From: Eubacteriales bacterium
GTDB lineage: Bacteria; Bacillota; Clostridia; Oscillospirales; Butyricicoccaceae
NCBI GenBank assembly: GCA_030539335.1
Contig: JAUNSG010000006.1
Coordinates: 62,001-126,000, forward strand
Direction of reading: 5' to 3'
Length of the DNA stretch: 64,000 bases
The notes under the pieces were generated by a model. That model did not search any database and was not told where the DNA came from. It was given only the letters and a program-made list of their open reading frames with translations. The number at the start of each line of letters is the position of its first letter. The first letter of the stretch is position 1. Made by a program: the position numbers and the translations under genes. Positions 1 to 64,000 of this stretch are shown in pieces.

Positions 1-525
1 GCGTTTACCACCCTTTTAGAAGAAAAAAGCTACGGAAAAATCACTGTACAGGAAATTATCGATGCGGCCAATGTGGGGCGCACAACGTTTTACGCGCACT
101 TTGGGACAAAAGACGACCTGCTAAAAGCGTTGTGTGAGGAATTGTTTGGACACATCATTCAAACCGCAATGGATTGCTCCCATACGCATGGGCTGTACTC
201 CGATGCAGCGGCTCCGGAATCTGTTTTCTGTCATCTGTTACAGCACTTACAGGAAAACGACAGCAACATTCTCGGCTTGCTCTCCTGCGAAAGCAGCGAT
301 ATTTTTCTGCGCTATTTCAAAGACAGCCTGAATGAGCTGATACAGACACAATTTATCCATCCAAATCCATACCACAACAGCAAGATACCGCCGGACTTTT
401 TCATCAACCACATCTCCAGCAGCTTTGTGGAAATGGTTCTGTGGTGGCTGAAAGGCCATCGAAAGCAATCCCCAGAGGAACTAGACCAATATTTTCGGGC
501 TGTCATCGAACCGATCCTGCCATAA
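1..525 (+). CDS. TetR/AcrR-family transcriptional regulator (5' end outside window)
   Basis: The reading frame is open from base 1, so the true start lies upstream. The visible N-terminus holds the second half of a TetR helix-turn-helix: the ITVQEIIDAANVGRTTFYAHF stretch begins near codon 14, with the usual T-T-F-Y-x-H-F recognition-helix ending followed by K-D-D-L-L. The remaining 140 or so residues are a variable ligand-binding domain of the short TetR type, with no recognisable effector site. Such proteins act as DNA-binding dimers, usually repressing an adjacent gene. That target is not visible here, and the downstream corA is convergent and probably unrelated. Confidence 0.85.
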   Translation, partial: AFTTLLEEKSYGKITVQEIIDAANVGRTTFYAHFGTKDDLLKALCEELFGHIIQTAMDCSHTHGLYSDAAAPESVFCHLLQHLQENDSNILGLLSCESSDIFLRYFKDSLNELIQTQFIHPNPYHNSKIPPDFFINHISSSFVEMVLWWLKGHRKQSPEELDQYFRAVIEPILP

Positions 526-533
526 TCATTCCG

Positions 534-572
534 AAAAAAAATCCTCAGCCGCAAGCGGGCTTGCAGCCGAGG
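534..572 (-). terminator. Intrinsic terminator of corA
   Basis: A 13-bp stem at 543-555 and 560-572 with a 4-nt loop is followed, on the minus strand, by eight T residues (541-534). Two stem positions are G-U wobbles in minus-strand RNA but A-C mismatches in plus-strand RNA, so it works for corA rather than for the tetR gene. Confidence 0.85.
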
Positions 573-580
573 AGAGAAAT

Positions 581-1516
581 CTAATATAAATCTTTTTTGC
601 GCAGATACTTCCACGCGATGACACAGGTCACAATGGCAAGCGCAATCGGAATCCAGAATACCGCACCCGGAAGCCACGCGACATTCATACCATAGAAGCC
701 GAAAATCATATTCGGGATCGTTAGAATCAGGGTAATGACGGTCAGGGCTTTCATGATATCGTTCATGTTGTTGGAAACGATCGAAGAATACGTCTCCATC
801 GTACTCGCCAAAATCGAGGAGTAAATGCCCGCCATCTCAATCGCCTGCCGGATCTCGATCAGGGAATCCTCCAGCAAATCCCGGTCATCCTCATACAGCT
901 TGAGGATGCGGCCGCGCAGTACTTTTTCCATCGTCACCTCGTTGCCTTTGAGGGATGCGGAAAAGTAGACCAGCGATTTTGTCAATCCGAGCAGCTGCAT
1001 CAGGTCTTCGTTTTTCTGCGAATCGTACAGCCGACGCTCGATCTGTGTGAAGCTGCGCTCAATACGGCGCAGATAGCCCAGGAATCGGCCCGCCACACGC
1101 AGGAGGATCTGGAACACAAACCGGGTGCGCATTGCGGTATGAATGCCGCGCACCTTGCCATCAATGATCGCACGCGTCACCTGCGTATCATTCAGGCAGA
1201 CCGTAATGACGGTCTCCGGTGTGACAATAATGCCCATTGGGATGGCCGCATACATCTGTATATCGCGCCGGTCGCTGTCACTGCGCTCCACAACCGGGAT
1301 GTCAATAATCAGCAGAACCTGGTCGTCCTCTTTTTCCACACGAGAGCTTTCCTCCGGGTCGAGCGCCGCATACAAAAAGTCGCGGTCGACCTTCTGTGAG
1401 GTAATGACCGAATCCAGCTCCGCCTGACTCGGATCGACCATGTTGATCCAGCATCCGGGTTCCGGACGTTTGAGTTTGACAATATCTCTGCCTTCCGACT
1501 TAAAATATTCCAACAT
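581..1516 (-). CDS. corA: CorA-family magnesium/divalent cation transporter
   Basis: This is a 311-residue membrane channel for Mg2+ (or Co2+/Ni2+). The large N-terminal cytoplasmic domain is followed by a long helix and two C-terminal transmembrane segments. The first of these ends in the diagnostic Y-G-M-N motif (IFGFYGMNVAWLPG), and the protein finishes with a short basic tail (KYLRKKDLY), as the family does. I used the ATG at 1516 because AGGGAGG lies about 9 nt upstream; the frame extends further 5' but without support. It is a single gene with its own terminator, flanked by ftsZ on the same strand. No Mg2+ riboswitch is visible in the short upstream gap. Confidence 0.92.
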   Translation of the reverse strand: MLEYFKSEGRDIVKLKRPEPGCWINMVDPSQAELDSVITSQKVDRDFLYAALDPEESSRVEKEDDQVLLIIDIPVVERSDSDRRDIQMYAAIPMGIIVTPETVITVCLNDTQVTRAIIDGKVRGIHTAMRTRFVFQILLRVAGRFLGYLRRIERSFTQIERRLYDSQKNEDLMQLLGLTKSLVYFSASLKGNEVTMEKVLRGRILKLYEDDRDLLEDSLIEIRQAIEMAGIYSSILASTMETYSSIVSNNMNDIMKALTVITLILTIPNMIFGFYGMNVAWLPGAVFWIPIALAIVTCVIAWKYLRKKDLY

Positions 1517-1597
1517 CGTCGTCCGACCTCCCTTTTGTGTAAATCCATTTTCTGTGCCAGTCCACAAATTCCTGACAGCTCCTCCGCTATGAGGCAA

Positions 1598-1630
1598 CCA
1601 AAAGCCCTTCTTCCGGGGAAGAAGGGCTTC
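1598..1630 (-). terminator. Probable terminator downstream of ftsZ
   Basis: A perfect 11-bp GC-rich stem (1602-1612 with 1619-1629) lies about 30 nt past the ftsZ stop. The T tract that follows on the minus strand is short (TTTT then GG), so termination may be incomplete. Confidence 0.55.
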
Positions 1631-1660
1631 CGGAATGTGTACGGAAAACTAGCTCAATAC

Positions 1661-2836
1661 TTACTTAGAGCTGAAAATCTTCATGATATCTGCAAACGGA
1701 TCATCCGGTGCAACCGGCTCTTCCGGCTTCGGCTGCGGCGCGGTGTAGACCGGCTGCTGCGGCTGCTGCGGCTGTGGCTGAGCCTGCGGTGCCGGAGCGG
1801 TATAGGTCGGAGCCGCATTGTAGGTCGGTGCCGTTCTTCTTGCGTTGGAGAAGATGGCGGACTGCTCCTTCGGCTGCGGCGCCTCTTCAAAGCCCGTTGC
1901 GATGACAACGACGCGGATTTCATCATCCACATCCTCATTGATGGAAGCACCGAAGATGATGTGCGCATCCGGATGTGCGGAAGCCTGAACCATGCTTGCT
2001 GCGCGCTCGATCTCATCCAGGCCGATATCGGAAGAACCGATGATGGACAGAACGACGCCGTGTGCGCCATTGATCGAAGTCTCCAGCAGCGGCGACTGAA
2101 TGGCCTTCTTTGCGGCCTCCTCTGCCTTGTCCTTACCTACGGCCGAGCCAACACCCATGTGTGCATAGCCCGCGCCCTTCATAACCGAAGTGACATCCGC
2201 GAAGTCCAGGTTAATCAGGCCCGGAACGGTGATCAGCTCGGAAATCGAAGCGACCGCCTGATGCAGGACATTGTCCGCAATTTCGAATGCGTTCTTAAAG
2301 CTGATCTTCTGCTCGGAAACATACTTGAGTCTCTCATTCGGAATGACGATCAGCGAATCAACATTTTCCTTCAGCGCTTCGATGCCGGTGTTCGCCTGCT
2401 CCATGCGCTTCTTGCCCTCAAAGGCAAACGGACGGGTAACAACGCCAACCGTCAGAATACCCATCTCGCGGGCGATCTGCGCGACAACCGGAGCACCGCC
2501 GGTACCGGTACCGCCGCCCATGCCGGCGGTAATGAATACCATGTGCGCCCCCTCCAGCGCCTTGCTGATCTCTTCGCGGCTCTCTTCCGCAGCCTTGCGT
2601 CCGGTCTCCGGCTTCGAGCCAGCGCCCTGGCCCTTGGTCAGCTTCGCACCGATCTGGATCTTGACAGAAGCCTCCGAACGATTCAGCGCCTGCTTGTCGG
2701 TATTAATTGCAACAAACTCCAGTCCCTGCAGGCCGGATCTAACCATGTCATTTACGGCGTTGTTGCCGCCACCGCCGACACCAATTACTTTGATGTTGAC
2801 AACGGTATCGTAATCCATTTCAAATTCGAAACCCAT
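1661..2836 (-). CDS. ftsZ: Cell division GTPase FtsZ
   Basis: FtsZ is the tubulin-like GTPase that assembles the cytokinetic Z-ring. The 391 residues contain the GGGGNN nucleotide-binding loop (about 20-26), the tubulin signature GGGTGTGG at 107-114, and the synergy-loop region with N-x-D-F-A-D (NLDFADV). A Gln/Pro-rich disordered linker from about residue 320 leads to a C-terminal peptide ([11 protein letters not shown]). That peptide resembles, but is not identical to, the conserved tail that binds FtsA, SepF or ZapA. A good GGAGGAG sits 7-9 nt before the ATG. ftsZ follows ftsQ directly and ftsA is absent from between them, so SepF elsewhere probably tethers the ring; that last point is inference. 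Confidence 0.98.
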
Positions 2837-2934
2837 TTCTTGTCTCCTCCGTCATTTTGTTATGTGAATTTTAATATCATTCGTCTTCAGCCGCCTGCCC
2901 ATCAAGCGGAGAACGTACAAACACTATTTTCTTA

Positions 2935-2963
2935 ATTTTACCGCTTTCGCGTTCTTTTTGCAA
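2935..2963 (-). promoter_or_regulatory. Candidate sigma-A promoter for ftsZ
   Basis: On the minus strand TTGCAA (2958-2963) is separated by 17 nt from TAAAAT (2935-2940), about 100 nt ahead of ftsZ. The same -35 hexamer occurs in the mraZ promoter. It lies in the 264-nt gap between ftsQ and ftsZ, which holds no gene. Confidence 0.5.
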
Positions 2964-3100
2964 GACAAAGCGTGCGTTTTTTGCTAAAAAACTTCTGGAA
3001 CTTCACGAAATTCTGCCCAAATTTATGCGTTCCCGGCTGAATTGAAAATTTTTTGTGAACGCAATCCTCTGTCTGGACGTATTTTGTCCATTCCAGTCGA

Positions 3101-4066
3101 TTATTCGTCATTCTCGTCGTAGGATTCCGAATCGGATTCTTCTCCTGTTCCGTCCTCTTCGACTTCCCCTTCGTCCTCAGAAACCGTATCTCCTTCGGAT
3201 TCCTCCTCGGCCTCTTCGGAATCCGCCGCTTCTTCGGACGGCTCCTCCGTCTCCGTCGGTTCCTCCTCCGTCTGTGTCCTCTCCACCTTCTTCGGACGGT
3301 AGTGCGCCTCGCTGCTGTCGCTCAGGTCAATGACACCGGTGGACGGCAGGTCTTTCTGCTTAAAAATCGAGCGCAGGAACTGGATCTTGTGTTCCAGATC
3401 ATCCAGCGTACCCAGCTCAAGCGTGTAGCAGTCTGCATAATTGACCTGTACATCAAAGGATTTGCTGATATCCACACTCACAATCTGATCCAGCATGTCA
3501 TACTGGGCAAACAGATCCAGCATGTCGAGCACAGCGACGATCTTTTCGCTCTTCTCCTTGGTGATGGTCTCACCGGGTGTCAGCTTCTCAGCCTCTACGC
3601 CCTCGACCAATATCGTACCGGCAATCTGCGATTTTTGTACTTTTTCCAAAACCTTTGCCGTCGCATCGATGTAGTACAAGCCGTTGTTCGGGAGCTGTGC
3701 CGTAATCTGCGGCTCCCGCTCGGTCACAGCAATTTCCAGAGTATCCGGCAGATGGCGCTTGAGCTTGATCGTGTCCAGATACGGATAGGTATTGGCCAAC
3801 GACTGGATAATTCCCTTCCCGCGCAGGAAGAACAGGTTGTCCCCTTCGACGACGCCGGAGGTCTGTATCAGCTCATTGGCTTCGTAACGTGTCTCTCCGC
3901 TCACGGTAATATTGGAAACGCGGAAAAATACGGTGGAGGCCAAAACCGCCGCTATACACACGATCAGGAAACACAGGATGCGAAATACCATGCGATGCCG
4001 TTTCCGGCGCCGCATCCGAATCGCTCGCGCCGTCTGCGGATCGATTGCTCTCTTTTGTTTTGCCAT
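3101..4066 (-). CDS. ftsQ: Cell division protein FtsQ/DivIB
   Basis: FtsQ/DivIB is a bitopic divisome protein that helps recruit FtsL and the FtsW-FtsI synthase to the septum. The 321 residues comprise a very basic cytoplasmic N-terminus (about 25 residues, RMRRRKRHRM), one transmembrane helix (about 27-47), a POTRA domain (VSNITVSGETRYEANEL onward) and the beta domain. The last 60 or so residues are an almost purely acidic Glu/Asp/Ser tail predicted to lie outside the membrane. The ATG at 4066 follows GGAGG by 6 nt. It is the penultimate gene of the dcw run, 25 nt after murG. The acidic tail is unusually long. Confidence 0.92.
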   Translation of the reverse strand: MAKQKRAIDPQTARAIRMRRRKRHRMVFRILCFLIVCIAAVLASTVFFRVSNITVSGETRYEANELIQTSGVVEGDNLFFLRGKGIIQSLANTYPYLDTIKLKRHLPDTLEIAVTEREPQITAQLPNNGLYYIDATAKVLEKVQKSQIAGTILVEGVEAEKLTPGETITKEKSEKIVAVLDMLDLFAQYDMLDQIVSVDISKSFDVQVNYADCYTLELGTLDDLEHKIQFLRSIFKQKDLPSTGVIDLSDSSEAHYRPKKVERTQTEEEPTETEEPSEEAADSEEAEEESEGDTVSEDEGEVEEDGTGEESDSESYDENDE

Positions 4067-4091
4067 AGTTTCCTCCTCGCTGCTCCGCCGG

Positions 4092-5216
4092 TTACTTGCG
4101 AACCGCTTCCAGAATATGGCGGTAGATTTTCTCACTGGAATCGACAATCGCCATCTGTGCCGCCGCCTTACCCATGGCGTTCAGACGCGCTTCATCTTCC
4201 AGCAGCGAGGTAACCGCAGCATACAGCTTCTCCGCCGTGCACTCCGGCTCCGTGATGACCACGCAGGCCCCCTTCTGCTCGAGCGCACGCGCGTTCTTCT
4301 CCTGATGGTTCTCCGCGACAAACGGGGACGGCACAATGACCGATGGCTTCCCCATCACACAGAGCTCACCCAGCGTTGCCGCTCCGGCACGGCAGATCAC
4401 GAGATCCGCCGCCGCCATGACATCCGCCATGTCGTAGATATACTCGCGGACGTCGATGTTCGGATGCTGTTTCAAATCCACACCGGCTTCCTTCAGGCTG
4501 TCCGGCAGCCACTTCGCCGCAGCCGCTCCGGTCGCATGAATGTGGCGAAAGCGGTCGGTTTCGCTTTCCAGACGGATAAACTCCACCATATGACGGTTCA
4601 TGTACAGCGCACCAATGCTGCCCCAGAACGAAGCGACCAGCTTCTCTCCCTCCGCCAGTCCCAGCTTTTCGCGTGCCTTTTGGCGATCGGCAAAAATGAT
4701 CTCACCGCGCACCGGTGCACCGGTCAGATGGATATTGGGACGGTTATCCAGCAGCTCCCGCGTGTTCTCAAAGCTGATGAGGACACGGTCTGCCTTCTTC
4801 GCGCAGGATTTGGTCACCACGCCCGGAAGCGCATTGACCTCCAGCAAAACGGTCGGAATGTGCAGCTTCTGTGCGGCATGAACCATCGGGAAGCTGGCAT
4901 AGCCGCCGCAGCCGATGACCGCATCCGGCTGGAATTCCTTCAGAATTTTGGTTGCCTCGCGGGTCGCCTTCAGTGACTTTTGCAGTGTCGCGGCATTGTA
5001 CACCATCGCCGCCGGTGAGAGCGAACGCTTCAGACCGCGTACCTCAATGGTATACAGATGGTAGCCCTCACGCGGAACCAGACGGGATTCAATCCCGGTC
5101 GCCGTACCGGCAAAGCGGATTTCCGTATCCGGACGGCGTGACTGTACGTATTTTGCAATCGCCAGACCCGGATTGACATGGCCGCCTGTGCCGCCTCCAG
5201 TAATCAATAGCTTCAT
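4092..5216 (-). CDS. murG: UDP-GlcNAc:undecaprenyl-PP-MurNAc-pentapeptide GlcNAc transferase MurG
   Basis: MurG is a peripheral membrane glycosyltransferase that adds GlcNAc to lipid I to make lipid II. The 374-residue GT-B fold begins with the glycine-rich loop GGGTGGHVNPGLAIA. In the C-terminal half it has the UDP-GlcNAc-binding region with H-x-T/G-G and the CRAGAATLGELCVMGKPSVI stretch, where acceptor and donor sites meet. Length and motifs are normal for the family. It lies between ftsW and ftsQ in the dcw operon, as in most Firmicutes, but murC and murB, which often follow, are missing. Confidence 0.97.
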   Translation of the reverse strand: MKLLITGGGTGGHVNPGLAIAKYVQSRRPDTEIRFAGTATGIESRLVPREGYHLYTIEVRGLKRSLSPAAMVYNAATLQKSLKATREATKILKEFQPDAVIGCGGYASFPMVHAAQKLHIPTVLLEVNALPGVVTKSCAKKADRVLISFENTRELLDNRPNIHLTGAPVRGEIIFADRQKAREKLGLAEGEKLVASFWGSIGALYMNRHMVEFIRLESETDRFRHIHATGAAAAKWLPDSLKEAGVDLKQHPNIDVREYIYDMADVMAAADLVICRAGAATLGELCVMGKPSVIVPSPFVAENHQEKNARALEQKGACVVITEPECTAEKLYAAVTSLLEDEARLNAMGKAAAQMAIVDSSEKIYRHILEAVRK

Positions 5217-5268
5217 GCGTCACCTCTCCTTTTTCCACCGCCGGGACTCCGGCGGCGTTTCCTCGTTT

Positions 5269-6564
5269 TTATTCCTTTCGGGACGGCGGAATGTGCCGTG
5301 AAATATTCAGCAGAATGCCAATCTCAATCAACTGCATGACCAATGCCGTGCCGCCATAGCTGAACAGCGGGAGCGACACGCCGGTAACCGGAAACAGGCC
5401 GCTGACAACCATCAGATTGAGCAGGATCTGAAAGGCAAAATGCGTGGTAATGCCTACCGCCATCAGACAACCGAAGCGATCCTCCGCGCGGAACGCGATC
5501 GAATAGCCCCGATAGATGAAATAGGCAAACATAATCAAAATCAGGGTTGCACCGATAAAGCCAAGCTCCTCGCACACAACCGAAAAAATAAAGTCGTTCA
5601 TCGGCTCCGGCAGATACATAAATTTCTGCCGGCTGTCGCCCAAGCCGAGGCCAAACAAGCCGCCGGAACCAATCGCAATGAGCGATTGGCTCGCCTGCCA
5701 GCCATCTCCCTGGGATGCCGAAAACGGATCCAAAAACACCTGCAATCGCTTCTGCACATGCGGCATGGTCAAATATGCACCGACCCCGCCGACGAAGCCC
5801 AAAACGCCGACCGGTATGAAATACCAGATCTGCATTCCGCCGACAAACAAAATCGAGACACCGATGACTACCAGAATCAGGGAAGCGGACATATGCGGCT
5901 CCATAGCCAGCAGCAAGATCAGCAGGCACAGGGCCAGTCCATAGGGAACCAACCCACGAATTTTTTGGATGCGCCTCGGATTTAAGCTGACAAAGCTGGA
6001 GAACGTCAAAATGACTGCCAGCTTCGCAAACTCCGACGGCTGGAAGCCAAACAGCCAGCGCTGGGAACCGTTCAGCGAGCTGCCGAGCGGCGTCAGAACC
6101 AGAATCAATGCAATCACAGAGGCCAGATACAGACCTTTGCCCAGCACATGATACCGGTGATAATCAAAGGCCGACAGGAACAGCATCAAAAGGACACCGA
6201 GCAGCGCAAAGCCGCCCTGGTGGAGGATATAAAACATCGGGCCCTTTCCATCCGTGCTGTAGTAGCCGGTCGGATAGCTGGCCGACATCAATGCAATCAG
6301 ACCGCAGCCCAGCAGCATCAGCGTAACCATAAACAGCGGCGTATCCCACTTGCGCTTATAATCACTCAGCAGACCATAGGACCATGTCGACGGCTGCTTG
6401 CGCTGTGCCGGACGCCGTGCGGTCTGCGGCGCTGCGGCGCTGCGTCTGCGCACGGCTGTGGATGCCGTACGGCTGGCCGCCTTTGTCCCCGTACGCTGTC
6501 TCTGTGCGGTTCCCGCACGTCTCGCTGTGGTCTTACGCGGTTTTCTCGCAGACTGCGTTGGCAA
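5269..6564 (-). CDS. ftsW: SEDS peptidoglycan polymerase FtsW/SpoVE
   Basis: This is a SEDS-family glycosyltransferase that polymerises lipid II with a partner class B PBP, here presumably the SpoVD/FtsI-like protein of the same operon. About ten transmembrane segments are visible. Family motifs include G-S-Q-R-W (LNGSQRWLFGFQPSEFAK), PEPMNDFIFSVVCEELGF and the closing PLFSYGGTALV. A GTG exists at 6573, but the Shine-Dalgarno GGAGG runs into it. The TTG at 6564 is spaced 8 nt from GGAGG and is preferred, giving 431 residues. The first 65 or so residues are a low-complexity basic Arg/Ala/Thr-rich cytoplasmic extension. No murD separates it from mraY. Confidence 0.93.
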   Translation of the reverse strand: MPTQSARKPRKTTARRAGTAQRQRTGTKAASRTASTAVRRRSAAAPQTARRPAQRKQPSTWSYGLLSDYKRKWDTPLFMVTLMLLGCGLIALMSASYPTGYYSTDGKGPMFYILHQGGFALLGVLLMLFLSAFDYHRYHVLGKGLYLASVIALILVLTPLGSSLNGSQRWLFGFQPSEFAKLAVILTFSSFVSLNPRRIQKIRGLVPYGLALCLLILLLAMEPHMSASLILVVIGVSILFVGGMQIWYFIPVGVLGFVGGVGAYLTMPHVQKRLQVFLDPFSASQGDGWQASQSLIAIGSGGLFGLGLGDSRQKFMYLPEPMNDFIFSVVCEELGFIGATLILIMFAYFIYRGYSIAFRAEDRFGCLMAVGITTHFAFQILLNLMVVSGLFPVTGVSLPLFSYGGTALVMQLIEIGILLNISRHIPPSRKE

Positions 6565-6600
6565 TTGGCTCACCTCCCTGTGGTATCGCCCAAACGCTCA

Positions 6601-7659
6601 TCAATAACGCGGCAAAATGCCGAAATAAGCCAGAATACACATCAAAATCGTGATTCCGCCAAATACAAAGACAATCTTCTTTTCTCCCCAGCCGCTCACC
6701 TGGAAATGATGATGCAGCGGAGCTTTCTTGAAAATACGCTTGCCCTCCATGCGAATAGTTCCATTCGCATCGCGAACCGGATTGCCGTTGTCATCCAGCA
6801 CCGGCTTCTTGGTCATCTTGTAGTACGAAACCTGCAAAATATCCGACAGGGTCTCAGCGACATAGATCAGGCCGACCAGTACCAGGATCAGCGGCATATC
6901 ACAGGCAAACGCCAGTCCGGCAACTGCACCACCGAGGAACAGCGAACCGGTGTCGCCCATAAATACCTTCGCCGGGTTGAAATTAAAGATCAAGAAGCCG
7001 ATCAGGCCGCCGGCCAGCGCCGCGGAAAAAATGACAACCGGCAGGTTGCCCGACAGGACACCGACGGCAAGGAAGAAAACCGAAACCGGCAGCGTAACGC
7101 CGGCAGCCAAGCCGTCAATGCCGTCTGTCAGATTGACCGCATTGTTGCAGCCGACCAGAATAAACGCGGCGATCACAACATAAACCAGCCACGGCAGGCC
7201 AAGCGAAACATTGACAAACGGGATGTAAAAGCTCGGCATCAGATAGCCGCCCATGTGCAGGACGGAAAGGAACACCAGAGCCAGCACCAACTGAAGGGCA
7301 AACTTCTGCCCGGAGGTCAGTCCTGCATTTTCCTTCTTGCGGATCTTCGTGCTGTCATCGATAAAGCCGATCAGACCATAACACAGGGCCAGCGCCAGAA
7401 CGGTAAACGACTGAACGCTCAACGGGCGCACCCAGATGAGATTGACCGCAATGACCGTCACCGTGATACTGATGATGAACATAAATCCGCCCATCGTCGG
7501 GGTATTCTGCTTTCCGGCATGTTCCGGTACATACGACAGGATCTGCTGTCCGAAGTGCATCTTGTGCAGGTAGGCAATCAGCGGTTTTCCGATGATCGCT
7601 GCAATCAAGAACGATGCGAGCAAAGATCCAACAATAATAAGTAACAATTGTGTATTCAT
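6601..7659 (-). CDS. mraY: Phospho-MurNAc-pentapeptide translocase MraY
   Basis: MraY transfers phospho-MurNAc-pentapeptide from UDP to undecaprenyl phosphate, making lipid I at the inner face of the membrane. The 352-residue polytopic protein (about ten helices) carries the family signatures: PTMGG near residue 55, the first Asp pair in GFIDDSTKIRKK, NAVNLTDGIDGLAAG, and the third cytoplasmic loop motif FNPAKVFMGDTGSLFLGG. The late HHHFQ stretch (APLHHHFQVSGW) is also present. It sits between murF and ftsW with only short gaps, so it is co-transcribed. Confidence 0.98.
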   Translation of the reverse strand: MNTQLLLIIVGSLLASFLIAAIIGKPLIAYLHKMHFGQQILSYVPEHAGKQNTPTMGGFMFIISITVTVIAVNLIWVRPLSVQSFTVLALALCYGLIGFIDDSTKIRKKENAGLTSGQKFALQLVLALVFLSVLHMGGYLMPSFYIPFVNVSLGLPWLVYVVIAAFILVGCNNAVNLTDGIDGLAAGVTLPVSVFFLAVGVLSGNLPVVIFSAALAGGLIGFLIFNFNPAKVFMGDTGSLFLGGAVAGLAFACDMPLILVLVGLIYVAETLSDILQVSYYKMTKKPVLDDNGNPVRDANGTIRMEGKRIFKKAPLHHHFQVSGWGEKKIVFVFGGITILMCILAYFGILPRY

Positions 7660-7677
7660 TTTCGATTTCCTAACTTT

Positions 7678-9051
7678 CTACCTTTCGCGATTGTCTTCGG
7701 CAAGGAATCCGTCCAGCACCTTTTCCATTGCCCAATAGCGGCTGCCTTTGAACAGGAGCGCATCCCCCGGCTTTGCCGCTTCCCGCAGAGCCTGTGCCAT
7801 CTCCTCATGCGTGGAGAACAGGCGAATTGCGTCATCCGGCATACCGGCTTCCCGCGCACCCTCGCGGTACTGCTCCGCACCGTCGCCCAGTGCATACAGG
7901 AAATCCGCACAGACAGCGGCACGACGTCCGCAGCGGCGGTGGCCCTCGTCCTGATAGCCGCCCAGCTCACGCATTCCGCCGAGCACCGCGAACCGCTTTC
8001 CGTTGACATCCAGCTCGTGCAGGACATCCAGCGAGGCCTCAACCGAGTCCGGGCTGGCATTGTAGCACGCATCGATCACCATAAAGCCGTCCTTACGGTA
8101 CACGCTCTGATGCAGATCGGTGAATGCGGCCAGACCTGCTGCAATTTCCTCATCCTGTAAGCCGAGTACGGCGCCGACTGCCGCAGCCGCCAGTGCATTA
8201 TAGACATTGTGCCGTCCGGCGGTATGGATTTCCGCCGCAAACGTCCGGTCAAAAACCTTCGCCGTGAACTGTACGCAGTCATCCGAGAGCATTATATTCT
8301 CTGCCCGCACCTCACATGCCGGATTTTCTATTCCAAAATAGATGGTTTTGACACCAAGCGACTCGCGTTTCTCCCACAAAAGCGGTTCGTCACCACATAG
8401 GATCGCCGTTCCGCCAGGACGCAGGCCCTCCAGGATCTCCAGCTTTGCCTTGCAGATCCCCTCGCGGGAGCCGAGAAATTCAATGTGCGATACGCCAATG
8501 TTCGTGATCACCGCAATATCCGGCTTCGCCTGCGCGGTCATGCGGGAAATCTCCTGGAAGTCCGACATTCCCATTTCCAGGACGGCGGCCTCCGTCTCGT
8601 CTTCCATACGGAATACCGTCAGCGGCATGCCGATCTCATTGTTCAGATTGCCCTGTGTGTACATCGTCCTGTACTTCTCACGCAGAACGGACGCCGTCAT
8701 CTCCTTGGTCGTCGTCTTGCCGACGGAGCCGGTAATGCCGACGACCGGCATATGGAACAGGGAGCGATAGCCGCCTGCCAGAGCGAGCAGCGCACGTCCG
8801 GTGTCCTCCACGCGGATGACTGGGACCGGTACGTCGATCTCCTCAGACGACACGACAGCGGCTGCGCCATTCTCGATCGCCTTTCCAATAAACTTATGTC
8901 CGTCAAAACGTTCTCCGCACAGGGCCAGAAACAGCGCGCCTTCCGGTATGCTGCGCGAGTCCGTCGAAATACCGGTAATGCAGACCGTTTCATCTCCGAC
9001 GACCCGCCCTCCGGCAAACGATGCTGCCTGTGCTACGGTAAGTGGTTTCAT
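7678..9051 (-). CDS. murF: UDP-MurNAc-tripeptide:D-Ala-D-Ala ligase MurF
   Basis: MurF is a cytoplasmic Mur ligase that attaches D-Ala-D-Ala to UDP-MurNAc-tripeptide using ATP. The 457 residues have the N-terminal uridine-binding domain (STDSRSIPEGALFLAL), the ATP P-loop GITGSVGKTTTKEM, the catalytic Glu/His region (AVLEMGMSDFQEISRM, ITNIGVSHIEFLGS), and a C-terminal Rossmann domain with DACYNASPDSVEASL. I used the ATG at 9051, preceded by GAGGG; a TTG six codons upstream is a weaker choice. It is 18 nt from mraY and 39 nt from murE. Confidence 0.96.
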   Translation of the reverse strand: MKPLTVAQAASFAGGRVVGDETVCITGISTDSRSIPEGALFLALCGERFDGHKFIGKAIENGAAAVVSSEEIDVPVPVIRVEDTGRALLALAGGYRSLFHMPVVGITGSVGKTTTKEMTASVLREKYRTMYTQGNLNNEIGMPLTVFRMEDETEAAVLEMGMSDFQEISRMTAQAKPDIAVITNIGVSHIEFLGSREGICKAKLEILEGLRPGGTAILCGDEPLLWEKRESLGVKTIYFGIENPACEVRAENIMLSDDCVQFTAKVFDRTFAAEIHTAGRHNVYNALAAAAVGAVLGLQDEEIAAGLAAFTDLHQSVYRKDGFMVIDACYNASPDSVEASLDVLHELDVNGKRFAVLGGMRELGGYQDEGHRRCGRRAAVCADFLYALGDGAEQYREGAREAGMPDDAIRLFSTHEEMAQALREAAKPGDALLFKGSRYWAMEKVLDGFLAEDNRER

Positions 9052-9090
9052 ATCTTTGTTATCCCTCAATTGCGCCAGCGGCGCGGTCTG

Positions 9091-10530
9091 TTATTTCTTC
9101 GTAAAATACTCCGCGACGACCTCACGCTCATCCAGATGATGCTTCACGTGGTTGATCTCCTGATAGGTCTCATGGCCCTTACCCATCAGGACGATCGTGT
9201 CGCCTGTCTGCGCGATATCCATCGCATGATGAATGGCCTGCGGACGGTTGACAATGACCTCATACGGGGTCTTGGTGTCCTTCATACCCTCCAGAATATC
9301 GTCGATAATGGCCTCCGGCTGCTCCGTGCGCGGATTATCCGAGGTCACAATGCACAGATCAGACAATTTGGCTGCAATTGCTCCCATCAGCGGACGCTTT
9401 GTGCGGTCACGGTCACCGCCACAGCCGAACAAGCCGATCACGCGGCCCTTGGTAAAGCCGCGCGCGGCGCGCAGGACATTTTCCACACCGTCCGGCGTAT
9501 GTGCATAATCAATCAGAACCGTATAGTCCGTATCCGTCGGGACGACCTCGACACGGCCCTTGACACCGTGGGCCTCATGCATCGCCTGCGCCGCATCCGC
9601 CACCGAAATGCCCAGTTCCTTGGCGCAGGAGAGCGCGCAGAGGGCATTGTACACCGTAAACTGCCCCGGAATACCCAGGGAAACCGGCGTACGGATTCCC
9701 TCCGAAACGCAGGTAAACGAAATGCCGTCCGCATGCAGTGCAATGTCCTCGGCATGCATATCCGCCGGGTTCTCTACACCGTAGGTCAGGAAAGCACAGG
9801 ACTGCTCTGCCAGAATCGACTGTCCCCATGTGTCGTCCACATTCATAACGCCAAGGGCAGACTGCCGGAACAGCAGAGCCTTTGCCGCACAGTAATTCTC
9901 CATTGTCCCGTGGAAATCGAGATGATCCTGGGTCAGGTTCGTAAATGCACCAACGGCAAACGGGATGCCATACACACGATCCAATACCAACGAATGCGAG
10001 GATACCTCCATCAGGACATGGGTGCAGCCCGCATCCGCCATCTGGCGGAACAGCTTCTGCAGCTCGAACGATTCCGGTGTGGTGCGTTCCGTCGGGATGA
10101 TCTCTTCCCCGATCATGTTCTGATTGGTGCCGATCAGGCCGACTTTATGACCTCTCGCCTCCAATATGGTCTTGATCAGATACGTTGTCGTGGTTTTCCC
10201 GTTGGTTCCGGTAATGCCGATCATCTTCATTTCCTTGGCCGGATGACCAAAGTAATTGGCTGCCATCTGCGCCAGAGCGCGGCGGGAGGATTCCACCTGG
10301 ATGTACGGCACCTCTCCCTCCGGAATGCGCTCACAGACAACGGCCGCTGCCCCCAGCTCCATTGCCTTTCCAATATATTTGTGTCCATCGGTTGCAAAAC
10401 CGGTAATGGCAACAAAAACATCGCCCGGCTTTACCTCACGGGAATCGTATTTCAGTTCCCCAATCTGCGCCGTCAGCTCCGCCGAGGACGCTTTTACATC
10501 AACTTCGTTCAGGATTTCCTGTAACGTCAT
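9091..10530 (-). CDS. murE: UDP-MurNAc-dipeptide:meso-diaminopimelate ligase MurE
   Basis: MurE adds the third stem-peptide residue. The 479 residues show the P-loop GITGTNGKTTTTYLI and the VLIDYAHTPDGVENVL block. The DNPRTEQP motif (SDNPRTEQPEAII) is the signature of ligases that use meso-diaminopimelate rather than lysine, so the wall should be A1-gamma type. A GGAGG lies 9 nt before the ATG. It is the second gene of the transcription unit that starts with the PASTA-PBP. Confidence 0.97.
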   Translation of the reverse strand: MTLQEILNEVDVKASSAELTAQIGELKYDSREVKPGDVFVAITGFATDGHKYIGKAMELGAAAVVCERIPEGEVPYIQVESSRRALAQMAANYFGHPAKEMKMIGITGTNGKTTTTYLIKTILEARGHKVGLIGTNQNMIGEEIIPTERTTPESFELQKLFRQMADAGCTHVLMEVSSHSLVLDRVYGIPFAVGAFTNLTQDHLDFHGTMENYCAAKALLFRQSALGVMNVDDTWGQSILAEQSCAFLTYGVENPADMHAEDIALHADGISFTCVSEGIRTPVSLGIPGQFTVYNALCALSCAKELGISVADAAQAMHEAHGVKGRVEVVPTDTDYTVLIDYAHTPDGVENVLRAARGFTKGRVIGLFGCGGDRDRTKRPLMGAIAAKLSDLCIVTSDNPRTEQPEAIIDDILEGMKDTKTPYEVIVNRPQAIHHAMDIAQTGDTIVLMGKGHETYQEINHVKHHLDEREVVAEYFTKK

Positions 10531-10570
10531 GTCTGTAAACCTCCATTCGCCTCAATATCTTATCAAAACA

Positions 10571-12871
10571 TTATTCTTCACTCGTTACGTTATTGCCGAA
10601 CGCCACCGTAACCACGGTTCCCGGTTCGACCTTGGTCCCCGCCGCCGGGTTCTGATACATGGCAATCGTGCCGACACTGATGCGGTTATCGGCGACACCG
10701 TTCTGCTTCATGAACAGCCCGTAGTCCGCCAACTGGACCCGTGCCTCTTCTACCCCCATGCCAGCAACCGACGGTACCTCGACCTCATCTCCGGAACGGT
10801 TCGTGCCGCAGTACAGCACAACGGTATTGGCTGTCTGAATCGCAATGCCCGCCTCCGGCGCCTGGTCGCTGACGGAATCCTCGTCGCCGACTACCGTATA
10901 GTCCAGTCCCAACTCCGTCAGGGCCTGCTCCGCCTCTTCGCGGCTCATGCCGACCATCGACGGAACCGACACCTCTTCGCGGGCGCTTTCGTCCTCAGTA
11001 TAAACCGCCTCTACCCCCAGATACGGCAGGATATCTTCAAAAATCCGCGCCACCACCGGGGCAGCAATCGCACCTCCGCCGCGCAGGGTTCCCTGCGGCT
11101 CATCGATCATAACCAGCACCGCATACTGCGGATCATCCATCGGGGCAACGCCGATAAAGGAAGCGATGCGCTTATCTGTACCGCGCGGCTGCTTCTCCGA
11201 TGTCGCCGTCTTTCCGCCAATGCGGTAGCCCGCAACATAGGCGTTCTGACCGGTGCCTTCGCTGACAACCTCTTCCAGATATTGACTCAGCTGCGCGCTG
11301 GTCTCCTCCGAGATCACCTGACGCTTTACCTCCGTGTCAATGGTCTGCTTGACATTGCCGGAACTGTCCACGATCTCGCGGACAACATGCGGCGTAATCA
11401 GCTTGCCGCCGTTTACCACAGCGGTTACCATGCACAGCTCCTGCAACGGTGTTACCTGGAAGTTCTGTCCGAAGGATGCCGTTGCAAGGTCGGTCGCGCC
11501 CATCGTATCGCCAAAGAAGATGCCGGTTGCTTCTCCCGGAAGATCGATGCCCGTGCTCTCTGTCATGCCAAACGCCTCAAAGTATTTGCGGAACAGGTCG
11601 GTGCCGAGCGATGCACTGATGTCCATCATGGCGACGTTGCAGGAATTTTGCAGCGTCTCACCCAGCGTCTCCGCGCCGTGGCCGCCGCTCTTCCAGCATT
11701 TGATCTGCCATGTGTCTACGACCTTATAGCCCGGGCAGCTAAAGCTGTCCGAGGTCGAAACGGCGCCGGATTCCAGCGCAGAGGATACCGTAAATACCTT
11801 AAACGTCGAGCCAGGCTCATACGTATCGTTGATCGTCTTGTTGCGCCAGAGTTTGAGCAGGATCTCGGAATACTTCTTGTCGTATTCTTCCCCTTCCAGT
11901 CCATCCAGCTCGGAGAGCAGGGAAGCATATTCCTCCGGAATCACACGCGGCGAATTCAGGTCATAATCCGGCTTGGTGGACATCGCCAGAATCTCGCCGG
12001 TCTTGACGTCCATCACGAGGCCGCAAACACCCTCCTCGGCGTCATTGTCCCAGTAAGCTTCTTCCAAATGCTTTTCCAGATAATGCTGCACGCCCTCATC
12101 CAGCGACAGCACCACGCCGTCGCCATCCTGTGGCGCGCTGTATTCGACGTTGTCGTATGGAAGATCGGCGCCCTTCGCATTGGTCGCCTTGACGACACGT
12201 CCGGCGACTCCTTGGAGCACATCGTTGTATTGAAGCTCCACACCATATAGGCCGTCGCCGTCGCTGTTGGTAAAGCCGATGAGCTGGGAGGCAAACTGTC
12301 CATTGCTGTAATACCGTTTGCTGTCCTCTGTGGAGTTGACACCGCTCAGGCCGGCGTCCGAGATTTCCTCGAGCAGCTTTTTCGCGGTATCCGCATCGAC
12401 CTGACGCTGGATACGGGCATAGGACACATCCTTCTGGATCCGTTCCAAAGCCGTCTCCTCATCCACATCCAAATATTTTGCGAGGATTTCCGCAATCTTG
12501 GTCTGATATTGCAGCAGCGCTTCCGCCACTTCCTCATCCGTTGCATCGCGCGGCTTGCCCGATGCATCATACTTCTTTTCTACACTTTTGGCCCCGTTCT
12601 CACGGATGACCGATGGGTCTACACTGATCTCCTGTGTGGTTGCACTGGTTACCAGTTCCGTCATATTCCGGTCATAAATCGTACCTCTCTGCGGGGTGAT
12701 GATCAAATCCTTTGTCTGGTTCTGATTCGCCTTCCCCTGATAAAAGGCGGAGTTGATGACCTGCAAATAAAACAGCTTCCCGATCACCAGAACGAAGCCC
12801 ACTACAACAATCAAAAGGATTAGGATCCGAACACGGAACCTCATCTGTCTATTTGGTCGCTTCTGTGCCAT
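10571..12871 (-). CDS. spoVD: Class B penicillin-binding protein with two PASTA domains (SpoVD/FtsI type)
   Basis: This is a transpeptidase that cross-links peptidoglycan with the SEDS polymerase FtsW. The 766 residues contain one transmembrane helix (about 14-36), a dimerisation/pedestal domain starting with RGTIYDR, and the transpeptidase domain with Ser355-x-x-Lys358 (YEPGSTFK) and Ser410-Cys-Asn412. The third motif is Lys554-Thr-Ala (GGKTATSE) in place of the usual Lys-Thr-Gly. Two C-terminal PASTA domains follow (about 634-689 and 696-759). It is the only PBP in the cluster, where bacilli carry both pbpB and spoVD, so it may serve division as well as sporulation. An AGGAG precedes the ATG by 6 nt. 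Confidence 0.93.
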   Translation of the reverse strand: MAQKRPNRQMRFRVRILILLIVVVGFVLVIGKLFYLQVINSAFYQGKANQNQTKDLIITPQRGTIYDRNMTELVTSATTQEISVDPSVIRENGAKSVEKKYDASGKPRDATDEEVAEALLQYQTKIAEILAKYLDVDEETALERIQKDVSYARIQRQVDADTAKKLLEEISDAGLSGVNSTEDSKRYYSNGQFASQLIGFTNSDGDGLYGVELQYNDVLQGVAGRVVKATNAKGADLPYDNVEYSAPQDGDGVVLSLDEGVQHYLEKHLEEAYWDNDAEEGVCGLVMDVKTGEILAMSTKPDYDLNSPRVIPEEYASLLSELDGLEGEEYDKKYSEILLKLWRNKTINDTYEPGSTFKVFTVSSALESGAVSTSDSFSCPGYKVVDTWQIKCWKSGGHGAETLGETLQNSCNVAMMDISASLGTDLFRKYFEAFGMTESTGIDLPGEATGIFFGDTMGATDLATASFGQNFQVTPLQELCMVTAVVNGGKLITPHVVREIVDSSGNVKQTIDTEVKRQVISEETSAQLSQYLEEVVSEGTGQNAYVAGYRIGGKTATSEKQPRGTDKRIASFIGVAPMDDPQYAVLVMIDEPQGTLRGGGAIAAPVVARIFEDILPYLGVEAVYTEDESAREEVSVPSMVGMSREEAEQALTELGLDYTVVGDEDSVSDQAPEAGIAIQTANTVVLYCGTNRSGDEVEVPSVAGMGVEEARVQLADYGLFMKQNGVADNRISVGTIAMYQNPAAGTKVEPGTVVTVAFGNNVTSEE

Positions 12872-13002
12872 GGTATACTCCTAACAATGCTGCAAATGCT
12901 TTCCATTCCCATCCTATTCTAATGTATTAACACACAAAACCGATCATTCATCCGGACCGGTTTGCTCCACAGGAAATCCAGCACCGAGCAGTAAATCATC
13001 TT

Positions 13003-13031
13003 ATTATATCATAGTTATCCGATAAATTCAC
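13003..13031 (-). promoter_or_regulatory. Candidate promoter for the spoVD-murE-murF-mraY-ftsW-murG-ftsQ unit
   Basis: On the minus strand a perfect TATAAT (13003-13008) is preceded by TG at the extended -10 position; the -35 at 17 nt spacing (GTGAAT, 13026-13031) is weak. The leader would be about 125 nt. It follows a terminator after ftsL, so the cluster splits here. Confidence 0.55.
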
Positions 13032-13073
13032 TGTATTTCTAAGGAAATCCGAATGAATTTATGCCATTCATGG

Positions 13074-13108
13074 AAAACAGGGGTCAGAAGCGCTCCGCTT
13101 CTCACCCC
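13074..13108 (-). terminator. Intrinsic terminator after ftsL
   Basis: A 13-bp stem with one mismatch (13080-13092 with 13096-13108, 3-nt loop) is followed on the minus strand by TGTTTTCC. It lies 30 nt past the ftsL stop. The T tract is modest, so some read-through into spoVD is likely. Confidence 0.65.
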
Positions 13109-13137
13109 TGCCGCACATTTCTTTTCAGTTTCATTCA

Positions 13138-13614
13138 TCAACGCAGGAACGACAGGATCGCGTTAAAGCTTCGAACCAAGTTGGAAACCAGCTTATCCAT
13201 CCCACTGGATCCACTGTTCACTTCCACCTGATCCGGCTTCTCCACTGCCAGGTATTCCTCCTGGCTCCGGTCCAGACGAACCAGGCCAAGGACATTTTCC
13301 GCATATTCCTCCACTTCTTCCAGTGTCATGGAACTTGCATTCTCTGCCTTCAGTCTGGTGTATTCGCTGTCCAGATCTGCAATCGTCTGTTTCTGCTCAA
13401 TGATCTGGTCGGACAAGGCTGTCTTGACCATCTTCATATGCAGAACCGAAGCTGCCAGCGCTACGATAACACAGCACGCCAACATGCTTCGCAGTACAGC
13501 CAGGCGTTTCCGCTTGCGCTGTTTTCGCCTGCGCTCACGGGAGACCTTCTCCCGATATGTCTCATTATATTCAGCGCCGTTCCGATTCTTCCGGCGCACC
13601 GTATCCTGTTTCAT
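13138..13614 (-). CDS. ftsL: FtsL-like cell division protein (septum formation initiator)
   Basis: This is a small bitopic divisome protein of 158 residues. A highly basic N-terminus (RRKQRKRKR) is followed by one transmembrane helix (about 40-61) and a periplasm-side coiled coil (about 62-95, with SDQIIEQKQTIADLDSEY). Next is the typical Val-Glu-Glu-Tyr-Ala-Glu-Asn-Val-Leu-Gly-Leu stretch that ends FtsL/DivIC domains, then a short loose tail. Sequence identity is low in this family; the assignment rests on topology and position between rsmH and the class B PBP. The Shine-Dalgarno (GAGGGAG) is about 12 nt from the ATG, longer than usual. Confidence 0.85.
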   Translation of the reverse strand: MKQDTVRRKNRNGAEYNETYREKVSRERRRKQRKRKRLAVLRSMLACCVIVALAASVLHMKMVKTALSDQIIEQKQTIADLDSEYTRLKAENASSMTLEEVEEYAENVLGLVRLDRSQEEYLAVEKPDQVEVNSGSSGMDKLVSNLVRSFNAILSFLR

Positions 13615-13722
13615 TTTTTCTTCGTTTCTCCCTCACAAAAACGATGAAGCTTTCACTTTCATTTTTATCCTATGTACTATTGCACCATAGAGCCATCTGA
13701 GGTTTTCCAAAAAACAGCTCTT

Positions 13723-14667
13723 TTAGACAGGTTCTATTTTTTCACAGACACGGAGTTTCGCGCTTCTTGCCCGCGGATTTTCTTCTATCTCTCTCTTTCC
13801 CGGCAGCATTGGCTTTCGCGTGACCAGCCGGATCTTTGGCTTTCTTCCACAGACGCAGACCGGAAAATCCTTCGGACAGATACAGCCCTGCGCCGCGTTC
13901 CGATATGCCGCCTTGACAATCCGGTCCTCCAGGGAATGGAAGGTAATGACCGCCAGACGTCCGCCCGGCGCCAGGCTCGCAATCGCCTGCTCCATCGCTT
14001 CCTCGACCGCCGTCAGCTCATCGTTGACCGCGATGCGGATCGCCTGAAAGCTCCGTTTCGCCGGATGCTGCTTTTCACGCCGTGCCGCAGGCGGCATGGC
14101 ATCACGGATGATGTCCGCCAGCTGTCCGGTCGTCTCAATCGGCCGCTGGCTGCGTGCCCGTTCGATTGCCGCCGCAATCTGCGGGGCATAACGCTCTTCC
14201 CCGTATTCAAACAAAATACGGCGAAGCTCCGCCCGATCCCATCCATTGACGATGTCGTAAGCGGAAAGCGCCTGCTGCTGGTCCATACGCATATCCAAGC
14301 GGGCATCCTTGCTGTAGGAAAAGCCACGTTCTGCGACGTCGAGCTGCGGAGAGGATACCCCGAGGTCAAACAGGATACCATCTGCCTTTTCTACGCCACA
14401 GGAAACCAGCGCCGAACCGATGTAACGGAAATCGCTCTTGACCAGAGAAACCCGGTCCATGTAGTCCCGCAGCCGTTCTTTGGCGTGTTCCAGGGCGGCG
14501 TCGTCACGGTCAATGCAAATCAGCCTTCCTTCCGGGGACAGCCTCTGGGCAATGTGAAACGAATGTCCGGCACCGCCGAGGGTCGCATCTACATACACGC
14601 CGTCCGGTCGGATCTTGAGGCTGTCCAGACATTCCTCAAGCAGGATTGAAACATGATGAAATTCCAT
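13723..14667 (-). CDS. rsmH: 16S rRNA (cytosine1402-N4)-methyltransferase RsmH
   Basis: RsmH (MraW) is an S-adenosylmethionine-dependent methyltransferase acting on C1402 of 16S rRNA in the decoding site. The 314 residues start with MEFHHVSILLEECLDSL and contain the SAM-binding DATLGGAGHS loop, DRDDAALEHAKERL, the DLGVSSPQLD motif and the closing R-x-x-KLRV region. I used the ATG at 14667, 4 nt after GGAGGGG; upstream codons in the frame overlap mraZ and are not supported. It is the second gene of the mraZ operon. Confidence 0.97.
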   Translation of the reverse strand: MEFHHVSILLEECLDSLKIRPDGVYVDATLGGAGHSFHIAQRLSPEGRLICIDRDDAALEHAKERLRDYMDRVSLVKSDFRYIGSALVSCGVEKADGILFDLGVSSPQLDVAERGFSYSKDARLDMRMDQQQALSAYDIVNGWDRAELRRILFEYGEERYAPQIAAAIERARSQRPIETTGQLADIIRDAMPPAARREKQHPAKRSFQAIRIAVNDELTAVEEAMEQAIASLAPGGRLAVITFHSLEDRIVKAAYRNAAQGCICPKDFPVCVCGRKPKIRLVTRKPMLPGKREIEENPRARSAKLRVCEKIEPV

Positions 14668-14686
14668 TTTCCCCTCCTGCTCTCGA

Positions 14687-15103
14687 TCAGAAGCCAATGT
14701 CCTCCATTGCCTCCGCAACATCCTCTGCATCCAGCTCGCTGTTGTATGCGTTCCACTGTTCGGTATCCCAGATCTCGGCTCGGGACAGGACGCCGATGAT
14801 GGTGACATCCTTTGTCAGACCGGCACGCTCCCGCAGAACCGGCGGGACCACGATGCGGCCCTGCTTGTCCACGTCTACGTCGGCAGCCGACGAAATGAGA
14901 TAACGCTGCATTTTTCTTGACTTGGTAATTGGGAGTGCGCGGATGGTCTGTTCCAGCTTCTCCCACTCCTCCGTGGAGTAAAGAAACAGGCAGCCATCCA
15001 GACCTCGCGTCAGGATGGCATGTTCTCCCAGCTCTTCACGCAGCTTCGCAGGGATAAACAAGCGGCCCTTTGCATCCAGGGTATGTTGATATTCACCCTT
15101 CAT
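14687..15103 (-). CDS. mraZ: Transcriptional regulator MraZ
   Basis: MraZ is a ring-forming DNA-binding protein that represses its own dcw promoter. The 138 residues contain two AbrB-like SpoVT repeats, each with a D-x-K-G-R motif: LDAKGRLFIPAKLRE near residue 9 and VDKQGRIVVPPVLRE near residue 85. The ATG at 15103 follows GGGAGGG by 8 nt. It is the first gene of the dcw cluster and lies below a promoter with TGG-type repeats resembling MraZ boxes. Confidence 0.96.
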   Translation of the reverse strand: MKGEYQHTLDAKGRLFIPAKLREELGEHAILTRGLDGCLFLYSTEEWEKLEQTIRALPITKSRKMQRYLISSAADVDVDKQGRIVVPPVLRERAGLTKDVTIIGVLSRAEIWDTEQWNAYNSELDAEDVAEAMEDIGF

Positions 15104-15149
15104 GGCCGACCCTCCCTGCGCCAGTTTTGTGGGCAATCGTGGTGTTTCG

Positions 15150-15165
15150 CTCCACTTTCCCCCAA
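15150..15165 (-). promoter_or_regulatory. Candidate MraZ-binding repeats
   Basis: On the minus strand TGGGG and TGGAG pentamers are separated by 5 nt, giving a 10-nt period, just downstream of the expected start of transcription. MraZ boxes in other bacteria are direct TGGGN-type repeats with 5-nt spacers, usually three; only two are clear here. Confidence 0.45.
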
Positions 15166-15175
15166 CTACAATTCC

Positions 15176-15204
15176 ATTATAAAGACTCGGCCTCTAAATT
15201 GCAA
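15176..15204 (-). promoter_or_regulatory. Sigma-A promoter of the dcw cluster (mraZ-rsmH-ftsL)
   Basis: On the minus strand TTGCAA (15199-15204) is 17 nt from a perfect TATAAT (15176-15181). The mraZ start codon is about 65 nt downstream of the predicted transcription start. Confidence 0.8.
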
Positions 15205-15381
15205 GATAGAGATTGATTTTTTTTGCGTTGAAATGGATATTTCTTTGTGATTTCACGGATTTTTCGCAACTCCGAACGCTTGTTCGACGCTTTTCACCAT
15301 TTTTTGTAAATTCAGAAAATCCCCCACTTTTCCCCCCTCACGTTTGGCGGCATTTTCTCCCTTTTTTATCGTTCGGAAAAC

Positions 15382-15425
15382 AAAAAAAGCAAGTGGTTTT
15401 CTGCGTCATGCAGTGTTCCACTTGC
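15382..15425 (-). terminator. Intrinsic terminator of the coaD/coiled-coil unit
   Basis: An outer 8-bp stem GCAAGTGG/CCACTTGC (15389-15396 with 15418-15425) encloses an inner CTGC/GCAG stem. On the minus strand it is followed by TTTTTTT. It lies about 30 nt past the stop of the gene at 15453. Confidence 0.85.
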
Positions 15426-15452
15426 TCTTCTTCCTGATTGTATTTTTGCTGT

Positions 15453-15920
15453 TCAGCGCATCGCCTCTCCGGCATTCGCAAAGCGCTGATGCAGCGCCTG
15501 AATCTCCGCGAGAGAATCTGCCGCAGCCGCCTCCAGATCATTGAGACGATTCTCACAATACTGCTGTACCGAAAGGCGAAGCTGTGCAGCCTGCTGCTCG
15601 GCCTCAGAGACAATCTGATTCGCCTGTGCATTCGCCTCGGTCACAACCGCCGATTCGCTGACCGTCTTGCGGACATACTCTTCCGCCTTGGAGCGAAGAT
15701 CCTCCGCTTCCTTCTTGCCTGCCGCAATAATGGCACTGCGCTTCTCCACAATTTCCTTTGCCATCTTGAGATCAGACGGCATATTTGCACGAATTTCATC
15801 CAGAATATCCAGAACCTGCTCCCGTTCGACAATGCATTTCTCCGAACTGAGCGGAACACTCTTTGCATCCTGAATGGTCTCATACAAAGAATTTACCAAC
15901 TCTTCTAAAACTGCAACCAT
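15453..15920 (-). CDS. Coiled-coil protein of unknown function next to coaD
   Basis: The 155 residues are almost entirely helical. There is a short N-terminal segment (MVAVLEELVNSLYETIQDA), then a DivIVA- or ATP-synthase-b-like Ala/Glu/Lys-rich coiled coil (about 45-150) with AAGKKEAEDLRSKAEEYV and EANAQANQIVSEAEQQAAQL. There is no signal peptide or transmembrane helix, so it should be cytoplasmic. Similar proteins are often labelled ATPase or ATP synthase subunit B, but no nucleotide-binding motif is present and I would not use that name. It follows coaD and ends at a terminator, an arrangement I recognise in other Clostridia. GGAGG precedes the ATG by 10 nt. Confidence 0.85.
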   Translation of the reverse strand: MVAVLEELVNSLYETIQDAKSVPLSSEKCIVEREQVLDILDEIRANMPSDLKMAKEIVEKRSAIIAAGKKEAEDLRSKAEEYVRKTVSESAVVTEANAQANQIVSEAEQQAAQLRLSVQQYCENRLNDLEAAAADSLAEIQALHQRFANAGEAMR

Positions 15921-16063
15921 TTCTCATTATCCTCCGTTCCTGATTTTTATCCTCACGATAGTCTTTCTCTGCCCCTGTTTTTTATGAATCTGTCGGAGCA
16001 AAATCCTATTTTTCTACATCCGAACATGAATCATACAGAATTTTTCCTGTATGGATGTTTGTC

Positions 16064-16552
16064 TTATTCCTTCGGCTGGTACAGCTTATTCACAATATCC
16101 TCGCGGATCTCCTCCGAAACGAACCCGGAAATGTCCCCGCCATGACGGGCGATATCCCGCACGATCGTCGAGCTGAGATACAGATAATGCTGATCCGTCA
16201 TCAAAAAGACCGTCTCTGCATTGCCGTTCAGCTTTTTGTTGGCAAGCGCCATCTGAAACTCGTACTCAAAATCCGAAACGGCACGCAATCCCTTGACAAT
16301 GGCACACGCGCCCTTTTCCGAAACATAATCCGCCAGCAGACCACCAAAGGTATCGACCTCAACATTCGGCAGATGTTTTGTCATCCGGCGGAGAAAATCC
16401 GCCTTTTCCTCCATCGTGAACGAACTGTTTTTGGAACCATTCACCATCGTCGCGACAATCACCTTGTCAAATAGGGTCGAAGCCCGCTCAATAATATTTA
16501 AATGCCCCAGCGTCGGTGGATCAAAGCTGCCGGGATATATGCCAATTTTCAT
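16064..16552 (-). CDS. coaD: Phosphopantetheine adenylyltransferase CoaD
   Basis: CoaD transfers AMP from ATP to 4'-phosphopantetheine, the penultimate step of coenzyme A synthesis. The 162-residue nucleotidyltransferase shows YPGSFDPPTLGHLNII, with the T-x-G-H version of the ATP-binding motif, and the C-terminal LSSTIVRDIARHGGD block with Ser-Ser-Thr and Arg. Length is typical. It follows rsmD with a 37-nt gap, a linkage conserved in Firmicutes. Confidence 0.97.
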   Translation of the reverse strand: MKIGIYPGSFDPPTLGHLNIIERASTLFDKVIVATMVNGSKNSSFTMEEKADFLRRMTKHLPNVEVDTFGGLLADYVSEKGACAIVKGLRAVSDFEYEFQMALANKKLNGNAETVFLMTDQHYLYLSSTIVRDIARHGGDISGFVSEEIREDIVNKLYQPKE

Positions 16553-16589
16553 TCGGTATAGCCTTTCCGTTCCCTATGTTTGGAACCGG

Positions 16590-17147
16590 TTATTCTTCCT
16601 CTTCGTCCGCCCGTATGATGGATGTCAGACGAATCGCTCCGTACTTATACTGCTTCCGAATCCGAAAGGAATCCGGGCAAAGTATCTCATCCTGAACAGA
16701 ACTCTCGCATATTATTATACCACCCGGTCGCAGGATGTCAAACGATTCGACAGATTTTAAGGCGGAATTTAGGATTTTTCCACCGTATGGGGGATCAAGG
16801 AAGATGACATCCACCTGTCTCCCCTGCAATTGCCGCAGCGCGGAAACAAAGTCTTTTCCGATGACCTCCGCCCGGTTTTCCATTCCTGCCGCCGCAAGAT
16901 TCTTCCGGATGACCGCCAATGCTTTGGGTGCGGCATCACAGAAAATCGCATGGGACGCGCCGCGGCTGAGCGCTTCGATCCCAATCTGTCCGGTCCCGGC
17001 AAACAGATCCAGCATGTCACATCCTGGTATCACCATCTGCAAAATATTAAAGACGGATTCCTTGACGCGGTCGGTCGTCGGACGGGTATCCATTCCCGGA
17101 ACCGGCGCGAGCTGTTTTCCCCGTGCGGAGCCACTGATTACTCTCAT
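16590..17147 (-). CDS. rsmD: 16S rRNA (guanine966-N2)-methyltransferase RsmD
   Basis: RsmD methylates G966 of 16S rRNA using SAM. The 185 residues include the N-terminal R-V-I-S-G-S-A-R-G motif, RPTTDRVKESVFNIL, the SAM-binding DLFAGTGQIGIEALSRGA and the catalytic DPPYGG tetrad. The start overlaps the uvrC stop as ATGA, indicating translational coupling, and GGAG lies upstream. coaD follows. Confidence 0.96.
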   Translation of the reverse strand: MRVISGSARGKQLAPVPGMDTRPTTDRVKESVFNILQMVIPGCDMLDLFAGTGQIGIEALSRGASHAIFCDAAPKALAVIRKNLAAAGMENRAEVIGKDFVSALRQLQGRQVDVIFLDPPYGGKILNSALKSVESFDILRPGGIIICESSVQDEILCPDSFRIRKQYKYGAIRLTSIIRADEEEE

Positions 17148-18982
17148 GTCGTCTCTCCTTCGCTGTGAAAATAGTCGTACACGGCCTGTGCCGCCGTGCG
17201 CGGTATGACCTCTGCAAGCTGCTCCATGCTCGCCGCCCGAATGGCGGAAACACTGCGAAACTGCTTCAGAAGCGCTTCCCGCCGCTTAGTCCCAACCCCT
17301 GGGATGCTCTCAAGCTGCGACTTTACGTTGTCTGCCCGCCGCAGACTGCGCTGGTATTCAATCGCAAACCGGTGAACCTCTTCCTGAATCCGTCCGACCA
17401 GAGCGAACACGGCTGGAACTGTCGAAATGCCAAACTCCCGCCCATCCGGTGAAACCAGACCGCGCGTGCGATGGTGATCGTCCTTGACCATACCGAACAC
17501 CGGACGGTCACAGGCAAAGCGGTCCAATACGCGCTTTGCCACACGGACATGCCCCAAGCCGCCGTCAATCAGGAACACCGATGGCAGCTCGGCAAATTTT
17601 TCGTCGCCATCCGCCCAGCGCTGCATCCGGCGAAGCAGCATCTCTTCCATCGCCTGATAGTCATCCTGTCCATTTGCCACGCTTCGGATTTTGAACCGGC
17701 GGTACTTGCTCTTCTTGGGCTGTGCCTGTTCAAACACGACCATCGATCCAACGGTGTTGGTGCCGGACAGATTCGAGACGTCATACGCCTCCAGTGTCTC
17801 CGGGGTTTCCTCCAGTCCCATCATCTGTCCAAACAGTTCCAGCGACTTGGAACGCCGTTCCCGTCCGGTTTCCACACGGACAATCTCTTCTCGTGCGTTC
17901 TTTTTGGCCAGCTCCATCAGCTCGCGCCGCCGTCCCCTCTGTGGGACGGACAGCGTCACTTTTTTCCCGGCTACCGAACTCAAAAATTCAGAAACCGCAT
18001 CCATTTCTTCGATCTCATGCGACAACAGCACCAATCCCGGTACGGTTCCGCGCAGCGAGTAATACTGTTTGATATACCCGCCGATGGCCTCCGATGCGTC
18101 GTCCTCCGACGTACCGTCCGTCATCGTGTATTCCTTTTCGTGCAGGTTTCCCGCTAAATAATGCAGCATGACCAGACAGCCCCGCGTCTGTCCCTGCACA
18201 AACGCAACCAAATCCATATCCGCAAAGCCGCTCGCCACGACCTTCTGGTTCTGTCCGATGCGGACAATCGCCCGATAGCGGTCACGCAACTCCGCGGCGC
18301 GTTCAAACCGCATCTGCTCCGAGGCCTCATACATCTCCGCCTCGATCGTTTTGGCCAGCTCCTGATAATCACCCTCCAAAATGCGTACCGCCTGTGCCAC
18401 ACGCTCCGCATATTCTTCCTCCGAAATCCCGCCGGAGCACGGGGCACAGCATCGGCCAAGCTGCGCATTCAGGCAGGGGCGCTCTTTGCCAATGTCACGC
18501 GGCAGCACCCGCCGGCACGTGCGCAGTCCCATGATGCGGCTGACCGCATCAATCGCCCGGAATGCCGCACCGCGGCCGCCATATGGCCCGAGGTAACGCG
18601 CCGCATCCTTTTGTACACGGCTGACGACGGAAAAGGTCGGATATGGCTGATGCAGGGAAACCCGCACAAACGGATAGCCCTTGTCATCTTTGAGGAGGAT
18701 ATTGTACTTCGGCTTGTACTTTTTGATCATGGAGTTTTCCAGCACCAGCGCTTCAAACTCACTGCGGCACACAATGATATCAAAATCATGGATGTGGCTG
18801 ACCATCTTGCGCGTCTTCGGTGTATGGCGCGCTTCGTTCTGGAAATACTGGGAGACGCGGTTTTTCAGCGCCTTCGCCTTGCCGACATAAATGACTTCCC
18901 CTCGGGCATTTTTCATGATATAAACCCCGGGTTCCCGCGGCAGTGCCAGCACTTTTTCATGCAGTTCGTCTCGATCCGGCAT
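17144..18982 (-). CDS. uvrC: Excinuclease ABC subunit C (UvrC)
   Basis: UvrC makes the two incisions around lesions in nucleotide excision repair, with UvrA and UvrB. The 612 residues contain the N-terminal GIY-YIG nuclease (PREPGVYIMKNARGEVIYVG, 16-35), a Cys-containing segment (LGRCCAPC), the UVR motif that binds UvrB, the RNase H-like 5' nuclease (AYDVSNLSGTNTVGSMVVF, LIDGGLGH) and C-terminal helix-hairpin-helix repeats (LESIPGVGTKRREALL). I used the ATG at 18982, about 10 nt after AAGGAGG; an upstream extension would run into the terminator of the preceding gene. Confidence 0.97.
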   Translation of the reverse strand: MPDRDELHEKVLALPREPGVYIMKNARGEVIYVGKAKALKNRVSQYFQNEARHTPKTRKMVSHIHDFDIIVCRSEFEALVLENSMIKKYKPKYNILLKDDKGYPFVRVSLHQPYPTFSVVSRVQKDAARYLGPYGGRGAAFRAIDAVSRIMGLRTCRRVLPRDIGKERPCLNAQLGRCCAPCSGGISEEEYAERVAQAVRILEGDYQELAKTIEAEMYEASEQMRFERAAELRDRYRAIVRIGQNQKVVASGFADMDLVAFVQGQTRGCLVMLHYLAGNLHEKEYTMTDGTSEDDASEAIGGYIKQYYSLRGTVPGLVLLSHEIEEMDAVSEFLSSVAGKKVTLSVPQRGRRRELMELAKKNAREEIVRVETGRERRSKSLELFGQMMGLEETPETLEAYDVSNLSGTNTVGSMVVFEQAQPKKSKYRRFKIRSVANGQDDYQAMEEMLLRRMQRWADGDEKFAELPSVFLIDGGLGHVRVAKRVLDRFACDRPVFGMVKDDHHRTRGLVSPDGREFGISTVPAVFALVGRIQEEVHRFAIEYQRSLRRADNVKSQLESIPGVGTKRREALLKQFRSVSAIRAASMEQLAEVIPRTAAQAVYDYFHSEGETT

Positions 18983-19029
18983 CGTACCAATTCCTCCTTC
19001 CCCATGATCTGGCCTTTTGCGCCAAATGC

Positions 19030-19059
19030 AAAAGAAGCACCGCATCAGCGGTGCTTCTG
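19030..19059 (-). terminator. Intrinsic terminator after the HPr-like gene
   Basis: A perfect 11-bp stem (19034-19044 with 19049-19059, 4-nt loop) is followed on the minus strand by a short T-rich run (TTTTGC). It separates the HPr-like gene from uvrC. Confidence 0.7.
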
Positions 19060-19074
19060 CATGTGGTGTACGAT

Positions 19075-19353
19075 TTAGTCGTTGAAATTCGAGTCGCTGA
19101 AGTTGGACTGAATCAGCTTAATCAGAGAATCAACCGCCTCAGTCTCATCCGGACCGTCTGCAATCAGCGTGATGGTCGTGCCCTTGGTAATGCCAAGAGA
19201 CAGGATACCCAGAAGGCTCTTCGCATTGACGCGGCGCTCTTCTTTCTCGACGAGAATGGTGCTCTTAAAGCCATTTGCACACTGAATAAAGAATGTGGCC
19301 GGACGTGCATACAGTCCAACCTGATTGGTTACCTGAACTTCCTGTGAATACAT
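19075..19353 (-). CDS. HPr/Crh-like protein with Tyr15 in place of the phosphorylatable His15
   Basis: A 92-residue protein with the full HPr fold pattern. HPr normally carries a phosphate on His15 from enzyme I to the PTS sugar enzymes; here the position reads G-L-Tyr15-A-R-P-A-T (codon TAT, 19309-19311). It therefore cannot act as a PTS phosphocarrier by the known chemistry. Ser46 is kept in the N-A-K-Ser46-L-L-G-I-L-S-L-G-I context that HPr kinase recognises. This combination resembles Bacillus Crh (Gln15, Ser46), a CcpA co-regulator, so a role in catabolite control is the best inference. It stands between mutS2 and uvrC with its own terminator and no PTS genes nearby. GGAG lies about 10 nt upstream. 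Confidence 0.9.
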   Translation of the reverse strand: MYSQEVQVTNQVGLYARPATFFIQCANGFKSTILVEKEERRVNAKSLLGILSLGITKGTTITLIADGPDETEAVDSLIKLIQSNFSDSNFND

Positions 19354-19556
19354 GACAGCATCGCTCCTATAATCATCATAAATTATTTTTCATCTATCTC
19401 ACGAATATACTAATAGAATACCTGTTTTTTTTGAATTCGTCAATATGCTTTTGTTACAAAAGACGAGTTCCAAATGACATATTTTGTTGTCTTTTACTAC
19501 TTAACAGGCAAAAATTTGCCGGTTTGCACAATTTCTTTTATGCAGCCATTCTACCT

Positions 19557-21950
19557 TTATTTAAATTCCACAATTGTTACACCAAGATCTCCCTCACCGT
19601 ACCGTCCATTGCGGATGCTGCGGATGTGCTTATCATGCCGCAGATGCTCCTGTACCGCCGCACGCAGCGCCCCGGTTCCCTTGCCGTGGATGATCGTCGC
19701 GACATCCAGCCGTGCCATCAGACAGTCCGAAATATACCGATCCAGCTCCAGCAATGCTTCCTCTACCATCATGCCGCGGAGATCCAATTCGCTCTTCGCC
19801 ATGGAGCGGCGCACTTCACGCACGCCGCTGGACATACGCTGTACCTTCGTCTGCTTTTTCTTCTGTGGCTGCTCGATCAATTTCAGCTCATTGGCCGGGA
19901 TGTTCATCTTCATAATCCCCGCCTGCACGAAGACATTGCCGTCCTTGTTCTCTGTCTTGAGCACGGTTCCCTTGACGCCGATGTTGACCAGCAGAACCGC
20001 ATCGCCGACCTGGAGCGGACGGTTGGCATCCTGCTCAACCGTCTTTTTCTCGCGCTTGAGCGCTTTCTTTTCCGCCGCAGACAGCGTGCCGCGCAACGCC
20101 GCACGGGCTGCCGCCAGATTCTGCTCTGCCGGATTGACCGCAGACTTCTTTTTGATCTCGTCGAGCTGTGCCATCACGGTGTCGGACGTCATGCGGGCAT
20201 CACGGATGATCTGCTCCGCCTGCCGGCGCGCCCGTTCCAGGATTGCGTCGGTTTCGTCTTCCGTTCGCCCCTTGAGCTGGACAGCCTTATCCTTCTCCGA
20301 CTGCGCGGTGCGGCGCAGACGGTTGGCGTCCTCGCGTTCTTTCTCCAGCTTATGGCGCTCGGTTTCCAGGCGTTCGATAACGTCCTCAAACCGCGCGTTT
20401 TCGGCGGAAATCTGTTCCTTTGCCCGCTCGATAATGGCCGGCGGCAGGCCAAGACGGCGTGAAATAGCGAACGCATTGGACTTGCCCGGAACACCGGTCA
20501 GCAGACGGTAGGTCGGCTGCAGCGTTTTGACATCAAACTCACAGGACGCATTTTCGACACCCTCCGTCGTCAAAGCAAACACCTTCAGCTCGGAGTAATG
20601 CGTCGTCGCCGCGACCAGCGCGCACATCTGACGTCCAAACTCAATGATGGATACCGCCAATGCCGCACCTTCTACCGGGTCGGTTCCGGCGCCCAGTTCG
20701 TCAAACAGGATCAGATCGCCCTGCCGGCATTTTTGCAAAATCGAGACAATATTCTTCATATGCGCAGAGAACGTCGAAAGTGACTGCTCAATGCTCTGTT
20801 CGTCGCCGATATCCGCATAGATATTCTCAAACAGACAGACGCTGCTCTGTTCGTTCGCCGGGATGTGCAGCCCGGCGGAGGTCATCAGACACAGCAGTCC
20901 GAGCGTCTTCAAGCTGACGGTCTTGCCTCCGGTATTCGGACCGGTGATGACGAGTGTGTCATACTGGTCACCGAGGGCGATGTCAATCGGCACCGCCTTC
21001 TTGGGATCGAGCAGCGGATGCCGCGCGCGCAGCAGCGACACGCAGTTTTCCTCGTTGATCTCCGGCGCACAACCGTTGTGACGGAACGAGAGCCGCGCCT
21101 TGGCAAAGATGAAATCCAGTTTGCACAGAACCGCATAGTCCGACTGGATGCCGTCCGCATTGTCCGCAACCTCCGCACTCAGCTCCGCCAGAATGCGCTC
21201 GATTTCCGCCTTTTCCTTGCCCTGCAGCACTTTAATCTGGTTGTTGGCATCCACCACCTGCGCCGGCTCGATGAACAGGGTCGCGCCCGAAGAAGAGACG
21301 TCGTGTACCATACCCGGCATATCGCCGCGGTGTTCGCTCTTGATCGGGATAACAAAACGTCCATCGCGCTGGGTAATCAGGCTCTCCTGCAAAAATTTCG
21401 AATAGCTCGGTGAGGAAACGATGTGATTGAGTGTTTCTCTCACACGCGCATTCTGCTGCCGCATCTGCCGCCGGATGTTCGCCAATTCGGAGGATGCTAC
21501 ATCCGCAATTTCCTCCTCGCTGATGATCGCACGATTGATCTTCTGTTCCAGATAGCGGTTGGTATGGATGTGTGCAAAATCCTCATCCAGCGTCGTCGGT
21601 TCGTCCTTTTCGAGCTGCTCTTTCCCATATTTGCTGACCTGCATCGCCGCGTGAAGCAGGGATGCCACATCCAGCAGCTCCCGTGTGCTGAGCACGCCAC
21701 CGCGGTCGGCACGGCTCAGCGATGCATTGACCTCACGGATGCCGCCAAAGGCCGGTGTTCCGCTGGTCGTCATCATATGTTTGGCATCGTCCGTCTGTTT
21801 GAGGGCCAGCCGGACATCCTCCACATCATGCATCGGACGCAGGTCACGCGCCTGCTCCTTGGCCTTCCGGCTGACGCACAGCTCGCTCAGCTCGTGGAGG
21901 ATTGTATAATATTCCAGTGTTTTTAAACTTTTTTCCGATAATTTACTCAT
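19557..21950 (-). CDS. mutS2: Endonuclease MutS2
   Basis: MutS2 is a MutS homologue without the mismatch-recognition domain; it acts on branched DNA and, in Bacillus, on collided ribosomes. The 797 residues include a core/clamp region, the ATPase P-loop ITGPNTGGKTVSLKT, Walker B (LILFDELGAGTDP), and a coiled coil of about 100 residues. A C-terminal Smr nuclease domain follows (LDLRGMMVEEALLELDRY, then HGKGTGALR). All expected motifs are present and the length is normal. It follows the flavoprotein gene by 45 nt. Confidence 0.96.
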   Translation of the reverse strand: MSKLSEKSLKTLEYYTILHELSELCVSRKAKEQARDLRPMHDVEDVRLALKQTDDAKHMMTTSGTPAFGGIREVNASLSRADRGGVLSTRELLDVASLLHAAMQVSKYGKEQLEKDEPTTLDEDFAHIHTNRYLEQKINRAIISEEEIADVASSELANIRRQMRQQNARVRETLNHIVSSPSYSKFLQESLITQRDGRFVIPIKSEHRGDMPGMVHDVSSSGATLFIEPAQVVDANNQIKVLQGKEKAEIERILAELSAEVADNADGIQSDYAVLCKLDFIFAKARLSFRHNGCAPEINEENCVSLLRARHPLLDPKKAVPIDIALGDQYDTLVITGPNTGGKTVSLKTLGLLCLMTSAGLHIPANEQSSVCLFENIYADIGDEQSIEQSLSTFSAHMKNIVSILQKCRQGDLILFDELGAGTDPVEGAALAVSIIEFGRQMCALVAATTHYSELKVFALTTEGVENASCEFDVKTLQPTYRLLTGVPGKSNAFAISRRLGLPPAIIERAKEQISAENARFEDVIERLETERHKLEKEREDANRLRRTAQSEKDKAVQLKGRTEDETDAILERARRQAEQIIRDARMTSDTVMAQLDEIKKKSAVNPAEQNLAAARAALRGTLSAAEKKALKREKKTVEQDANRPLQVGDAVLLVNIGVKGTVLKTENKDGNVFVQAGIMKMNIPANELKLIEQPQKKKQTKVQRMSSGVREVRRSMAKSELDLRGMMVEEALLELDRYISDCLMARLDVATIIHGKGTGALRAAVQEHLRHDKHIRSIRNGRYGEGDLGVTIVEFK

Positions 21951-21995
21951 TTCTCTTTCTCCATCCTACAGTAACATATATTCCGGAAAATGAAT

Positions 21996-22535
21996 TTATT
22001 GTATGGATTTCCCCAGCTCATATGCCTCCTGCAAGGCAGGATGATTCTGAATGTCGCCTTTTTCCCTGACCTCCTGTACCAATACACTGCCGATGCTGTC
22101 CAGCTTGAAATAGTCCAGAATCAACCGATACTGTACGTGGATCGAATCAAATACCGTCGGCAGAGGGGAAGCCGCCACCAGCAGCAGTCCGAGTTTCTTT
22201 ACACGGAACGTATTCCTCATCGGCGTGTGCAGCCGGTCGACCAGCGCCTTGAGCTGCGCACTGATCCCATAAAAATAAACCGGTGATGCGGCAACAATGA
22301 TGTCCGCCTCTGCCAAAACCGGATAGATCTTCTGCATGTCGTCCTTCTGTACACACGGCTGGTTTTCCTCCCGCACACATGCATTGCAGCCCACGCAGGG
22401 ACGGATGAGATAATCTGCCACGGAAATCACCGTAACCTTATTGTGCAGCTTCGCACCGTCGACAAACGCTTTCGCCAGCCGATCGGTATTGCCATTTTTC
22501 CGGACACTGCCGATAAGTACGACAAGTTTGCTCAT
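21996..22535 (-). CDS. Flavodoxin-like NADPH-dependent FMN reductase / iron-sulfur flavoprotein family
   Basis: The 179-residue flavodoxin-fold protein has the FMN phosphate-binding loop G-S-V-R-K-N-G-N-T-D near the N-terminus and the S-P-V-Y-F-Y-G-I-S dimer/FMN segment. It also has a compact C-V-G-C-N-A-C plus downstream Cys motif, as in iron-sulfur flavoproteins of anaerobes. The substrate is unknown; reduction of quinones, nitro compounds or electron-carrier partners are options. I used the ATG at 22535, where GAGGTGAG is well spaced; a GTG three codons upstream is the alternative. It is the last gene of the yqfC-to-recO run. Confidence 0.85.
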   Translation of the reverse strand: MSKLVVLIGSVRKNGNTDRLAKAFVDGAKLHNKVTVISVADYLIRPCVGCNACVREENQPCVQKDDMQKIYPVLAEADIIVAASPVYFYGISAQLKALVDRLHTPMRNTFRVKKLGLLLVAASPLPTVFDSIHVQYRLILDYFKLDSIGSVLVQEVREKGDIQNHPALQEAYELGKSIQ

Positions 22536-22540
22536 CTTGC

Positions 22541-23239
22541 TCACCTCACCTTCCCGCGGAGCCAGCCGCGAAGAAACGCCACCTGCTCCTCCGTATGGAA
22601 CCAGTGCTCCCCGTCCTCCATGACGGTCAGGCCACAGCCAAACCGGCGGGAAAAATCATCTACGGTATCCCGTGCGGTCAACGTATCCGTTCCGGCATAC
22701 AAAATCTCCGTCGGTGTATCCCAACGGGAAACCGGATGCGCCTTTGCGTAGCAAAAATACTCCCACGACAGCGTTTCTCCGAACGCTGTCGGGATTTCGC
22801 CCTCTGCTTCCAGCCGTTCAGAGGTCACACCAGCCCAGCCCATCATGGTCTCGATCAGCTTGGTCATATCCAGCACCGGCGAGACAAACAGGCTTTGCGC
22901 CAGCCGCTCTTCCGAAAAGGCGAGCAGGCTGAAATACGCACCGATGCTGTTGGCATACAGTCCGATCTGTGCCCAATGTCCGCGCAGAAAGGTAAGAACG
23001 GCGTTCAGCTCCGGAACAACCGTCCCCGGTACCAGCGGTGTCTTTTTGTCTTTGCGTTCCCCATGCTCCGGCAGGTCGATACTCATCACCTGCCAGCCAT
23101 GCGGATGGACAAGCTCGGCCAGCAAAGACGCCTCCTCTTTGCAGCCCAGTTTTCCATGTACTGCGAGAAGGATTTTCTCCGACGGCTCTCCCCACAAAAT
23201 CGCGGGGATCCCATCGATCTGCAACGTTTTCTTTCTCAT
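22541..23239 (-). CDS. Alpha/beta-hydrolase family protein
   Basis: The 232 residues form a small alpha/beta hydrolase: LLAVHGKLG provides the oxyanion region and Y-A-N-Ser-I-G-A-Y the nucleophile elbow (a variant of G-x-S-x-G). D-T-L near residue 185 and the late G-E-H-W-F-H supply plausible acid and His residues. No signal peptide is present. The substrate cannot be told from sequence. Its ATG overlaps the recO stop (ATGA), so it is translationally coupled to recO, although the pair is not known to work together. Confidence 0.82.
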   Translation of the reverse strand: MRKKTLQIDGIPAILWGEPSEKILLAVHGKLGCKEEASLLAELVHPHGWQVMSIDLPEHGERKDKKTPLVPGTVVPELNAVLTFLRGHWAQIGLYANSIGAYFSLLAFSEERLAQSLFVSPVLDMTKLIETMMGWAGVTSERLEAEGEIPTAFGETLSWEYFCYAKAHPVSRWDTPTEILYAGTDTLTARDTVDDFSRRFGCGLTVMEDGEHWFHTEEQVAFLRGWLRGKVR

Positions 23240-24012
23240 TTGTATGACACCTCATCTCCGGTCGGGAACAGAGAGTGGTAAAACTCCAGCGTCGGGCACC
23301 GCTCATCCAAATGATACAGCAGGTATTTTTCGCACAGTGCTCCCAGTGCGGCGGCGGTCTGTTCATTCATCTGGAAGGCATACAGCTTTTTGCCCTCGCA
23401 AAACAGGATATGCCGCATCGCCGCCAGCATACCGGGTGTCAGGTCGTAATACGTCCCGCCGACGCGCCGGCGGCACCCCATGCACATCAGACGTCCATCC
23501 TCGATCAGGAAAGAGGCGCCCTCGTCAAACTCGGTTGCTCCGCACGCGCCGCATTGCAGCAGATCAGGAGTAAAGCCCAAAAGGGAAGCCAGCCGCAGCT
23601 CGAATGCCGGTTTGACAATCTGTACCGGCCGGTTCTGCCGATCCATCGCGTACAGGGCGCGCAGAAACATCGGCAGCAGCTCTCCGGTCGCCGTGTCCTC
23701 TTCCGCCGCGATCCCAGCCAACTCCGCGAGATAGCAGCAGAGCGCATAGCGCTCAATATCACTTGTGATCGACCAGAACGGCATTTCCACCGACGCATCA
23801 TTTAGGGTATAGCGCCGTCCGGAGGCGTACAAGGTCAGCTCACTGTAGCTGAACAGGCGTACCGCATTGGCCAACGAACCGCGCCTGCGGCGGATGCCGC
23901 GGCACAGCACTTCGATCTTTCCAAGCTCCTCCGTCAGCACGGTGAGAAACCGATCTGCTTCCCCGAAGTCCGTCTCCCGAATCACCAGGCCCTTGACTGT
24001 CACATGCTGCAT
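23236..24012 (-). CDS. recO: DNA repair protein RecO
   Basis: RecO loads RecA onto SSB-coated single strands in the RecFOR recombination pathway. The 258 residues begin with an OB-fold (VKGLVIRETDFGEADRFLTV, then the basic GIRRRRGSLANA segment), continue into a helical middle, and carry a four-Cys zinc site (C-G-A-C near residue 153 and C-x-x-C in MCMGCRR). Length and order are normal. It lies directly after era, a conserved linkage. Confidence 0.94.
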   Translation of the reverse strand: MQHVTVKGLVIRETDFGEADRFLTVLTEELGKIEVLCRGIRRRRGSLANAVRLFSYSELTLYASGRRYTLNDASVEMPFWSITSDIERYALCCYLAELAGIAAEEDTATGELLPMFLRALYAMDRQNRPVQIVKPAFELRLASLLGFTPDLLQCGACGATEFDEGASFLIEDGRLMCMGCRRRVGGTYYDLTPGMLAAMRHILFCEGKKLYAFQMNEQTAAALGALCEKYLLYHLDERCPTLEFYHSLFPTGDEVSYK

Positions 24013-24027
24013 GGAACGACTCCATTC

Positions 24028-24921
24028 TTATTCATCCTCATAGCCAAAGTTGCGCATCTGATACTGATTGTTGCGCCAATCCTCCTTGACCTTGACCCAA
24101 AGCTGGAGGTAAACGCGGGTATCCAGAAGCTCCTCGATATCCACACGGGCCTGTGCGCCGATCTTCTTGAGCATCGCACCGTGCTTCCCGATAATAATGC
24201 CCTTATGGCTCTTTTTCTCACAATAAATCGTCGCGCTGATTTCTACCAGACCGTCGTCCCGTTCCTTCATGCGCTCCACCGCAACTGCGGTTCCGTGCGG
24301 AACCTCCTTGTCCAGCAGGAGCAGCATTTTTTCGCGTACAATCTCCGCCGCAAGCTGGCGCTCCGGCTGGTCACACAGCATATCATCCGGGAACAACTGT
24401 GGCCCCTCGATGGCGAATTTCTCAAATTCTTCGAACAGAATTTCGACATTCTCTCCGGTCGCCGCCGAAATCGGAACGACCGCGTCAAAATCGTGCTGCT
24501 GTGAATACGCGGCGATAACCGCGAGCAGGTCTTCGTTCTTCACAGTATCAATCTTATTGATAATCAGAATCGACGGCATGTGAAATTCCTTCATGCGGTC
24601 GATCAGCTCCTGCTCTGCCGGGCCAATTTGCGGCGTCGGCTCGACCACCAGCGCCGCAATATCCACATCCGACACGGTATCGCGCACAACCTTTACCATA
24701 TAATCGCCCAGACGGGAACGCGGCTTGTGCAGACCCGGCGTGTCCTGAAAGATAAACTGGCAGTTTCCCCGGCTGATGACGCCGGTGATTCTGGTACGGG
24801 TCGTCTGTGGTTTATTGGATACAATCGCGATTTTGGCGCCGACCAGCTTGTTCAGCAGCGTGGATTTTCCCACGTTCGGGCGTCCCACAATCGAAATAAT
24901 CGCACTCTTTTTTACACTCAT
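24028..24921 (-). CDS. era: Ribosome-assembly GTPase Era
   Basis: Era binds 16S rRNA near its 3' end and assists maturation of the 30S subunit. The 297 residues have the G1 loop GRPNVGKST (13-21), G3 D-T-P-G (FQDTPGLHKPRS), G4 N-K-I-D and a C-terminal KH domain containing GIIIGKHGAMLKKIG. A GAGGAG precedes the ATG. It is 3 nt from ybeY, and the phoH-ybeY-era-recO order is typical of Firmicutes. Confidence 0.98.
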   Translation of the reverse strand: MSVKKSAIISIVGRPNVGKSTLLNKLVGAKIAIVSNKPQTTRTRITGVISRGNCQFIFQDTPGLHKPRSRLGDYMVKVVRDTVSDVDIAALVVEPTPQIGPAEQELIDRMKEFHMPSILIINKIDTVKNEDLLAVIAAYSQQHDFDAVVPISAATGENVEILFEEFEKFAIEGPQLFPDDMLCDQPERQLAAEIVREKMLLLLDKEVPHGTAVAVERMKERDDGLVEISATIYCEKKSHKGIIIGKHGAMLKKIGAQARVDIEELLDTRVYLQLWVKVKEDWRNNQYQMRNFGYEDE

Positions 24922-24924
24922 GGT

Positions 24925-25431
24925 TTACTCCTCTTCTTCGCGCGTCAGTCCCAGCCCGCGCAGCACCGATTCCTCGTGTGCGCGCTGGAGTCTGCGCTCG
25001 TCCTCACTGCGCTCATGGTCGTAGCCGACCAGATGCAGCATGGAATGCACGGTCAAAAAGCCGCATTCCCGTTCGACCGAATGGCCGAACTCCGCCGCCT
25101 GCTCACAGGCGCGGTCATAATTTAAGATCATATCACCCAGAAACAGGGAGCCGTCCTCCGGATTGCGGTCAAACTCGATGTCCTCCGGCGGCTCTCCATT
25201 ATAAAAATCCAGCATCGGGAAGGACAGCACATCCGTGACCATATCCTTATCCCGCTGCTCGGCGTTGATCTGCCGAATGGTTTCACTGTCGACAATCGTG
25301 ACATCCACAAAGCTGTTGTCGGGCGCGTTTTCCTGCTCCAGTGCAGCACAGGCACAGCGGGTAACCAGTTCGGTCACCGCCTCCAGCTCCTTCAGCTCGG
25401 TTTCCGGTGTGATACGAATCCGATACTTCAT
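24925..25431 (-). CDS. ybeY: Endoribonuclease YbeY (rRNA maturation factor)
   Basis: YbeY is a zinc-dependent single-strand RNase needed for 16S rRNA 3'-end maturation. The 168 residues end with the metal-binding H-S-M-L-H-L-V-G-Y-D-H motif, preceded by FVDVTIVDSETIRQIN and the L-G-D-M-I-L-N strand. The family usually has Gly after the first His; here it is Ser. The start is uncertain: a GTG at 25446 overlaps the phoH stop, while the ATG at 25431 gives the usual MKYRI-type start. Neither has a strong Shine-Dalgarno, so coupling to phoH is likely. Confidence 0.93.
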   Translation of the reverse strand: MKYRIRITPETELKELEAVTELVTRCACAALEQENAPDNSFVDVTIVDSETIRQINAEQRDKDMVTDVLSFPMLDFYNGEPPEDIEFDRNPEDGSLFLGDMILNYDRACEQAAEFGHSVERECGFLTVHSMLHLVGYDHERSEDERRLQRAHEESVLRGLGLTREEEE

Positions 25432-25442
25432 CTGTCTGCCAC

Positions 25443-26453
25443 TCACTTTCTCGTATTCTTGCTCCGAATCGCCTCCGCGCGATTGCGGCGCTGTTCCTTC
25501 TGTTTTTCGTACCGGTCATAGGCGCGGACAATGCGCTGTACCAGCTCATGACGGACAACATCGCGGTCGGTCAGCACGCACTGTGCAATGCCCTCGACAT
25601 CCTTTAATACCTTCATCGCTTCCTTCAAGCCACTGACGCGCTCCCCGGGAAGGTCGATCTGTGTCACGTCGCCTGTCACGACCGCCTGGGAGCCAAAGCC
25701 GATGCGCGTCAGGAACATCTTCATCTGTTCCGGCGTCGTGTTCTGTGCCTCATCCAGAATGATGAACGAATCGTCCAGCGTGCGGCCGCGCATGTAGGCC
25801 AGCGGCGCCACCTCAATGCTGCCGCGCTCCAGCAGCTTGGCAAAGCTCTCCGCACCGAACATGTCAAACAATCCGTCGTACAGCGGGCGCAGATACGGGT
25901 CGACCTTGCTCTGCAAATCGCCCGGAAGGAAGCCCAGCTTTTCGCCCGCTTCGACCGCCGGACGGGTCAGAATGATGCGGCTGATTTTTTTATCGCGGAA
26001 CGCAGACACCGCTGCTGCTACCGCCAGATAGGTCTTACCGGTACCCGCCGGGCCGATTCCCAGCGTGATCGTATTGTTGCGGATTGCCTCCAGATAGCGT
26101 TTCTGTCCGAGCGTCTTGGCCTTGATCGGCTTGCCCTTGGAGGTGATGCAGACGACATCCTTGCCCAGCTCCGTCACCTGATTTTCCCGTCCGTCACGCA
26201 CCAGGCCGAGCACATACTGGACCGTCTGGGTTCCGATGCTCTCCCCACGCGCTGCCATCTGGAGCAGTGAGTGGATCGTCCGGCGCGCCAGCTCGACATT
26301 CTCGCTGTCCGAGCCGGAAATCTTCAGCTCACTTTCGCGGTTGACCACGGTGACATCCAATTCTTTTTCCAATACCTTCATATTCTCATCGAATGCGCCG
26401 AAAATGCCGATCAGCAGTTCGATCGCCTCGACATGCATGGACAGTTCTGCCAT
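25443..26453 (-). CDS. phoH: PhoH-family ATPase
   Basis: This is a cytoplasmic P-loop ATPase/RNA-associated protein. The 336 residues have an N-terminal KH-like region and the PhoH core with Walker A GPAGTGKTYLAVAAA (about residue 138) and Walker B FIILDEAQNTTPEQMKMFLTR. The GDVTQIDLP sensor stretch and a basic C-terminus follow. Its ATG abuts the stop of yqfD (TAAATG), so translation is coupled. It precedes ybeY and era, matching the conserved yqfD-phoH-ybeY arrangement. Confidence 0.95.
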   Translation of the reverse strand: MAELSMHVEAIELLIGIFGAFDENMKVLEKELDVTVVNRESELKISGSDSENVELARRTIHSLLQMAARGESIGTQTVQYVLGLVRDGRENQVTELGKDVVCITSKGKPIKAKTLGQKRYLEAIRNNTITLGIGPAGTGKTYLAVAAAVSAFRDKKISRIILTRPAVEAGEKLGFLPGDLQSKVDPYLRPLYDGLFDMFGAESFAKLLERGSIEVAPLAYMRGRTLDDSFIILDEAQNTTPEQMKMFLTRIGFGSQAVVTGDVTQIDLPGERVSGLKEAMKVLKDVEGIAQCVLTDRDVVRHELVQRIVRAYDRYEKQKEQRRNRAEAIRSKNTRK

Positions 26454-27698
26454 TTACGTTTCGCTCTCCTCGTTTTCCTGGGTTTCTTCTTCCTTCGGAA
26501 GGTCCTCCTCTGTCCGGCCGTCCTCGACCACTTCCCCGATCTGCTCATAACACCAGACCACGGTCTGTGCCGTCAGCACGCCGTCGCCCGGCTCCCACGC
26601 ATAGTCCTCCTCAGACAGGCTGCCCTGCACAAGCTGCCGCCGTACCCGGTGCCGTGTGCCCGACCGGATGCAGCTCTGCATCCGTATTTCGTCCAGCGCC
26701 TGCTCCTTTGATGTATAATAGCGGCATGTCTCCGAATAGAGTGCAATCGGAAGTGTCAAATACTCATTCAGCCGAACAGAATGAATCGAGTATATTCTAT
26801 CACAATTCTCCGGGAATGCACACTGCTTTCCGTAGAAATTTATACGAGTTTTTCCAATGCACAACGCATAGCGCGTCGTTTCCTTCCCCGTCAGGCTGGT
26901 CTTCTGTACCGTTTCCGGCATGACACAGGCGGCGGCATACTTGGTCTTTGCCCAGATGTCCGCCTCTGCGGTCACCAGCCGGTCACTTCCCCACTCCGTC
27001 TGCGTCTCCACCAGTGCATCCACCAGAAGCTGTCCCTTGACCACCGCGTCCCCGGGGATGCACTGCGCCGTACCGCGCCGGACAATCTGCTTCTCAATCA
27101 CACCGTCCTTGACCGCCACGACGTCGCGCACTGTCACCTTATCTTCCACCTCCGGCGCCTCCTTCGCGGCTCCGGTCACCACACGCAGTACACTGCCCTC
27201 GACATTCGCCGCAAAGAAAGAGAGATCCTCCCGGGCACCGAGTACCGCCAGCCGCAGCTCCGCCGGCACAACATCCTCCGCACGCATTCCCGCGTGAATG
27301 CCCAATCCCTCCAGTTCCTGCATCACCGCGGTGCCGTCCACCCCGTCCGGGAAGCTGGTTTCAATCACCCAAATGCGCGTCCGCAGTTCAAAACAGGTCA
27401 GCAGAAGGACCAAAATCCCCGCCCACAAGCCAAACCGGAACCGATACCGCTTCCAGAGGAACGGCGCACCGATCCGCCGTGTGATGTGAACCCGGCAGCG
27501 TGTCCGCTTGCGCATTCTCCCCAGCCTGTGGAAATCCGCCGCGCTCAGCCGGATGGACATCTCGTCAATCTGTGTCCGGCGAATCTTTCTCGGCTGGATT
27601 CCTGCGAGGGCACAGCGGTTGAGAAACCGTTCCAGCTCCGCCCCCCGGATCCGCAGCTCAACCTCTCCACAAAACCAATGCAGCAGCTTTTCGAGCAT
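26454..27698 (-). CDS. yqfD: Sporulation protein YqfD
   Basis: YqfD is a membrane protein made in the mother cell under SigE in Bacillus; its biochemical role is unknown. The 414 residues carry a basic N-terminal domain (FLNRCALAGI, RRTQIDEMSIRLSAADFHRL), a transmembrane helix near residues 90-110, and a long external domain with the TAVMQELEGLGIHAGMRA and VVRRGTAQCIPGDAVVKGQLL-type segments seen in the family. The ATG at 27698 follows GGGGGG. It lies between yqfC and phoH as in Bacillus. Confidence 0.92.
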   Translation of the reverse strand: MLEKLLHWFCGEVELRIRGAELERFLNRCALAGIQPRKIRRTQIDEMSIRLSAADFHRLGRMRKRTRCRVHITRRIGAPFLWKRYRFRFGLWAGILVLLLTCFELRTRIWVIETSFPDGVDGTAVMQELEGLGIHAGMRAEDVVPAELRLAVLGAREDLSFFAANVEGSVLRVVTGAAKEAPEVEDKVTVRDVVAVKDGVIEKQIVRRGTAQCIPGDAVVKGQLLVDALVETQTEWGSDRLVTAEADIWAKTKYAAACVMPETVQKTSLTGKETTRYALCIGKTRINFYGKQCAFPENCDRIYSIHSVRLNEYLTLPIALYSETCRYYTSKEQALDEIRMQSCIRSGTRHRVRRQLVQGSLSEEDYAWEPGDGVLTAQTVVWCYEQIGEVVEDGRTEEDLPKEEETQENEESET

Positions 27699-27752
27699 GA
27701 TACCCCCCTTTTCTTTCCATTCGTGATCGGCTCCCATCTCCTGCCGTTCTCC

Positions 27753-27989
27753 CTATCCCGTCAGAAGCTCTACCGATGCAATCGTCCCGCAGATCGAGAG
27801 CTCACTGGCATCCAGCGTCTGCAATTCCAGTCCATCCCCTGTGACACAGATGCGCAGGGCGCCACAGTGAATCTGCATCTCCTGTGGACTGTACAACGTG
27901 ATCATGCACCGCCCGCTCAGCACAACCTTATGGTTCCCCTCTATTTCAATGGCCGGCATTCCCGCCGCCAGTTGCTGGATTCGTTCCAT
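27753..27989 (-). CDS. yqfC: YabP/YqfC-family sporulation protein
   Basis: This is a 78-residue all-beta protein of the YabP/YqfC family. It has the characteristic P-x-I-E-I-E-G-N start, VVLSGRCMITLYSPQEMQIH in the middle and the closing I-x-G-x-I-x-S-V-E-L. I took the ATG at 27989 with GGGAGG 10 nt upstream; the frame is open farther 5' only because it runs into the divergent ylbJ leader. It heads the minus-strand run down to the flavoprotein. A CATACAAA motif (28010-28017, minus strand) resembles a SigE -10 element, but no convincing -35 was seen. Confidence 0.88.
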   Translation of the reverse strand: MERIQQLAAGMPAIEIEGNHKVVLSGRCMITLYSPQEMQIHCGALRICVTGDGLELQTLDASELSICGTIASVELLTG

Positions 27990-28086
27990 GCGCGCTCGCC
28001 TCCCGTTGATTTGTATGCGGTACGGGAGAAAAGATTGCCTGTCAGCTTTGTATAACTTATCAGAAAAACGATCGGAGGTATCCCTT

Positions 28087-29037
28087 TTGTCCTGTCTCTT
28101 CTCCATGGCAGCCTGTGCCCTGCTGCTTGTTTTGACCACCCTCTATCCCGCTGTCTGCTCCCAGGCCGTCCAGTCCGGTCTGGAGCTGTGCTTCACCCGC
28201 GCCATCCCCGCGCTGTTTCCGTTCTTTGTCGTCTCCGGTCTGACCATCCGCTGTGGGCTGTCCGACACACTCGCCCGGCTGTTGGCTCCCGTCATGCGCC
28301 TCTACCGTCTTCCCTCCTGCGGCATTTCCGCCCTGCTGCTGGGCGTACTCGGCGGCTATCCCACCGGCGCACAGACCATCGCCGAGCTTATGGCAAGCGG
28401 ACGCTGTTCCCACGAGGACGGCGCCCGTCTGGTCGCCTTCTGCAACAATACCGGACCCGCTTTTCTGATCGGGATGTGCGGAAGCGGACTGTTTTCCTCT
28501 CCCCGCGTCGGCCTGTACCTCTATCTCACCCATCTGCTGTCCGCCTGCCTGCTCGGCCTGCTGTTTCGCGGAGGCTCCCGGACTGCACCGCTCCCTTCCC
28601 CGGCACAGCCGCTGCCGTTCGCCGCCTGCTTTACGCAATCCGTCCTGCAGGCCGGAAAAAGTATGCTGTGCGTCAGCGCGTTCATCCTGTATTTTTCTGT
28701 CCTGCTCTCCCTGCTCTCCGCTCTGGGCATTCTTCCGCTCCTCGCCGGTGCTCTGGCACAGCTGCTCCCCCTTCCCGCAGATGTGCTCCAGGCGGTCCTG
28801 ACCGGCGGCATCGAGCTGACCTCCGGCCTTGCGGCTCTGGCTTCCTGCGACGCATCGCCGCTCATCCGCGTCAGCGTCTGCGCCGGGCTGTGTGCATTCG
28901 GCGGAGTCAGCGTTCTGTTTCAGTCCTCCGCAGCGGCGCCAGACCTCCCGTTTTCCCGTATCTTCCTCGGAAAACTGCTGCATTCGGTGTTCTGTGTCGC
29001 CCTCTCCCTCCTGCTCTTTCCGCTCTGTGGCCTGTGA
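28087..29037 (+). CDS. ylbJ: YlbJ-type sporulation integral membrane protein (nucleoside-recognition/Gate domain)
   Basis: The 316 residues are almost all hydrophobic, about eight transmembrane helices, with the Gate-domain signature segments P-A-L-F-P-F-F-V-V-S-G-L, GVLGGYPTGAQTIAEL and AFCNNTGPAFLIG that mark YlbJ/SpoIIM-linked transporters. In Bacillus ylbJ is a SigE gene needed for spore maturation. The start is probably the TTG at 28087, 8 nt after GGAGG (28074-28078); an ATG at 28105 is possible. It is divergent from yqfC, which is also a sporulation gene, so the 97-nt gap may hold back-to-back SigE promoters. Confidence 0.88.
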   Translation: MSCLFSMAACALLLVLTTLYPAVCSQAVQSGLELCFTRAIPALFPFFVVSGLTIRCGLSDTLARLLAPVMRLYRLPSCGISALLLGVLGGYPTGAQTIAELMASGRCSHEDGARLVAFCNNTGPAFLIGMCGSGLFSSPRVGLYLYLTHLLSACLLGLLFRGGSRTAPLPSPAQPLPFAACFTQSVLQAGKSMLCVSAFILYFSVLLSLLSALGILPLLAGALAQLLPLPADVLQAVLTGGIELTSGLAALASCDASPLIRVSVCAGLCAFGGVSVLFQSSAAAPDLPFSRIFLGKLLHSVFCVALSLLLFPLCGL

Positions 29038-29073
29038 TTTCCACTGTTTTCTGCAATTTCACAGAAATTGAGG

Positions 29074-29102
29074 TGGAAACTGCGCGACAAATACGCTATA
29101 AT
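29074..29102 (+). promoter_or_regulatory. Candidate promoter for the Cys-rich protein-dacF pair
   Basis: A perfect TATAAT (29097-29102) is 17 nt downstream of TGGAAA (29074-29079), with the first start codon 38 nt beyond. Confidence 0.5.
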
Positions 29103-29139
29103 AAAAAAATGATTGAAACGAAAAACAAGGAGAACGCTC

Positions 29140-29496
29140 ATGTTCCGTTTATTCCGAAAGAATTATCTATACAGCAAAACGATTGAACCGCATTGCGCCT
29201 ATTGTTCCCATTGTACGAAGGACAACGAACACCAGGGCGTTTGCGATCTGCGCGGAATCGTGGCATTGGCGGGACAATGCAGGAAATTTCAATACAATCC
29301 CCTGATGCGTGTTCCACCCAAGCCCGCCCGGATCCGCGGCCGCTTCTCCGACGAGGACTTTTTCTTCGAGGCGCGCACGCCGTCGGAGGAAGAAGACCCG
29401 CAGCCGGACTCTACGGAACCAGAGGAACCGACCGAAGAACACGCTTCGGATTCTGCGGAAATAACAGAGACAACCAACAAGGAGGATTCCAATTGA
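29140..29496 (+). CDS. Small Cys-rich protein of unknown function
   Basis: The 118 residues have two parts. The first 55 are basic and carry five Cys and two His in a compact arrangement (HCAYCSHC, then GVCDLRG and GQCRKF) that looks like a zinc- or metal-binding knuckle. The remainder is a disordered acidic Glu/Pro/Thr tail. There is no signal peptide or transmembrane helix. AAGGAG precedes the ATG at 29140. Its stop overlaps the TTG start of the carboxypeptidase gene (TTGA), so the two are translationally coupled. I do not recognise a named family with confidence. Confidence 0.8.
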   Translation: MFRLFRKNYLYSKTIEPHCAYCSHCTKDNEHQGVCDLRGIVALAGQCRKFQYNPLMRVPPKPARIRGRFSDEDFFFEARTPSEEEDPQPDSTEPEEPTEEHASDSAEITETTNKEDSN

Positions 29497-30974
29497 ACTG
29501 GACAAAACGCATCGGATCAATCCTTTTGATCCTTTTTCTGACACTGACCCCATTGACACCGGCATTCGCCGTGGAAGACGAGGACACTTCCTCCACCACG
29601 GCCGAACAGACCGTATCCAACTCCGAGGAACCGACAGATTCCACGGAGGAGGATTCCGCCTCTTCCGACACGGAAAGCGAGGATGAGGAGGAAGTCCCCG
29701 AAGAAGAGGAAGAGGCACCGGATCTTGATCCAGCCATTGCGGTCAACGCCGGCGCTTCCATCTGTGTCAATGCCGAAACCGGCGAAATCATCCACGAGAA
29801 CAACGCCAAAGAAAAAATGTATCCGGCATCGACCACCAAGATCATGACCGCACTGCTGGTTCTGGAAAACTGCGACGATCTGAGTGACACGGTCACCATG
29901 CAAACGATCGACTTCTCGGATGTCGAAAACGGCGCCAGCACCTCCGGTCTGCAGGTCGGAGAGACGGTGACGGTGGAAACCCTGCTGTATTGCCTGATGC
30001 TGCCGTCCGGCAACGAGGCGGCCAACGCACTGGCCCGTTACATCGGCGGCGACGTCGAATCCTTTGCGAAAATGATGAACAACCGCGCAGATGAGCTCGG
30101 CTGTGTCAATACACACTTTGTCAACCCCAATGGCCTCCACAACGATGACCATTATACCTGTGCGTATGACCTGTATCTGATTGCACAGGCGGATATGCAG
30201 TTTGAGGCCTTCCAGACGATCGTCAACACCGCACAGAAAAAACTGCCTGCCACCAACCTGCAGGAGGAACGCATCGTCTATACCACCAACGAACTGATCC
30301 GCAGCCGCTGGGCCTCCATTTATTATGATTACTGTTACGGTATCAAGACCGGTCACACCACGCCGGCCGGCTATTGCTTTGTCGGCTATGCGAAAAACGA
30401 AGATGCCGGACTGTCGTATTATTCTGTGGTGTTGGGCTGCGATTTTGACGACGAAGCGGCCTATGCCGGAAGCTTTGTCGAGACCAAGGCAATGTTCGAG
30501 TGGGCCTTCTCCAAGTTCTCGCTGAAAACAGCGGCCTCCGGTGGCGATGCGATCACCGAACGCAAAGTCCGTCTGGGCAAGGACAAGGACACCATCACTC
30601 TCGTCACAGCGGAGGATGTCTCGGTCCTGCTCCCGCGCGATGCAGATATCTCCATGCTCGACGTGACCGTGGAGGCCGAGGAAAGCTACGACGCACCGAT
30701 CGCCGTCGGCGATACGCTCGGAACGGTTACCTATTCCTATAACGGAACCGAACTCGCTTCCACCGATCTGGTTGCCCTGACCAGCATCGAACGCTCGCAG
30801 CTGCTGTTCTATCTGGATCAGCTCCGCAACTTTCTGCTCTCCTCCACCTTCCTCGTGATTGTGGTGGTCATCATCATTCTGCTGGTTGTCCTGCTTGTCA
30901 TCCGCGCCATCTTCCATCGGAGAAAGCGCCGCCGCAGACTCCGTCAGACAAAGGGCGGAAAGCGCCGCAAATAA
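29493..30974 (+). CDS. dacF: Serine-type D-Ala-D-Ala carboxypeptidase (DacF/PBP5 type)
   Basis: This enzyme trims the terminal D-Ala from peptidoglycan stem peptides. The 493 residues start with a signal peptide (RIGSILLILFLTLTPLTPAFA), followed by a very acidic linker (about 28-80). The S11 peptidase domain has Ser113-T-T-Lys116, Ser172-Gly-Asn174 and Lys285-Thr-Gly. The C-terminal PBP5-type domain ends in a transmembrane helix (about 448-470) and a basic Arg/Lys tail, rather than the usual amphipathic anchor. The TTG start at 29493 is supported by GGAGG 7 nt upstream and overlaps the preceding stop codon. A strong terminator follows. Confidence 0.93.
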   Translation: MNWTKRIGSILLILFLTLTPLTPAFAVEDEDTSSTTAEQTVSNSEEPTDSTEEDSASSDTESEDEEEVPEEEEEAPDLDPAIAVNAGASICVNAETGEIIHENNAKEKMYPASTTKIMTALLVLENCDDLSDTVTMQTIDFSDVENGASTSGLQVGETVTVETLLYCLMLPSGNEAANALARYIGGDVESFAKMMNNRADELGCVNTHFVNPNGLHNDDHYTCAYDLYLIAQADMQFEAFQTIVNTAQKKLPATNLQEERIVYTTNELIRSRWASIYYDYCYGIKTGHTTPAGYCFVGYAKNEDAGLSYYSVVLGCDFDDEAAYAGSFVETKAMFEWAFSKFSLKTAASGGDAITERKVRLGKDKDTITLVTAEDVSVLLPRDADISMLDVTVEAEESYDAPIAVGDTLGTVTYSYNGTELASTDLVALTSIERSQLLFYLDQLRNFLLSSTFLVIVVVIIILLVVLLVIRAIFHRRKRRRRLRQTKGGKRRK

Positions 30975-30999
30975 TCCTTGACCATTTCATCTGCTGTTG

Positions 31000-31036
31000 C
31001 AGGCTCTGTATTTCTACAGAGCCTGTAATTTTTTTC
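31000..31036 (+). terminator. Intrinsic terminator of dacF
   Basis: A stem of about 10 bp (CAGGCTCTGT/ACAGAGCCTG, 31000-31025) is followed by a seven-T run after AA. It lies 25 nt past the dacF stop. Confidence 0.88.
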
Positions 31037-31045
31037 GCCCAACCG

Positions 31046-31074
31046 TTGACAGACTCCTACTGCATGTATATAAT
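31046..31074 (+). promoter_or_regulatory. Consensus sigma-A promoter of the gntR-ABC operon
   Basis: Perfect TTGACA (31046-31051) and perfect TATAAT (31069-31074) are separated by 17 nt. It is one of the strongest promoters in the window and is overlapped on its downstream side by repeated operator half-sites. Confidence 0.9.
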
Positions 31075-31102
31075 GTACTTGTTCAATAAGTACAATAAGT
31101 AC
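31075..31102 (+). promoter_or_regulatory. Probable operator of the YtrA-type GntR regulator
   Basis: Three half-sites lie directly after the -10 box: GTACTT (31075-31080), then AAGTAC at 31088-31093 and again at 31097-31102. The first two form an inverted repeat with a 7-nt spacer; the third is a direct repeat 9 nt on. The position implies autorepression by the gene that follows. Confidence 0.7.
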
Positions 31103-31119
31103 AGAAAAGGTGGTGAGTT

Positions 31120-31497
31120 ATGGAAATTATCATCAGCAACAATGCCAACAAACCGATCTATGAGCAGATCACATCCCAGATCAAGGCGATGATCATGAGT
31201 GGGGAGCTGGAGGCCGGAGAGGCCATCCCTTCCATGCGTGCCTTGGCGAAATCCATCCATGTCAGTGTCATCACAGTACAGAAAGCCTATGAGGATTTGC
31301 AGCGGGATGGTTTTATCGAGACTACCGTCGGCCGGGGGAGCTTTGTATCCGCACAGAATAAGGAATTCTATCAGGAGGAACAACAGCGTATTGCCGAGGA
31401 ACACTTGCAGGCAGCGGCAGAGATCGGACGGGTCAATAACATTTCTCTGGCAAAGCTGACGGAACTGTTGGCCCTATTTTATGAGGAGGACGAATAA
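31120..31497 (+). CDS. GntR-family transcriptional regulator, YtrA subfamily
   Basis: The 125 residues consist of a winged helix (PIYEQITSQIKAMIMSGEL, then LPSMRALA-type A-I-P-S-M-R-A-L-A-K, and VITVQKAYEDLQRDGFIETT, G-R-G-S-F-V) and only a short dimerisation tail. This is the hallmark of the YtrA subfamily, whose members control adjacent ABC transporter genes in response to envelope stress or antibiotics. It is the first gene of a three-gene operon, with the ATPase starting 1 nt after its stop codon. Confidence 0.92.
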   Translation: MEIIISNNANKPIYEQITSQIKAMIMSGELEAGEAIPSMRALAKSIHVSVITVQKAYEDLQRDGFIETTVGRGSFVSAQNKEFYQEEQQRIAEEHLQAAAEIGRVNNISLAKLTELLALFYEEDE

Positions 31498-31498
31498 C

Positions 31499-32365
31499 AT
31501 GGAAAACATTTTAGAATTGCAGCAGGTTTCCAAAACCTTTCCCAACGCTGACTTTGTGTTGGACAACGTGTCCTTTTCCCTTCCCTATGGGACGATCATG
31601 GGATTTGTCGGGGAAAATGGCGCCGGAAAGACCACAACCATCGGCTGTATTATGAATACTCTCTCCAAGGACAGCGGAACGGTCAAGCTGTTCGGAACGG
31701 AAATGCAGGAGGAAGATACGGCTTTGCGGGAGAAAATCGGCATTGTATACGATGGAGACAACTTCCCTCCTTATCTGACGGCGGAAGAGGTATCGCAAAT
31801 CATGCAGGGGATGTATGCAAACTGGGACCCGGCTCTGTTTCACCAATACTTACAGAGGTTTCATCTTCCGCCCAAGCAGAAGATCAAGGGCTATTCCCGC
31901 GGGATGACGATGAAGCTGGCGATTTCGGCCGCGCTGTCCCACCACCCGCAATTGCTCATTTTAGACGAAGCGACGAGCGGACTGGACCCGATTATGCGGG
32001 ATGAAATCTTAGATGTCTTCCTGGATTTTGTACAGGAGGAGGATCATTCCATCCTTCTGTCCTCCCACATCACGAGCGATTTGGAAAAAATCGCCGATTA
32101 TCTCACCTTTATTCACGGGGGAAAACTCATTTTGACGGAAACCAAGGACAATCTGATGTATCATTATGCCGTCCTGCGCTGCCGGGAAAGCCAGTTCCTT
32201 GCGCTGGACCCTGCGGATATCCTTGCCTATCGGAAACGGGACTTTCAAATCGATGTGTTGGTATCCGATGGAAAGGCTGCACAGCGAAAATACAAAGATG
32301 TCATTGCCGACCATGTTTCCATCGATGAAATCATGCTGTTACTGGTGAAGGGGGAACGAGTATGA
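31499..32365 (+). CDS. ABC transporter ATP-binding protein
   Basis: The 288-residue ATPase subunit of a GntR-linked exporter has Walker A GENGAGKTTT (near residue 40), a signature in the Y-S-R-G-M form, Walker B LLILDEATSGLDP and the switch His (S-S-H-I). The C-terminal 75 residues are the extension typical of YtrB/EcsA-like exporters. GAGGAGG precedes the ATG at 31499. It overlaps the following permease gene by 4 nt. The partner permease is frameshifted, so this ATPase may lack a functional membrane partner. Confidence 0.92.
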   Translation: MENILELQQVSKTFPNADFVLDNVSFSLPYGTIMGFVGENGAGKTTTIGCIMNTLSKDSGTVKLFGTEMQEEDTALREKIGIVYDGDNFPPYLTAEEVSQIMQGMYANWDPALFHQYLQRFHLPPKQKIKGYSRGMTMKLAISAALSHHPQLLILDEATSGLDPIMRDEILDVFLDFVQEEDHSILLSSHITSDLEKIADYLTFIHGGKLILTETKDNLMYHYAVLRCRESQFLALDPADILAYRKRDFQIDVLVSDGKAAQRKYKDVIADHVSIDEIMLLLVKGERV

Positions 32366-33014
32366 ACGGACTTTTGAAAAACAACTTTTATGCCATGCGC
32401 TCCAACGGGAAGGTATTTTCGATTCTAATGGTACTGCTGGGTATTTTTGCGGTGGCAATGGACAACGACGTCCAGACGCTGATCGACGGCTATATGCTGT
32501 TGGGAATGATCGGATTTTCCCTGTGCGCACTGACCACTCCGTACAAGGAAAACGTCGGCAAGTGGAGCAAATACAAGCTGACGACACCGGTCAAACGGTC
32601 GCAGATCGTGAGCAGCTACTACATCAGTCAGCTCCTGTGGCTGTTGGTCGGTATGATTTTTGCCGGCGTCGGCGTAAGCCTCTCGATCGCACTGCACGGT
32701 TATCCCTTTGACCGAAACACCGATCTCCTCATGCTGTTTGTCGTTGGAATTTCGATCAGTCTGTTCATGGGCGCGATCTTTTTCCCGCTGTTCTATTTGT
32801 GCGGCGAGGAGCGAAGCGAGGTCTTCCTGGTCATCAGCGGGCTGTGTGGATTCGGCATTGTGCTCGGCCTCTCCACCCTCATCAATATACTGTTCCCACA
32901 CATGACAACCTTCCAGATCATCTTGGGAGCTGGAAGCATTTTGCCTTCGCGCTGTTCGCCTTCCTTCTCTCCTATCCGCTGAGCATCTGCCTTTTCCGGA
33001 AAAGGGAATATTAA
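32362..33014 (+). pseudogene. ABC-2-type permease, frameshifted near 32930
   Basis: The first frame gives a six-helix-type permease starting MNGLLKNNFYAMRSNG with KLTTPVKRSQIVSSYY, as expected for YtrC/D-like subunits. After I-I-L-G-A it switches to a meaningless Arg/Ser/Pro tail and stops at 32982. In another frame, from 32928, the sequence continues as W-K-H-F-A-F-A-L-F-A-F-L-L-S-Y-P-L-S-I-C-L-F-style hydrophobic residues and ends in R-K-R-E-Y at 33014, which is the expected final helix. A single-base indel in or near the GGGAGCTGG run explains this. It could be a real mutation or a sequencing/assembly error; losing the last helix would probably inactivate the protein. Confidence 0.8.
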
Positions 33015-33087
33015 ACACGAAAAAAATTCCTCATCGGATTTGCCATTCTCTGCGGTTCCGATGGATGCGAAAGAAACAATTGTAATA

Positions 33088-33135
33088 GCAAAAACGCTGG
33101 GAATGCAGGAGATCCTCCTGCTTCCCAGCGTTTGT
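33088..33135. terminator. Strong bidirectional terminator between the two ABC loci
   Basis: An 11-bp stem (33093-33103 with 33122-33132) plus a coaxial 7-bp stem (33105-33111 with 33115-33121) are separated by one bulged T and closed by a 3-nt loop. An A run on the left and T-rich sequence on the right let it serve both the plus-strand permease and the minus-strand permease. Confidence 0.85.
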
Positions 33136-33145
33136 ATTTGTTTCT

Positions 33146-35371
33146 TTACTCCCAGTATGCCTGCAAGCCGCCTGGAACCTTGTCCTTCATATACTGATAT
33201 TCAATCGTGCCGTCCGTTCGGTCAAGGTAACCGTCATAGGTCGTTGCGACACCGTTCTTCTGCACAATCGGATCACAGCAATCCAAAATACGTGAGGCGA
33301 CCGCACCGGCCAGGATATCATCGAACTGGGACGAATCCGCGACGGTAACATACTGCTCCTCCTCATCCTCCGCCAGGGAAACGGCGTTTTTGAGTGTTTT
33401 ATCCTCCACCTTATCCGGATAATAGCAAAGCGTGATGGATTTCACATCGGATGTGGTAAAGCGGGTCACCGAAATCCCCTGCTTTTTCAGCAGCTTGATC
33501 GTCGCTTTCTCACACGCATAGACCGGAATGTTGTATTCCGCGCGGCTGTCACAGGCGAGCGAATGCATTCCAGGGGCAGCGTTGGCCTTCCGTGCCTCCC
33601 ATGCGCCGGATGGCAGCGTATGCAGCATCAGGACCGGCGGATGCCCGGTGACATACTCCACCGTCAGCTGCATGGATTCCTCACGCAGCGTGTCCAAAAT
33701 CTCTGCGGCGGCCTCCTGATCCTCGATCAGGTCACCGGCACACTCGGCCTGCGAGCTGCTTTCCACCAGCAGCATCTCCACCTCAGAGGTGTTCACCCGC
33801 GCTGCCGGTGTGCGGCTTTGCAGATATTCCTCGGAAAAGCGGACCTCCGCTGCGCGCTTGGTCAGTACGTTGTATTCTTCACTGAGGTCGTCGCTTGCCA
33901 AGTAGAACGCACGGACAAAGGTGCTTCCATCCTTGAGCCGGAACACCACGTCGTATTCCGTATTGTCTGCAAGTGTCTCACGATAGTCGCGCATCGACTG
34001 CACACCGCGCTGTGCCATCGAATAGATCTCATCGATGCTGTGGGAATCGGTGAGCAGGCTGCCCTCGATTTCCTCCAGCAGCGCTTTCGTCATGCCGGAA
34101 GCCGGCGAAGTGCTATCTTCCCACCGGTCATATTCCCGTGTGGTCAGGGCAGCGTCCACAGAATAGATATCCGCCGCGGCAATCTCACTGCGGGACGGCA
34201 GGGTAACATTGTACTGTGTAATATCCACGTGCATTGCGCCGACCACGACGGCCGCCACAACAATATATAACCACAGAGAAAGCTGATGCGAAAACATTGC
34301 CCGGAAGTCCAGTGCGAACACAATTTCAATCACACACTGGGCGAAGATCACACCGGCTGCCATGCCGACAAACATCATCACCCACACATCCGTCATCCAC
34401 AGCAATATCCAGCCCAGGATAACTCCACACAACGTCATCGCGAGGTACTTAATTGGCAGACGCAGTCCGCGGAACACAATTGCATTTCCCGTGCGTTCGC
34501 TCTTTCTCTGTCGGTATAGCACTGCGGCCAGAGCCAGCAGAACAGCGGCCGCCAGCACATAGGCCAGTGAAATGACCAACACATTGTTATACTGATAGAT
34601 CGTCCCGTTGGAAACCCGTCCGACGATCCCCAAAGGCTCATCCACGCCTACGACATCCGGCATATACCGCATCGCGTTCCAATGATGCTTCCACGGGCCG
34701 AGCCAGCTCATATCCCGGTTGCGAATCAACAGCAGACGCGCCGGATAGAACGTCTGAAACAGGATAAGAATGCTTTTCCACAGGGCGTATCCCCCCACCT
34801 GCAGCCCAAAGTTGACGACCAATGACGCAAGCGTACTGCCACACAGGATGCAGGCCAGGACGGAAATCGCATATACCACCGCGAAAAGTCCCAGCTCCAC
34901 CACAGTCTTTTGCAGCAGCAGAACAACAATCAGACACTCCCCATGACCTTTGACAGTATACAACAGGCACAGCAGAATCAAATTAATAACATAGGCCGGA
35001 ACAACCGTAAGAATCCCGGTCAAGCTCTGTTTCCAGAACAGCTCCCAGCGGCTCAATGGCAGGGCGTGATAAAAATCCGTCTGCTGCTTCACATGCAGAT
35101 AATGGAACACCGTCGTGGCCGCGATAACCGCGAGAAGTCCCAACATGAGAATAGTCCAGGAAGAGGCATACAATCCTCGAAGCAACTCTTCGAGAATTTC
35201 CTGATCGCTTAGACTGTCGATCTGCAGCTCCAGTGCCTGCATCGACACAAAACTGACTCCCGGCATTGCAGCCAGCAGGACAAAAAAGCTCAGAATGCAA
35301 AGCGGAAACTGGCGGTGCAGCTCTCTGCGAAGCAGTATAGAAGTTTTAGATGCCAACTTCTTCTGACTCAT
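33146..35371 (-). CDS. Large ABC-2-type permease with extracytoplasmic domain
   Basis: The 741-residue membrane protein has about eight transmembrane helices in the first 400 residues (ABC-2 type, with the HYLHVKQQTDFYHALPLSRW segment after the second helix). A C-terminal region of about 330 residues lacks helices, is rich in Glu/Asp/Ser and is probably extracytoplasmic. Its substrate is unknown; similar large permeases pair with GntR-controlled ATPases in Clostridia. I used the second ATG (35371): GGAGG is 9 nt from it but only 3 nt from the first. It overlaps the ATPase gene by 26 nt. Confidence 0.85.
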   Translation of the reverse strand: MSQKKLASKTSILLRRELHRQFPLCILSFFVLLAAMPGVSFVSMQALELQIDSLSDQEILEELLRGLYASSWTILMLGLLAVIAATTVFHYLHVKQQTDFYHALPLSRWELFWKQSLTGILTVVPAYVINLILLCLLYTVKGHGECLIVVLLLQKTVVELGLFAVVYAISVLACILCGSTLASLVVNFGLQVGGYALWKSILILFQTFYPARLLLIRNRDMSWLGPWKHHWNAMRYMPDVVGVDEPLGIVGRVSNGTIYQYNNVLVISLAYVLAAAVLLALAAVLYRQRKSERTGNAIVFRGLRLPIKYLAMTLCGVILGWILLWMTDVWVMMFVGMAAGVIFAQCVIEIVFALDFRAMFSHQLSLWLYIVVAAVVVGAMHVDITQYNVTLPSRSEIAAADIYSVDAALTTREYDRWEDSTSPASGMTKALLEEIEGSLLTDSHSIDEIYSMAQRGVQSMRDYRETLADNTEYDVVFRLKDGSTFVRAFYLASDDLSEEYNVLTKRAAEVRFSEEYLQSRTPAARVNTSEVEMLLVESSSQAECAGDLIEDQEAAAEILDTLREESMQLTVEYVTGHPPVLMLHTLPSGAWEARKANAAPGMHSLACDSRAEYNIPVYACEKATIKLLKKQGISVTRFTTSDVKSITLCYYPDKVEDKTLKNAVSLAEDEEEQYVTVADSSQFDDILAGAVASRILDCCDPIVQKNGVATTYDGYLDRTDGTIEYQYMKDKVPGGLQAYWE

Positions 35372-36248
35372 AGCCATTCACCTCCATTTCGGTAAGGAAA
35401 ATCTCTTCCAATGACAGCGGAAGCTGCTCACAAAAGAGCATCGGCACCTTGTTCAGGCATGCCTCCGCCTGTTCTTTCGTTCCGCGGACTACAGCGGTGC
35501 GCAGCCGTCCGCGCGTCTCTGTCTTGACCAGCGGCAATCCCCGGAACAGATTCTTCGGCTCTACCGGGCTTTCACTGACATACTGGATTTTTTGCATCTG
35601 CTTTCGTACATCATCCACACGGCTGGAAAACACCAGCGCACCGTTGTGAAGAAGCCCGACGCAGTCCACCAGGTTTTCCAGCTCCTGCAGGTTGTGCGAG
35701 GTGAGTACCACGGTCATCCCGCGCTCCTCCACATCGCCAATCAGGAGCTTTTTGATTTTCTGTCGTGAGGATGGGTCCAGTCCGTCAAATGCCTCATCGC
35801 AGAACAGATAGTCCGTCCCCGCGCAAATCGCAAATGCCATATACACCTGCCGGCGCATTCCTTTGGAAAACAGGCGCAGACGGACATTTTCCTCCAAACG
35901 CAGTTCGGATAAAAGCGCCCGGCAGCGCTCGATATCAAAATTCGGATACAGCATCGCGTAATACTTCATCATCTCCCGCGGCGTGCTGCCGGAAAAATAG
36001 TACTGCTCGTCCGAAACCATAAAGCAGCGCCGCTTCTGTTTGGTATTCTCAAAAAGAGATTCCCCATCCAGCCGGACCATGCCGCGATCCGGCTTCAAAA
36101 TACCAGATAACGTGCGCATCAGCGTGGATTTCCCCGCGCCGTTCGCGCCAATCAGCCCGTAAATCGAGCCATCTGCAATTTCCATGGAAATGCGATTCAG
36201 TGCGACCATGCGCCCAAACCGCTTCCGTACCTTTGTCACCTCAATCAT
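35346..36248 (-). CDS. ABC transporter ATP-binding protein
   Basis: The 300 residues start at the ATG at 36248, which overlaps the regulator's stop region by 8 nt, and carry Walker A GANGAGKST, a signature in the F-S-K-G-M form and Walker B YLFCDEAFDGLDP. The switch His is in LTSHNLQELE. The C-terminal extension (about 70 residues) is of the type seen in GntR-linked exporters. It should form a complex with the large permease encoded downstream. Confidence 0.92.
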   Translation of the reverse strand: MIEVTKVRKRFGRMVALNRISMEIADGSIYGLIGANGAGKSTLMRTLSGILKPDRGMVRLDGESLFENTKQKRRCFMVSDEQYYFSGSTPREMMKYYAMLYPNFDIERCRALLSELRLEENVRLRLFSKGMRRQVYMAFAICAGTDYLFCDEAFDGLDPSSRQKIKKLLIGDVEERGMTVVLTSHNLQELENLVDCVGLLHNGALVFSSRVDDVRKQMQKIQYVSESPVEPKNLFRGLPLVKTETRGRLRTAVVRGTKEQAEACLNKVPMLFCEQLPLSLEEIFLTEMEVNGYESEEVGI

Positions 36249-36615
36249 AGTCCAATCCCCCCAACAGTGAACAGAACATCTGTTCACATTCCTGTTTTGT
36301 TGCACCGATCTCTTTTGCCTCCCGGAGCAGGGTTTCCATCCGGCTGCGTATATTCTGCATCATCCGTCCGCGCACATCCGCTTCGCCGGAAACAAAGTTG
36401 CCCCGTCCGCGAATCGAATAAATTTCCCCGCGGCTGAGCAGCTCACTGTATGCCTTCTGGATCGTATTCGGATTGACCGATAAATCCATCGCCAATTGAC
36501 GGACGCTGGGAAGCTGATCGTCTTCCACCAGCACCCCGCGTGCCATGAGCCGCTCCAGTCCCTCCACGACCTGCTCATACACCGGCCGCGGATCGTGTTT
36601 GTCCAAGCACAGCAC
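36241..36615 (-). CDS. GntR-family transcriptional regulator, YtrA subfamily
   Basis: The 124 residues form a winged helix (PVYEQVVEGLERLMARGVL, LPSVRQLAMDLSVNPNTIQK, G-R-G-N-F-V) with a short helical tail. It starts at a GTG preceded by GGAGGG. It heads the minus-strand ABC operon and should repress it through the inverted repeat upstream. It is clearly related to, but distinct from, the regulator at 31.1 kb; the two control loci converge. Confidence 0.92.
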   Translation of the reverse strand: MLCLDKHDPRPVYEQVVEGLERLMARGVLVEDDQLPSVRQLAMDLSVNPNTIQKAYSELLSRGEIYSIRGRGNFVSGEADVRGRMMQNIRSRMETLLREAKEIGATKQECEQMFCSLLGGLDYD

Positions 36616-36638
36616 CGTATCCCTCCTTCTCCAGCTCT

Positions 36639-36658
36639 CAACTGTACTATAACAGTTG
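36639..36658 (-). promoter_or_regulatory. Probable operator of the second GntR regulator
   Basis: A perfect 7-6-7 inverted repeat, CAACTGTACTATAACAGTTG, lies immediately downstream of the -10 box and about 24 nt before the gntR start codon. It differs in sequence from the operator at 31.1 kb. Confidence 0.7.
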
Positions 36659-36666
36659 GTACACTA

Positions 36667-36696
36667 AATATACCATAGTTCTTCCTCTGCTGTCAA
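36667..36696 (-). promoter_or_regulatory. Promoter of the minus-strand gntR-ABC operon
   Basis: On the minus strand a perfect TTGACA (36691-36696) is 18 nt from TATATT (36667-36672). The operator sits right after it. Confidence 0.75.
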
Positions 36697-36723
36697 TCCT
36701 TTCTTTCCCTCTACCAGTAAATA

Positions 36724-36732
36724 TGGTATACT
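36724..36732 (+). promoter_or_regulatory. Candidate extended -10 promoter of ung-gldA
   Basis: TGGTATACT matches the extended -10 pattern TGnTATAAT with one change. No good -35 lies at 17 nt. The ung start codon is 33 nt downstream. Confidence 0.35.
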
Positions 36733-36764
36733 AAGAAACACGAGAGAAAGCGAGGTCGCTGACT

Positions 36765-37454
36765 ATGGTTGAAATCGGAAACGAATGGGATACACTGCTG
36801 CAGGAGGAATTTGAGCAGGCGTATTATCTCCAGCTCCGGGAATTCCTCAAGGCAGAATACAAAGCCGGGCCGGTGTATCCACCGATGCGCGATATTTTCA
36901 ACGCGCTGAAATACACCTCCTATTCGGATGTAAAGATCGTCATTCTGGGACAGGATCCGTATCACGGTCCCGGTCAGGCACACGGCATGTGTTTTTCCGT
37001 CCGTCCGGGAGTCCCCATGCCGCCATCCCTGCAAAATATCTTCAAGGAGCTGCATGACGACATCGGGATCTTCACGCCGCCGACCGGCTATCTGGTCCCT
37101 TGGGCACGGGAAGGCGTTTTACTGATGAACACGGTTCTGACGGTCCGCGATGGACAGCCCAACTCCCACAAAAACCAGGGCTGGGAGCGGCTGACCGATC
37201 GCGTCATCTCCCTGCTCGGACAGCGGGAGCAGCCGATTGTATTCCTGCTCTGGGGTTCGCACGCCCGCAAAAAGAAAGAGCTGATCACGGCGCCGCAGCA
37301 TTTGATTCTGGAATGCGCCCATCCGTCTCCGCTTTCCGCCCACCGCGGCTTTTTCGGTTGCCAGCACTTCTCACAGGCAAACCAATTCCTGTACGACCAC
37401 GGGATCGAACCGGTCGATTGGAACGTCGTCAACAGCAAGCCGGAAAACGGGTAA
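36765..37454 (+). CDS. ung: Uracil-DNA glycosylase, family 1
   Basis: Ung removes uracil from DNA to start base excision repair. The 229 residues contain the water-activating motif GQDPYHGPGQAHG (near residue 64), the L-L-M-N-T-V-L-T-V segment, VFLLWGSHA and the DNA-intercalation loop HPSPLSAHRGFFGCQHFS. All catalytic features of family 1 are present. It is followed 21 nt later by gldA on the same strand. Confidence 0.97.
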   Translation: MVEIGNEWDTLLQEEFEQAYYLQLREFLKAEYKAGPVYPPMRDIFNALKYTSYSDVKIVILGQDPYHGPGQAHGMCFSVRPGVPMPPSLQNIFKELHDDIGIFTPPTGYLVPWAREGVLLMNTVLTVRDGQPNSHKNQGWERLTDRVISLLGQREQPIVFLLWGSHARKKKELITAPQHLILECAHPSPLSAHRGFFGCQHFSQANQFLYDHGIEPVDWNVVNSKPENG

Positions 37455-37475
37455 GCACACCGAAGGAGGGTTCCC

Positions 37476-38561
37476 ATGCCGTATTGTCTCAGAAGTCCCA
37501 ACCAATATATTCAGGGCAGCGGTCTGCTGCGTGAGCTGTATCCGCACCTCTCCCCCTTTGGTTCCCGTGCGCTGTTCCTCATCAGTCCTTCCGGTCAGAA
37601 ACGGCATCAGGCGGATCTGGTTTCCAGTCTGGATGCCGCCGGCTTTTCCTACCGCTTTGAGCCGTTCTCATCCGAATGCTGTGCGGAGGAAATCCGGCGG
37701 CTGGGTACGCTTGTCCGCTCCGGCGGCTGGAACCTGATCGTCGGCGTCGGCGGTGGGAAAATCCTCGATACCGTCAAGGCGGTCGGGCATTCCACCGGTC
37801 TTCCGGTTGCCATCCTTCCAACGGTGGCATCCACCGATGCGCCGTGCAGTGCGCTGTCTGTCCTCTATCACAGGGACGGAACCTTTGACCGGTATCTGTT
37901 CCTTCCCCGAAGCCCGGAGCTTGTTTTGGTTGATACCGACGTGATCGCCCACGCACCGGCTCATCTTCTGGCGGCGGGCATGGGCGATGCGCTCTCCACC
38001 TATTTTGAAGCGCGTGCGGTACGCCGTTCGGGAGCAGACAACCAGGTTTCTGCCAAACCCACCGAGGCCGCCTTCGCCCTCGCCTCCCGCTGCTATGAAC
38101 TATTGCTGGAGTATGGGCCGGATGCGATGCAGGCAGTACAGTCACACACCGTGACGCCCGCGCTGGAGCATATTATTGAAGCAAATATCTATCTCTCCGG
38201 TGTCGGCTTTGAGAGCGGCGGGCTTGCCGCGGCGCACGCCCTCCAGAAGGGGCTGACGCTTCTCCCAGAGCTGCACGAAAAAACACACGGGGAAAAAGTC
38301 GCGTTCAGCACGTTGGTCCAGCTCTGTCTGGAGCAGGCACCGGCGTACGAACTGCAAACCGTTCTGGACTTCTGTCATGCGGTTGGGCTGCCGACCTGTT
38401 TCCGTGATCTGGGTGCGGAAGCCGTCCCAGCGGAACGCTGGGAGAATGCCGCCGCGTTCACCTGCCGTCCCGGCATGACTATCCATCATCTGCCGTTCCC
38501 GGTCACGGAAGAGACGCTGCTTGCGGCCATCTACCGTGCCAATGAAATTGGACAGCATTGA
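37476..38561 (+). CDS. gldA: Glycerol dehydrogenase-type iron/zinc alcohol dehydrogenase
   Basis: The 361-residue member of the group III metal-dependent alcohol dehydrogenases oxidises a polyol (glycerol in GldA) with NAD+. The NAD loop is GVGGGKILDTVKA, followed by PTVASTDAPCSALSV. Metal ligands are predicted at the Asp in AGMGDALSTYFEARA, a His in the GLAAAHALQKGL segment, and the His of T-H-G-E-K-V-A-F. The family includes other polyol dehydrogenases and 3-dehydroquinate synthase relatives, so glycerol is the most likely but not the only substrate. No other glycerol genes are near. Confidence 0.9.
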   Translation: MPYCLRSPNQYIQGSGLLRELYPHLSPFGSRALFLISPSGQKRHQADLVSSLDAAGFSYRFEPFSSECCAEEIRRLGTLVRSGGWNLIVGVGGGKILDTVKAVGHSTGLPVAILPTVASTDAPCSALSVLYHRDGTFDRYLFLPRSPELVLVDTDVIAHAPAHLLAAGMGDALSTYFEARAVRRSGADNQVSAKPTEAAFALASRCYELLLEYGPDAMQAVQSHTVTPALEHIIEANIYLSGVGFESGGLAAAHALQKGLTLLPELHEKTHGEKVAFSTLVQLCLEQAPAYELQTVLDFCHAVGLPTCFRDLGAEAVPAERWENAAAFTCRPGMTIHHLPFPVTEETLLAAIYRANEIGQH

Positions 38562-38566
38562 GCGCG

Positions 38567-38938
38567 TCACGGCTTGGAAAATACCTTCTTTGCTGCAAAA
38601 ACCGCATTTAATACCTTCGGAAACCCGGTATAGGGAATGCATTGCAGAAAGATCTCGATGATCTTTTCTTTTGGAATCCCCACGTGCAGGGCGGCGGCGA
38701 TGTGAACCTCCAATTGGGCCTCACAGCCTCCCGCCGTCAGCAGACTGGCAAGGGTAATCATTTCCCGTTCCGGCAGTGAGAGCGTCGGGCGATCATAAAT
38801 GTCCCCGAATGCAAATTCGACAAGGTACCTCCCCAGGTCCGGGGCAATGTCACGCAGCGACTGAATCACCGCTTCCCCGCCTGCTCCGTCAATTTGGGCC
38901 AGGTTCCGGCTGCCAATTTCCAATCGATTCTTTTCCAT
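38567..38938 (-). CDS. Carboxymuconolactone decarboxylase (CMD/AhpD-like) family protein
   Basis: The 123-residue helical protein of the CMD family has PEREMITLASLLTAGGCEAQ followed by L-E-V-H-I-A-A-A-L-H-V-G, IPKEKIIEIF and YTGFPKVLNA. Related proteins act as small peroxidases or decarboxylases; the AhpD C-x-x-C pair is absent, leaving one Cys and His residues. It is read from a MerR-type promoter shared with the divergent regulator, so it is probably stress- or electrophile-induced. GGAGG is 10 nt before the ATG at 38938. The gene ends only 5 nt from the convergent gldA. Confidence 0.88.
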   Translation of the reverse strand: MEKNRLEIGSRNLAQIDGAGGEAVIQSLRDIAPDLGRYLVEFAFGDIYDRPTLSLPEREMITLASLLTAGGCEAQLEVHIAAALHVGIPKEKIIEIFLQCIPYTGFPKVLNAVFAAKKVFSKP

Positions 38939-38970
38939 TTCAAAATGTCCTCCTTGTGATTGATAGAACA

Positions 38971-39001
38971 AGCATAGACCCTCGAGTATACTCGAAGTCA
39001 A
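38971..39001 (-). promoter_or_regulatory. MerR-type promoter with 19-bp spacer and palindromic operator
   Basis: On the minus strand TTGACT (38996-39001) and TATGCT (38971-38976) are 19 nt apart, the over-long spacing that MerR activators correct by twisting DNA. The spacer contains the perfect 14-nt palindrome TCGAGTATACTCGA (38982-38995). It drives the CMD-family gene; the divergent merR starts 27 nt away. Confidence 0.85.
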
Positions 39002-39027
39002 GCCCCCTGCGGAAGAAAGGTGAACCT

Positions 39028-39384
39028 ATGACGATCGGAGAATTTTCCAAACAAACTGGAATTTGTGCATACACCCTGCGGTTTTACGAAAGCAAGGGGC
39101 TGATCCGCGTCAAACGCGATTCCGGCGGCCGGCGCGACTACGATACAAACGATGTGGAATGGGTTCAATTCCTCCAGCGGTTGAAGGATACCGGAATGCC
39201 GTTAAGGGAGATCAAGCAGTATGCCGATCTGCGGTACCTTGGCCCCGACACGATGGCGGAACGGATGCAGCTTCTGCAAAAGCACCGCGAGACCGTTTTG
39301 GCCCAGCAGAAAAAATGGGCCGTGTATCTCGAAAATCTGGATCACAAAATTGACCTCTATCGGCAGGAGCTGGCGAAACGATAA
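39028..39384 (+). CDS. MerR-family transcriptional regulator
   Basis: The 118 residues start with the MerR winged helix: M-T-I-G-E-F-S-K-Q-T-G-I, TLRFYESKGLIRVKRD, then the second helix-turn-helix DVEWVQFLQRLKDTGMPLREIKQYADL. A dimerisation helix (QLLQKHRETVLAQQKKWAVY) follows. No metal-binding Cys pattern follows, so the signal is likely organic or redox-related rather than a metal ion. It is divergent from the CMD gene and fits the 19-bp-spacer promoter between them. Confidence 0.93.
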   Translation: MTIGEFSKQTGICAYTLRFYESKGLIRVKRDSGGRRDYDTNDVEWVQFLQRLKDTGMPLREIKQYADLRYLGPDTMAERMQLLQKHRETVLAQQKKWAVYLENLDHKIDLYRQELAKR

Positions 39385-39395
39385 AACCTCTGCAC

Positions 39396-39445
39396 GAAAA
39401 AAGGACATGCCGTGCGCCTTTGCGCTCACCGCATGTCCATTTCTT
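39396..39445. terminator. Terminator between merR and the HAD phosphatase gene
   Basis: GGACATGC (39403-39410) pairs with GCATGTCC (39431-39438) around an inner GCGC/GCGC stem. On the minus strand a run of seven T residues follows, serving the HAD gene; on the plus strand TTTCTTTT follows, so it may also stop merR transcription. Confidence 0.75.
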
Positions 39446-39454
39446 TTGTCGTTT

Positions 39455-40090
39455 TTACCGATCCATCTGTTCGACGACCAGCGGGATATCACGCACAGTC
39501 TTTGCCGTCGGATAGTCCCTCTCCACTGCGCCAAAGCCATACGCGGCAAACAGGAACGGGATCTCTGCCTCCGCACAGGCATCTGCATCCCCCTGCGTGT
39601 CGCCGATATAAATGACATTCTCCAATCCGTTTCGCTCCATCAGGGTGCGGATGGTCTTGCCCTTCGAGGTTCTTGTATCGCCATAACACAGGAAATCTGA
39701 AAAATATCCTCCCAAATCCCCACTCTCCAGCAAGATATCAATATAGCCACATTGGCAGTTGGATACAATATATAAAGGGCAGCGCTTCTTCAGCGCCACG
39801 AGCATCTCACGAACCCCGTCAAAGACAATCCCAGGATTGTGCCGCAGGCTCTCCAGCTCTGCATCAAAGCACCGTTCTCCGTACTCCAGCGCCTTTTCCT
39901 CCGGATATTCCGGGAACAGCGCGAGGTAGATATCCGTCATCGGGCGTCCAAACATGCTGCTGAGCTTTTCAAACGGCCACTGTGTCCTCACGCCGGTCAG
40001 GTTGTATTTCGCTTCGAACCATGCATCGCCGACCTGCTTTCTGGCATCCCACAGGGTTCCGTCTACGTCAAAAATAATTCCATCTAACAT
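39455..40090 (-). CDS. HAD-superfamily phosphatase (phosphoglycolate phosphatase-like)
   Basis: The 211-residue haloacid dehalogenase-like hydrolase has motif I FDVDGTLWD, motif II at I-V-S-N, a Lys in the SKGKTIRTLM segment and motif III/IV G-D-T-Q-G-D-A-D. The helical cap follows motif I, as in phosphoglycolate phosphatase and beta-phosphoglucomutase relatives; the substrate is not determined. The ATG at 40090 (M-L-D-G-I-I-F-D) fits the family start; upstream codons are not conserved in type. It has its own promoter and terminator. Confidence 0.88.
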   Translation of the reverse strand: MLDGIIFDVDGTLWDARKQVGDAWFEAKYNLTGVRTQWPFEKLSSMFGRPMTDIYLALFPEYPEEKALEYGERCFDAELESLRHNPGIVFDGVREMLVALKKRCPLYIVSNCQCGYIDILLESGDLGGYFSDFLCYGDTRTSKGKTIRTLMERNGLENVIYIGDTQGDADACAEAEIPFLFAAYGFGAVERDYPTAKTVRDIPLVVEQMDR

Positions 40091-40127
40091 AATTGTTCCA
40101 TCCATTCCTGTCTTTTTTTTCAGTAAC

Positions 40128-40156
40128 AGTATAGCGTAACTTTCCCCATCTGACAA
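40128..40156 (-). promoter_or_regulatory. Promoter of the HAD phosphatase gene
   Basis: On the minus strand TTGTCA (40151-40156) is 17 nt from TATACT (40128-40133), with the start codon about 38 nt downstream of the -10. Confidence 0.7.
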
Positions 40157-40186
40157 TGTATTTCGTACAGGAATCCGCTTTCTGCG

Positions 40187-40220
40187 CATAATCCAAAGAA
40201 AATTCACCCATAATCCAAAG
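40187..40220. repeat. Direct repeat CATAATCCAAAG, two copies with 22-nt period
   Basis: CATAATCCAAAG occurs at 40187-40198 and 40209-40220. The 22-nt period is close to two helical turns, which would put both copies on one face of the DNA. It lies just upstream of the HAD promoter. Confidence 0.5.
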
Positions 40221-40427
40221 GAAGCGTCTCCCCTTCGGGTGCTGCCGGTGATCGTTTGTTTTCTTTTCCTTACAAACCGATTGCACTTATGTTACTTTCG
40301 GGTTTCATGTCTGTTACTCTCTTCGGTTTCTTTCTCCAAAATTCAGAAAGAAATTGCGACAAATTGCGTCTATTTTAACAAAAATGTAAAATCTCACGGC
40401 GAATTTTGCAAGTTTTCCGAAAAACAC

Positions 40428-40455
40428 TTTGAAAATTTGCAAATTATGATATAAT
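40428..40455 (+). promoter_or_regulatory. Promoter of the FHA-SEDS-PBP operon
   Basis: TTTGAA (40428-40433) and a perfect TATAAT (40450-40455) are 16 nt apart, with TG at the extended -10 position. The FHA start codon follows 25 nt later. Confidence 0.7.
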
Positions 40456-40480
40456 AGATTTTACATAGGGAGGGCATTCC

Positions 40481-40948
40481 ATGAGCTTTATTAAACCTGT
40501 TTTAATTGCAGTCCTTGTGGTGTTGACTGTACTCATTATTATAAAGGCAAACCGATTTGCAACCTCTGGCCCCTCGGAGCAGACGGGTTCCCAACCGAAG
40601 CCAAGGCCGAAGCGGCAATCGCCTGCCAACATCGATTTTTACATCGTCTACGTTGGCCGCCGGATTCCGGTTACCCATTATCCGTTCACCATTGGCAGCC
40701 GCAGTGACAACGACCTCGTGATCACCGACTCCACCGTATCCCGCAAACATGCAGAACTGTTTCTAAAGAATGGACATGTCTGTCTGCGCGACCTCGGTTC
40801 CCTGAACGGTACGCTTGTCAACCGCGTTTCCCGCTCGGAAGCAACGATTGTCGGTGGCGAGAAGGTTCAGTTCGGTAAGACGATCGTCCAGATCGAGCGC
40901 GCTTACGGCGACGAGGTCAGCGACGAAACGCAGTTTATCCGGAGGTAA
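40481..40948 (+). CDS. Membrane-anchored FHA-domain protein
   Basis: The 155 residues comprise one N-terminal transmembrane helix (about 4-22), a Pro/Lys-rich linker and a C-terminal FHA domain (about 55-145). The phosphothreonine-binding features are F-T-I-G-S-R-S-D-N-D (Gly-Ser/Arg), S-R-K-H-A-E-L and L-G-S-L-N-G-T. It should tether a phospho-Thr protein at the membrane. Size and topology resemble actinobacterial FhaB, which is also encoded beside rodA and pbpA, but no Ser/Thr kinase or phosphatase lies in this window. GGGAGG precedes the start codon. Confidence 0.9.
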   Translation: MSFIKPVLIAVLVVLTVLIIIKANRFATSGPSEQTGSQPKPRPKRQSPANIDFYIVYVGRRIPVTHYPFTIGSRSDNDLVITDSTVSRKHAELFLKNGHVCLRDLGSLNGTLVNRVSRSEATIVGGEKVQFGKTIVQIERAYGDEVSDETQFIRR

Positions 40949-40955
40949 TCCGATC

Positions 40956-42410
40956 ATGTCCAAAAAGCAAATGAAAAAGAAAAAAAATGCAGGGACAGCA
41001 AAAATGAAACAAAACGCGGGAACACAACCAGTGTTCCTGTTCGTTTTATTCCAGATAGTTGCGTTCCTCACGGTATACAGTATGGGGCGCGGTACAGCCT
41101 ATCTCTATATGCTGGCACCGCTCGCCGTCATTGTATTCGGTGGCTGGATCCTCGTCTATCTGATCCATGCGGAGACCGCATTTTTCCTGAACGCCGCCCT
41201 GCTCCTGACCTTCGGCACGATGATCCAATGTATGCTCATGTCCGAAGATGTCATTCCGAAAACGCTGATGATGCATTACATCGCCGCAGCGGTTGTCGGT
41301 GTCATCGCCGGCTTCCTGTACAAACGTCTGCCGATCATTGCCTCTGCACGGGGCACGATGTTCTTCCTGATCATCTCCGTGCTGTTTTACGTTCTGACCC
41401 TTCTGCTCGGCGCGGCTGCCGGCGACGGCGTTACCAACTGGCTCTCCGTCGGCTCGTTTACCTTCCAGCCGTCCGAGTTCAACAAGGGCATTTACGTCCT
41501 GATCCTCGCGGGCCTGTTGTGTACGAAGGAAAATCCAGGACGGAAGCGTATTTCGGTGGCTCTGCTCATCACCCTGATTAATCTCGGTTTTCTCGGTATG
41601 CAGGGTGAGTTTGGTACGTTCCTTCTGATCCTCTGCACGTTCCTGTGCATGGTTTTCCTGTTCGTACCGGATATCCGTGTGTTCGGCGGAATCTTCGCCT
41701 TCCTGGCCGGCTGCTGTGCCGCCGTGGTCGGACTGTGTGCGCTCTTCCTCCGTGTGACCGGCGGAGAGAGTAACATCGGTTTCCTCGCTTTCGGCCTGCG
41801 CCAGATTCACAAAATCCAAAACCGTTTTATCTATTGGCTCGATCCGACCAGCGATGCGCAGGGCGGAGGCTATCAGATTTTGCAGGCGCGCAAAGCGCTA
41901 CTGAATTCCAACCTGTTCGGCAGTGAGACAACCACCTCACTCATCAATCCGACCAACGATATGGTATTCCCGGCGCTGACCGAGCGCTGTGGCCTGCTCA
42001 TCGCATTGACCGTCTGCCTGCTGTTCGGACTTCTGCTGATCCGCGGCACACGCGTTTATTTCAACTGCACCGACCGGTATCATCAGGCTGTTGCCGCTGG
42101 ACTGACGATCCAGTTGATCCTTCAGGCTTTCATTATCATCGGCGGCTCGATTGGCCTGCTGCCGCTCACCGGTATTACCCTGCCGCTGATTTCCCGCGGC
42201 GGCTCATCTCTGATGTCAACATTCGTTTTTCTGGCGGTGATCCTTGTGATTTCCTCCGGAAATCTCTGGGACGGAAGGAGGGACTATTCCGACTATGCAC
42301 TTAAGCTTCAAAAAAAGAGTTCAATGCATTCTGAGCGCTTGTCTGCTCTGCGCCATCGCTTTGGGCGTCGGCCTTCTGTGGACGACGCTGGGGAATCCGG
42401 AGAGTCGTAA
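40956..42410 (+). CDS. SEDS-family peptidoglycan polymerase (FtsW/RodA/SpoVE)
   Basis: The 484-residue glycosyltransferase with about ten transmembrane helices is a second SEDS protein besides the dcw FtsW. Motifs are FQPSEFNKGIYVLIL, the N-P-T-N-D-M-V-F-P-A segment with its Glu-Arg (LTERCGLL), and PLTGITLPLISRGGSS. The N-terminus is Lys-rich (SKKQMKKKKNAGTAK). GGAGG is 6 nt from the ATG. It begins 7 nt after the FHA gene and its last 116 nt are shared with the PBP gene, so its basic C-terminal tail (about 38 residues) is encoded by sequence that also encodes the PBP membrane anchor. Confidence 0.93.
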   Translation: MSKKQMKKKKNAGTAKMKQNAGTQPVFLFVLFQIVAFLTVYSMGRGTAYLYMLAPLAVIVFGGWILVYLIHAETAFFLNAALLLTFGTMIQCMLMSEDVIPKTLMMHYIAAAVVGVIAGFLYKRLPIIASARGTMFFLIISVLFYVLTLLLGAAAGDGVTNWLSVGSFTFQPSEFNKGIYVLILAGLLCTKENPGRKRISVALLITLINLGFLGMQGEFGTFLLILCTFLCMVFLFVPDIRVFGGIFAFLAGCCAAVVGLCALFLRVTGGESNIGFLAFGLRQIHKIQNRFIYWLDPTSDAQGGGYQILQARKALLNSNLFGSETTTSLINPTNDMVFPALTERCGLLIALTVCLLFGLLLIRGTRVYFNCTDRYHQAVAAGLTIQLILQAFIIIGGSIGLLPLTGITLPLISRGGSSLMSTFVFLAVILVISSGNLWDGRRDYSDYALKLQKKSSMHSERLSALRHRFGRRPSVDDAGESGES

Positions 42411-43686
42411 GGAAGCGGCAGCGGAAACCGCTCAGCGAACCTACAAACGCGGTACGATCTATGACCGCGACGGCAATCGGCTGAACTATTCCAAAAAGGT
42501 CGGCGGAAAGCGGTATTACCGCGGCGGCCGCGCCTATTCCACACTGACCGGCTTTTTCTCCCAGACCTATGGCTCAATGGGGATTGAGAAGACCTTCAAT
42601 ACCGATCTGGTCTCCTATCGCAGCGTGACCGGCAAGAAAGAGGGCTGCAGCATTGAGCTGACGACCAGCACCGCCCTGCAGCAGGCCGCATACAATGCGA
42701 TCTCGGATATTCCGGACGGCGCCGCCGTTGTGCTGGATGTCAAGACCGGCGAGATCCTGGCAATGGCTTCTACCCCGACCTATGATCCGGAAACCGTCGA
42801 CAGCACCTGGGATGATTTGTGTGAAATCGACGGCCTGTTCCTGCCAAATGCCTACAAGAACACCTTTGCACCGGGTTCTGACTTTAAGATCATCACGGCC
42901 TGTGCCGTCATTGACAACGGTGTGGATGGCGAAACGGTAGAGGACAATGGCTATATGACCTTTAAAAACGGTCAGACCATTACCAACTACAACGGCAACG
43001 CCTACGGCACACTGGATCTGGACGATGCGATCAAGTTTTCTTCCAATGTCTACTTCATGCAGAAGGGTCTGGATATGGGCGGCGACGCGCTGGAGAAGAG
43101 CATCCGCAAGTTCTTGATCGGTGACAGCATCGAGCTGGACTTTACCACATTGAAATCCACACTGAATTTCGAAGATTATTCGGATCAGGTGGTCGCTTCC
43201 ATCGCGTTCGGACAGGGTCAGACGGAAGTCTCCCCGCTTCAGATGGCAATGGCCGCACAGGCGATCGCCAATGACGGCGTGATGCTCAAGCCCTATCTGA
43301 TCCAGAACATCCGCACACCGAGCGGTTCGGTGAAGTCCGAGGGAGAAACCGAAATCCTGAGCGATTCGGTCACCTCCAAGGAAACCGCAGACCGCGTCAC
43401 GAGTGCAATGACGTTGGCAGCCGAGCGCTACGGCTTTGGCTACATCGGCCCGGAGGGCTGGGATGTCGCGGCAAAGACCGGCACGGCGGAAACTGGAAAG
43501 AGCTACAACGGCTGGGTCGTTTCGTTTGCCCCGTCGGAGGATCCGAAATACGTCGTCGTCGTCATGGCGGCCAACCAGGAGGAAGACGGTATTTACTACA
43601 AATACGCCGTCGATCAGATCTATGACGCTCTGGCGGACTATGACCAGCTTCGGGATTATTCCAGCGATTCAGAGGATTCCGATTAA
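42295..43686 (+). CDS. Class B penicillin-binding protein (PbpA/PBP2-like)
   Basis: This transpeptidase is presumably paired with the SEDS protein encoded just upstream. The 463 residues have one transmembrane helix (about 9-31), a short pedestal beginning RGTIYDRDGNRL, and the penicillin-binding domain with Ser195-D-F-Lys198, Ser249-Ser-Asn251 and Lys394-Thr-Gly. There are no PASTA domains, unlike the dcw PBP. The short pedestal resembles actinobacterial PbpA. The ATG at 42295 follows GGAGGG at an unusually long 12-13 nt; no later in-frame start would keep the membrane anchor, so the 116-nt overlap appears real. Confidence 0.92.
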   Translation: MHLSFKKRVQCILSACLLCAIALGVGLLWTTLGNPESRKEAAAETAQRTYKRGTIYDRDGNRLNYSKKVGGKRYYRGGRAYSTLTGFFSQTYGSMGIEKTFNTDLVSYRSVTGKKEGCSIELTTSTALQQAAYNAISDIPDGAAVVLDVKTGEILAMASTPTYDPETVDSTWDDLCEIDGLFLPNAYKNTFAPGSDFKIITACAVIDNGVDGETVEDNGYMTFKNGQTITNYNGNAYGTLDLDDAIKFSSNVYFMQKGLDMGGDALEKSIRKFLIGDSIELDFTTLKSTLNFEDYSDQVVASIAFGQGQTEVSPLQMAMAAQAIANDGVMLKPYLIQNIRTPSGSVKSEGETEILSDSVTSKETADRVTSAMTLAAERYGFGYIGPEGWDVAAKTGTAETGKSYNGWVVSFAPSEDPKYVVVVMAANQEEDGIYYKYAVDQIYDALADYDQLRDYSSDSEDSD

Positions 43687-43709
43687 CCATAAATACAAGA
43701 AGAAAAACA

Positions 43710-43746
43710 GCCTGTTGAGTGACTCAACAGGCCGTTTTGTTTTTTG
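43710..43746 (+). terminator. Intrinsic terminator of the FHA-SEDS-PBP operon
   Basis: A perfect 10-bp stem GCCTGTTGAG/CTCAACAGGC with a 3-nt loop (43710-43732) is followed by a T-rich tract (43734-43745). Confidence 0.9.
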
Positions 43747-43802
43747 GGGACAATCGTTCCGCCCGAACCGCTGTTCCAGCCGGACTGTCCTCCGGTACCA
43801 AC

Positions 43803-43967
43803 TTACGCGAGCTTAAAGGACTCACAATCCGTGCATTTGGTTTCGGTCGGGTTCATCTCGTGGGTGCCAACCTGGATGCTGTCCAGAGCGCAATAGTTGC
43901 CCTCCGAGCAATGGTTTGCACACTGGCTTACACTACAGCGAATCGACTTGTTAGCATGACATTTCAT
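43803..43967 (-). CDS. DUF1540 Cys-rich small protein
   Basis: The 54 residues match the DUF1540 pattern: an N-terminal I-R-C-x-V-x-x-C-x-x-N/H, then C-x-x-x-x-Y-C-x-x-x-x-I-Q-V and a final T-x-C-x-x-C-x-x-F. There are seven Cys in all, probably binding a metal. Such proteins are common in spore-forming Clostridia and have no established function. GGAGG lies 9 nt before the ATG at 43967. Its 5' flank contains a large imperfect inverted repeat. Confidence 0.88.
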   Translation of the reverse strand: MKCHANKSIRCSVSQCANHCSEGNYCALDSIQVGTHEMNPTETKCTDCESFKLA

Positions 43968-43992
43968 AAGAAAAGTCCTCCTTTTGCGTTTT

Positions 43993-44046
43993 ACACAGCA
44001 AACACAAAAGATCATCCCGCAGACGATCGTTTTCTGCTTGCTGTGT
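43993..44046. repeat. Large imperfect inverted repeat between the amidase and DUF1540 genes
   Basis: Arms at 43993-44013 and 44025-44046 pair over about 21 positions with two mismatches and one bulge, around an 11-nt loop. No T run follows on either strand, so it is not a standard terminator. It could act as a structured leader of the DUF1540 mRNA or as a factor-dependent terminator for the amidase gene. Confidence 0.6.
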
Positions 44047-44078
44047 TTCGTCCTTAGTATGGACGCCGGGTTCCACTT

Positions 44079-44795
44079 TTATTCCGATGTCACCAACTGA
44101 TTTTGCCGGTCATACAGCGCCTGCTCTACCATAGTTCGGAATTCCTCCCATCGGTTTTCCGTAATCAGGGTATGCGGGCAGATTTTCCCAGAAAAGTCCT
44201 GATGCTTTTTCACATCGTCCACCGTCAAATCGTATTTGTCCAGCAGATAGGCCACCAACACGGCGGCATTGTGTAGGGTCTGGTTAAAATCGCTCCCCTC
44301 ATTCACACACAGCTCAATGCCAATTCCATTGCGGTTTCCACCTTCCCGGCGGATGTTATCCCCTGCATGAAACGCGGTTTCCTTATCCGGAATGTGATGA
44401 TATACCTCGGTTTCATCCACCGTATAATGCCACGAAAGCGAATGATTCTTCGCGTATGTATGAAGATATTCGTCGTGCGCCTGCGCGGTTGCATTGGGCT
44501 CTGTGTTGTCCGTCTCATGGATCGTGATATAATGAATTTCGCGTTCTTTTCCGGTGCGTCCCTGATAGCCGATGGGAAGAAAATTCGTCGTTATCTTTAA
44601 ATTTTCGATCTCTGTCGGGCAATCCGACTCGATCTCCTCAGTATCGGTATCATAGATCCCCTGGATATAAACCGCCTGATAGACACAGTACGCCGCGAAA
44701 ACCGAGAGCGCCGCAGCAAGAACCAGCCAGGCCAGTGCGCCTTTTGTCTGTTTTTTCTTTCTCCTGCCCCGACGGCGCCGTTGCTTGCGAGCCAT
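44079..44795 (-). CDS. N-acetylmuramoyl-L-alanine amidase, Amidase_2 type
   Basis: The enzyme cleaves the bond between MurNAc and L-Ala in peptidoglycan. The 238 residues have a strongly basic N-terminus (ARKQRRRRGRRKKKQ), one transmembrane helix (about 21-43) that orients the enzyme outward, and a zinc amidase domain. That domain has I-T-I-H-E-T-D-N, W-H-Y-T-V-D-E-T-E-V-Y-H-H, AFHAGDN and late K-H-Q-D-F-S-G-K-x-C-P-H, matching the T7-lysozyme-like zinc ligands and catalytic Lys. The ATG at 44795 follows GGTGGGGG. Confidence 0.92.
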   Translation of the reverse strand: MARKQRRRRGRRKKKQTKGALAWLVLAAALSVFAAYCVYQAVYIQGIYDTDTEEIESDCPTEIENLKITTNFLPIGYQGRTGKEREIHYITIHETDNTEPNATAQAHDEYLHTYAKNHSLSWHYTVDETEVYHHIPDKETAFHAGDNIRREGGNRNGIGIELCVNEGSDFNQTLHNAAVLVAYLLDKYDLTVDDVKKHQDFSGKICPHTLITENRWEEFRTMVEQALYDRQNQLVTSE

Positions 44796-44960
44796 GCTTC
44801 CCCCACCTTCCCGTTTGCCGAGTTTCTTTCTGGTCTCTATTGTAATATAAATTTCACGTTTTGACATCCCCCGACAAAGGAATTTCTTTTTCGCGCCCCA
44901 TTCCACCCGGTGTTTTCCCTACAGTATATTTCTCTGCCGCCTTTTTATACGTTGTCCCGA

Positions 44961-44996
44961 CAAACCAAAATGGCTGCCGGACGGGCAGCCATTTTG
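44961..44996 (-). terminator. Terminator of the sucrose operon
   Basis: A perfect 14-bp stem (44965-44978 with 44983-44996) lies 35 nt past the scrK stop. On the minus strand TTTG follows, a short T tract, but the stem is very stable. Confidence 0.65.
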
Positions 44997-45030
44997 GGTA
45001 GGATGTTTCTCGAAAGATAAAAAAGATGGT

Positions 45031-45993
45031 TTATCCGTAGACCTGCTTCATTTCCTGCATGTCCGCCATAACTGCGCCTTTCTTTCCGATGGTCAGCGCC
45101 GCATAGCGGGACGAGAAACGAATCATCTCCTGAAGCTCCGCTTCCGTCAGCTCATCCAGCTTTTCCAGTGTGCACGACTTCTGCACCAGCTGGAACAGGA
45201 ACGATCCGGCAAACGAGTCGCCCGCTCCGGTCGTATCCACAATGTGTTCCACCGAAATGGCCGGAATATGCGCCATCGCACCGCGCGTATACACACTGGA
45301 ACCGGCGCCGCCCTTGGTCAGAATCAGCATGCGGCAGGGACCGGACAGGAGCTTTTCTGCCGCCTCCGCCTCATCCGCACAGCCGGTGACAAACTCCAGC
45401 TCGTCATCCGACAGCTTGATTACATCGGCCATCGGCAAAAATTCACGGATGGTCTTCTGACACGCCGCCGGCGAATCCCACAGCGGCAGGCGGACATTCG
45501 GATCAAAGCTGACGATGACCCCTTTCTGCCGCGCCAGCTCGATCAACCGCTCATGCGCCTTACGCACCGGCCAATCCACCAGATCGACCGAACAGAAGTG
45601 CAGGATTCCGGCGTCCGCCAACATGTCCTCCGTAATCTGCTTCGGGGAGAGAAACAGATCGGCACTCGGATTGCGGAAGAAGGAAAACTCACGGTTTCCG
45701 GTTGCATCCAGCGAGACAAAGGCCAGACCGGTGTTCGCCTTCTTTGTTTTAAACACATAGGTCGTGTCCACACCATTGGTCTTGAGTACGTCAATGATGT
45801 GTTCTCCAAAGGCATCGTCGCCAACCTGTGACACCATCACGCCGCGTCCGCCCAAACGGCTGACCGCCGCCGCAACATTCGCCGGTGCACCGCCTGCCAC
45901 GCGTTCAAAATGGGTGACCTCACGCAGGGCACAGCCCCGCTCTCCCGGTACAAAATCAATCAGCAGCTCACCGATTGCAACCACTCTTTTCAT
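45031..45993 (-). CDS. scrK: Fructokinase (PfkB family)
   Basis: ScrK phosphorylates the fructose released from sucrose-6-phosphate, feeding glycolysis. The 320-residue ribokinase-fold enzyme has the N-terminal G-E-L-L-I-D-F, the RVAGGAPANVAAAVSRLGG motif, and the C-terminal signature D-T-T-G-A-G-D-S-F-A-G with the catalytic Asp. GGAGG precedes the ATG. It is the third gene of scrA-scrB-scrK, 22 nt after scrB. Confidence 0.93.
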   Translation of the reverse strand: MKRVVAIGELLIDFVPGERGCALREVTHFERVAGGAPANVAAAVSRLGGRGVMVSQVGDDAFGEHIIDVLKTNGVDTTYVFKTKKANTGLAFVSLDATGNREFSFFRNPSADLFLSPKQITEDMLADAGILHFCSVDLVDWPVRKAHERLIELARQKGVIVSFDPNVRLPLWDSPAACQKTIREFLPMADVIKLSDDELEFVTGCADEAEAAEKLLSGPCRMLILTKGGAGSSVYTRGAMAHIPAISVEHIVDTTGAGDSFAGSFLFQLVQKSCTLEKLDELTEAELQEMIRFSSRYAALTIGKKGAVMADMQEMKQVYG

Positions 45994-46015
45994 TGTGTCT
46001 TCCTCCTTTTGTATG

Positions 46016-47446
46016 TTACGCCCATTGAAATGTCATGGGACGCATATCATAAAGCTGAACGGCGCCCTGTCCGTCAATAGCCAGGGTATCGGCCTTCGTC
46101 GGATAGTACCGTGTGCTCATCGTCTGTTCCCCGCCGTTGACAAACAGCTCCAGCGATGTCGTATCGATCAGCAGTCGCAGATGGATCAGCCGATCCAGCG
46201 GAAGCACACGCTGGGTACGTCCATAGCCTGCGTTTTCACTGAGTGTCAGTGTCAGCAAACCATCGTCCCAGTGGATGACGGCATCGTCCTTCCCGATGGA
46301 AAGATGCAGGGAATCGCCGGTGTTGTCCAGCAGGAGGTCCGTCCCCTCGCCCAGCGCAAGCTGGGTGTGACCGGAGAGGGTTTCGGTTCTGCCGTTTTCG
46401 CGCAGCTCTTCCAGCTCCCGCACCGGAGCGGCAAACACCTTCCCTTCCTTCCAGTGAAGCTCCCGCGGCACGCTCATGCAATGTTGCCATCCGGACTGCT
46501 CTGCCGTCGGGTTGGTGTATGCCGCATCCGGCATTCCCATCCAGCCGATCACAATCCGCCGTCCATCCGGTGCGACAAACGTCTGTGGGGCATAATAGTC
46601 AAATCCGACATCGGATTCCACATAATCCCCCAACGTATACGCTCCGCGGAAATCCCCATACAGCGGGAAGTATCCACAGGAATAGACGTTTTGATATTTG
46701 CAGCCGTCCTGTTCCAATCCCTGTGGCGACAGGGAGAGAATCCACTGCCCGTCCACACAGAACAAATCAGGGCACTCCCACATATAGCCGAAGACATCCG
46801 GGGTGGTGATGGTATTGCACAGCGACCAGTGCAGCCGGTCCCTGGATGCATAGACCAGCAGTTCTCCGCGGTCGCGCTTGGTACGGGCGCCCAGTACCAT
46901 ATAATAGGTGTCCTCCTGCTTCCATACCTTCGGGTCACGCACATGGCAGCTTACATCCGCCGGATAATCTTTGTTCTCCATCAGCAGCATTTTGCTTTCG
47001 ATGTGGACGCCATCGCGGGTGATGCCAAGCGCCAAATTGTGGCCGCGGCCTTCGTAGACATAGTCATAGTCGCCGGCATACTTGACGTTTCCGGTATAGT
47101 AGAGATACAATGCATCGTCCTCAGCCAGGGCGGAGCCGGAATAGACTCCGTGAATATCCCATGGCTGATCCGGACACATGGCGACCGGTTCCTGTTTCCA
47201 GTTCCGCAGATCCGGGCTGCTCCAATGTCCCCAGAACTTGACACCGCCCGTCGGATCAAACGGTCCGTACTGATAAAAAACGTGGTAGTTTCCCTGATAC
47301 CAACACAGACCATTCGGGTCATTCAGCCAGCCGACCGGCGGCATGAGATGAAACCGCAGCCGCGTCTGGTCGTCTTTTCTCTGTGCCCGCCCCCGCTCTT
47401 CGACGAGGGGGACGAGCCGATTCAAATCTCTGTGCAATGCATTCAT
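46016..47446 (-). CDS. scrB: Sucrose-6-phosphate hydrolase (GH32)
   Basis: ScrB hydrolyses sucrose-6-phosphate to glucose-6-phosphate and fructose. The 476 residues form a GH32 five-bladed propeller with the nucleophile motif W-L-N-D-P-N-G, F-Y-Q-Y, the transition-state R-D-P-K and the acid/base E-C-P-D-L-F, followed by a C-terminal beta-sandwich (from about residue 330). No signal peptide is present, as expected for a cytoplasmic enzyme acting on the phosphorylated sugar. Confidence 0.95.
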   Translation of the reverse strand: MNALHRDLNRLVPLVEERGRAQRKDDQTRLRFHLMPPVGWLNDPNGLCWYQGNYHVFYQYGPFDPTGGVKFWGHWSSPDLRNWKQEPVAMCPDQPWDIHGVYSGSALAEDDALYLYYTGNVKYAGDYDYVYEGRGHNLALGITRDGVHIESKMLLMENKDYPADVSCHVRDPKVWKQEDTYYMVLGARTKRDRGELLVYASRDRLHWSLCNTITTPDVFGYMWECPDLFCVDGQWILSLSPQGLEQDGCKYQNVYSCGYFPLYGDFRGAYTLGDYVESDVGFDYYAPQTFVAPDGRRIVIGWMGMPDAAYTNPTAEQSGWQHCMSVPRELHWKEGKVFAAPVRELEELRENGRTETLSGHTQLALGEGTDLLLDNTGDSLHLSIGKDDAVIHWDDGLLTLTLSENAGYGRTQRVLPLDRLIHLRLLIDTTSLELFVNGGEQTMSTRYYPTKADTLAIDGQGAVQLYDMRPMTFQWA

Positions 47447-47461
47447 ATGGATTCCTCAATC

Positions 47462-49345
<1,884 letters not shown>

Positions 49346-49382
49346 TTAACCCTCCATACATAATATTTTTGTGAAACTATTT

Positions 49383-49417
49383 TGAAATTATTTCATTCAT
49401 TCGAATGAAACATTTCA
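49383..49417 (-). promoter_or_regulatory. Cluster of palindromic operator-like sites in the scrA leader
   Basis: Three overlapping or adjacent palindromes built on TGAAA/TTTCA halves occur: TGAAATTATTTCA (49383-49395), the perfect TTCATTCGAATGAA (49396-49409) and TGAAACATTTCA (49406-49417). They lie between the scrA -10 box and its start codon, the usual place for a repressor. The identity of the regulator is unknown. Confidence 0.6.
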
Positions 49418-49430
49418 TTTATTGATTCAC

Positions 49431-49459
49431 ATTATACTCACACCCACCCCAAATTTCAA
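49431..49459 (-). promoter_or_regulatory. Promoter of scrA-scrB-scrK
   Basis: On the minus strand TTGAAA (49454-49459) is 17 nt from a perfect TATAAT (49431-49436). The operator-like palindromes start about 14 nt downstream. Confidence 0.8.
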
Positions 49460-49558
49460 TGCACATTTTCTCCAATTTATTTGCAATTTTTTTGTATATA
49501 ATAGCAAGTCCCCACGCGAAACCCCACAATTTATTTCCAAAAATGGCGATTGGGATCG

Positions 49559-49575
49559 TGTAAAACCGTTTCACA
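49559..49575. promoter_or_regulatory. Near-palindrome resembling a LacI-family operator
   Basis: TGTAAAACCGTTTCACA is a 17-nt inverted repeat with one mismatched pair around a central C, in the middle of the scrA/CoA-transferase divergent region. It resembles LacI-family sites but does not match the CcpA cre spacing exactly. Confidence 0.35.
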
Positions 49576-49704
49576 TTTATATTCACAGCCTTTTTCACCC
49601 CTCAATGAATGGCATGTTGAAGAAGTGTTGATTTCCTTTTGTCACACGTTTCTTCCGATTCCCTCTTTATTCCAACTTTTCTTCTCCGATATGTTTTGAT
49701 CTGC

Positions 49705-49733
49705 TTGACGAATGTCGATTCCACTGCTACAAT
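49705..49733 (+). promoter_or_regulatory. Promoter of the butyryl-CoA:acetate CoA-transferase gene
   Basis: TTGACG (49705-49710) is 17 nt from TACAAT (49728-49733), giving a leader of about 75 nt before the ATG. Confidence 0.75.
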
Positions 49734-49814
49734 AGAGTTGTTATATTTTTGGCAATCAAACACAGGTTGACCGGAGCGCACAGGCCCCGGCACAAATGGG
49801 AGGTTTTGAAAAAT

Positions 49815-51155
49815 ATGGATTATCAGGCACAGTATCAGAGCAAGCTGACCACCGCCGAAAACGCCGTCAAGGGCATCAAGAGCGGCGACTGGATCGACTA
49901 TGGCTGGTGCACCGGCACTCCGGTTGCACTCGACAAGGCACTCGCGGCACGCGCCGATGAGCTGACCGATGTCAACATCCGCGGCGGTATCCTTCTGTGG
50001 GTTCCGGAAATCGCAAAGGTAGAAAATGCTCCTGCGCACTTCTCCTGGAATTCCTGGCATATGAGCGGCATCGAGCGCAAGATGATCGCACAGGGTATGG
50101 CCTATTATGCATCGATCCGCTATTCCGAGCTGCCGCGCTACTACCGCGATCACGTCATCCCGAACGATTACGTCCTCATTCAGGTCGCTCCGATGGATGA
50201 GCATGGTTACTTCAGCTTCGGCCCGAATGCGTCCCATCTGAAGGCAGTCTGCGAATCCAGCAAGCACGTCGTTGTCGAGGTCAACACCAACATGCCGCGC
50301 TGTCTCGGCGGCTTTGAGGATGCGGTTCACATCGATGATGTCGAGATGATCGTCGAAGGCGACAATCCGCCGCTCGGTCAGATGGGCGCCGCTGCCCCAA
50401 CCGAGGTGGACAACGCCGTGGCCAAGCTGATCGTGGAAGAAATCCCGAACGGCGCCTGCCTGCAGCTCGGTATCGGCGGTATGCCAAATGCCGTCGGTTC
50501 GCTGATCGCGCAGTCTGATCTGAAGGATCTGGGCGTACATACCGAAATGTATGTCGATGCTTTCGTCGACATCGCTCGCGCCGGCAAGCTGACCGGTGCC
50601 AAAAAGACCATTGACAAGGGCCGTCAGGCATTCGCGTTTGGCGCTGGCACCCAGAAGCTGTACGACTATGTCAACAACAACCCGGCCTGCATGAGCGCAC
50701 CAGTCAGCTACACAAACGATGCCCGTGTCATTGCGCAGCTGGATAACTTTATCTCCATCAACAATGCGGTCGACATCGACCTGTTCGGCCAGATCAATGC
50801 GGAATCTGCGGGTACAAAGCACATCAGCGGCGCCGGTGGTCAGCTCGATTTTGTCATGGGCGCTTACCTGTCCAATGGTGGCAAGAGTTTCGTGTGCCTG
50901 TCCTCTACCTTTACCACCAGGAGTGGAGAAATGAAGAGCCGTATTCGTCCGACCCTCGCCGAAGGTTCCATTGTTACCGATACCCGTGCGAATACACACT
51001 ATGTCGTCACGGAGTTCGGCAAGGTCTGCCTGAAGGGCATGTCCTCCTGGCAGCGTGCTGAGGCGCTGATCTCTATCGCCCATCCGGATTTCCGCGATCA
51101 GTTAATTTCCGACGCAGAAAAGCTGAAAATCTGGAGACAGAGCAACAAGCGCTAA
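49815..51155 (+). CDS. but: Butyryl-CoA:acetate CoA-transferase
   Basis: This enzyme moves CoA from butyryl-CoA to acetate, the last step of butyrate formation in many gut Clostridia. The 446 residues belong to the class I-like family with 4-hydroxybutyrate CoA-transferase. They carry the conserved blocks [12 protein letters not shown] and A-F-V-D-I-A-R-A-G that are used to target but genes, plus [28 protein letters not shown] (with the probable catalytic Glu) and [20 protein letters not shown]. The ATG at 49815 follows GGGAGG. It is a single-gene unit. Specificity for butyryl-CoA over related acyl-CoAs is inferred. Confidence 0.9.
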
Positions 51156-51169
51156 ACCATCAAAAAAAT

Positions 51170-51197
51170 CCAGTGGGAGGCAGATGCCTCCCACTGG
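51170..51197 (+). terminator. Hairpin after the CoA-transferase gene
   Basis: A perfect 13-bp GC-rich stem (51170-51182 with 51185-51197) has a 2-nt loop, 15 nt after the stop codon. Only TTC follows, so it may protect the mRNA 3' end or pause polymerase ahead of the next hairpin. Confidence 0.55.
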
Positions 51198-51218
51198 TTC
51201 TATCGTATATAATACAAA

Positions 51219-51254
51219 AAACCGCTCTGCGCTACGCAAAGCGGTTTTTCTTTT
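51219..51254. terminator. Bidirectional intrinsic terminator
   Basis: AAACCGCT/AGCGGTTT (51219-51226 with 51240-51247) encloses a TGCG/CGCA stem with a 3-nt loop and one internal mismatch. TTTTTCTTTT follows on the plus strand and TTTTTTG on the minus strand, so it can end both the CoA-transferase mRNA and the opposing minus-strand transcript. Confidence 0.85.
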
Positions 51255-51430
51255 AAAGTACCGTCGTGCAATTGATGCCATCCGTTCTCTTTTCCCGATC
51301 TGAATACCGGAAGCCGAGAGAAAACATCGCGCAGTAAAACGTCCGTCAGCTCCGTCTCACCACTATTGTAACACACAGCAAGCTTTTCCCGTACCCGCTC
51401 CGTGCTTTCTCCCCAATACTTTATGTCCCT

Positions 51431-51459
51431 ATCATACTATAAGTTTCAAAAAAAGTCAA
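51431..51459 (-). promoter_or_regulatory. Promoter-like pair on the minus strand without an assigned gene
   Basis: TTGACT (51454-51459) is 17 nt from TATGAT (51431-51436). A transcript starting about 51424 would run roughly 200 nt to the bidirectional terminator at 51219-51247. Confidence 0.55.
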
Positions 51460-51499
51460 ATAAAATTCACAGTTTGAAAATATTTTTTCGTTTCCCCTC

Positions 51500-51528
51500 T
51501 TGTATTTTCGATCATTTTCACTTATACT
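51500..51528 (+). promoter_or_regulatory. Candidate promoter of the XRE regulator gene
   Basis: TTGTAT (51500-51505) is 17 nt from TATACT (51523-51528), about 65 nt before the start codon. Confidence 0.45.
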
Positions 51529-51594
51529 GTATATGGGGAAGATTTTTAAATATTATTTATATTCCATCTCGTAACCAAAAAGGAGTAGGTTCGA

Positions 51595-52101
51595 ATGACG
51601 TTTGCTGAACGGCTTCACTCCATCCGCCTTGCCCGCGGACTCAAACAAAAGGAAGTGGCTGCGGCCATCGGTATCAGTGAATCCAATTGCAGCATGTACG
51701 AGCATGGCACGCGCGAGCCCGGTCTTTCCAAACTCGTCGATCTGGCCCGTGTGCTGGATGTATCCACTGACTATTTGCTCGGCATTTCTCCAAATAATTC
51801 CAAAATATCAAAATGTGCTGCAACTTTTTCGCATTTTTCCGAGAAGGAACTCGAACAGCTCTGCATCGTTTTCAGCGAAGCCTTTCCCATTCCCCCTTCG
51901 CTGCTGCTGCAGATTCTTTTGCTGTATGTCAACCAAACAAAAACCGTACGTTGTGATGTGGTGGATCATCTTCTGAAGACCAACGCGGCCAATGATCCTC
52001 TCATGCCATCTATCCTGCCGCAGCCCGATCTGACACGGATCCAGTGTGCTCTGGATCTCTTCCGTTCCTATCACGCTTCCCTTTCGGAAGACGGAACCTG
52101 A
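51595..52101 (+). CDS. XRE-family helix-turn-helix transcriptional regulator
   Basis: The 168 residues begin with a Cro/C1-type helix-turn-helix (about 5-60): LHSIRLARGLKQKEVAAAIG, ISESNCSMYEHGTREP and LVDLARVLDVSTDYLLG. The remaining 100 residues are a helical domain of unknown function (FSEKELEQLCIVFSEAFPIP). AAGGAGTAGG precedes the ATG. Its target is not known; it stands alone between the CoA-transferase and ridA, with an unassigned minus-strand unit upstream that it could control. Confidence 0.9.
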   Translation: MTFAERLHSIRLARGLKQKEVAAAIGISESNCSMYEHGTREPGLSKLVDLARVLDVSTDYLLGISPNNSKISKCAATFSHFSEKELEQLCIVFSEAFPIPPSLLLQILLLYVNQTKTVRCDVVDHLLKTNAANDPLMPSILPQPDLTRIQCALDLFRSYHASLSEDGT

Positions 52102-52119
52102 ATATTGTTTTTCCGCAAA

Positions 52120-52151
52120 AAGTCCTCTGCATCCTGCGATGCAGAGGACTT
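52120..52151. terminator. Bidirectional terminator between the XRE gene and ridA
   Basis: A perfect 14-bp stem (52120-52133 with 52138-52151) has a 4-nt loop. On the minus strand TTTTTGC runs off the stem for ridA; on the plus strand a weaker TACTCTTT follows. Confidence 0.8.
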
Positions 52152-52188
52152 TACTCTTTGTGAATTTATTCACTTGCGGCAAACACGC

Positions 52189-52566
52189 TTACTTGACGCA
52201 AATGGTTTCTACTTCCAGCTTCGCGCCCTTTGGCAGGCCAGCCACCGCAAAGCAGGAACGGGCCGGAGCCGCCTCCGGGAAATACTTGCCGTACACCGCA
52301 TTGAATGCCGCGAAATCGCCCAGATCAGCGAGGAAACAGGTCGTCTTGACGACATGGGAGAAGTCGAGTCCTGCCTCTTCCAGAATTGCCGCGATGTTCT
52401 TCATAACCTGCTCTGCCTGTCCTTCGATCGTGTCCGCCGTGATCTCACCGGTTGCCGGATCGATCGGGATCTGACCAGAGGTAAAGACAAAACGGTCGGT
52501 TTCGATTGCCTGGGAGTACGGGCCGATTGCAGCCGGCGCCTTGGATGTGGAAATGACCTTTTTCAT
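52189..52566 (-). CDS. ridA: RidA-family reactive intermediate (enamine/imine) deaminase
   Basis: RidA hydrolyses 2-aminoacrylate and related reactive enamines made by PLP enzymes. The 125-residue YjgF/YER057c/UK114 protein has the A-I-G-P-Y-S-Q-A-I start, F-T-S-G-Q-I-P-I-D-P, VVKTTCFLADLGDFAAFNAVYGKYF and the C-terminal A-R-S-C-F-A-V-A-G-L-P-K-G-A segment with the conserved Arg and Glu (L-E-V-E). A GGAG precedes the ATG. It follows typA by 18 nt and probably shares its mRNA. Confidence 0.96.
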   Translation of the reverse strand: MKKVISTSKAPAAIGPYSQAIETDRFVFTSGQIPIDPATGEITADTIEGQAEQVMKNIAAILEEAGLDFSHVVKTTCFLADLGDFAAFNAVYGKYFPEAAPARSCFAVAGLPKGAKLEVETICVK

Positions 52567-52584
52567 AGCAGTTCGCTCCTTTTC

Positions 52585-54405
52585 TTATTTGTGTGCTTTC
52601 AGCTTTTTCATACGTTCGGTGTTGGACAGAATCGACTTGCGCATCCGGACGCTCTTCGGGGTGATCTCAATCAGCTCATCCTCACCAATGAACTCCAGCG
52701 CCTCTTCGATCGACATCACATGCGGCGGAATCAGGCGAAGCGCATCGTCCGAGCCGGATGCACGGGTGTTGGTCAACTGCTTTTTCTTGCAGACATTGAC
52801 CGCCATGTCCTCATTCTTCGGCGAAACACCGATGATCATGCCCTCATAGACCTCTGTACCCGCGCCTATAAACAGGGTTCCGCGCTCCTGCGCATTGAAC
52901 AGACCGTAGGTGACTGCGGTACCGGTCTCAAACGCGATCAGAGAGCCGGTCGCACGCTTGCTGATCTCGCCCTTGTACGGCTGATATTCGTAGAATACCG
53001 AGCTCATGACGCCCTCACCACGGGTATCGGTCAGGAATTCGGTCTTATAGCCGAACAGGCCGCGTGCCGGAATCAGGAATTCCACACGCATACGGTCGCC
53101 CTGCGGCGCCATATGCTGCAGCTCACCACGACGTGCGCCCATCTTTTCCATGACGGAACCGAGACACTCCGCCGGGACATCGGCCACCATGCGTTCCATC
53201 GGTTCATAGGTCTTGCCATCGATCTGCTTGAACAGGGCCCGTGGCGCACCGACCTGGAATTCATAGCCCTCACGGCGCAGAGTCTCGATCAGGATCGACA
53301 AGTGCATCTCACCGCGTCCGGCAACCCGGAAGGTATCCGTCGTCTCCGTCTCGTGTACACGCAGGGAAACGTCCTTGAGCAGCTCCCGATGCAGGCGCTC
53401 ACGAATCTGACGGGAGGTGACAAATTTGCCCTCGCGTCCGGCGAACGGCGAGTTATTGACGGAGAAATACATTTCCACCGTCGGCTCAGAAATCTTGACA
53501 AACGGCAGCGGCTCAATCTGCGTCGGGGAGCACAGCGTATCGCCAATCGTGACGTTCTCGATACCGGAGACACAGACAATATCGCCGGCGGCAATCTCTT
53601 CAATCGGGGTATGACCCAGGCTGTCGATGGTGTACATCGAGACCGCCTTTGCCTTATACGGCTCATTGTGACGATTGTAGTTGCAGACCATCAGCTCCTG
53701 GCCGACATGCATCCGGCCACGCTCTACACGGCCGATCGCAATGCGTCCGACGTAATCGTTGTAGTCGATGGAAGAAACCAGCATTTGCAGTTCGCCGTCC
53801 GGATTGACATGCGGAGCCGGGATGTGGGACAGAATGGTTTCAAACAGCGGGGTAAGATCCTCACCGAGCTGATTCGGCGACGTGGAAGCCGTGCCGTCGC
53901 GTCCAGAACAGTACAGAATCGGGCTGTCCAACTGCTCATCCGACGCATCCAGCGTCAGGAGCAGCTCCAAGACCTCATCGCCGACATCGCCCAGGCGGGC
54001 ATCCGGACGATCGATCTTATTGACAACAATGATGATCTTATGTCCAAATTCCAATGCCTTCTGCAAAACGAACCGCGTCTGCGGCATCGGTCCCTCAAAG
54101 GCATCAACCAGCAGGATAACACCATCCACCATCTTCAGGATGCGCTCTACCTCACCGGAAAAGTCCGCATGGCCCGGGGTATCAACAATATTGATCTTGG
54201 TATCCTTATAATGCACAGACGTATTCTTTGCCAGAATCGTAATGCCGCGCTCTCGCTCCAGATCATTGCTGTCCATGACACGATCCTCCACAACCTGATT
54301 GGTACGGAAGGCACCGCCCTGCTTGAGCATCTGGTCAACCAACGTCGTCTTACCATGGTCAACGTGTGCGATAATGGCAATGTTTCTCAAATCTTCTCGA
54401 ATCAT
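52585..54405 (-). CDS. typA: Ribosome-associated GTPase TypA/BipA
   Basis: TypA is an EF-G-like translational GTPase that binds the ribosome under stress and helps 50S assembly at low temperature. The 606 residues contain G1 AHVDHGKTT, the switch I R-E-R-G-I-T, G3 D-T-P-G-H-A-D-F, G4 N-K-I-D, then domains II, III and V. The BipA-specific C-terminal domain has ARGLFGYKTEFLTDTRGEG. I used the ATG at 54405, 5 nt from GGAGG; an ATG four codons upstream overlaps that ribosome-binding site. It has its own promoter. Confidence 0.97.
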   Translation of the reverse strand: MIREDLRNIAIIAHVDHGKTTLVDQMLKQGGAFRTNQVVEDRVMDSNDLERERGITILAKNTSVHYKDTKINIVDTPGHADFSGEVERILKMVDGVILLVDAFEGPMPQTRFVLQKALEFGHKIIIVVNKIDRPDARLGDVGDEVLELLLTLDASDEQLDSPILYCSGRDGTASTSPNQLGEDLTPLFETILSHIPAPHVNPDGELQMLVSSIDYNDYVGRIAIGRVERGRMHVGQELMVCNYNRHNEPYKAKAVSMYTIDSLGHTPIEEIAAGDIVCVSGIENVTIGDTLCSPTQIEPLPFVKISEPTVEMYFSVNNSPFAGREGKFVTSRQIRERLHRELLKDVSLRVHETETTDTFRVAGRGEMHLSILIETLRREGYEFQVGAPRALFKQIDGKTYEPMERMVADVPAECLGSVMEKMGARRGELQHMAPQGDRMRVEFLIPARGLFGYKTEFLTDTRGEGVMSSVFYEYQPYKGEISKRATGSLIAFETGTAVTYGLFNAQERGTLFIGAGTEVYEGMIIGVSPKNEDMAVNVCKKKQLTNTRASGSDDALRLIPPHVMSIEEALEFIGEDELIEITPKSVRMRKSILSNTERMKKLKAHK

Positions 54406-54449
54406 ATTATCCTCCAAAATGGAATGATTTCTATTTTTTACTCTTTCTT

Positions 54450-54478
54450 AGTATACGCTTTGTCCGGCTGGTTTTCCA
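54450..54478 (-). promoter_or_regulatory. Candidate promoter of typA-ridA
   Basis: On the minus strand TGGAAA (54473-54478) is 17 nt from TATACT (54450-54455), 45 nt before the typA start codon. Confidence 0.5.
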
Positions 54479-54613
54479 TTTCTGTTATAGTCAAAAATCC
54501 TGCCAATTTCCCCTGATTTTTCAGATGTTTTTTCGCATTCTAACAAAAATCAGGAACATTTTTGTCATTCCGGAATCCAATAAATTTTTTATGAAAATAT
54601 TTTGATTTTTCTC

Positions 54614-54641
54614 TTGACTTTTTTTCTATTCCGAGTATAAT
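54614..54641 (+). promoter_or_regulatory. Promoter of tRNA-Gln
   Basis: TTGACT (54614-54619) is 16 nt from a perfect TATAAT (54636-54641), about 43 nt before the mature tRNA 5' end. Confidence 0.8.
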
Positions 54642-54684
54642 AGTTATTGTTGTCACACGAAAGACAACGAAAACAAAAAATATT

Positions 54685-54758
54685 GCCGAATTGTGTAAGG
54701 GTAGCACGACAGACTCTGACTCTGTTTGTGAGGGTTCGAATCCTTCTTCGGCAACCAC
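54685..54758 (+). tRNA. tRNA-Gln (anticodon CTG)
   Basis: The 74-nt cloverleaf includes an encoded CCA end. The acceptor stem is TGCCGAA/TTCGGCA, the D arm GTGT...GCAC, the anticodon stem ACAGA/TCTGT with loop CTCTGAC (anticodon CTG after U33), and the T arm GAGGG-TTCGAAT-CCTTC. All stems pair with only wobble exceptions (G-U in the D and T stems). It reads CAG codons. It is monocistronic, with its own promoter and terminator, between typA and the glucuronate operon. Confidence 0.97.
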
Positions 54759-54763
54759 TTTTA

Positions 54764-54797
54764 ACCCGCTGAGATCAACGATTTCAGCGGGTTTTTG
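54764..54797 (+). terminator. Intrinsic terminator of tRNA-Gln
   Basis: AACCCGCTGA pairs with TCAGCGGGTT around a short ATC/GAT inner stem, followed by TTTTT. It lies 6 nt past the CCA end. Confidence 0.88.
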
Positions 54798-54868
54798 CAT
54801 TTCAAAATAAATTTTTATGACATTGATTTTTGTCCACACTACTGCCAGAACGGGAAAACAAGGCAGGA

Positions 54869-55891
54869 TTACCTCTGCACCCGTCCGGAGCCGTCGCCGC
54901 CGGACAGCTTCTCCACCTCGGAAACCGTGACTAAATTATAATCGCCCTCAATGGAATGCTTGAGCGCCGAAGCCGCCACCGCAAATTCCACCGCATCCTG
55001 CGTAGATTTGCCATTCAGCAGCGCGTAAATCAAGCCGCCGCCAAAGGAATCCCCGCCGCCGACACGATCAACGATCCGCAGATGGTATTCCTTCGAAAAG
55101 CAATACTTCTCCCCATCATACAGCATTGCCGCCCAATCGTTATCGCTGGCAGAAATCGAGGTGCGCAGCGTAATCGCCACCTTCTCAAACCCGAACCGAT
55201 CCGCAAGCTGCTTGGCTACCGACCGATAGCCCTCCTTGTCCAGTTTTCCGCCATAAATATCCGTGTTCTCCGCCTCTATTCCAAAGACATCTTTGGCATC
55301 TTCCTCATTGGAAATGCAGACATCGACATACTGGCACAAATCGGTCATCACGGCGCGTGCTTCGTCACGGGTCCAGAGCTTGCCGCGGTAGTTCAGATCA
55401 CAGGAAATCTTCACACCCTTTGCCTTTGCTGCCCTGCACGCCTCACGGCAAATAGCAACGACATTTGCGCCGAGCGCCGGGGTGATTCCAGTAAAGTGGA
55501 ACCACTCTGCGCCCGCAAAGATTGTATCCCAATCAAAATCGGACGCAGAGGCATCCTGAATGGAGGAATGGGCACGATCGTAAATACAAACCGATCCGCG
55601 CTGGGAAGCTCCCTTTTCCAAATAATAAATCCCCACACGATCCCCGCCACGGACAATCTGGCTCGTGTCCACACCGTAGCGGCGCAGGCTATTGACCGCC
55701 GCCTGACCAATCGCATGTTCCGGCAATTTGGTGACAAATGCGACATCCATGCCATAATTGGCCAGTGAAACCGCAACATTCGCCTCCCCGCCGCCAAAGG
55801 TCGCCTGCATCCGGTCATTCTGAAAGAACCGATCGTAGCCATTCGGCGCCAGTCGCAGCATGATTTCCCCAAATGTGATAACCTTAGCCAT
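54869..55891 (-). CDS. kdgK: 2-keto-3-deoxygluconate kinase (PfkB family)
   Basis: KdgK converts KDG to KDPG, the substrate of the aldolase encoded just before it. The 340-residue ribokinase-family enzyme has the G-E-I-M-L-R-L-A start, F-G-G-G-E-A-N-V-A-V-S-L-A, SCDLNYRGKLW and the C-terminal D-R-V-G-G-G-D-S-F-G-G-G anion hole with the catalytic Asp. GGAGG precedes the ATG, which lies inside the 3' end of eda (8-nt overlap). It is the last gene of the glucuronide operon. Confidence 0.93.
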   Translation of the reverse strand: MAKVITFGEIMLRLAPNGYDRFFQNDRMQATFGGGEANVAVSLANYGMDVAFVTKLPEHAIGQAAVNSLRRYGVDTSQIVRGGDRVGIYYLEKGASQRGSVCIYDRAHSSIQDASASDFDWDTIFAGAEWFHFTGITPALGANVVAICREACRAAKAKGVKISCDLNYRGKLWTRDEARAVMTDLCQYVDVCISNEEDAKDVFGIEAENTDIYGGKLDKEGYRSVAKQLADRFGFEKVAITLRTSISASDNDWAAMLYDGEKYCFSKEYHLRIVDRVGGGDSFGGGLIYALLNGKSTQDAVEFAVAASALKHSIEGDYNLVTVSEVEKLSGGDGSGRVQR

Positions 55892-56528
55892 TGCGCGCCT
55901 CCTTTACGATCTCGCGGGATTTCCGGCACAGTTCCGTGATCTCCTCCCACTTCTGCTTGTCGATCAAATCCGCAGTGACCATATATGATCCACCGCACGC
56001 CGCAATAACCGGACAGGAGATGTATTCCTTCAAATTTTTCAGGCAGATACCTCCAGTCGGCATGACTTGGAACATTGGGAACGGAGCATGCATGGACTTT
56101 ATCTTTTCCAAACCGCCGGACTGCTCTGCCGGGAAAAATTTCAGCACTTCCAGCCCAAACTTCAGCGCCTGATGATAGTCCGTCGGTGTCGTACATCCCG
56201 GATAAATCGGAATATCCTTTTTCTGCGCATACGACACCAGTCCCGGATCGAAGCCGGGGGTGACGATAAACTGTGCACCGGCCTCCATGGCTTCGTCGAT
56301 CTGTGCGGTCGTGGTGACCGTCCCCGCACCGACGATCATATCCGGCCGCGCTTCCTTCATCAGCCGGATCGCACAAGGGGCGCCCGCCGCACGGAAAGTG
56401 ACCTCTGCCACCGGAACACCGCCTTCACACAGCGCGTTTGCCAGCGGCACGGCATCACGCTCCGGATGATTCAGCTTGATCACAGGGACAATACCGATCT
56501 CCGAGATTTTCTGATTCATTGCCTTCAT
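55884..56528 (-). CDS. eda: 2-keto-3-deoxy-6-phosphogluconate (KDPG) aldolase
   Basis: Eda splits KDPG to pyruvate and glyceraldehyde-3-phosphate. The 214-residue class I aldolase has I-V-P-V-I-K, the Glu motif V-A-E-V-T-F-R, VGAGTVTTTAQIDEAMEAGAQF with F-I-V-T-P-G-F-D, and the Schiff-base Lys in V-L-K-F-F-P-A-E-Q. It continues with the P-T-G-G-I phosphate site and AACGGSYMV. The first block reads IKLNHPERDA where R-x-x is usual. AGGAGG is 8 nt before the ATG at 56528; a GTG upstream is less likely. Confidence 0.95.
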   Translation of the reverse strand: MKAMNQKISEIGIVPVIKLNHPERDAVPLANALCEGGVPVAEVTFRAAGAPCAIRLMKEARPDMIVGAGTVTTTAQIDEAMEAGAQFIVTPGFDPGLVSYAQKKDIPIYPGCTTPTDYHQALKFGLEVLKFFPAEQSGGLEKIKSMHAPFPMFQVMPTGGICLKNLKEYISCPVIAACGGSYMVTADLIDKQKWEEITELCRKSREIVKEARNG

Positions 56529-56548
56529 AATCTGTTCCCTCCTATCGA

Positions 56549-58135
56549 TCACCGGACATACTTCCGGAGTGTCGCGCGAACCGCGCCCGGCCCGGTCATC
56601 AGCTCTCTAAAATAACCGATCACGGTTTCCGCCAAGCCGCATTCGCACAAATCAACCGCAAAAAGCGACGCATCCGACAGAATCGGCCGCAGCTGCGCTG
56701 CATCGATTTCTTCCCCCAACACGATGCCGTTCAGCTTTTCCTGCATTGTCGGGAGCAGCGGATCGGGGCTGATTTCCATAGGATCTCCCTCATCATCCAC
56801 GCCAATCAAATAACGCAGCCAGCCTGCGAGAACCAATGGAATGAGTTTGAGTTCCGATACTTCATGCTTTGGCGACGCAAGATATTCCCGGATGGTCTCC
56901 CCAAAGCGGATGGACAGCTTCTGCGAGGTGTCCGTCGCGATGCGCTGCGGTGTGTCCGGCAAAAACGGATTGGGGAAACGCACGGTCAGCACTTCATCCA
57001 AAAACTTCTCCGGATCGATGACGCCCGGATCCACAACAACCGGCATCCCTTCCCGACGACTCATCCGCTCAACAAACGCGCTCATCTCCGGATCCTTCAT
57101 TTCCTCTGCAATCGACGTGTATCCCAGAAGGCAGCCATAGACGGCCAGGCAGGTATGCAGCGGGTTCAAGCAGGTACACACCTTCATCTTCTCCACCTTA
57201 TTGACGGTACCCCGCGTCGTGAGGATGACACCAGCCTCTTCCAGCGGCGGCCTTCCGTTCGGAAATCTATCCTCGATGACCAGATACTGTGTCTTCTCCG
57301 CATTGACAAAGGGCGCCGTATAGGTATGCTTTGCCGTGGTAAACGGTCGAATCCCCTCCAAGCCATCCTCAAGGAGCTGCTGTTCCACAAGCGGATGCGG
57401 ACGCGGCGTGATCTTGTCGATCATGCTCCACGGGAATGCGATGTCCTTTTCCAGATACGCATAGTCCTCCGCAGAAATCGTGCCGTTATCCCGCCATGCC
57501 CCGGCGATCTCCATCACCGCCGTCCGAAGCCTTTCGCCGTTATGAGAGCAGTTATCCATGCTGACCAGCGCCAGCGGTGCACCACAGGCCTGCTTTCTGC
57601 CGAGGCACATCGCCGTCAGCTGTGCCAGAAAGGACTGACAGCCCTCCGGGCCGTTTTCCATGTCCTCGGCGACCGCCGGAAGCAGCTCCTGCTTCGCATC
57701 GCGCAGAGAATACCCCTTCTCTGTAATCGTGAACGACACCATCTGAAGCGACGGTTTCCGGAAGATTTCCGCAATCTGCGCAAAATCCTGCCGCATGGTC
57801 AGGCTGTCCGCCATCGAGCCGACGACCTCCTTGTCCAGCCTGCCATCGGCATTCAGCGTGACCGCGATGGTCAGGTTATCATATGGGCGGAAGCACCTTG
57901 TGATGACCTCATCATCATAGCTCTCACAGCAGAGGATCCCCGTGTCCATTTTCCCCTGCTCAATCAATCTCTGACACAAAACCGCCGGAAAGATCCGAAA
58001 GATGTTGCCGGGACCGAAATGCAGCCACTGCGGCCTTTGTTTGGTCTGTTCCGCAATCACAGCCGGGTCAAAGTGCGGAAGATGATAGCCTCTCCACGCC
58101 TCTTTTTCCCGAATGGATTCCAATGAAAGTTTCAT
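56549..58135 (-). CDS. uxuB: Fructuronate reductase / D-mannonate oxidoreductase (mannitol dehydrogenase family)
   Basis: UxuB reduces D-fructuronate to D-mannonate with NADH. The 528-residue long-chain mannitol dehydrogenase has the N-terminal W-L-H-F-G-P-G-N-I-F-R nucleotide-binding segment, a VSMDNCSHNGERLRTAV block and the catalytic Lys helix near K-V-C-T-C-L-N-P-L-H-T. The late KHEVSELKLIPLVLAGWLRY segment closes the domain. Within the family altronate and mannitol enzymes look alike; the adjacent uxuA supports mannonate. Its ATG overlaps the uxaC stop by 4 nt (ATGA). Confidence 0.92.
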   Translation of the reverse strand: MKLSLESIREKEAWRGYHLPHFDPAVIAEQTKQRPQWLHFGPGNIFRIFPAVLCQRLIEQGKMDTGILCCESYDDEVITRCFRPYDNLTIAVTLNADGRLDKEVVGSMADSLTMRQDFAQIAEIFRKPSLQMVSFTITEKGYSLRDAKQELLPAVAEDMENGPEGCQSFLAQLTAMCLGRKQACGAPLALVSMDNCSHNGERLRTAVMEIAGAWRDNGTISAEDYAYLEKDIAFPWSMIDKITPRPHPLVEQQLLEDGLEGIRPFTTAKHTYTAPFVNAEKTQYLVIEDRFPNGRPPLEEAGVILTTRGTVNKVEKMKVCTCLNPLHTCLAVYGCLLGYTSIAEEMKDPEMSAFVERMSRREGMPVVVDPGVIDPEKFLDEVLTVRFPNPFLPDTPQRIATDTSQKLSIRFGETIREYLASPKHEVSELKLIPLVLAGWLRYLIGVDDEGDPMEISPDPLLPTMQEKLNGIVLGEEIDAAQLRPILSDASLFAVDLCECGLAETVIGYFRELMTGPGAVRATLRKYVR

Positions 58136-59556
58136 CCGTTTCCCCTTTCCCCTGTTTCCACACCGAACCGGAAGAATTCGTTTGTATTGTGATAGCACAC
58201 ATCGGCGACCAGCTGTTCCAACTGCTTTTTGTCGTTCGGATACTGGCCGCTCTCCACCCATTCGCCCAGCAGCTCACACAGAATACGGCGGAAATATTCA
58301 TGCCGCGTGTAGCTGAGGAACGAACGCGAGTCAGTCAGCATCCCGACAAAACGGCCAAATACGCCATTGCAGGCCAGGTCGGTCAACTGCTGCCGCATAC
58401 CAGGACGGCTGTCATTGAACCACCACGCGCTTCCCTGCTGGATTTTACCGGCGATGCCGCCGCCCTGAAAGCACGCCATTATCGTCGCAATCGCGGTGTT
58501 GTCCGCCGGATTGAGCGAGTACAGGACGACCTTGGGCAGCCCGCTGTTCTCTGCAAATGCATTCAGCAGTGGCGCAACATTTTCCACGCCCGACCGGCTG
58601 TTGACCGCGTCGTAGCCTGTATCCGGCCCAAGCGCTGCAAACTGCGGCTTGTTGTTGTCGCGCAGGCAGCCAAAGTGGATCTGCATGACCCAGTTTTTCT
58701 CGGTGTACTTTTTTGCACAGGCAATCGTAACGATTGTTTTATAAGCATCCGCCATATCTTTGGACGGTGTCTTTCCGTCCATCGCCAGCGCAAATGCTTC
58801 TCTGGCCTTTTTGGCATCCGGCTCGGCATACATGCAAGTATCCAGTCCATGGTCGGCGCACAGGCACCCCTTTGTGCCGAAATAGTCCATGCGCTCTCCC
58901 AGCGCCGCCGCGACATCCTCCGCGCCCGTCAGCTCCCTTCCGACTGTGTCCGAGAGCCTCCGGATGTAGTCTGCAAATCCCACCTTCTCGATATGGATCG
59001 CCTTATCCGGACGGAATGCCGGAAGCACCTGGATGGAAAATGTGGAATCCCGTGCGATCCGGTCATGCCAGTGCAGATCGTCGACCGGGTCATCCGTTGT
59101 GCAGATTGCCTTCACGCGGAATTTCTCCATCAGCGTCCGGGCGGAATAGCCTTTGAGGATTTCGTTGCACCGGTCATAGACGGCATCCGCATTGTCGGCG
59201 TTCAGCGGCTCTGTAATGCCGAAGACGCGCTGAAGCTCCAGATGACTCCAGTGGTACAGTGGGCTGCCGATAAGCTGTGGCATGACTGCCGCAAATGCCC
59301 GAAATTTCTCGCGGTCGGATGCCGTTCCGGTTACCTTGTCCTCCGTGGCGCCGCCTGCGCGCATCACACGCCATTTATAATGATCGCCGCCCAGCCAGAT
59401 CTGTGAAATGGTCTCGAATTTGTGGTCTTCCGCAATCTCCTGCGGGTCAATGTGGCAATGGTAATCAAGGATCGGAAGAGGCTCCGCGACGGTGTGGTAC
59501 AGCCACTTCGCGGTTCCGGTGGACAGCAGAAAATCGGCATCCATAAACTCACGCAT
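58132..59556 (-). CDS. uxaC: Uronate isomerase (glucuronate isomerase)
   Basis: UxaC interconverts D-glucuronate and D-fructuronate (and galacturonate and tagaturonate). The 474-residue amidohydrolase-fold protein starts MREFMDADFLLSTGTAKWLY and has D-Y-H-C-H-I-D-P (metal-binding His pair), Y-H-W-S-H-L-E-L-Q-R-V-F-G-I, TTDDPVDDLHWH, and the late Q-I-H-F-G-C-L-R-D-N-N and FLSYTRHEYFRRILCELLG segments. Its start overlaps the uxuA stop codon by 1 nt (TAATG), which shows tight translational coupling. Confidence 0.96.
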   Translation of the reverse strand: MREFMDADFLLSTGTAKWLYHTVAEPLPILDYHCHIDPQEIAEDHKFETISQIWLGGDHYKWRVMRAGGATEDKVTGTASDREKFRAFAAVMPQLIGSPLYHWSHLELQRVFGITEPLNADNADAVYDRCNEILKGYSARTLMEKFRVKAICTTDDPVDDLHWHDRIARDSTFSIQVLPAFRPDKAIHIEKVGFADYIRRLSDTVGRELTGAEDVAAALGERMDYFGTKGCLCADHGLDTCMYAEPDAKKAREAFALAMDGKTPSKDMADAYKTIVTIACAKKYTEKNWVMQIHFGCLRDNNKPQFAALGPDTGYDAVNSRSGVENVAPLLNAFAENSGLPKVVLYSLNPADNTAIATIMACFQGGGIAGKIQQGSAWWFNDSRPGMRQQLTDLACNGVFGRFVGMLTDSRSFLSYTRHEYFRRILCELLGEWVESGQYPNDKKQLEQLVADVCYHNTNEFFRFGVETGERGNG

Positions 59557-60632
59557 TACGCATCAACCTTTCCTTCGGTTTTCTCCAGCATGTCCCAACA
59601 GCCCCACAGGTACATAATCCCCAGGGCGCGGTCGTACAGCCCATACCCAGGGCGACACCGTTCTCCCCAGATATGGCGTCCATGATCCGGGCGGACGTAT
59701 CCTTTGTAGCCACAATCGTGGTACGCTTTCATGATGTCCAAAATCCCGACATCGCCGTCGCAGTCCCGGTGTGATGCCTCCGTGAAGTCGCCGTTCGGGA
59801 AGTGCTTGACGTTGCGGATATGGGCAAAAGCGATGCGGTCGCAGTAGGTGCGGATGATATCCGCAATATCATTGTCCGGGTTGGCCCCCAGCGAACCGGA
59901 ACACAGGCACAGGCAGTTGTGCGCATCGTTCACCCTGTTCAGGAACCGGCCGATGGATTCCTTGTCCACCAGCAGACGAGGCAGGCCGAAAATATCCCAC
60001 GGCGGATCGTCCGGATGGATCGCCATTTTGATTCCGGTCTCATGGCAGGTCGGCAGAATCGCCTCGAGAAAATCGTACAGGTTCTCCCACAGTTTCTCCT
60101 TGGTGACCGACTGGTACGCTTCGAACAGTTCATCCAGCTTCGCCATGCGCTCCGGCTCCCACCCCGGGAAGGTCATCCCATGCAGGTTTGACAGGATATA
60201 ATCCGCCATCGCCTTATAGTCCCCTTGAATCTTGGACTTCTCATAGAACAATGCTGTGGAGCCATCCCCCATCGGATGGAACAGGTCGGTGCGCGTCCAG
60301 TCAAAGATCGGCATAAAGTTATAGGTGACGACCTTCACTCCGAATTCTGCGAGGTTGCGCAGCGTCGTTTTGTAATTCTCAATATACTTGTCCCGCGTCG
60401 GCAGGCCGATCTTGATATCATCATGGACATTGACGCTCTCGACCACGTCCATGTGGAAGCCCGCTCCCTCAATCTGCCTGCGCGCCTCCTCGATTTCCTC
60501 CACCTCCCAGACCTCGCCCGGCTGCTTATCGTGCAGCGCCCAGACCAGTCCGGTTACCCCCGGAATTTGCCGGATCATCTCCGGCGTGATGCTGTCGTTG
60601 CCCGCACCATACCAGCGGAATGTCATCTTCAT
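59556..60632 (-). CDS. uxuA: Mannonate dehydratase
   Basis: UxuA dehydrates D-mannonate to 2-keto-3-deoxygluconate. The 358-residue TIM-barrel enzyme starts MKMTFRWYGAGNDSITPEMIRQ-like and has the W-A-L-H segment, VTYNFMPIFDWTRTDL, M-A-I-H-P-D-D-P-P-W, L-C-L-C-S-G-S-L-G, H-I-R-N-V-K and V-R-P-D-H-G-R metal/substrate motifs typical of UxuA. GGAGGG precedes the start. It follows the GH2 gene by 21 nt in the operon. Confidence 0.96.
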   Translation of the reverse strand: MKMTFRWYGAGNDSITPEMIRQIPGVTGLVWALHDKQPGEVWEVEEIEEARRQIEGAGFHMDVVESVNVHDDIKIGLPTRDKYIENYKTTLRNLAEFGVKVVTYNFMPIFDWTRTDLFHPMGDGSTALFYEKSKIQGDYKAMADYILSNLHGMTFPGWEPERMAKLDELFEAYQSVTKEKLWENLYDFLEAILPTCHETGIKMAIHPDDPPWDIFGLPRLLVDKESIGRFLNRVNDAHNCLCLCSGSLGANPDNDIADIIRTYCDRIAFAHIRNVKHFPNGDFTEASHRDCDGDVGILDIMKAYHDCGYKGYVRPDHGRHIWGERCRPGYGLYDRALGIMYLWGCWDMLEKTEGKVDA

Positions 60633-60653
60633 AAAAAATCCCTCCCTCGGCCG

Positions 60654-62918
60654 CTATGCCTTATCAATCCGGATAAGCTGCGCATTCAGGCTCTCCAGGA
60701 AGCCATCGGGCACCATGCTTCCGGCCATCTCAACCATGCCCTCCGGGGTCATGGTCTTCATCATACCCCACATGCCCTCTCCCGGGACTATCGTGAAATT
60801 GGTCGCCAGCTTGACCGCTTTGGAAGTAATCTTCCAAGCCTCCCGGCTCCCGGCGATCTCCTCCATGGTATGCCTGACGTTGTATTTCCCCTCCGGGAAT
60901 TCCATCGGTGCCTTGAGATCCAAATCCCCAGCCAGCTGGAACCAGTTGGCCACGCCTTCGGCTCTCTCATTGACCTCCGGCAGGACATAGATGGATGGTT
61001 CCCTCTCCACCTTTTCGATCGTCATGCTGTCCTTCACAGCGCCTGCAACCGCAAGGATGGTATGGAATCCCTCTTCCAGTCTCACAGCAAAGACAAATAC
61101 CTTGTCCGCACGCTGTACCTCCGTCAGCTGGCCATCGACAAGCAGCTGAACCTGCGGCTGATTGGAATACACGCGGATTTCGATGCGCTCACCCGCACGC
61201 TGTGCATACCGTTTGCCGCACAGGTGGACCATCGGCTTGTGGGACCAATAAGCCTGATAGATATAATAGCTGTCCTTTTTTGTCTTGCGGTCCATTGTGA
61301 CCAGACCCTTGTTGTTGCGTCCGGCGACACCGCCCTCCTTGCGCGCCGCACAGCCGAAGTCAAACATATTCCACACATGGCTGGACCACAGATAAGGGCG
61401 CTCATCCAGCACCTTCGCCATATGCTCGTGATACCGCGCCTGATATTCCTCGCTGTAATCCTTACACGCCGGGTTTGGCCCATGATAGGTGATGATGCCT
61501 TCGCATCCATATTCGGAAAGGCCGATACAGATATCCGGATGGACCTCATGGAAATGGTCGAGCCACGGGCCATTCTCCTCCATCTTACCGCCATACCAGC
61601 CGAAATAATGGTTATAGCTCTCAACATCGGTCAAACCATGCATCGGGCTTTCCACCGGCGTCATGGAGACATGCGCGATGGTGGTCAAACGGGTTGGGTC
61701 CAGTTCCTTGCACAGGGCATTTAGCTCTTTATGGTTTTCAACGAGCGTATCGGAGATGCCGCCAATGAGAATTTCGTTGGATATGCCCCAGAAGCAGATC
61801 GAAGGATGATTGTAGTTCTGAATGATCAATTCCTTCATCTGATGGATACAGTTCTGGTGGGCAGCGGGGTCCTTGTTCATCACACTGATAAATGGGATCT
61901 CCGCCCAGACGATGAAACCCAGTTCGTCACATGCATCGTAAAAATCCTGCGCATGCTGATAATGGGCCAGACGGATGGTATTCGCGCCCAGTTCCTTGAT
62001 CATTTTGGCATCGTTATAGTGATCCTGTCTCGTCAGCGCATTGCCCTTATAGAGCATATCCTGATGACGGCTGACCCCGCGCAGCGGAGTCGGCACCCCA
62101 TTGAGGAAAAAGCCCTGATCCGGATCGCAGGAAAAACTCCGGACACCGACGCGGGTGGAGATCTCATCCAAGGCCTCGTTGCGGCGCTGCAGGATTGCTG
62201 TCACCGTATACCGATACGGACAGTCGATGTCCCATCGCTTCGCATCCGGCACAACAACCGTTACCCTGGTGCTGTCCGACGGTCGGGAGGCGGCCGCCAC
62301 CGTGTTCCCCTCTGCATCGGCAATCGTATAATAAACCGTAACACTCTCCTCCGGATTGGAAACCCAGGACTCCAGTGCAAAGGAAGCACTTCCGCAATCA
62401 CAAGGCGTCGGTGTGACCTGCAGTCCCGGCCCTCCATAGTAATCGAGATCAAAGTGTACCTCCGGAACACTGATGAGATTGACGCCGCGATACAAACCGC
62501 CGTAGAACGTAAAATCGGCTGCCTGCGGATACACACTGCTCTTTTCCTCATTGCTGCAGGAAATCACCAGCAGGTTGTCCTCCTCCCGGCACAGGTCGGT
62601 AATGTCGACACGGAAGGCGGAATAGCCGCCCTCGTGAGAAACCGCCTCCTGACCATTGACATATACCGCCGCCTGCTGCCCTGCCGCCAGAATTTCGATA
62701 TAGACCCGTCCTCCATCCAGCGGCTGCTTCGGTGGCACAAAGTTTTTGGCATACCAGCATCTGCCGCGGGCATAGCCGCCGCGGCCGTCGTGTCCATCTA
62801 CCGCATTCCAGGTATGGGGCAAATTGACCGTCTCCCACTCCGTCGGGAACGTGTCGGGAAGACCGGCGTCTTGCGGAATAAACTTCCAGCCCTGGTTGAA
62901 ACAAATGATCTCACGCAT
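60654..62918 (-). CDS. Glycoside hydrolase family 2 (beta-glucuronidase/beta-galactosidase type)
   Basis: The 754-residue cytoplasmic GH2 enzyme (no signal peptide) has a jelly-roll N-terminal domain (N-L-P-H-T-W-N), immunoglobulin-like domains and a TIM barrel with acid/base Glu382 (W-G-I-S-N-E) and nucleophile Glu469 (L-S-E-Y-G). The N-x-K-G motif Asn535-N-Lys537-G matches the carboxylate-binding motif of beta-glucuronidases, although some GH2 galactosidases have similar text. Its place as first gene of a glucuronate operon favours glucuronide substrates. A C-terminal region of about 200 residues is probably a further beta domain. GGAGG is 6 nt from the ATG at 62918. Confidence 0.88.
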   Translation of the reverse strand: MREIICFNQGWKFIPQDAGLPDTFPTEWETVNLPHTWNAVDGHDGRGGYARGRCWYAKNFVPPKQPLDGGRVYIEILAAGQQAAVYVNGQEAVSHEGGYSAFRVDITDLCREEDNLLVISCSNEEKSSVYPQAADFTFYGGLYRGVNLISVPEVHFDLDYYGGPGLQVTPTPCDCGSASFALESWVSNPEESVTVYYTIADAEGNTVAAASRPSDSTRVTVVVPDAKRWDIDCPYRYTVTAILQRRNEALDEISTRVGVRSFSCDPDQGFFLNGVPTPLRGVSRHQDMLYKGNALTRQDHYNDAKMIKELGANTIRLAHYQHAQDFYDACDELGFIVWAEIPFISVMNKDPAAHQNCIHQMKELIIQNYNHPSICFWGISNEILIGGISDTLVENHKELNALCKELDPTRLTTIAHVSMTPVESPMHGLTDVESYNHYFGWYGGKMEENGPWLDHFHEVHPDICIGLSEYGCEGIITYHGPNPACKDYSEEYQARYHEHMAKVLDERPYLWSSHVWNMFDFGCAARKEGGVAGRNNKGLVTMDRKTKKDSYYIYQAYWSHKPMVHLCGKRYAQRAGERIEIRVYSNQPQVQLLVDGQLTEVQRADKVFVFAVRLEEGFHTILAVAGAVKDSMTIEKVEREPSIYVLPEVNERAEGVANWFQLAGDLDLKAPMEFPEGKYNVRHTMEEIAGSREAWKITSKAVKLATNFTIVPGEGMWGMMKTMTPEGMVEMAGSMVPDGFLESLNAQLIRIDKA

Positions 62919-63016
62919 TGTTTTCCTCCTTACCATTGGACACTCCACAAAGTCGGGGAGTCCATCCGGTTTTCCTCTATTTTTACACAGACCTGTGTTC
63001 GGTATTCTCTCCTGAC

Positions 63017-63036
63017 GACAATTAATTGCAATTGTC
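63017..63036. promoter_or_regulatory. Inverted repeat, possible operator of the glucuronide operon
   Basis: GACAATTAATTGCAATTGTC pairs as 7-6-7 (GACAATT and AATTGTC arms, 63017-63023 and 63030-63036), about 100 nt upstream of the GH2 start codon. The regulator is not encoded in the window. Confidence 0.5.
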
Positions 63037-63125
63037 TCTTCCGCCCGGGCGGCACAAAAAAAGAGAGCCGCCATTTTGACGCCTGGCAGCCCTTTGGGAA
63101 TTTCGTTGTCCTCGTCCGAACAATG

Positions 63126-63168
63126 CAAAAACGCCGTCCCCACATGAACAATCATGGTAAGACGGCGT
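63126..63168 (-). terminator. Intrinsic terminator of the zinc dehydrogenase gene
   Basis: ACGCCGTC (63131-63138) pairs with GACGGCGT (63161-63168) around an inner CATGA/TCATG stem. On the minus strand TTTTT follows. It lies about 85 nt past the dehydrogenase stop. Confidence 0.8.
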
Positions 63169-63251
63169 CCTCACAGACTTATAGGAAGATGTCTTTCTGC
63201 TCCTTGCAGAAAGAAGAAAAGAGAGGAGAAACAAAAAGATGCTTTTTCTTC

Positions 63252-64000
63252 TTATCGATTCGGATATACAATGACGCGACAAGCCTTCTTATTTTTCAGC
63301 AATTCTATCGCATGATTGATCTCCTGCAACGCGACACGGTGGGTAACCAATTCATCCAGCCGCAGCCGTTCGTCCTGCAACAGGCTGATTGCCGGTGGAA
63401 AGGCTTTCCCAAGGGATCCAACAACCTGCAGCTCCTTCTGCGTGATCACTGCCGGAGGCACTTCGCCCCGTGCATTGTGGTTTAGTCCAAACAGCAGCAA
63501 GCGGCCTTTGCTATTCAGCATCGTCATCGCTTCTGAGAGAATCTGTCCAGTCCCCACCGCATCCACGACAACATCTGCAAGGCATCCCCAGGCTTCGCGG
63601 ATGCGTTCGGCGGGTGAGCCATCCTGCATATCAATGACAAAGTCGGCTCCGCACTGCCTGGCCTGTTCAATGCGTGCTGCTCCCTTGGCAACCACAGCAA
63701 GGTTCTTTACGCCAAAGATTTTCAGCACCTTAATAAAGGTCAGTCCAATCGGCCCCGCCCCGTACAGCAATACATGATCCGTGGGTGCCGGCTGAACCAT
63801 CCCCAAACTGTACATGATACATGCCAGAGGCTCTGTCTGGGCGGCAATGTCCGGATTGATGTCCTTCGGCAGTTCGTAAATCTGGCTTGTTTCCACTACG
63901 ACATATTCCGCAAACCCGCCATCACAGGTCTGTCCATAATGCCGCGGCTGTACACAAAGGTTTTCCATCCCGTGTTTGCATTCCCAGCATTCGCCACAGG
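63252..64000 (-). CDS. Zinc-binding medium-chain dehydrogenase (5' end outside window)
   Basis: The gene enters from beyond base 64000. The first visible codons give C-G-E-C-W-E-C-K-H-G-M-E-N-L-C, the four-Cys structural zinc lobe of medium-chain alcohol dehydrogenases. Then come D-G-G-F-A-E-Y-V, the T-E-P-L-A-C segment with the catalytic Glu, the NAD-binding Rossmann loop G-A-G-P-I-G-L and a C-terminal half of normal length. Sorbitol, L-idonate/gulonate, threonine and similar dehydrogenases share this form, so the substrate is open. Its position upstream of the uronate operon hints at a sugar acid or polyol. Confidence 0.88.
   Translation of the reverse strand, partial: CGECWECKHGMENLCVQPRHYGQTCDGGFAEYVVVETSQIYELPKDINPDIAAQTEPLACIMYSLGMVQPAPTDHVLLYGAGPIGLTFIKVLKIFGVKNLAVVAKGAARIEQARQCGADFVIDMQDGSPAERIREAWGCLADVVVDAVGTGQILSEAMTMLNSKGRLLLFGLNHNARGEVPPAVITQKELQVVGSLGKAFPPAISLLQDERLRLDELVTHRVALQEINHAIELLKNKKACRVIVYPNR

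Follow-up and report, generated by a model that had tools for sequence, protein, structure and literature searches.

The feature described here lies on the minus strand of the window (the whole 64,000-nucleotide stretch that was analysed), where it converges with a butyryl-CoA:acetate CoA-transferase gene on one side and diverges from an Xre-like regulator gene on the other (Table 1; the TIGR03948 score of the CoA-transferase was computed on a longer frame, 49749-51155). The sequence-only reading had proposed an unassigned transcription unit at this place, led by the promoter TTGACT-17-TATGAT at 51431-51459 and closed by a bidirectional terminator. Both signals are present: a promoter stands at the equivalent place in all 11 copies of the element described below, and the terminator is a 16-pair hairpin with a T tail, running from 51250 to 51216 and carrying a T run on both strands. 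A second terminator-like hairpin lies between this terminator and the CoA-transferase gene and is perhaps a back-up stop ahead of that gene.

Table 1. Features of the minus-strand RNA locus and its neighbours (window coordinates)
Feature	Position	Strand	Basis or remark
Butyryl-CoA:acetate CoA-transferase gene, convergent neighbour	49815-51155	+	TIGR03948, 867 bits against a cut-off of 674.8
Second terminator-like hairpin, 12 pairs	51170-51197	-	T run on minus strand; between RNA terminator and CoA-transferase gene
58-aa open frame with GTG start, judged no gene	51200-51376	-	Frame not conserved
Intrinsic terminator, 16 pairs, T tail	51216-51250	-	Sequence shows a T run on each strand
Structured RNA body, 173 nt	51254-51426	-	Fold, G004 alignment, copies in 11 of 12 genus genomes
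Helix P1, 3′ strand CGGUACUUUA	51254-51263	-	Predicted fold
Hairpin P4, loop AUUCAG at 51300-51305	51286-51319	-	Predicted fold
Hairpin P3	51332-51362	-	Only in the window subtype (window and G004)
Hairpin P2, purine-rich loop ACGGGAAAA at 51384-51392	51370-51406	-	Predicted fold; loop AAGGGGAAA in G004
Helix P1, 5′ strand UAAAGUAUUG	51414-51423	-	Predicted fold
Sigma-A-type promoter TTGACT-17-TATGAT	51431-51459	-	Start expected near 51424-51426
HTH_3 (Xre-like) regulator gene, divergent neighbour	51595-52101	+	PF01381

By themselves, the promoter and terminator prove little, since neither kind of site exceeds its rate in shuffled sequence: a simple scan of 3 kb found one promoter-like site against 2.3 expected and four terminator-like sites against 3.7 expected. 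They are raised above chance because both are conserved in relatives and because the body between them folds strongly. Including the terminator, the minus strand reaches a predicted -78.7 kcal/mol, as against -55.9 kcal/mol in shuffled sequences (z -5.77; none of 200 as low), and in this fold the ends of the body pair with each other (UAAAGUAUUG with CGGUACUUUA), enclosing the three hairpins P2, P3 and P4. The element is present as a single copy in its own genome (G000), as checked by DNA search.

Conservation in close relatives, on which the earlier reading had staked its proposal, was indeed found: of the 12 genomes of the genus that were searched, 11 have a copy, and it sits in the same neighbourhood. 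One of them, in G004, was the only alignable copy that a DNA search of the genus gave with the window as query, and its alignment takes in the neighbouring Xre gene (71% identity over query positions 3-698). Another was recognised in G001, by its matching ends and loop motifs, when the DNA downstream of the CoA-transferase gene was read; of 87 family genomes, only three (G000, G001 and G004) have the spaced motif ATTCAGATC..ACGGTACTTT, each time at the 3′ flank of the CoA-transferase gene, while its reversed control gave no matches in the same 87 genomes. With the G001 copy as query, a DNA search then returned copies in G002, G003, G005, G006, G007, G008, G010 and G011 (E values of 3e-15 to 0.005, the G001 self-match being 9e-115). 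This search was run to E 10, and among the matches listed are at least 85 of the 87 family genomes; matches beyond the genus begin at E 0.0065, and the copy count covers the genus only, the nine genus copies being kept for their promoter, P1, loop and terminator. Neither of our two covariance models, R1 (window type) and R2 (main type), matches the twelfth genome, G009, which is 65% complete. Its contig bearing the CoA-transferase gene starts inside modC, and the expected RNA site would lie past the contig end, because the RNA lies upstream of modA in the five genomes with modABC.

From the comparison of the copies, it is clear that the same parts recur. All 11 have the promoter, a 5′ AU[A/G]AAGUA that pairs with a 3′ ACGGUACUUU, and a predicted terminator hairpin; the 5′ strand of P1 reads AUAAAGUA in ten copies and AUGAAGUA in G002, and the 3′ motif ACGGUACUUU is invariant. 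The P2 loop AAGGGGAAAG is exact in 10 of the 11, the exception being the window itself, with ACGGGAAAAG, and the P4 loop, which is AUACAGA-like in most main-type copies, has a conserved, unpaired CAGA. Each of the nine copies of this main type (G001, G002, G003, G005, G006, G007, G008, G010 and G011) has the promoter with 12 of 12 consensus letters and a spacer of 16 (10 of 12 and 17 in the window and G004), followed by 5′ AU[A/G]AAGUAC, the P2 loop AAGGGGAAAG, 3′ GACGGUACUUU and the terminator, whose loop is GUAGGAGAG in eight of them and GAUGGAGAG in G001. The joint motif was never met in 2000 shuffles of each of four copies tested, even with two mismatches allowed in the P2 loop.

The sequence-only reading had also called for a covariation search in relatives, and this was carried out on the nine main-type copies, which have pairwise identities of 55-89% (mean 69%). 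In their consensus fold, 23 of 58 predicted pairs have changed at both positions, and with an added helix AUUUCC/GGAAAU beside P1, 24 of 60 have done so (50 cells; equalled in none of 500 shuffles); 3 of the 14 pairs of the terminator stem are altered in this way. The covariation score is 0.380, compared with 0.265 in shuffles, none of 500 being as high, and 91.2% of cells are paired, a figure that falls to 31-44% once the partners are slid. One of the five measures used, the number of further pair types, was not unusual (equalled in 46 of 500 shuffles). These shuffle counts overstate the significance, because the nine covarying copies are related. Between the window and G004, both sides have changed at 5 of 40 predicted pairs, and P2 has 4 of its 13 pairs altered on both sides. 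The element thus has its own promoter and terminator together with a conserved and covarying fold, as a stand-alone structured small RNA should.

The window and G004 copies form a divergent subtype, which has the extra hairpin P3 and lacks both the unpaired CAUGUGAGACG strand and the conserved terminator loop of the main type. A covariance model built on either subtype does not match the other with confidence: R1 gives 9 bits at the G001 copy, whereas R2 gives 13.8 bits (E 0.074) at G004 and only a wrong-register 13.6 bits at the window. Nevertheless, we join the two, because the ends are identical, the P2 loop (exact in G004) and the promoter position are common to both, the P4 loop of the window subtype matches that of G001 letter for letter, and place and direction equal those in G001, G002 and G010. 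A tree of the 12 CoA-transferases separates G000 and G004 from the other ten on a branch with a support of 100/100; this split matches that of the RNA, and therefore the subtypes follow descent. The window copy, with its P2 loop off consensus and without the conserved terminator loop, may thus have drifted in function. A second closing helix beside P1, like that of the main type, is not claimed for the window subtype, as its energy cost would be about 8 kcal/mol for the window and 5 kcal/mol for G004.

The two models and several sequence patterns were also used to look for copies beyond the genus. R1 matched 2 of 87 family genomes, both of them its source copies, and R2 matched 6 of 394 order genomes, all of them in the same genus and among the copies from which the model was built; G000 and G004, which this sample also contained, were not matched. 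On 40 chosen family genomes, R2 at E up to 1 gave ten matches, nine of them model members; a match in G067 (19.9 bits, E 0.046) was judged to be chance on reading the sequence. Among 391 class genomes, R2 matched only G1164, over a partial stretch of 38 nt (E 0.077). These large searches used stricter filters with few candidates scored per genome, so that distant relatives can be missed, and the restriction to the genus is provisional because the searches were tuned to close relatives. An exact pattern found nothing in a phylum sample of 398, a weak result given that its allowed gap suits only four of the nine main-type copies. A scan of GTDB contigs with a window-type pattern, which does not fit most main-type P4 loops, yielded 36 stretches, of which only L050 (matching the G004 copy) combines, by eye, the P2 loop with a terminator and a P4 stem that pairs. 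The remaining 35 were taken as chance; among the scan stretches, L033, L042, L047, L055 and L064 passed a loose test for the promoter, and L061 and L065 one for the loop. Three viral-contig matches, which amount to a single, nearly identical sequence that R2 scores at no more than 5.5 bits, were rejected. So was an R1 match at 20835-20984 on the plus strand (21.9 bits, E 0.0016), which falls within an opposite-strand frame of 797 aa and was put down to chance.

The genes around the RNA have been compared across the genus. In five of the 11 copies (window, G004, G001, G002 and G010), the RNA converges straight on the CoA-transferase gene, and no gene was identified in the space that separates them. 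Together with the T run on both strands of the terminator hairpin, this arrangement would suit a cis-antisense or 3′-overlapping regulator of the CoA-transferase mRNA, acting through tail-to-tail convergence and a common terminator. However, the RNA is kept where other genes intervene, namely xpt in G003 and modABC followed by xpt in G005, G006, G007 and G008; the G011 copy likewise faces modABC and xpt, after which its contig ends. The conservation, moreover, sits in the body and loops and not in an overlap with coding sequence. Since adjacency to the CoA-transferase gene is restricted to 5 of 11 copies, antisense control is not the conserved role, and we consider such a regulator quite improbable. 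The earlier claim that the product converges on the CoA-transferase mRNA hence holds for the arrangement in the window, but not as a conserved link.

In G005, G006, G007, G008 and G011, modABC follows the RNA and its terminator in the same orientation, as would suit a leader or riboswitch, for instance one for modA with the terminator as its expression platform. In G007, where modA, modB and xpt score above their family cut-offs and the modC-like ATPase passes none, a promoter TTGACA-16-TATACT stands between the RNA terminator and modA; the RNA is probably not a modA leader, because modA appears to own a promoter in this sole case examined. A leader for any gene is unlikely, since no co-directional downstream gene is common to the 11 copies, which fall into three arrangements: five are followed by a convergent gene, the CoA-transferase gene (window, G004, G001, G002 and G010), one by xpt (G003), and five by modABC and then xpt. 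Neither strand of P1 overlaps the terminator hairpin in any of the three copies that were folded, and no Rfam family matches at the RNA. This reading is therefore very improbable.

The comparison with known RNA families was made with Rfam, where no family reaches its gathering score at the RNA (window, L003, L009 and L069-L077), the only match elsewhere in the window being a tRNA. The two best sub-threshold matches, to sraA (22.8 bits of 56 needed) and C0465 (19.5 bits of 40 needed), sit on terminator hairpins and were judged to be chance, and the main-type copy of G003 matches nothing at E up to 10. A search of the literature, for which the genus names were partly guessed, gave no paper that deals with this RNA and no title about small RNAs from these bacteria. 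The main text of PMC8040213 has none of the terms sought for this RNA, which could be an unnamed entry in the supplements of that paper.

A second 6S RNA, binding RNA polymerase, deserves separate mention, since B. subtilis has two 6S RNAs. The new RNA is like 6S RNA in its size (near 180 nt, or about 180-190 nt), its own promoter, its pairing 5′ and 3′ ends and the lack of an evident neighbour-gene target. It is unlike it in its fold, which is branched with conserved loops, both in the consensus of nine copies and in each of three copies folded singly, and not a rod with a central bubble, and in the lack of a match to the 6S model (RF00013) at either the window locus or the G003 copy at E up to 10. 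A recognised 6S RNA gene of this genome lies outside the window, at G000:C8:67963-68153 (69.9 bits), and a 6S RNA was recognised in 8 of the 12 genus genomes. A second 6S is, on this evidence, highly improbable.

A short protein gene or gene remnant had been among the readings offered earlier, on the strength of an open frame of about 75 codons said to have no standard start. The open run is in fact 78 codons long, and a GTG at 51376 does provide a start, giving 58 aa. Runs as long were found in 56 of 2000 dinucleotide shuffles; other copies have long open runs in differing frames (66 to 74 codons in G001, G002, G004, G008 and G011, that of G004 being 66), but in G005 none of the forward frames stays open for more than 37 of 73 codons. 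When the nine main-type copies are compared in pairs, 164 of 181 gap runs have a length that three does not divide (the pairs are not independent). With no conserved reading frame, and with covariation seen instead, a coding origin is barely conceivable.

Of the readings offered at the outset (a small RNA, a remnant or an odd-start gene), it is the first that conservation and covariation bear out. From its sequence features, the minus-strand unit is thus very probably a gene for a structured non-coding RNA, and it is likely to be a stand-alone gene whose product, if expressed as predicted, would act in trans, whatever its partner. The new RNA resembles the trans-acting base-pairing small RNAs of Firmicutes in its intergenic place, its housekeeping promoter, its intrinsic terminator and its conserved exposed loops, and it differs in that these loops are purine-rich, not C-rich.

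We propose that RNA polymerase with the housekeeping sigma factor would start near 51425 and make an RNA of about 210 nt, in which P1 would join the ends of the body and enclose hairpins that present the conserved loops, followed by the intrinsic terminator. This stable folded RNA would then act in trans via its loops, namely AAGGGGAAAG in P2 and AGGAGA in the main-type terminator hairpin, and the exposed purine-rich loops can tentatively be regarded as contact sites. Pairing ends and exposed purine-rich loops, in a stable RNA transcribed on its own, would suit a trans-acting small RNA or one that binds protein. Since the two loops have a common core, AGGRGA, repeated contact with one partner is suggested. 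Such loops would pair with a pyrimidine-rich target RNA, which could in principle include the anti-Shine-Dalgarno end of 16S rRNA, or hold a purine-preferring protein; candidate partners would be components of the ribosome, a protein that binds purines, or a set of mRNAs carrying CUUUCCCCUU-like sites.

The AGGRGA loops recall those of CsrB/RsmZ-type RNAs, which hold CsrA: AGGGGA is in P2 in all nine main-type copies and AGGAGA in the terminator hairpin in eight. The new RNA, however, has only two such loops, not many, and in the window subtype at most one GGA-type hairpin loop. A search for CsrA (PF02599) was negative in all 12 genomes of the genus and positive in 3 of 14 controls (E. coli, B. 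subtilis and T. maritima), and a CsrA sponge was accordingly rejected. On paper, both the AAGGGGA and the AGGAGA loop could base-pair with the anti-Shine-Dalgarno sequence at the end of 16S rRNA. That the RNA is a genus-specific regulator whose two Shine-Dalgarno-like loops touch the ribosome or a purine-binding protein is a specific reading that we put forward as unlikely in its full form. If it were true, this would be a new class of RNA tuning translation in these anaerobes, encoded beside anaerobic nucleotide-reductase and butyrate genes, and a case of control by RNA in bacteria where no CsrA has been recognised. An unassigned intergenic stretch has in any case become a defined RNA gene in 11 of 12 genomes of a CoA-transferase-carrying genus, whose members are probably butyrate-forming bacteria, and the conserved promoter, closing helix and loops suggest a role worth keeping.

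On the far side of the RNA from the CoA-transferase gene, nrdD-nrdG lies directly upstream on the same strand in all nine main-type genomes (NrdD and NrdG were named by family models in G007), while the window and G004 have the Xre-like regulator, a RidA-type protein and typA. The nrdD-nrdG block is thus replaced by these three genes (51595-54417 in the window), a rearrangement beside the RNA.

In the main type, the nearly invariant unpaired strand between P1 and the adjoining helix reads CAUGUGAGACG, with UAUGUGAGACG in G006 and G011 and UAUGUAAGACG in G008. This strand spells AUG-UGA (AUG-UAA in G008), as seen for example in L101:3617-3787 (+), and may be a start-stop site for the ribosome or a product of chance.
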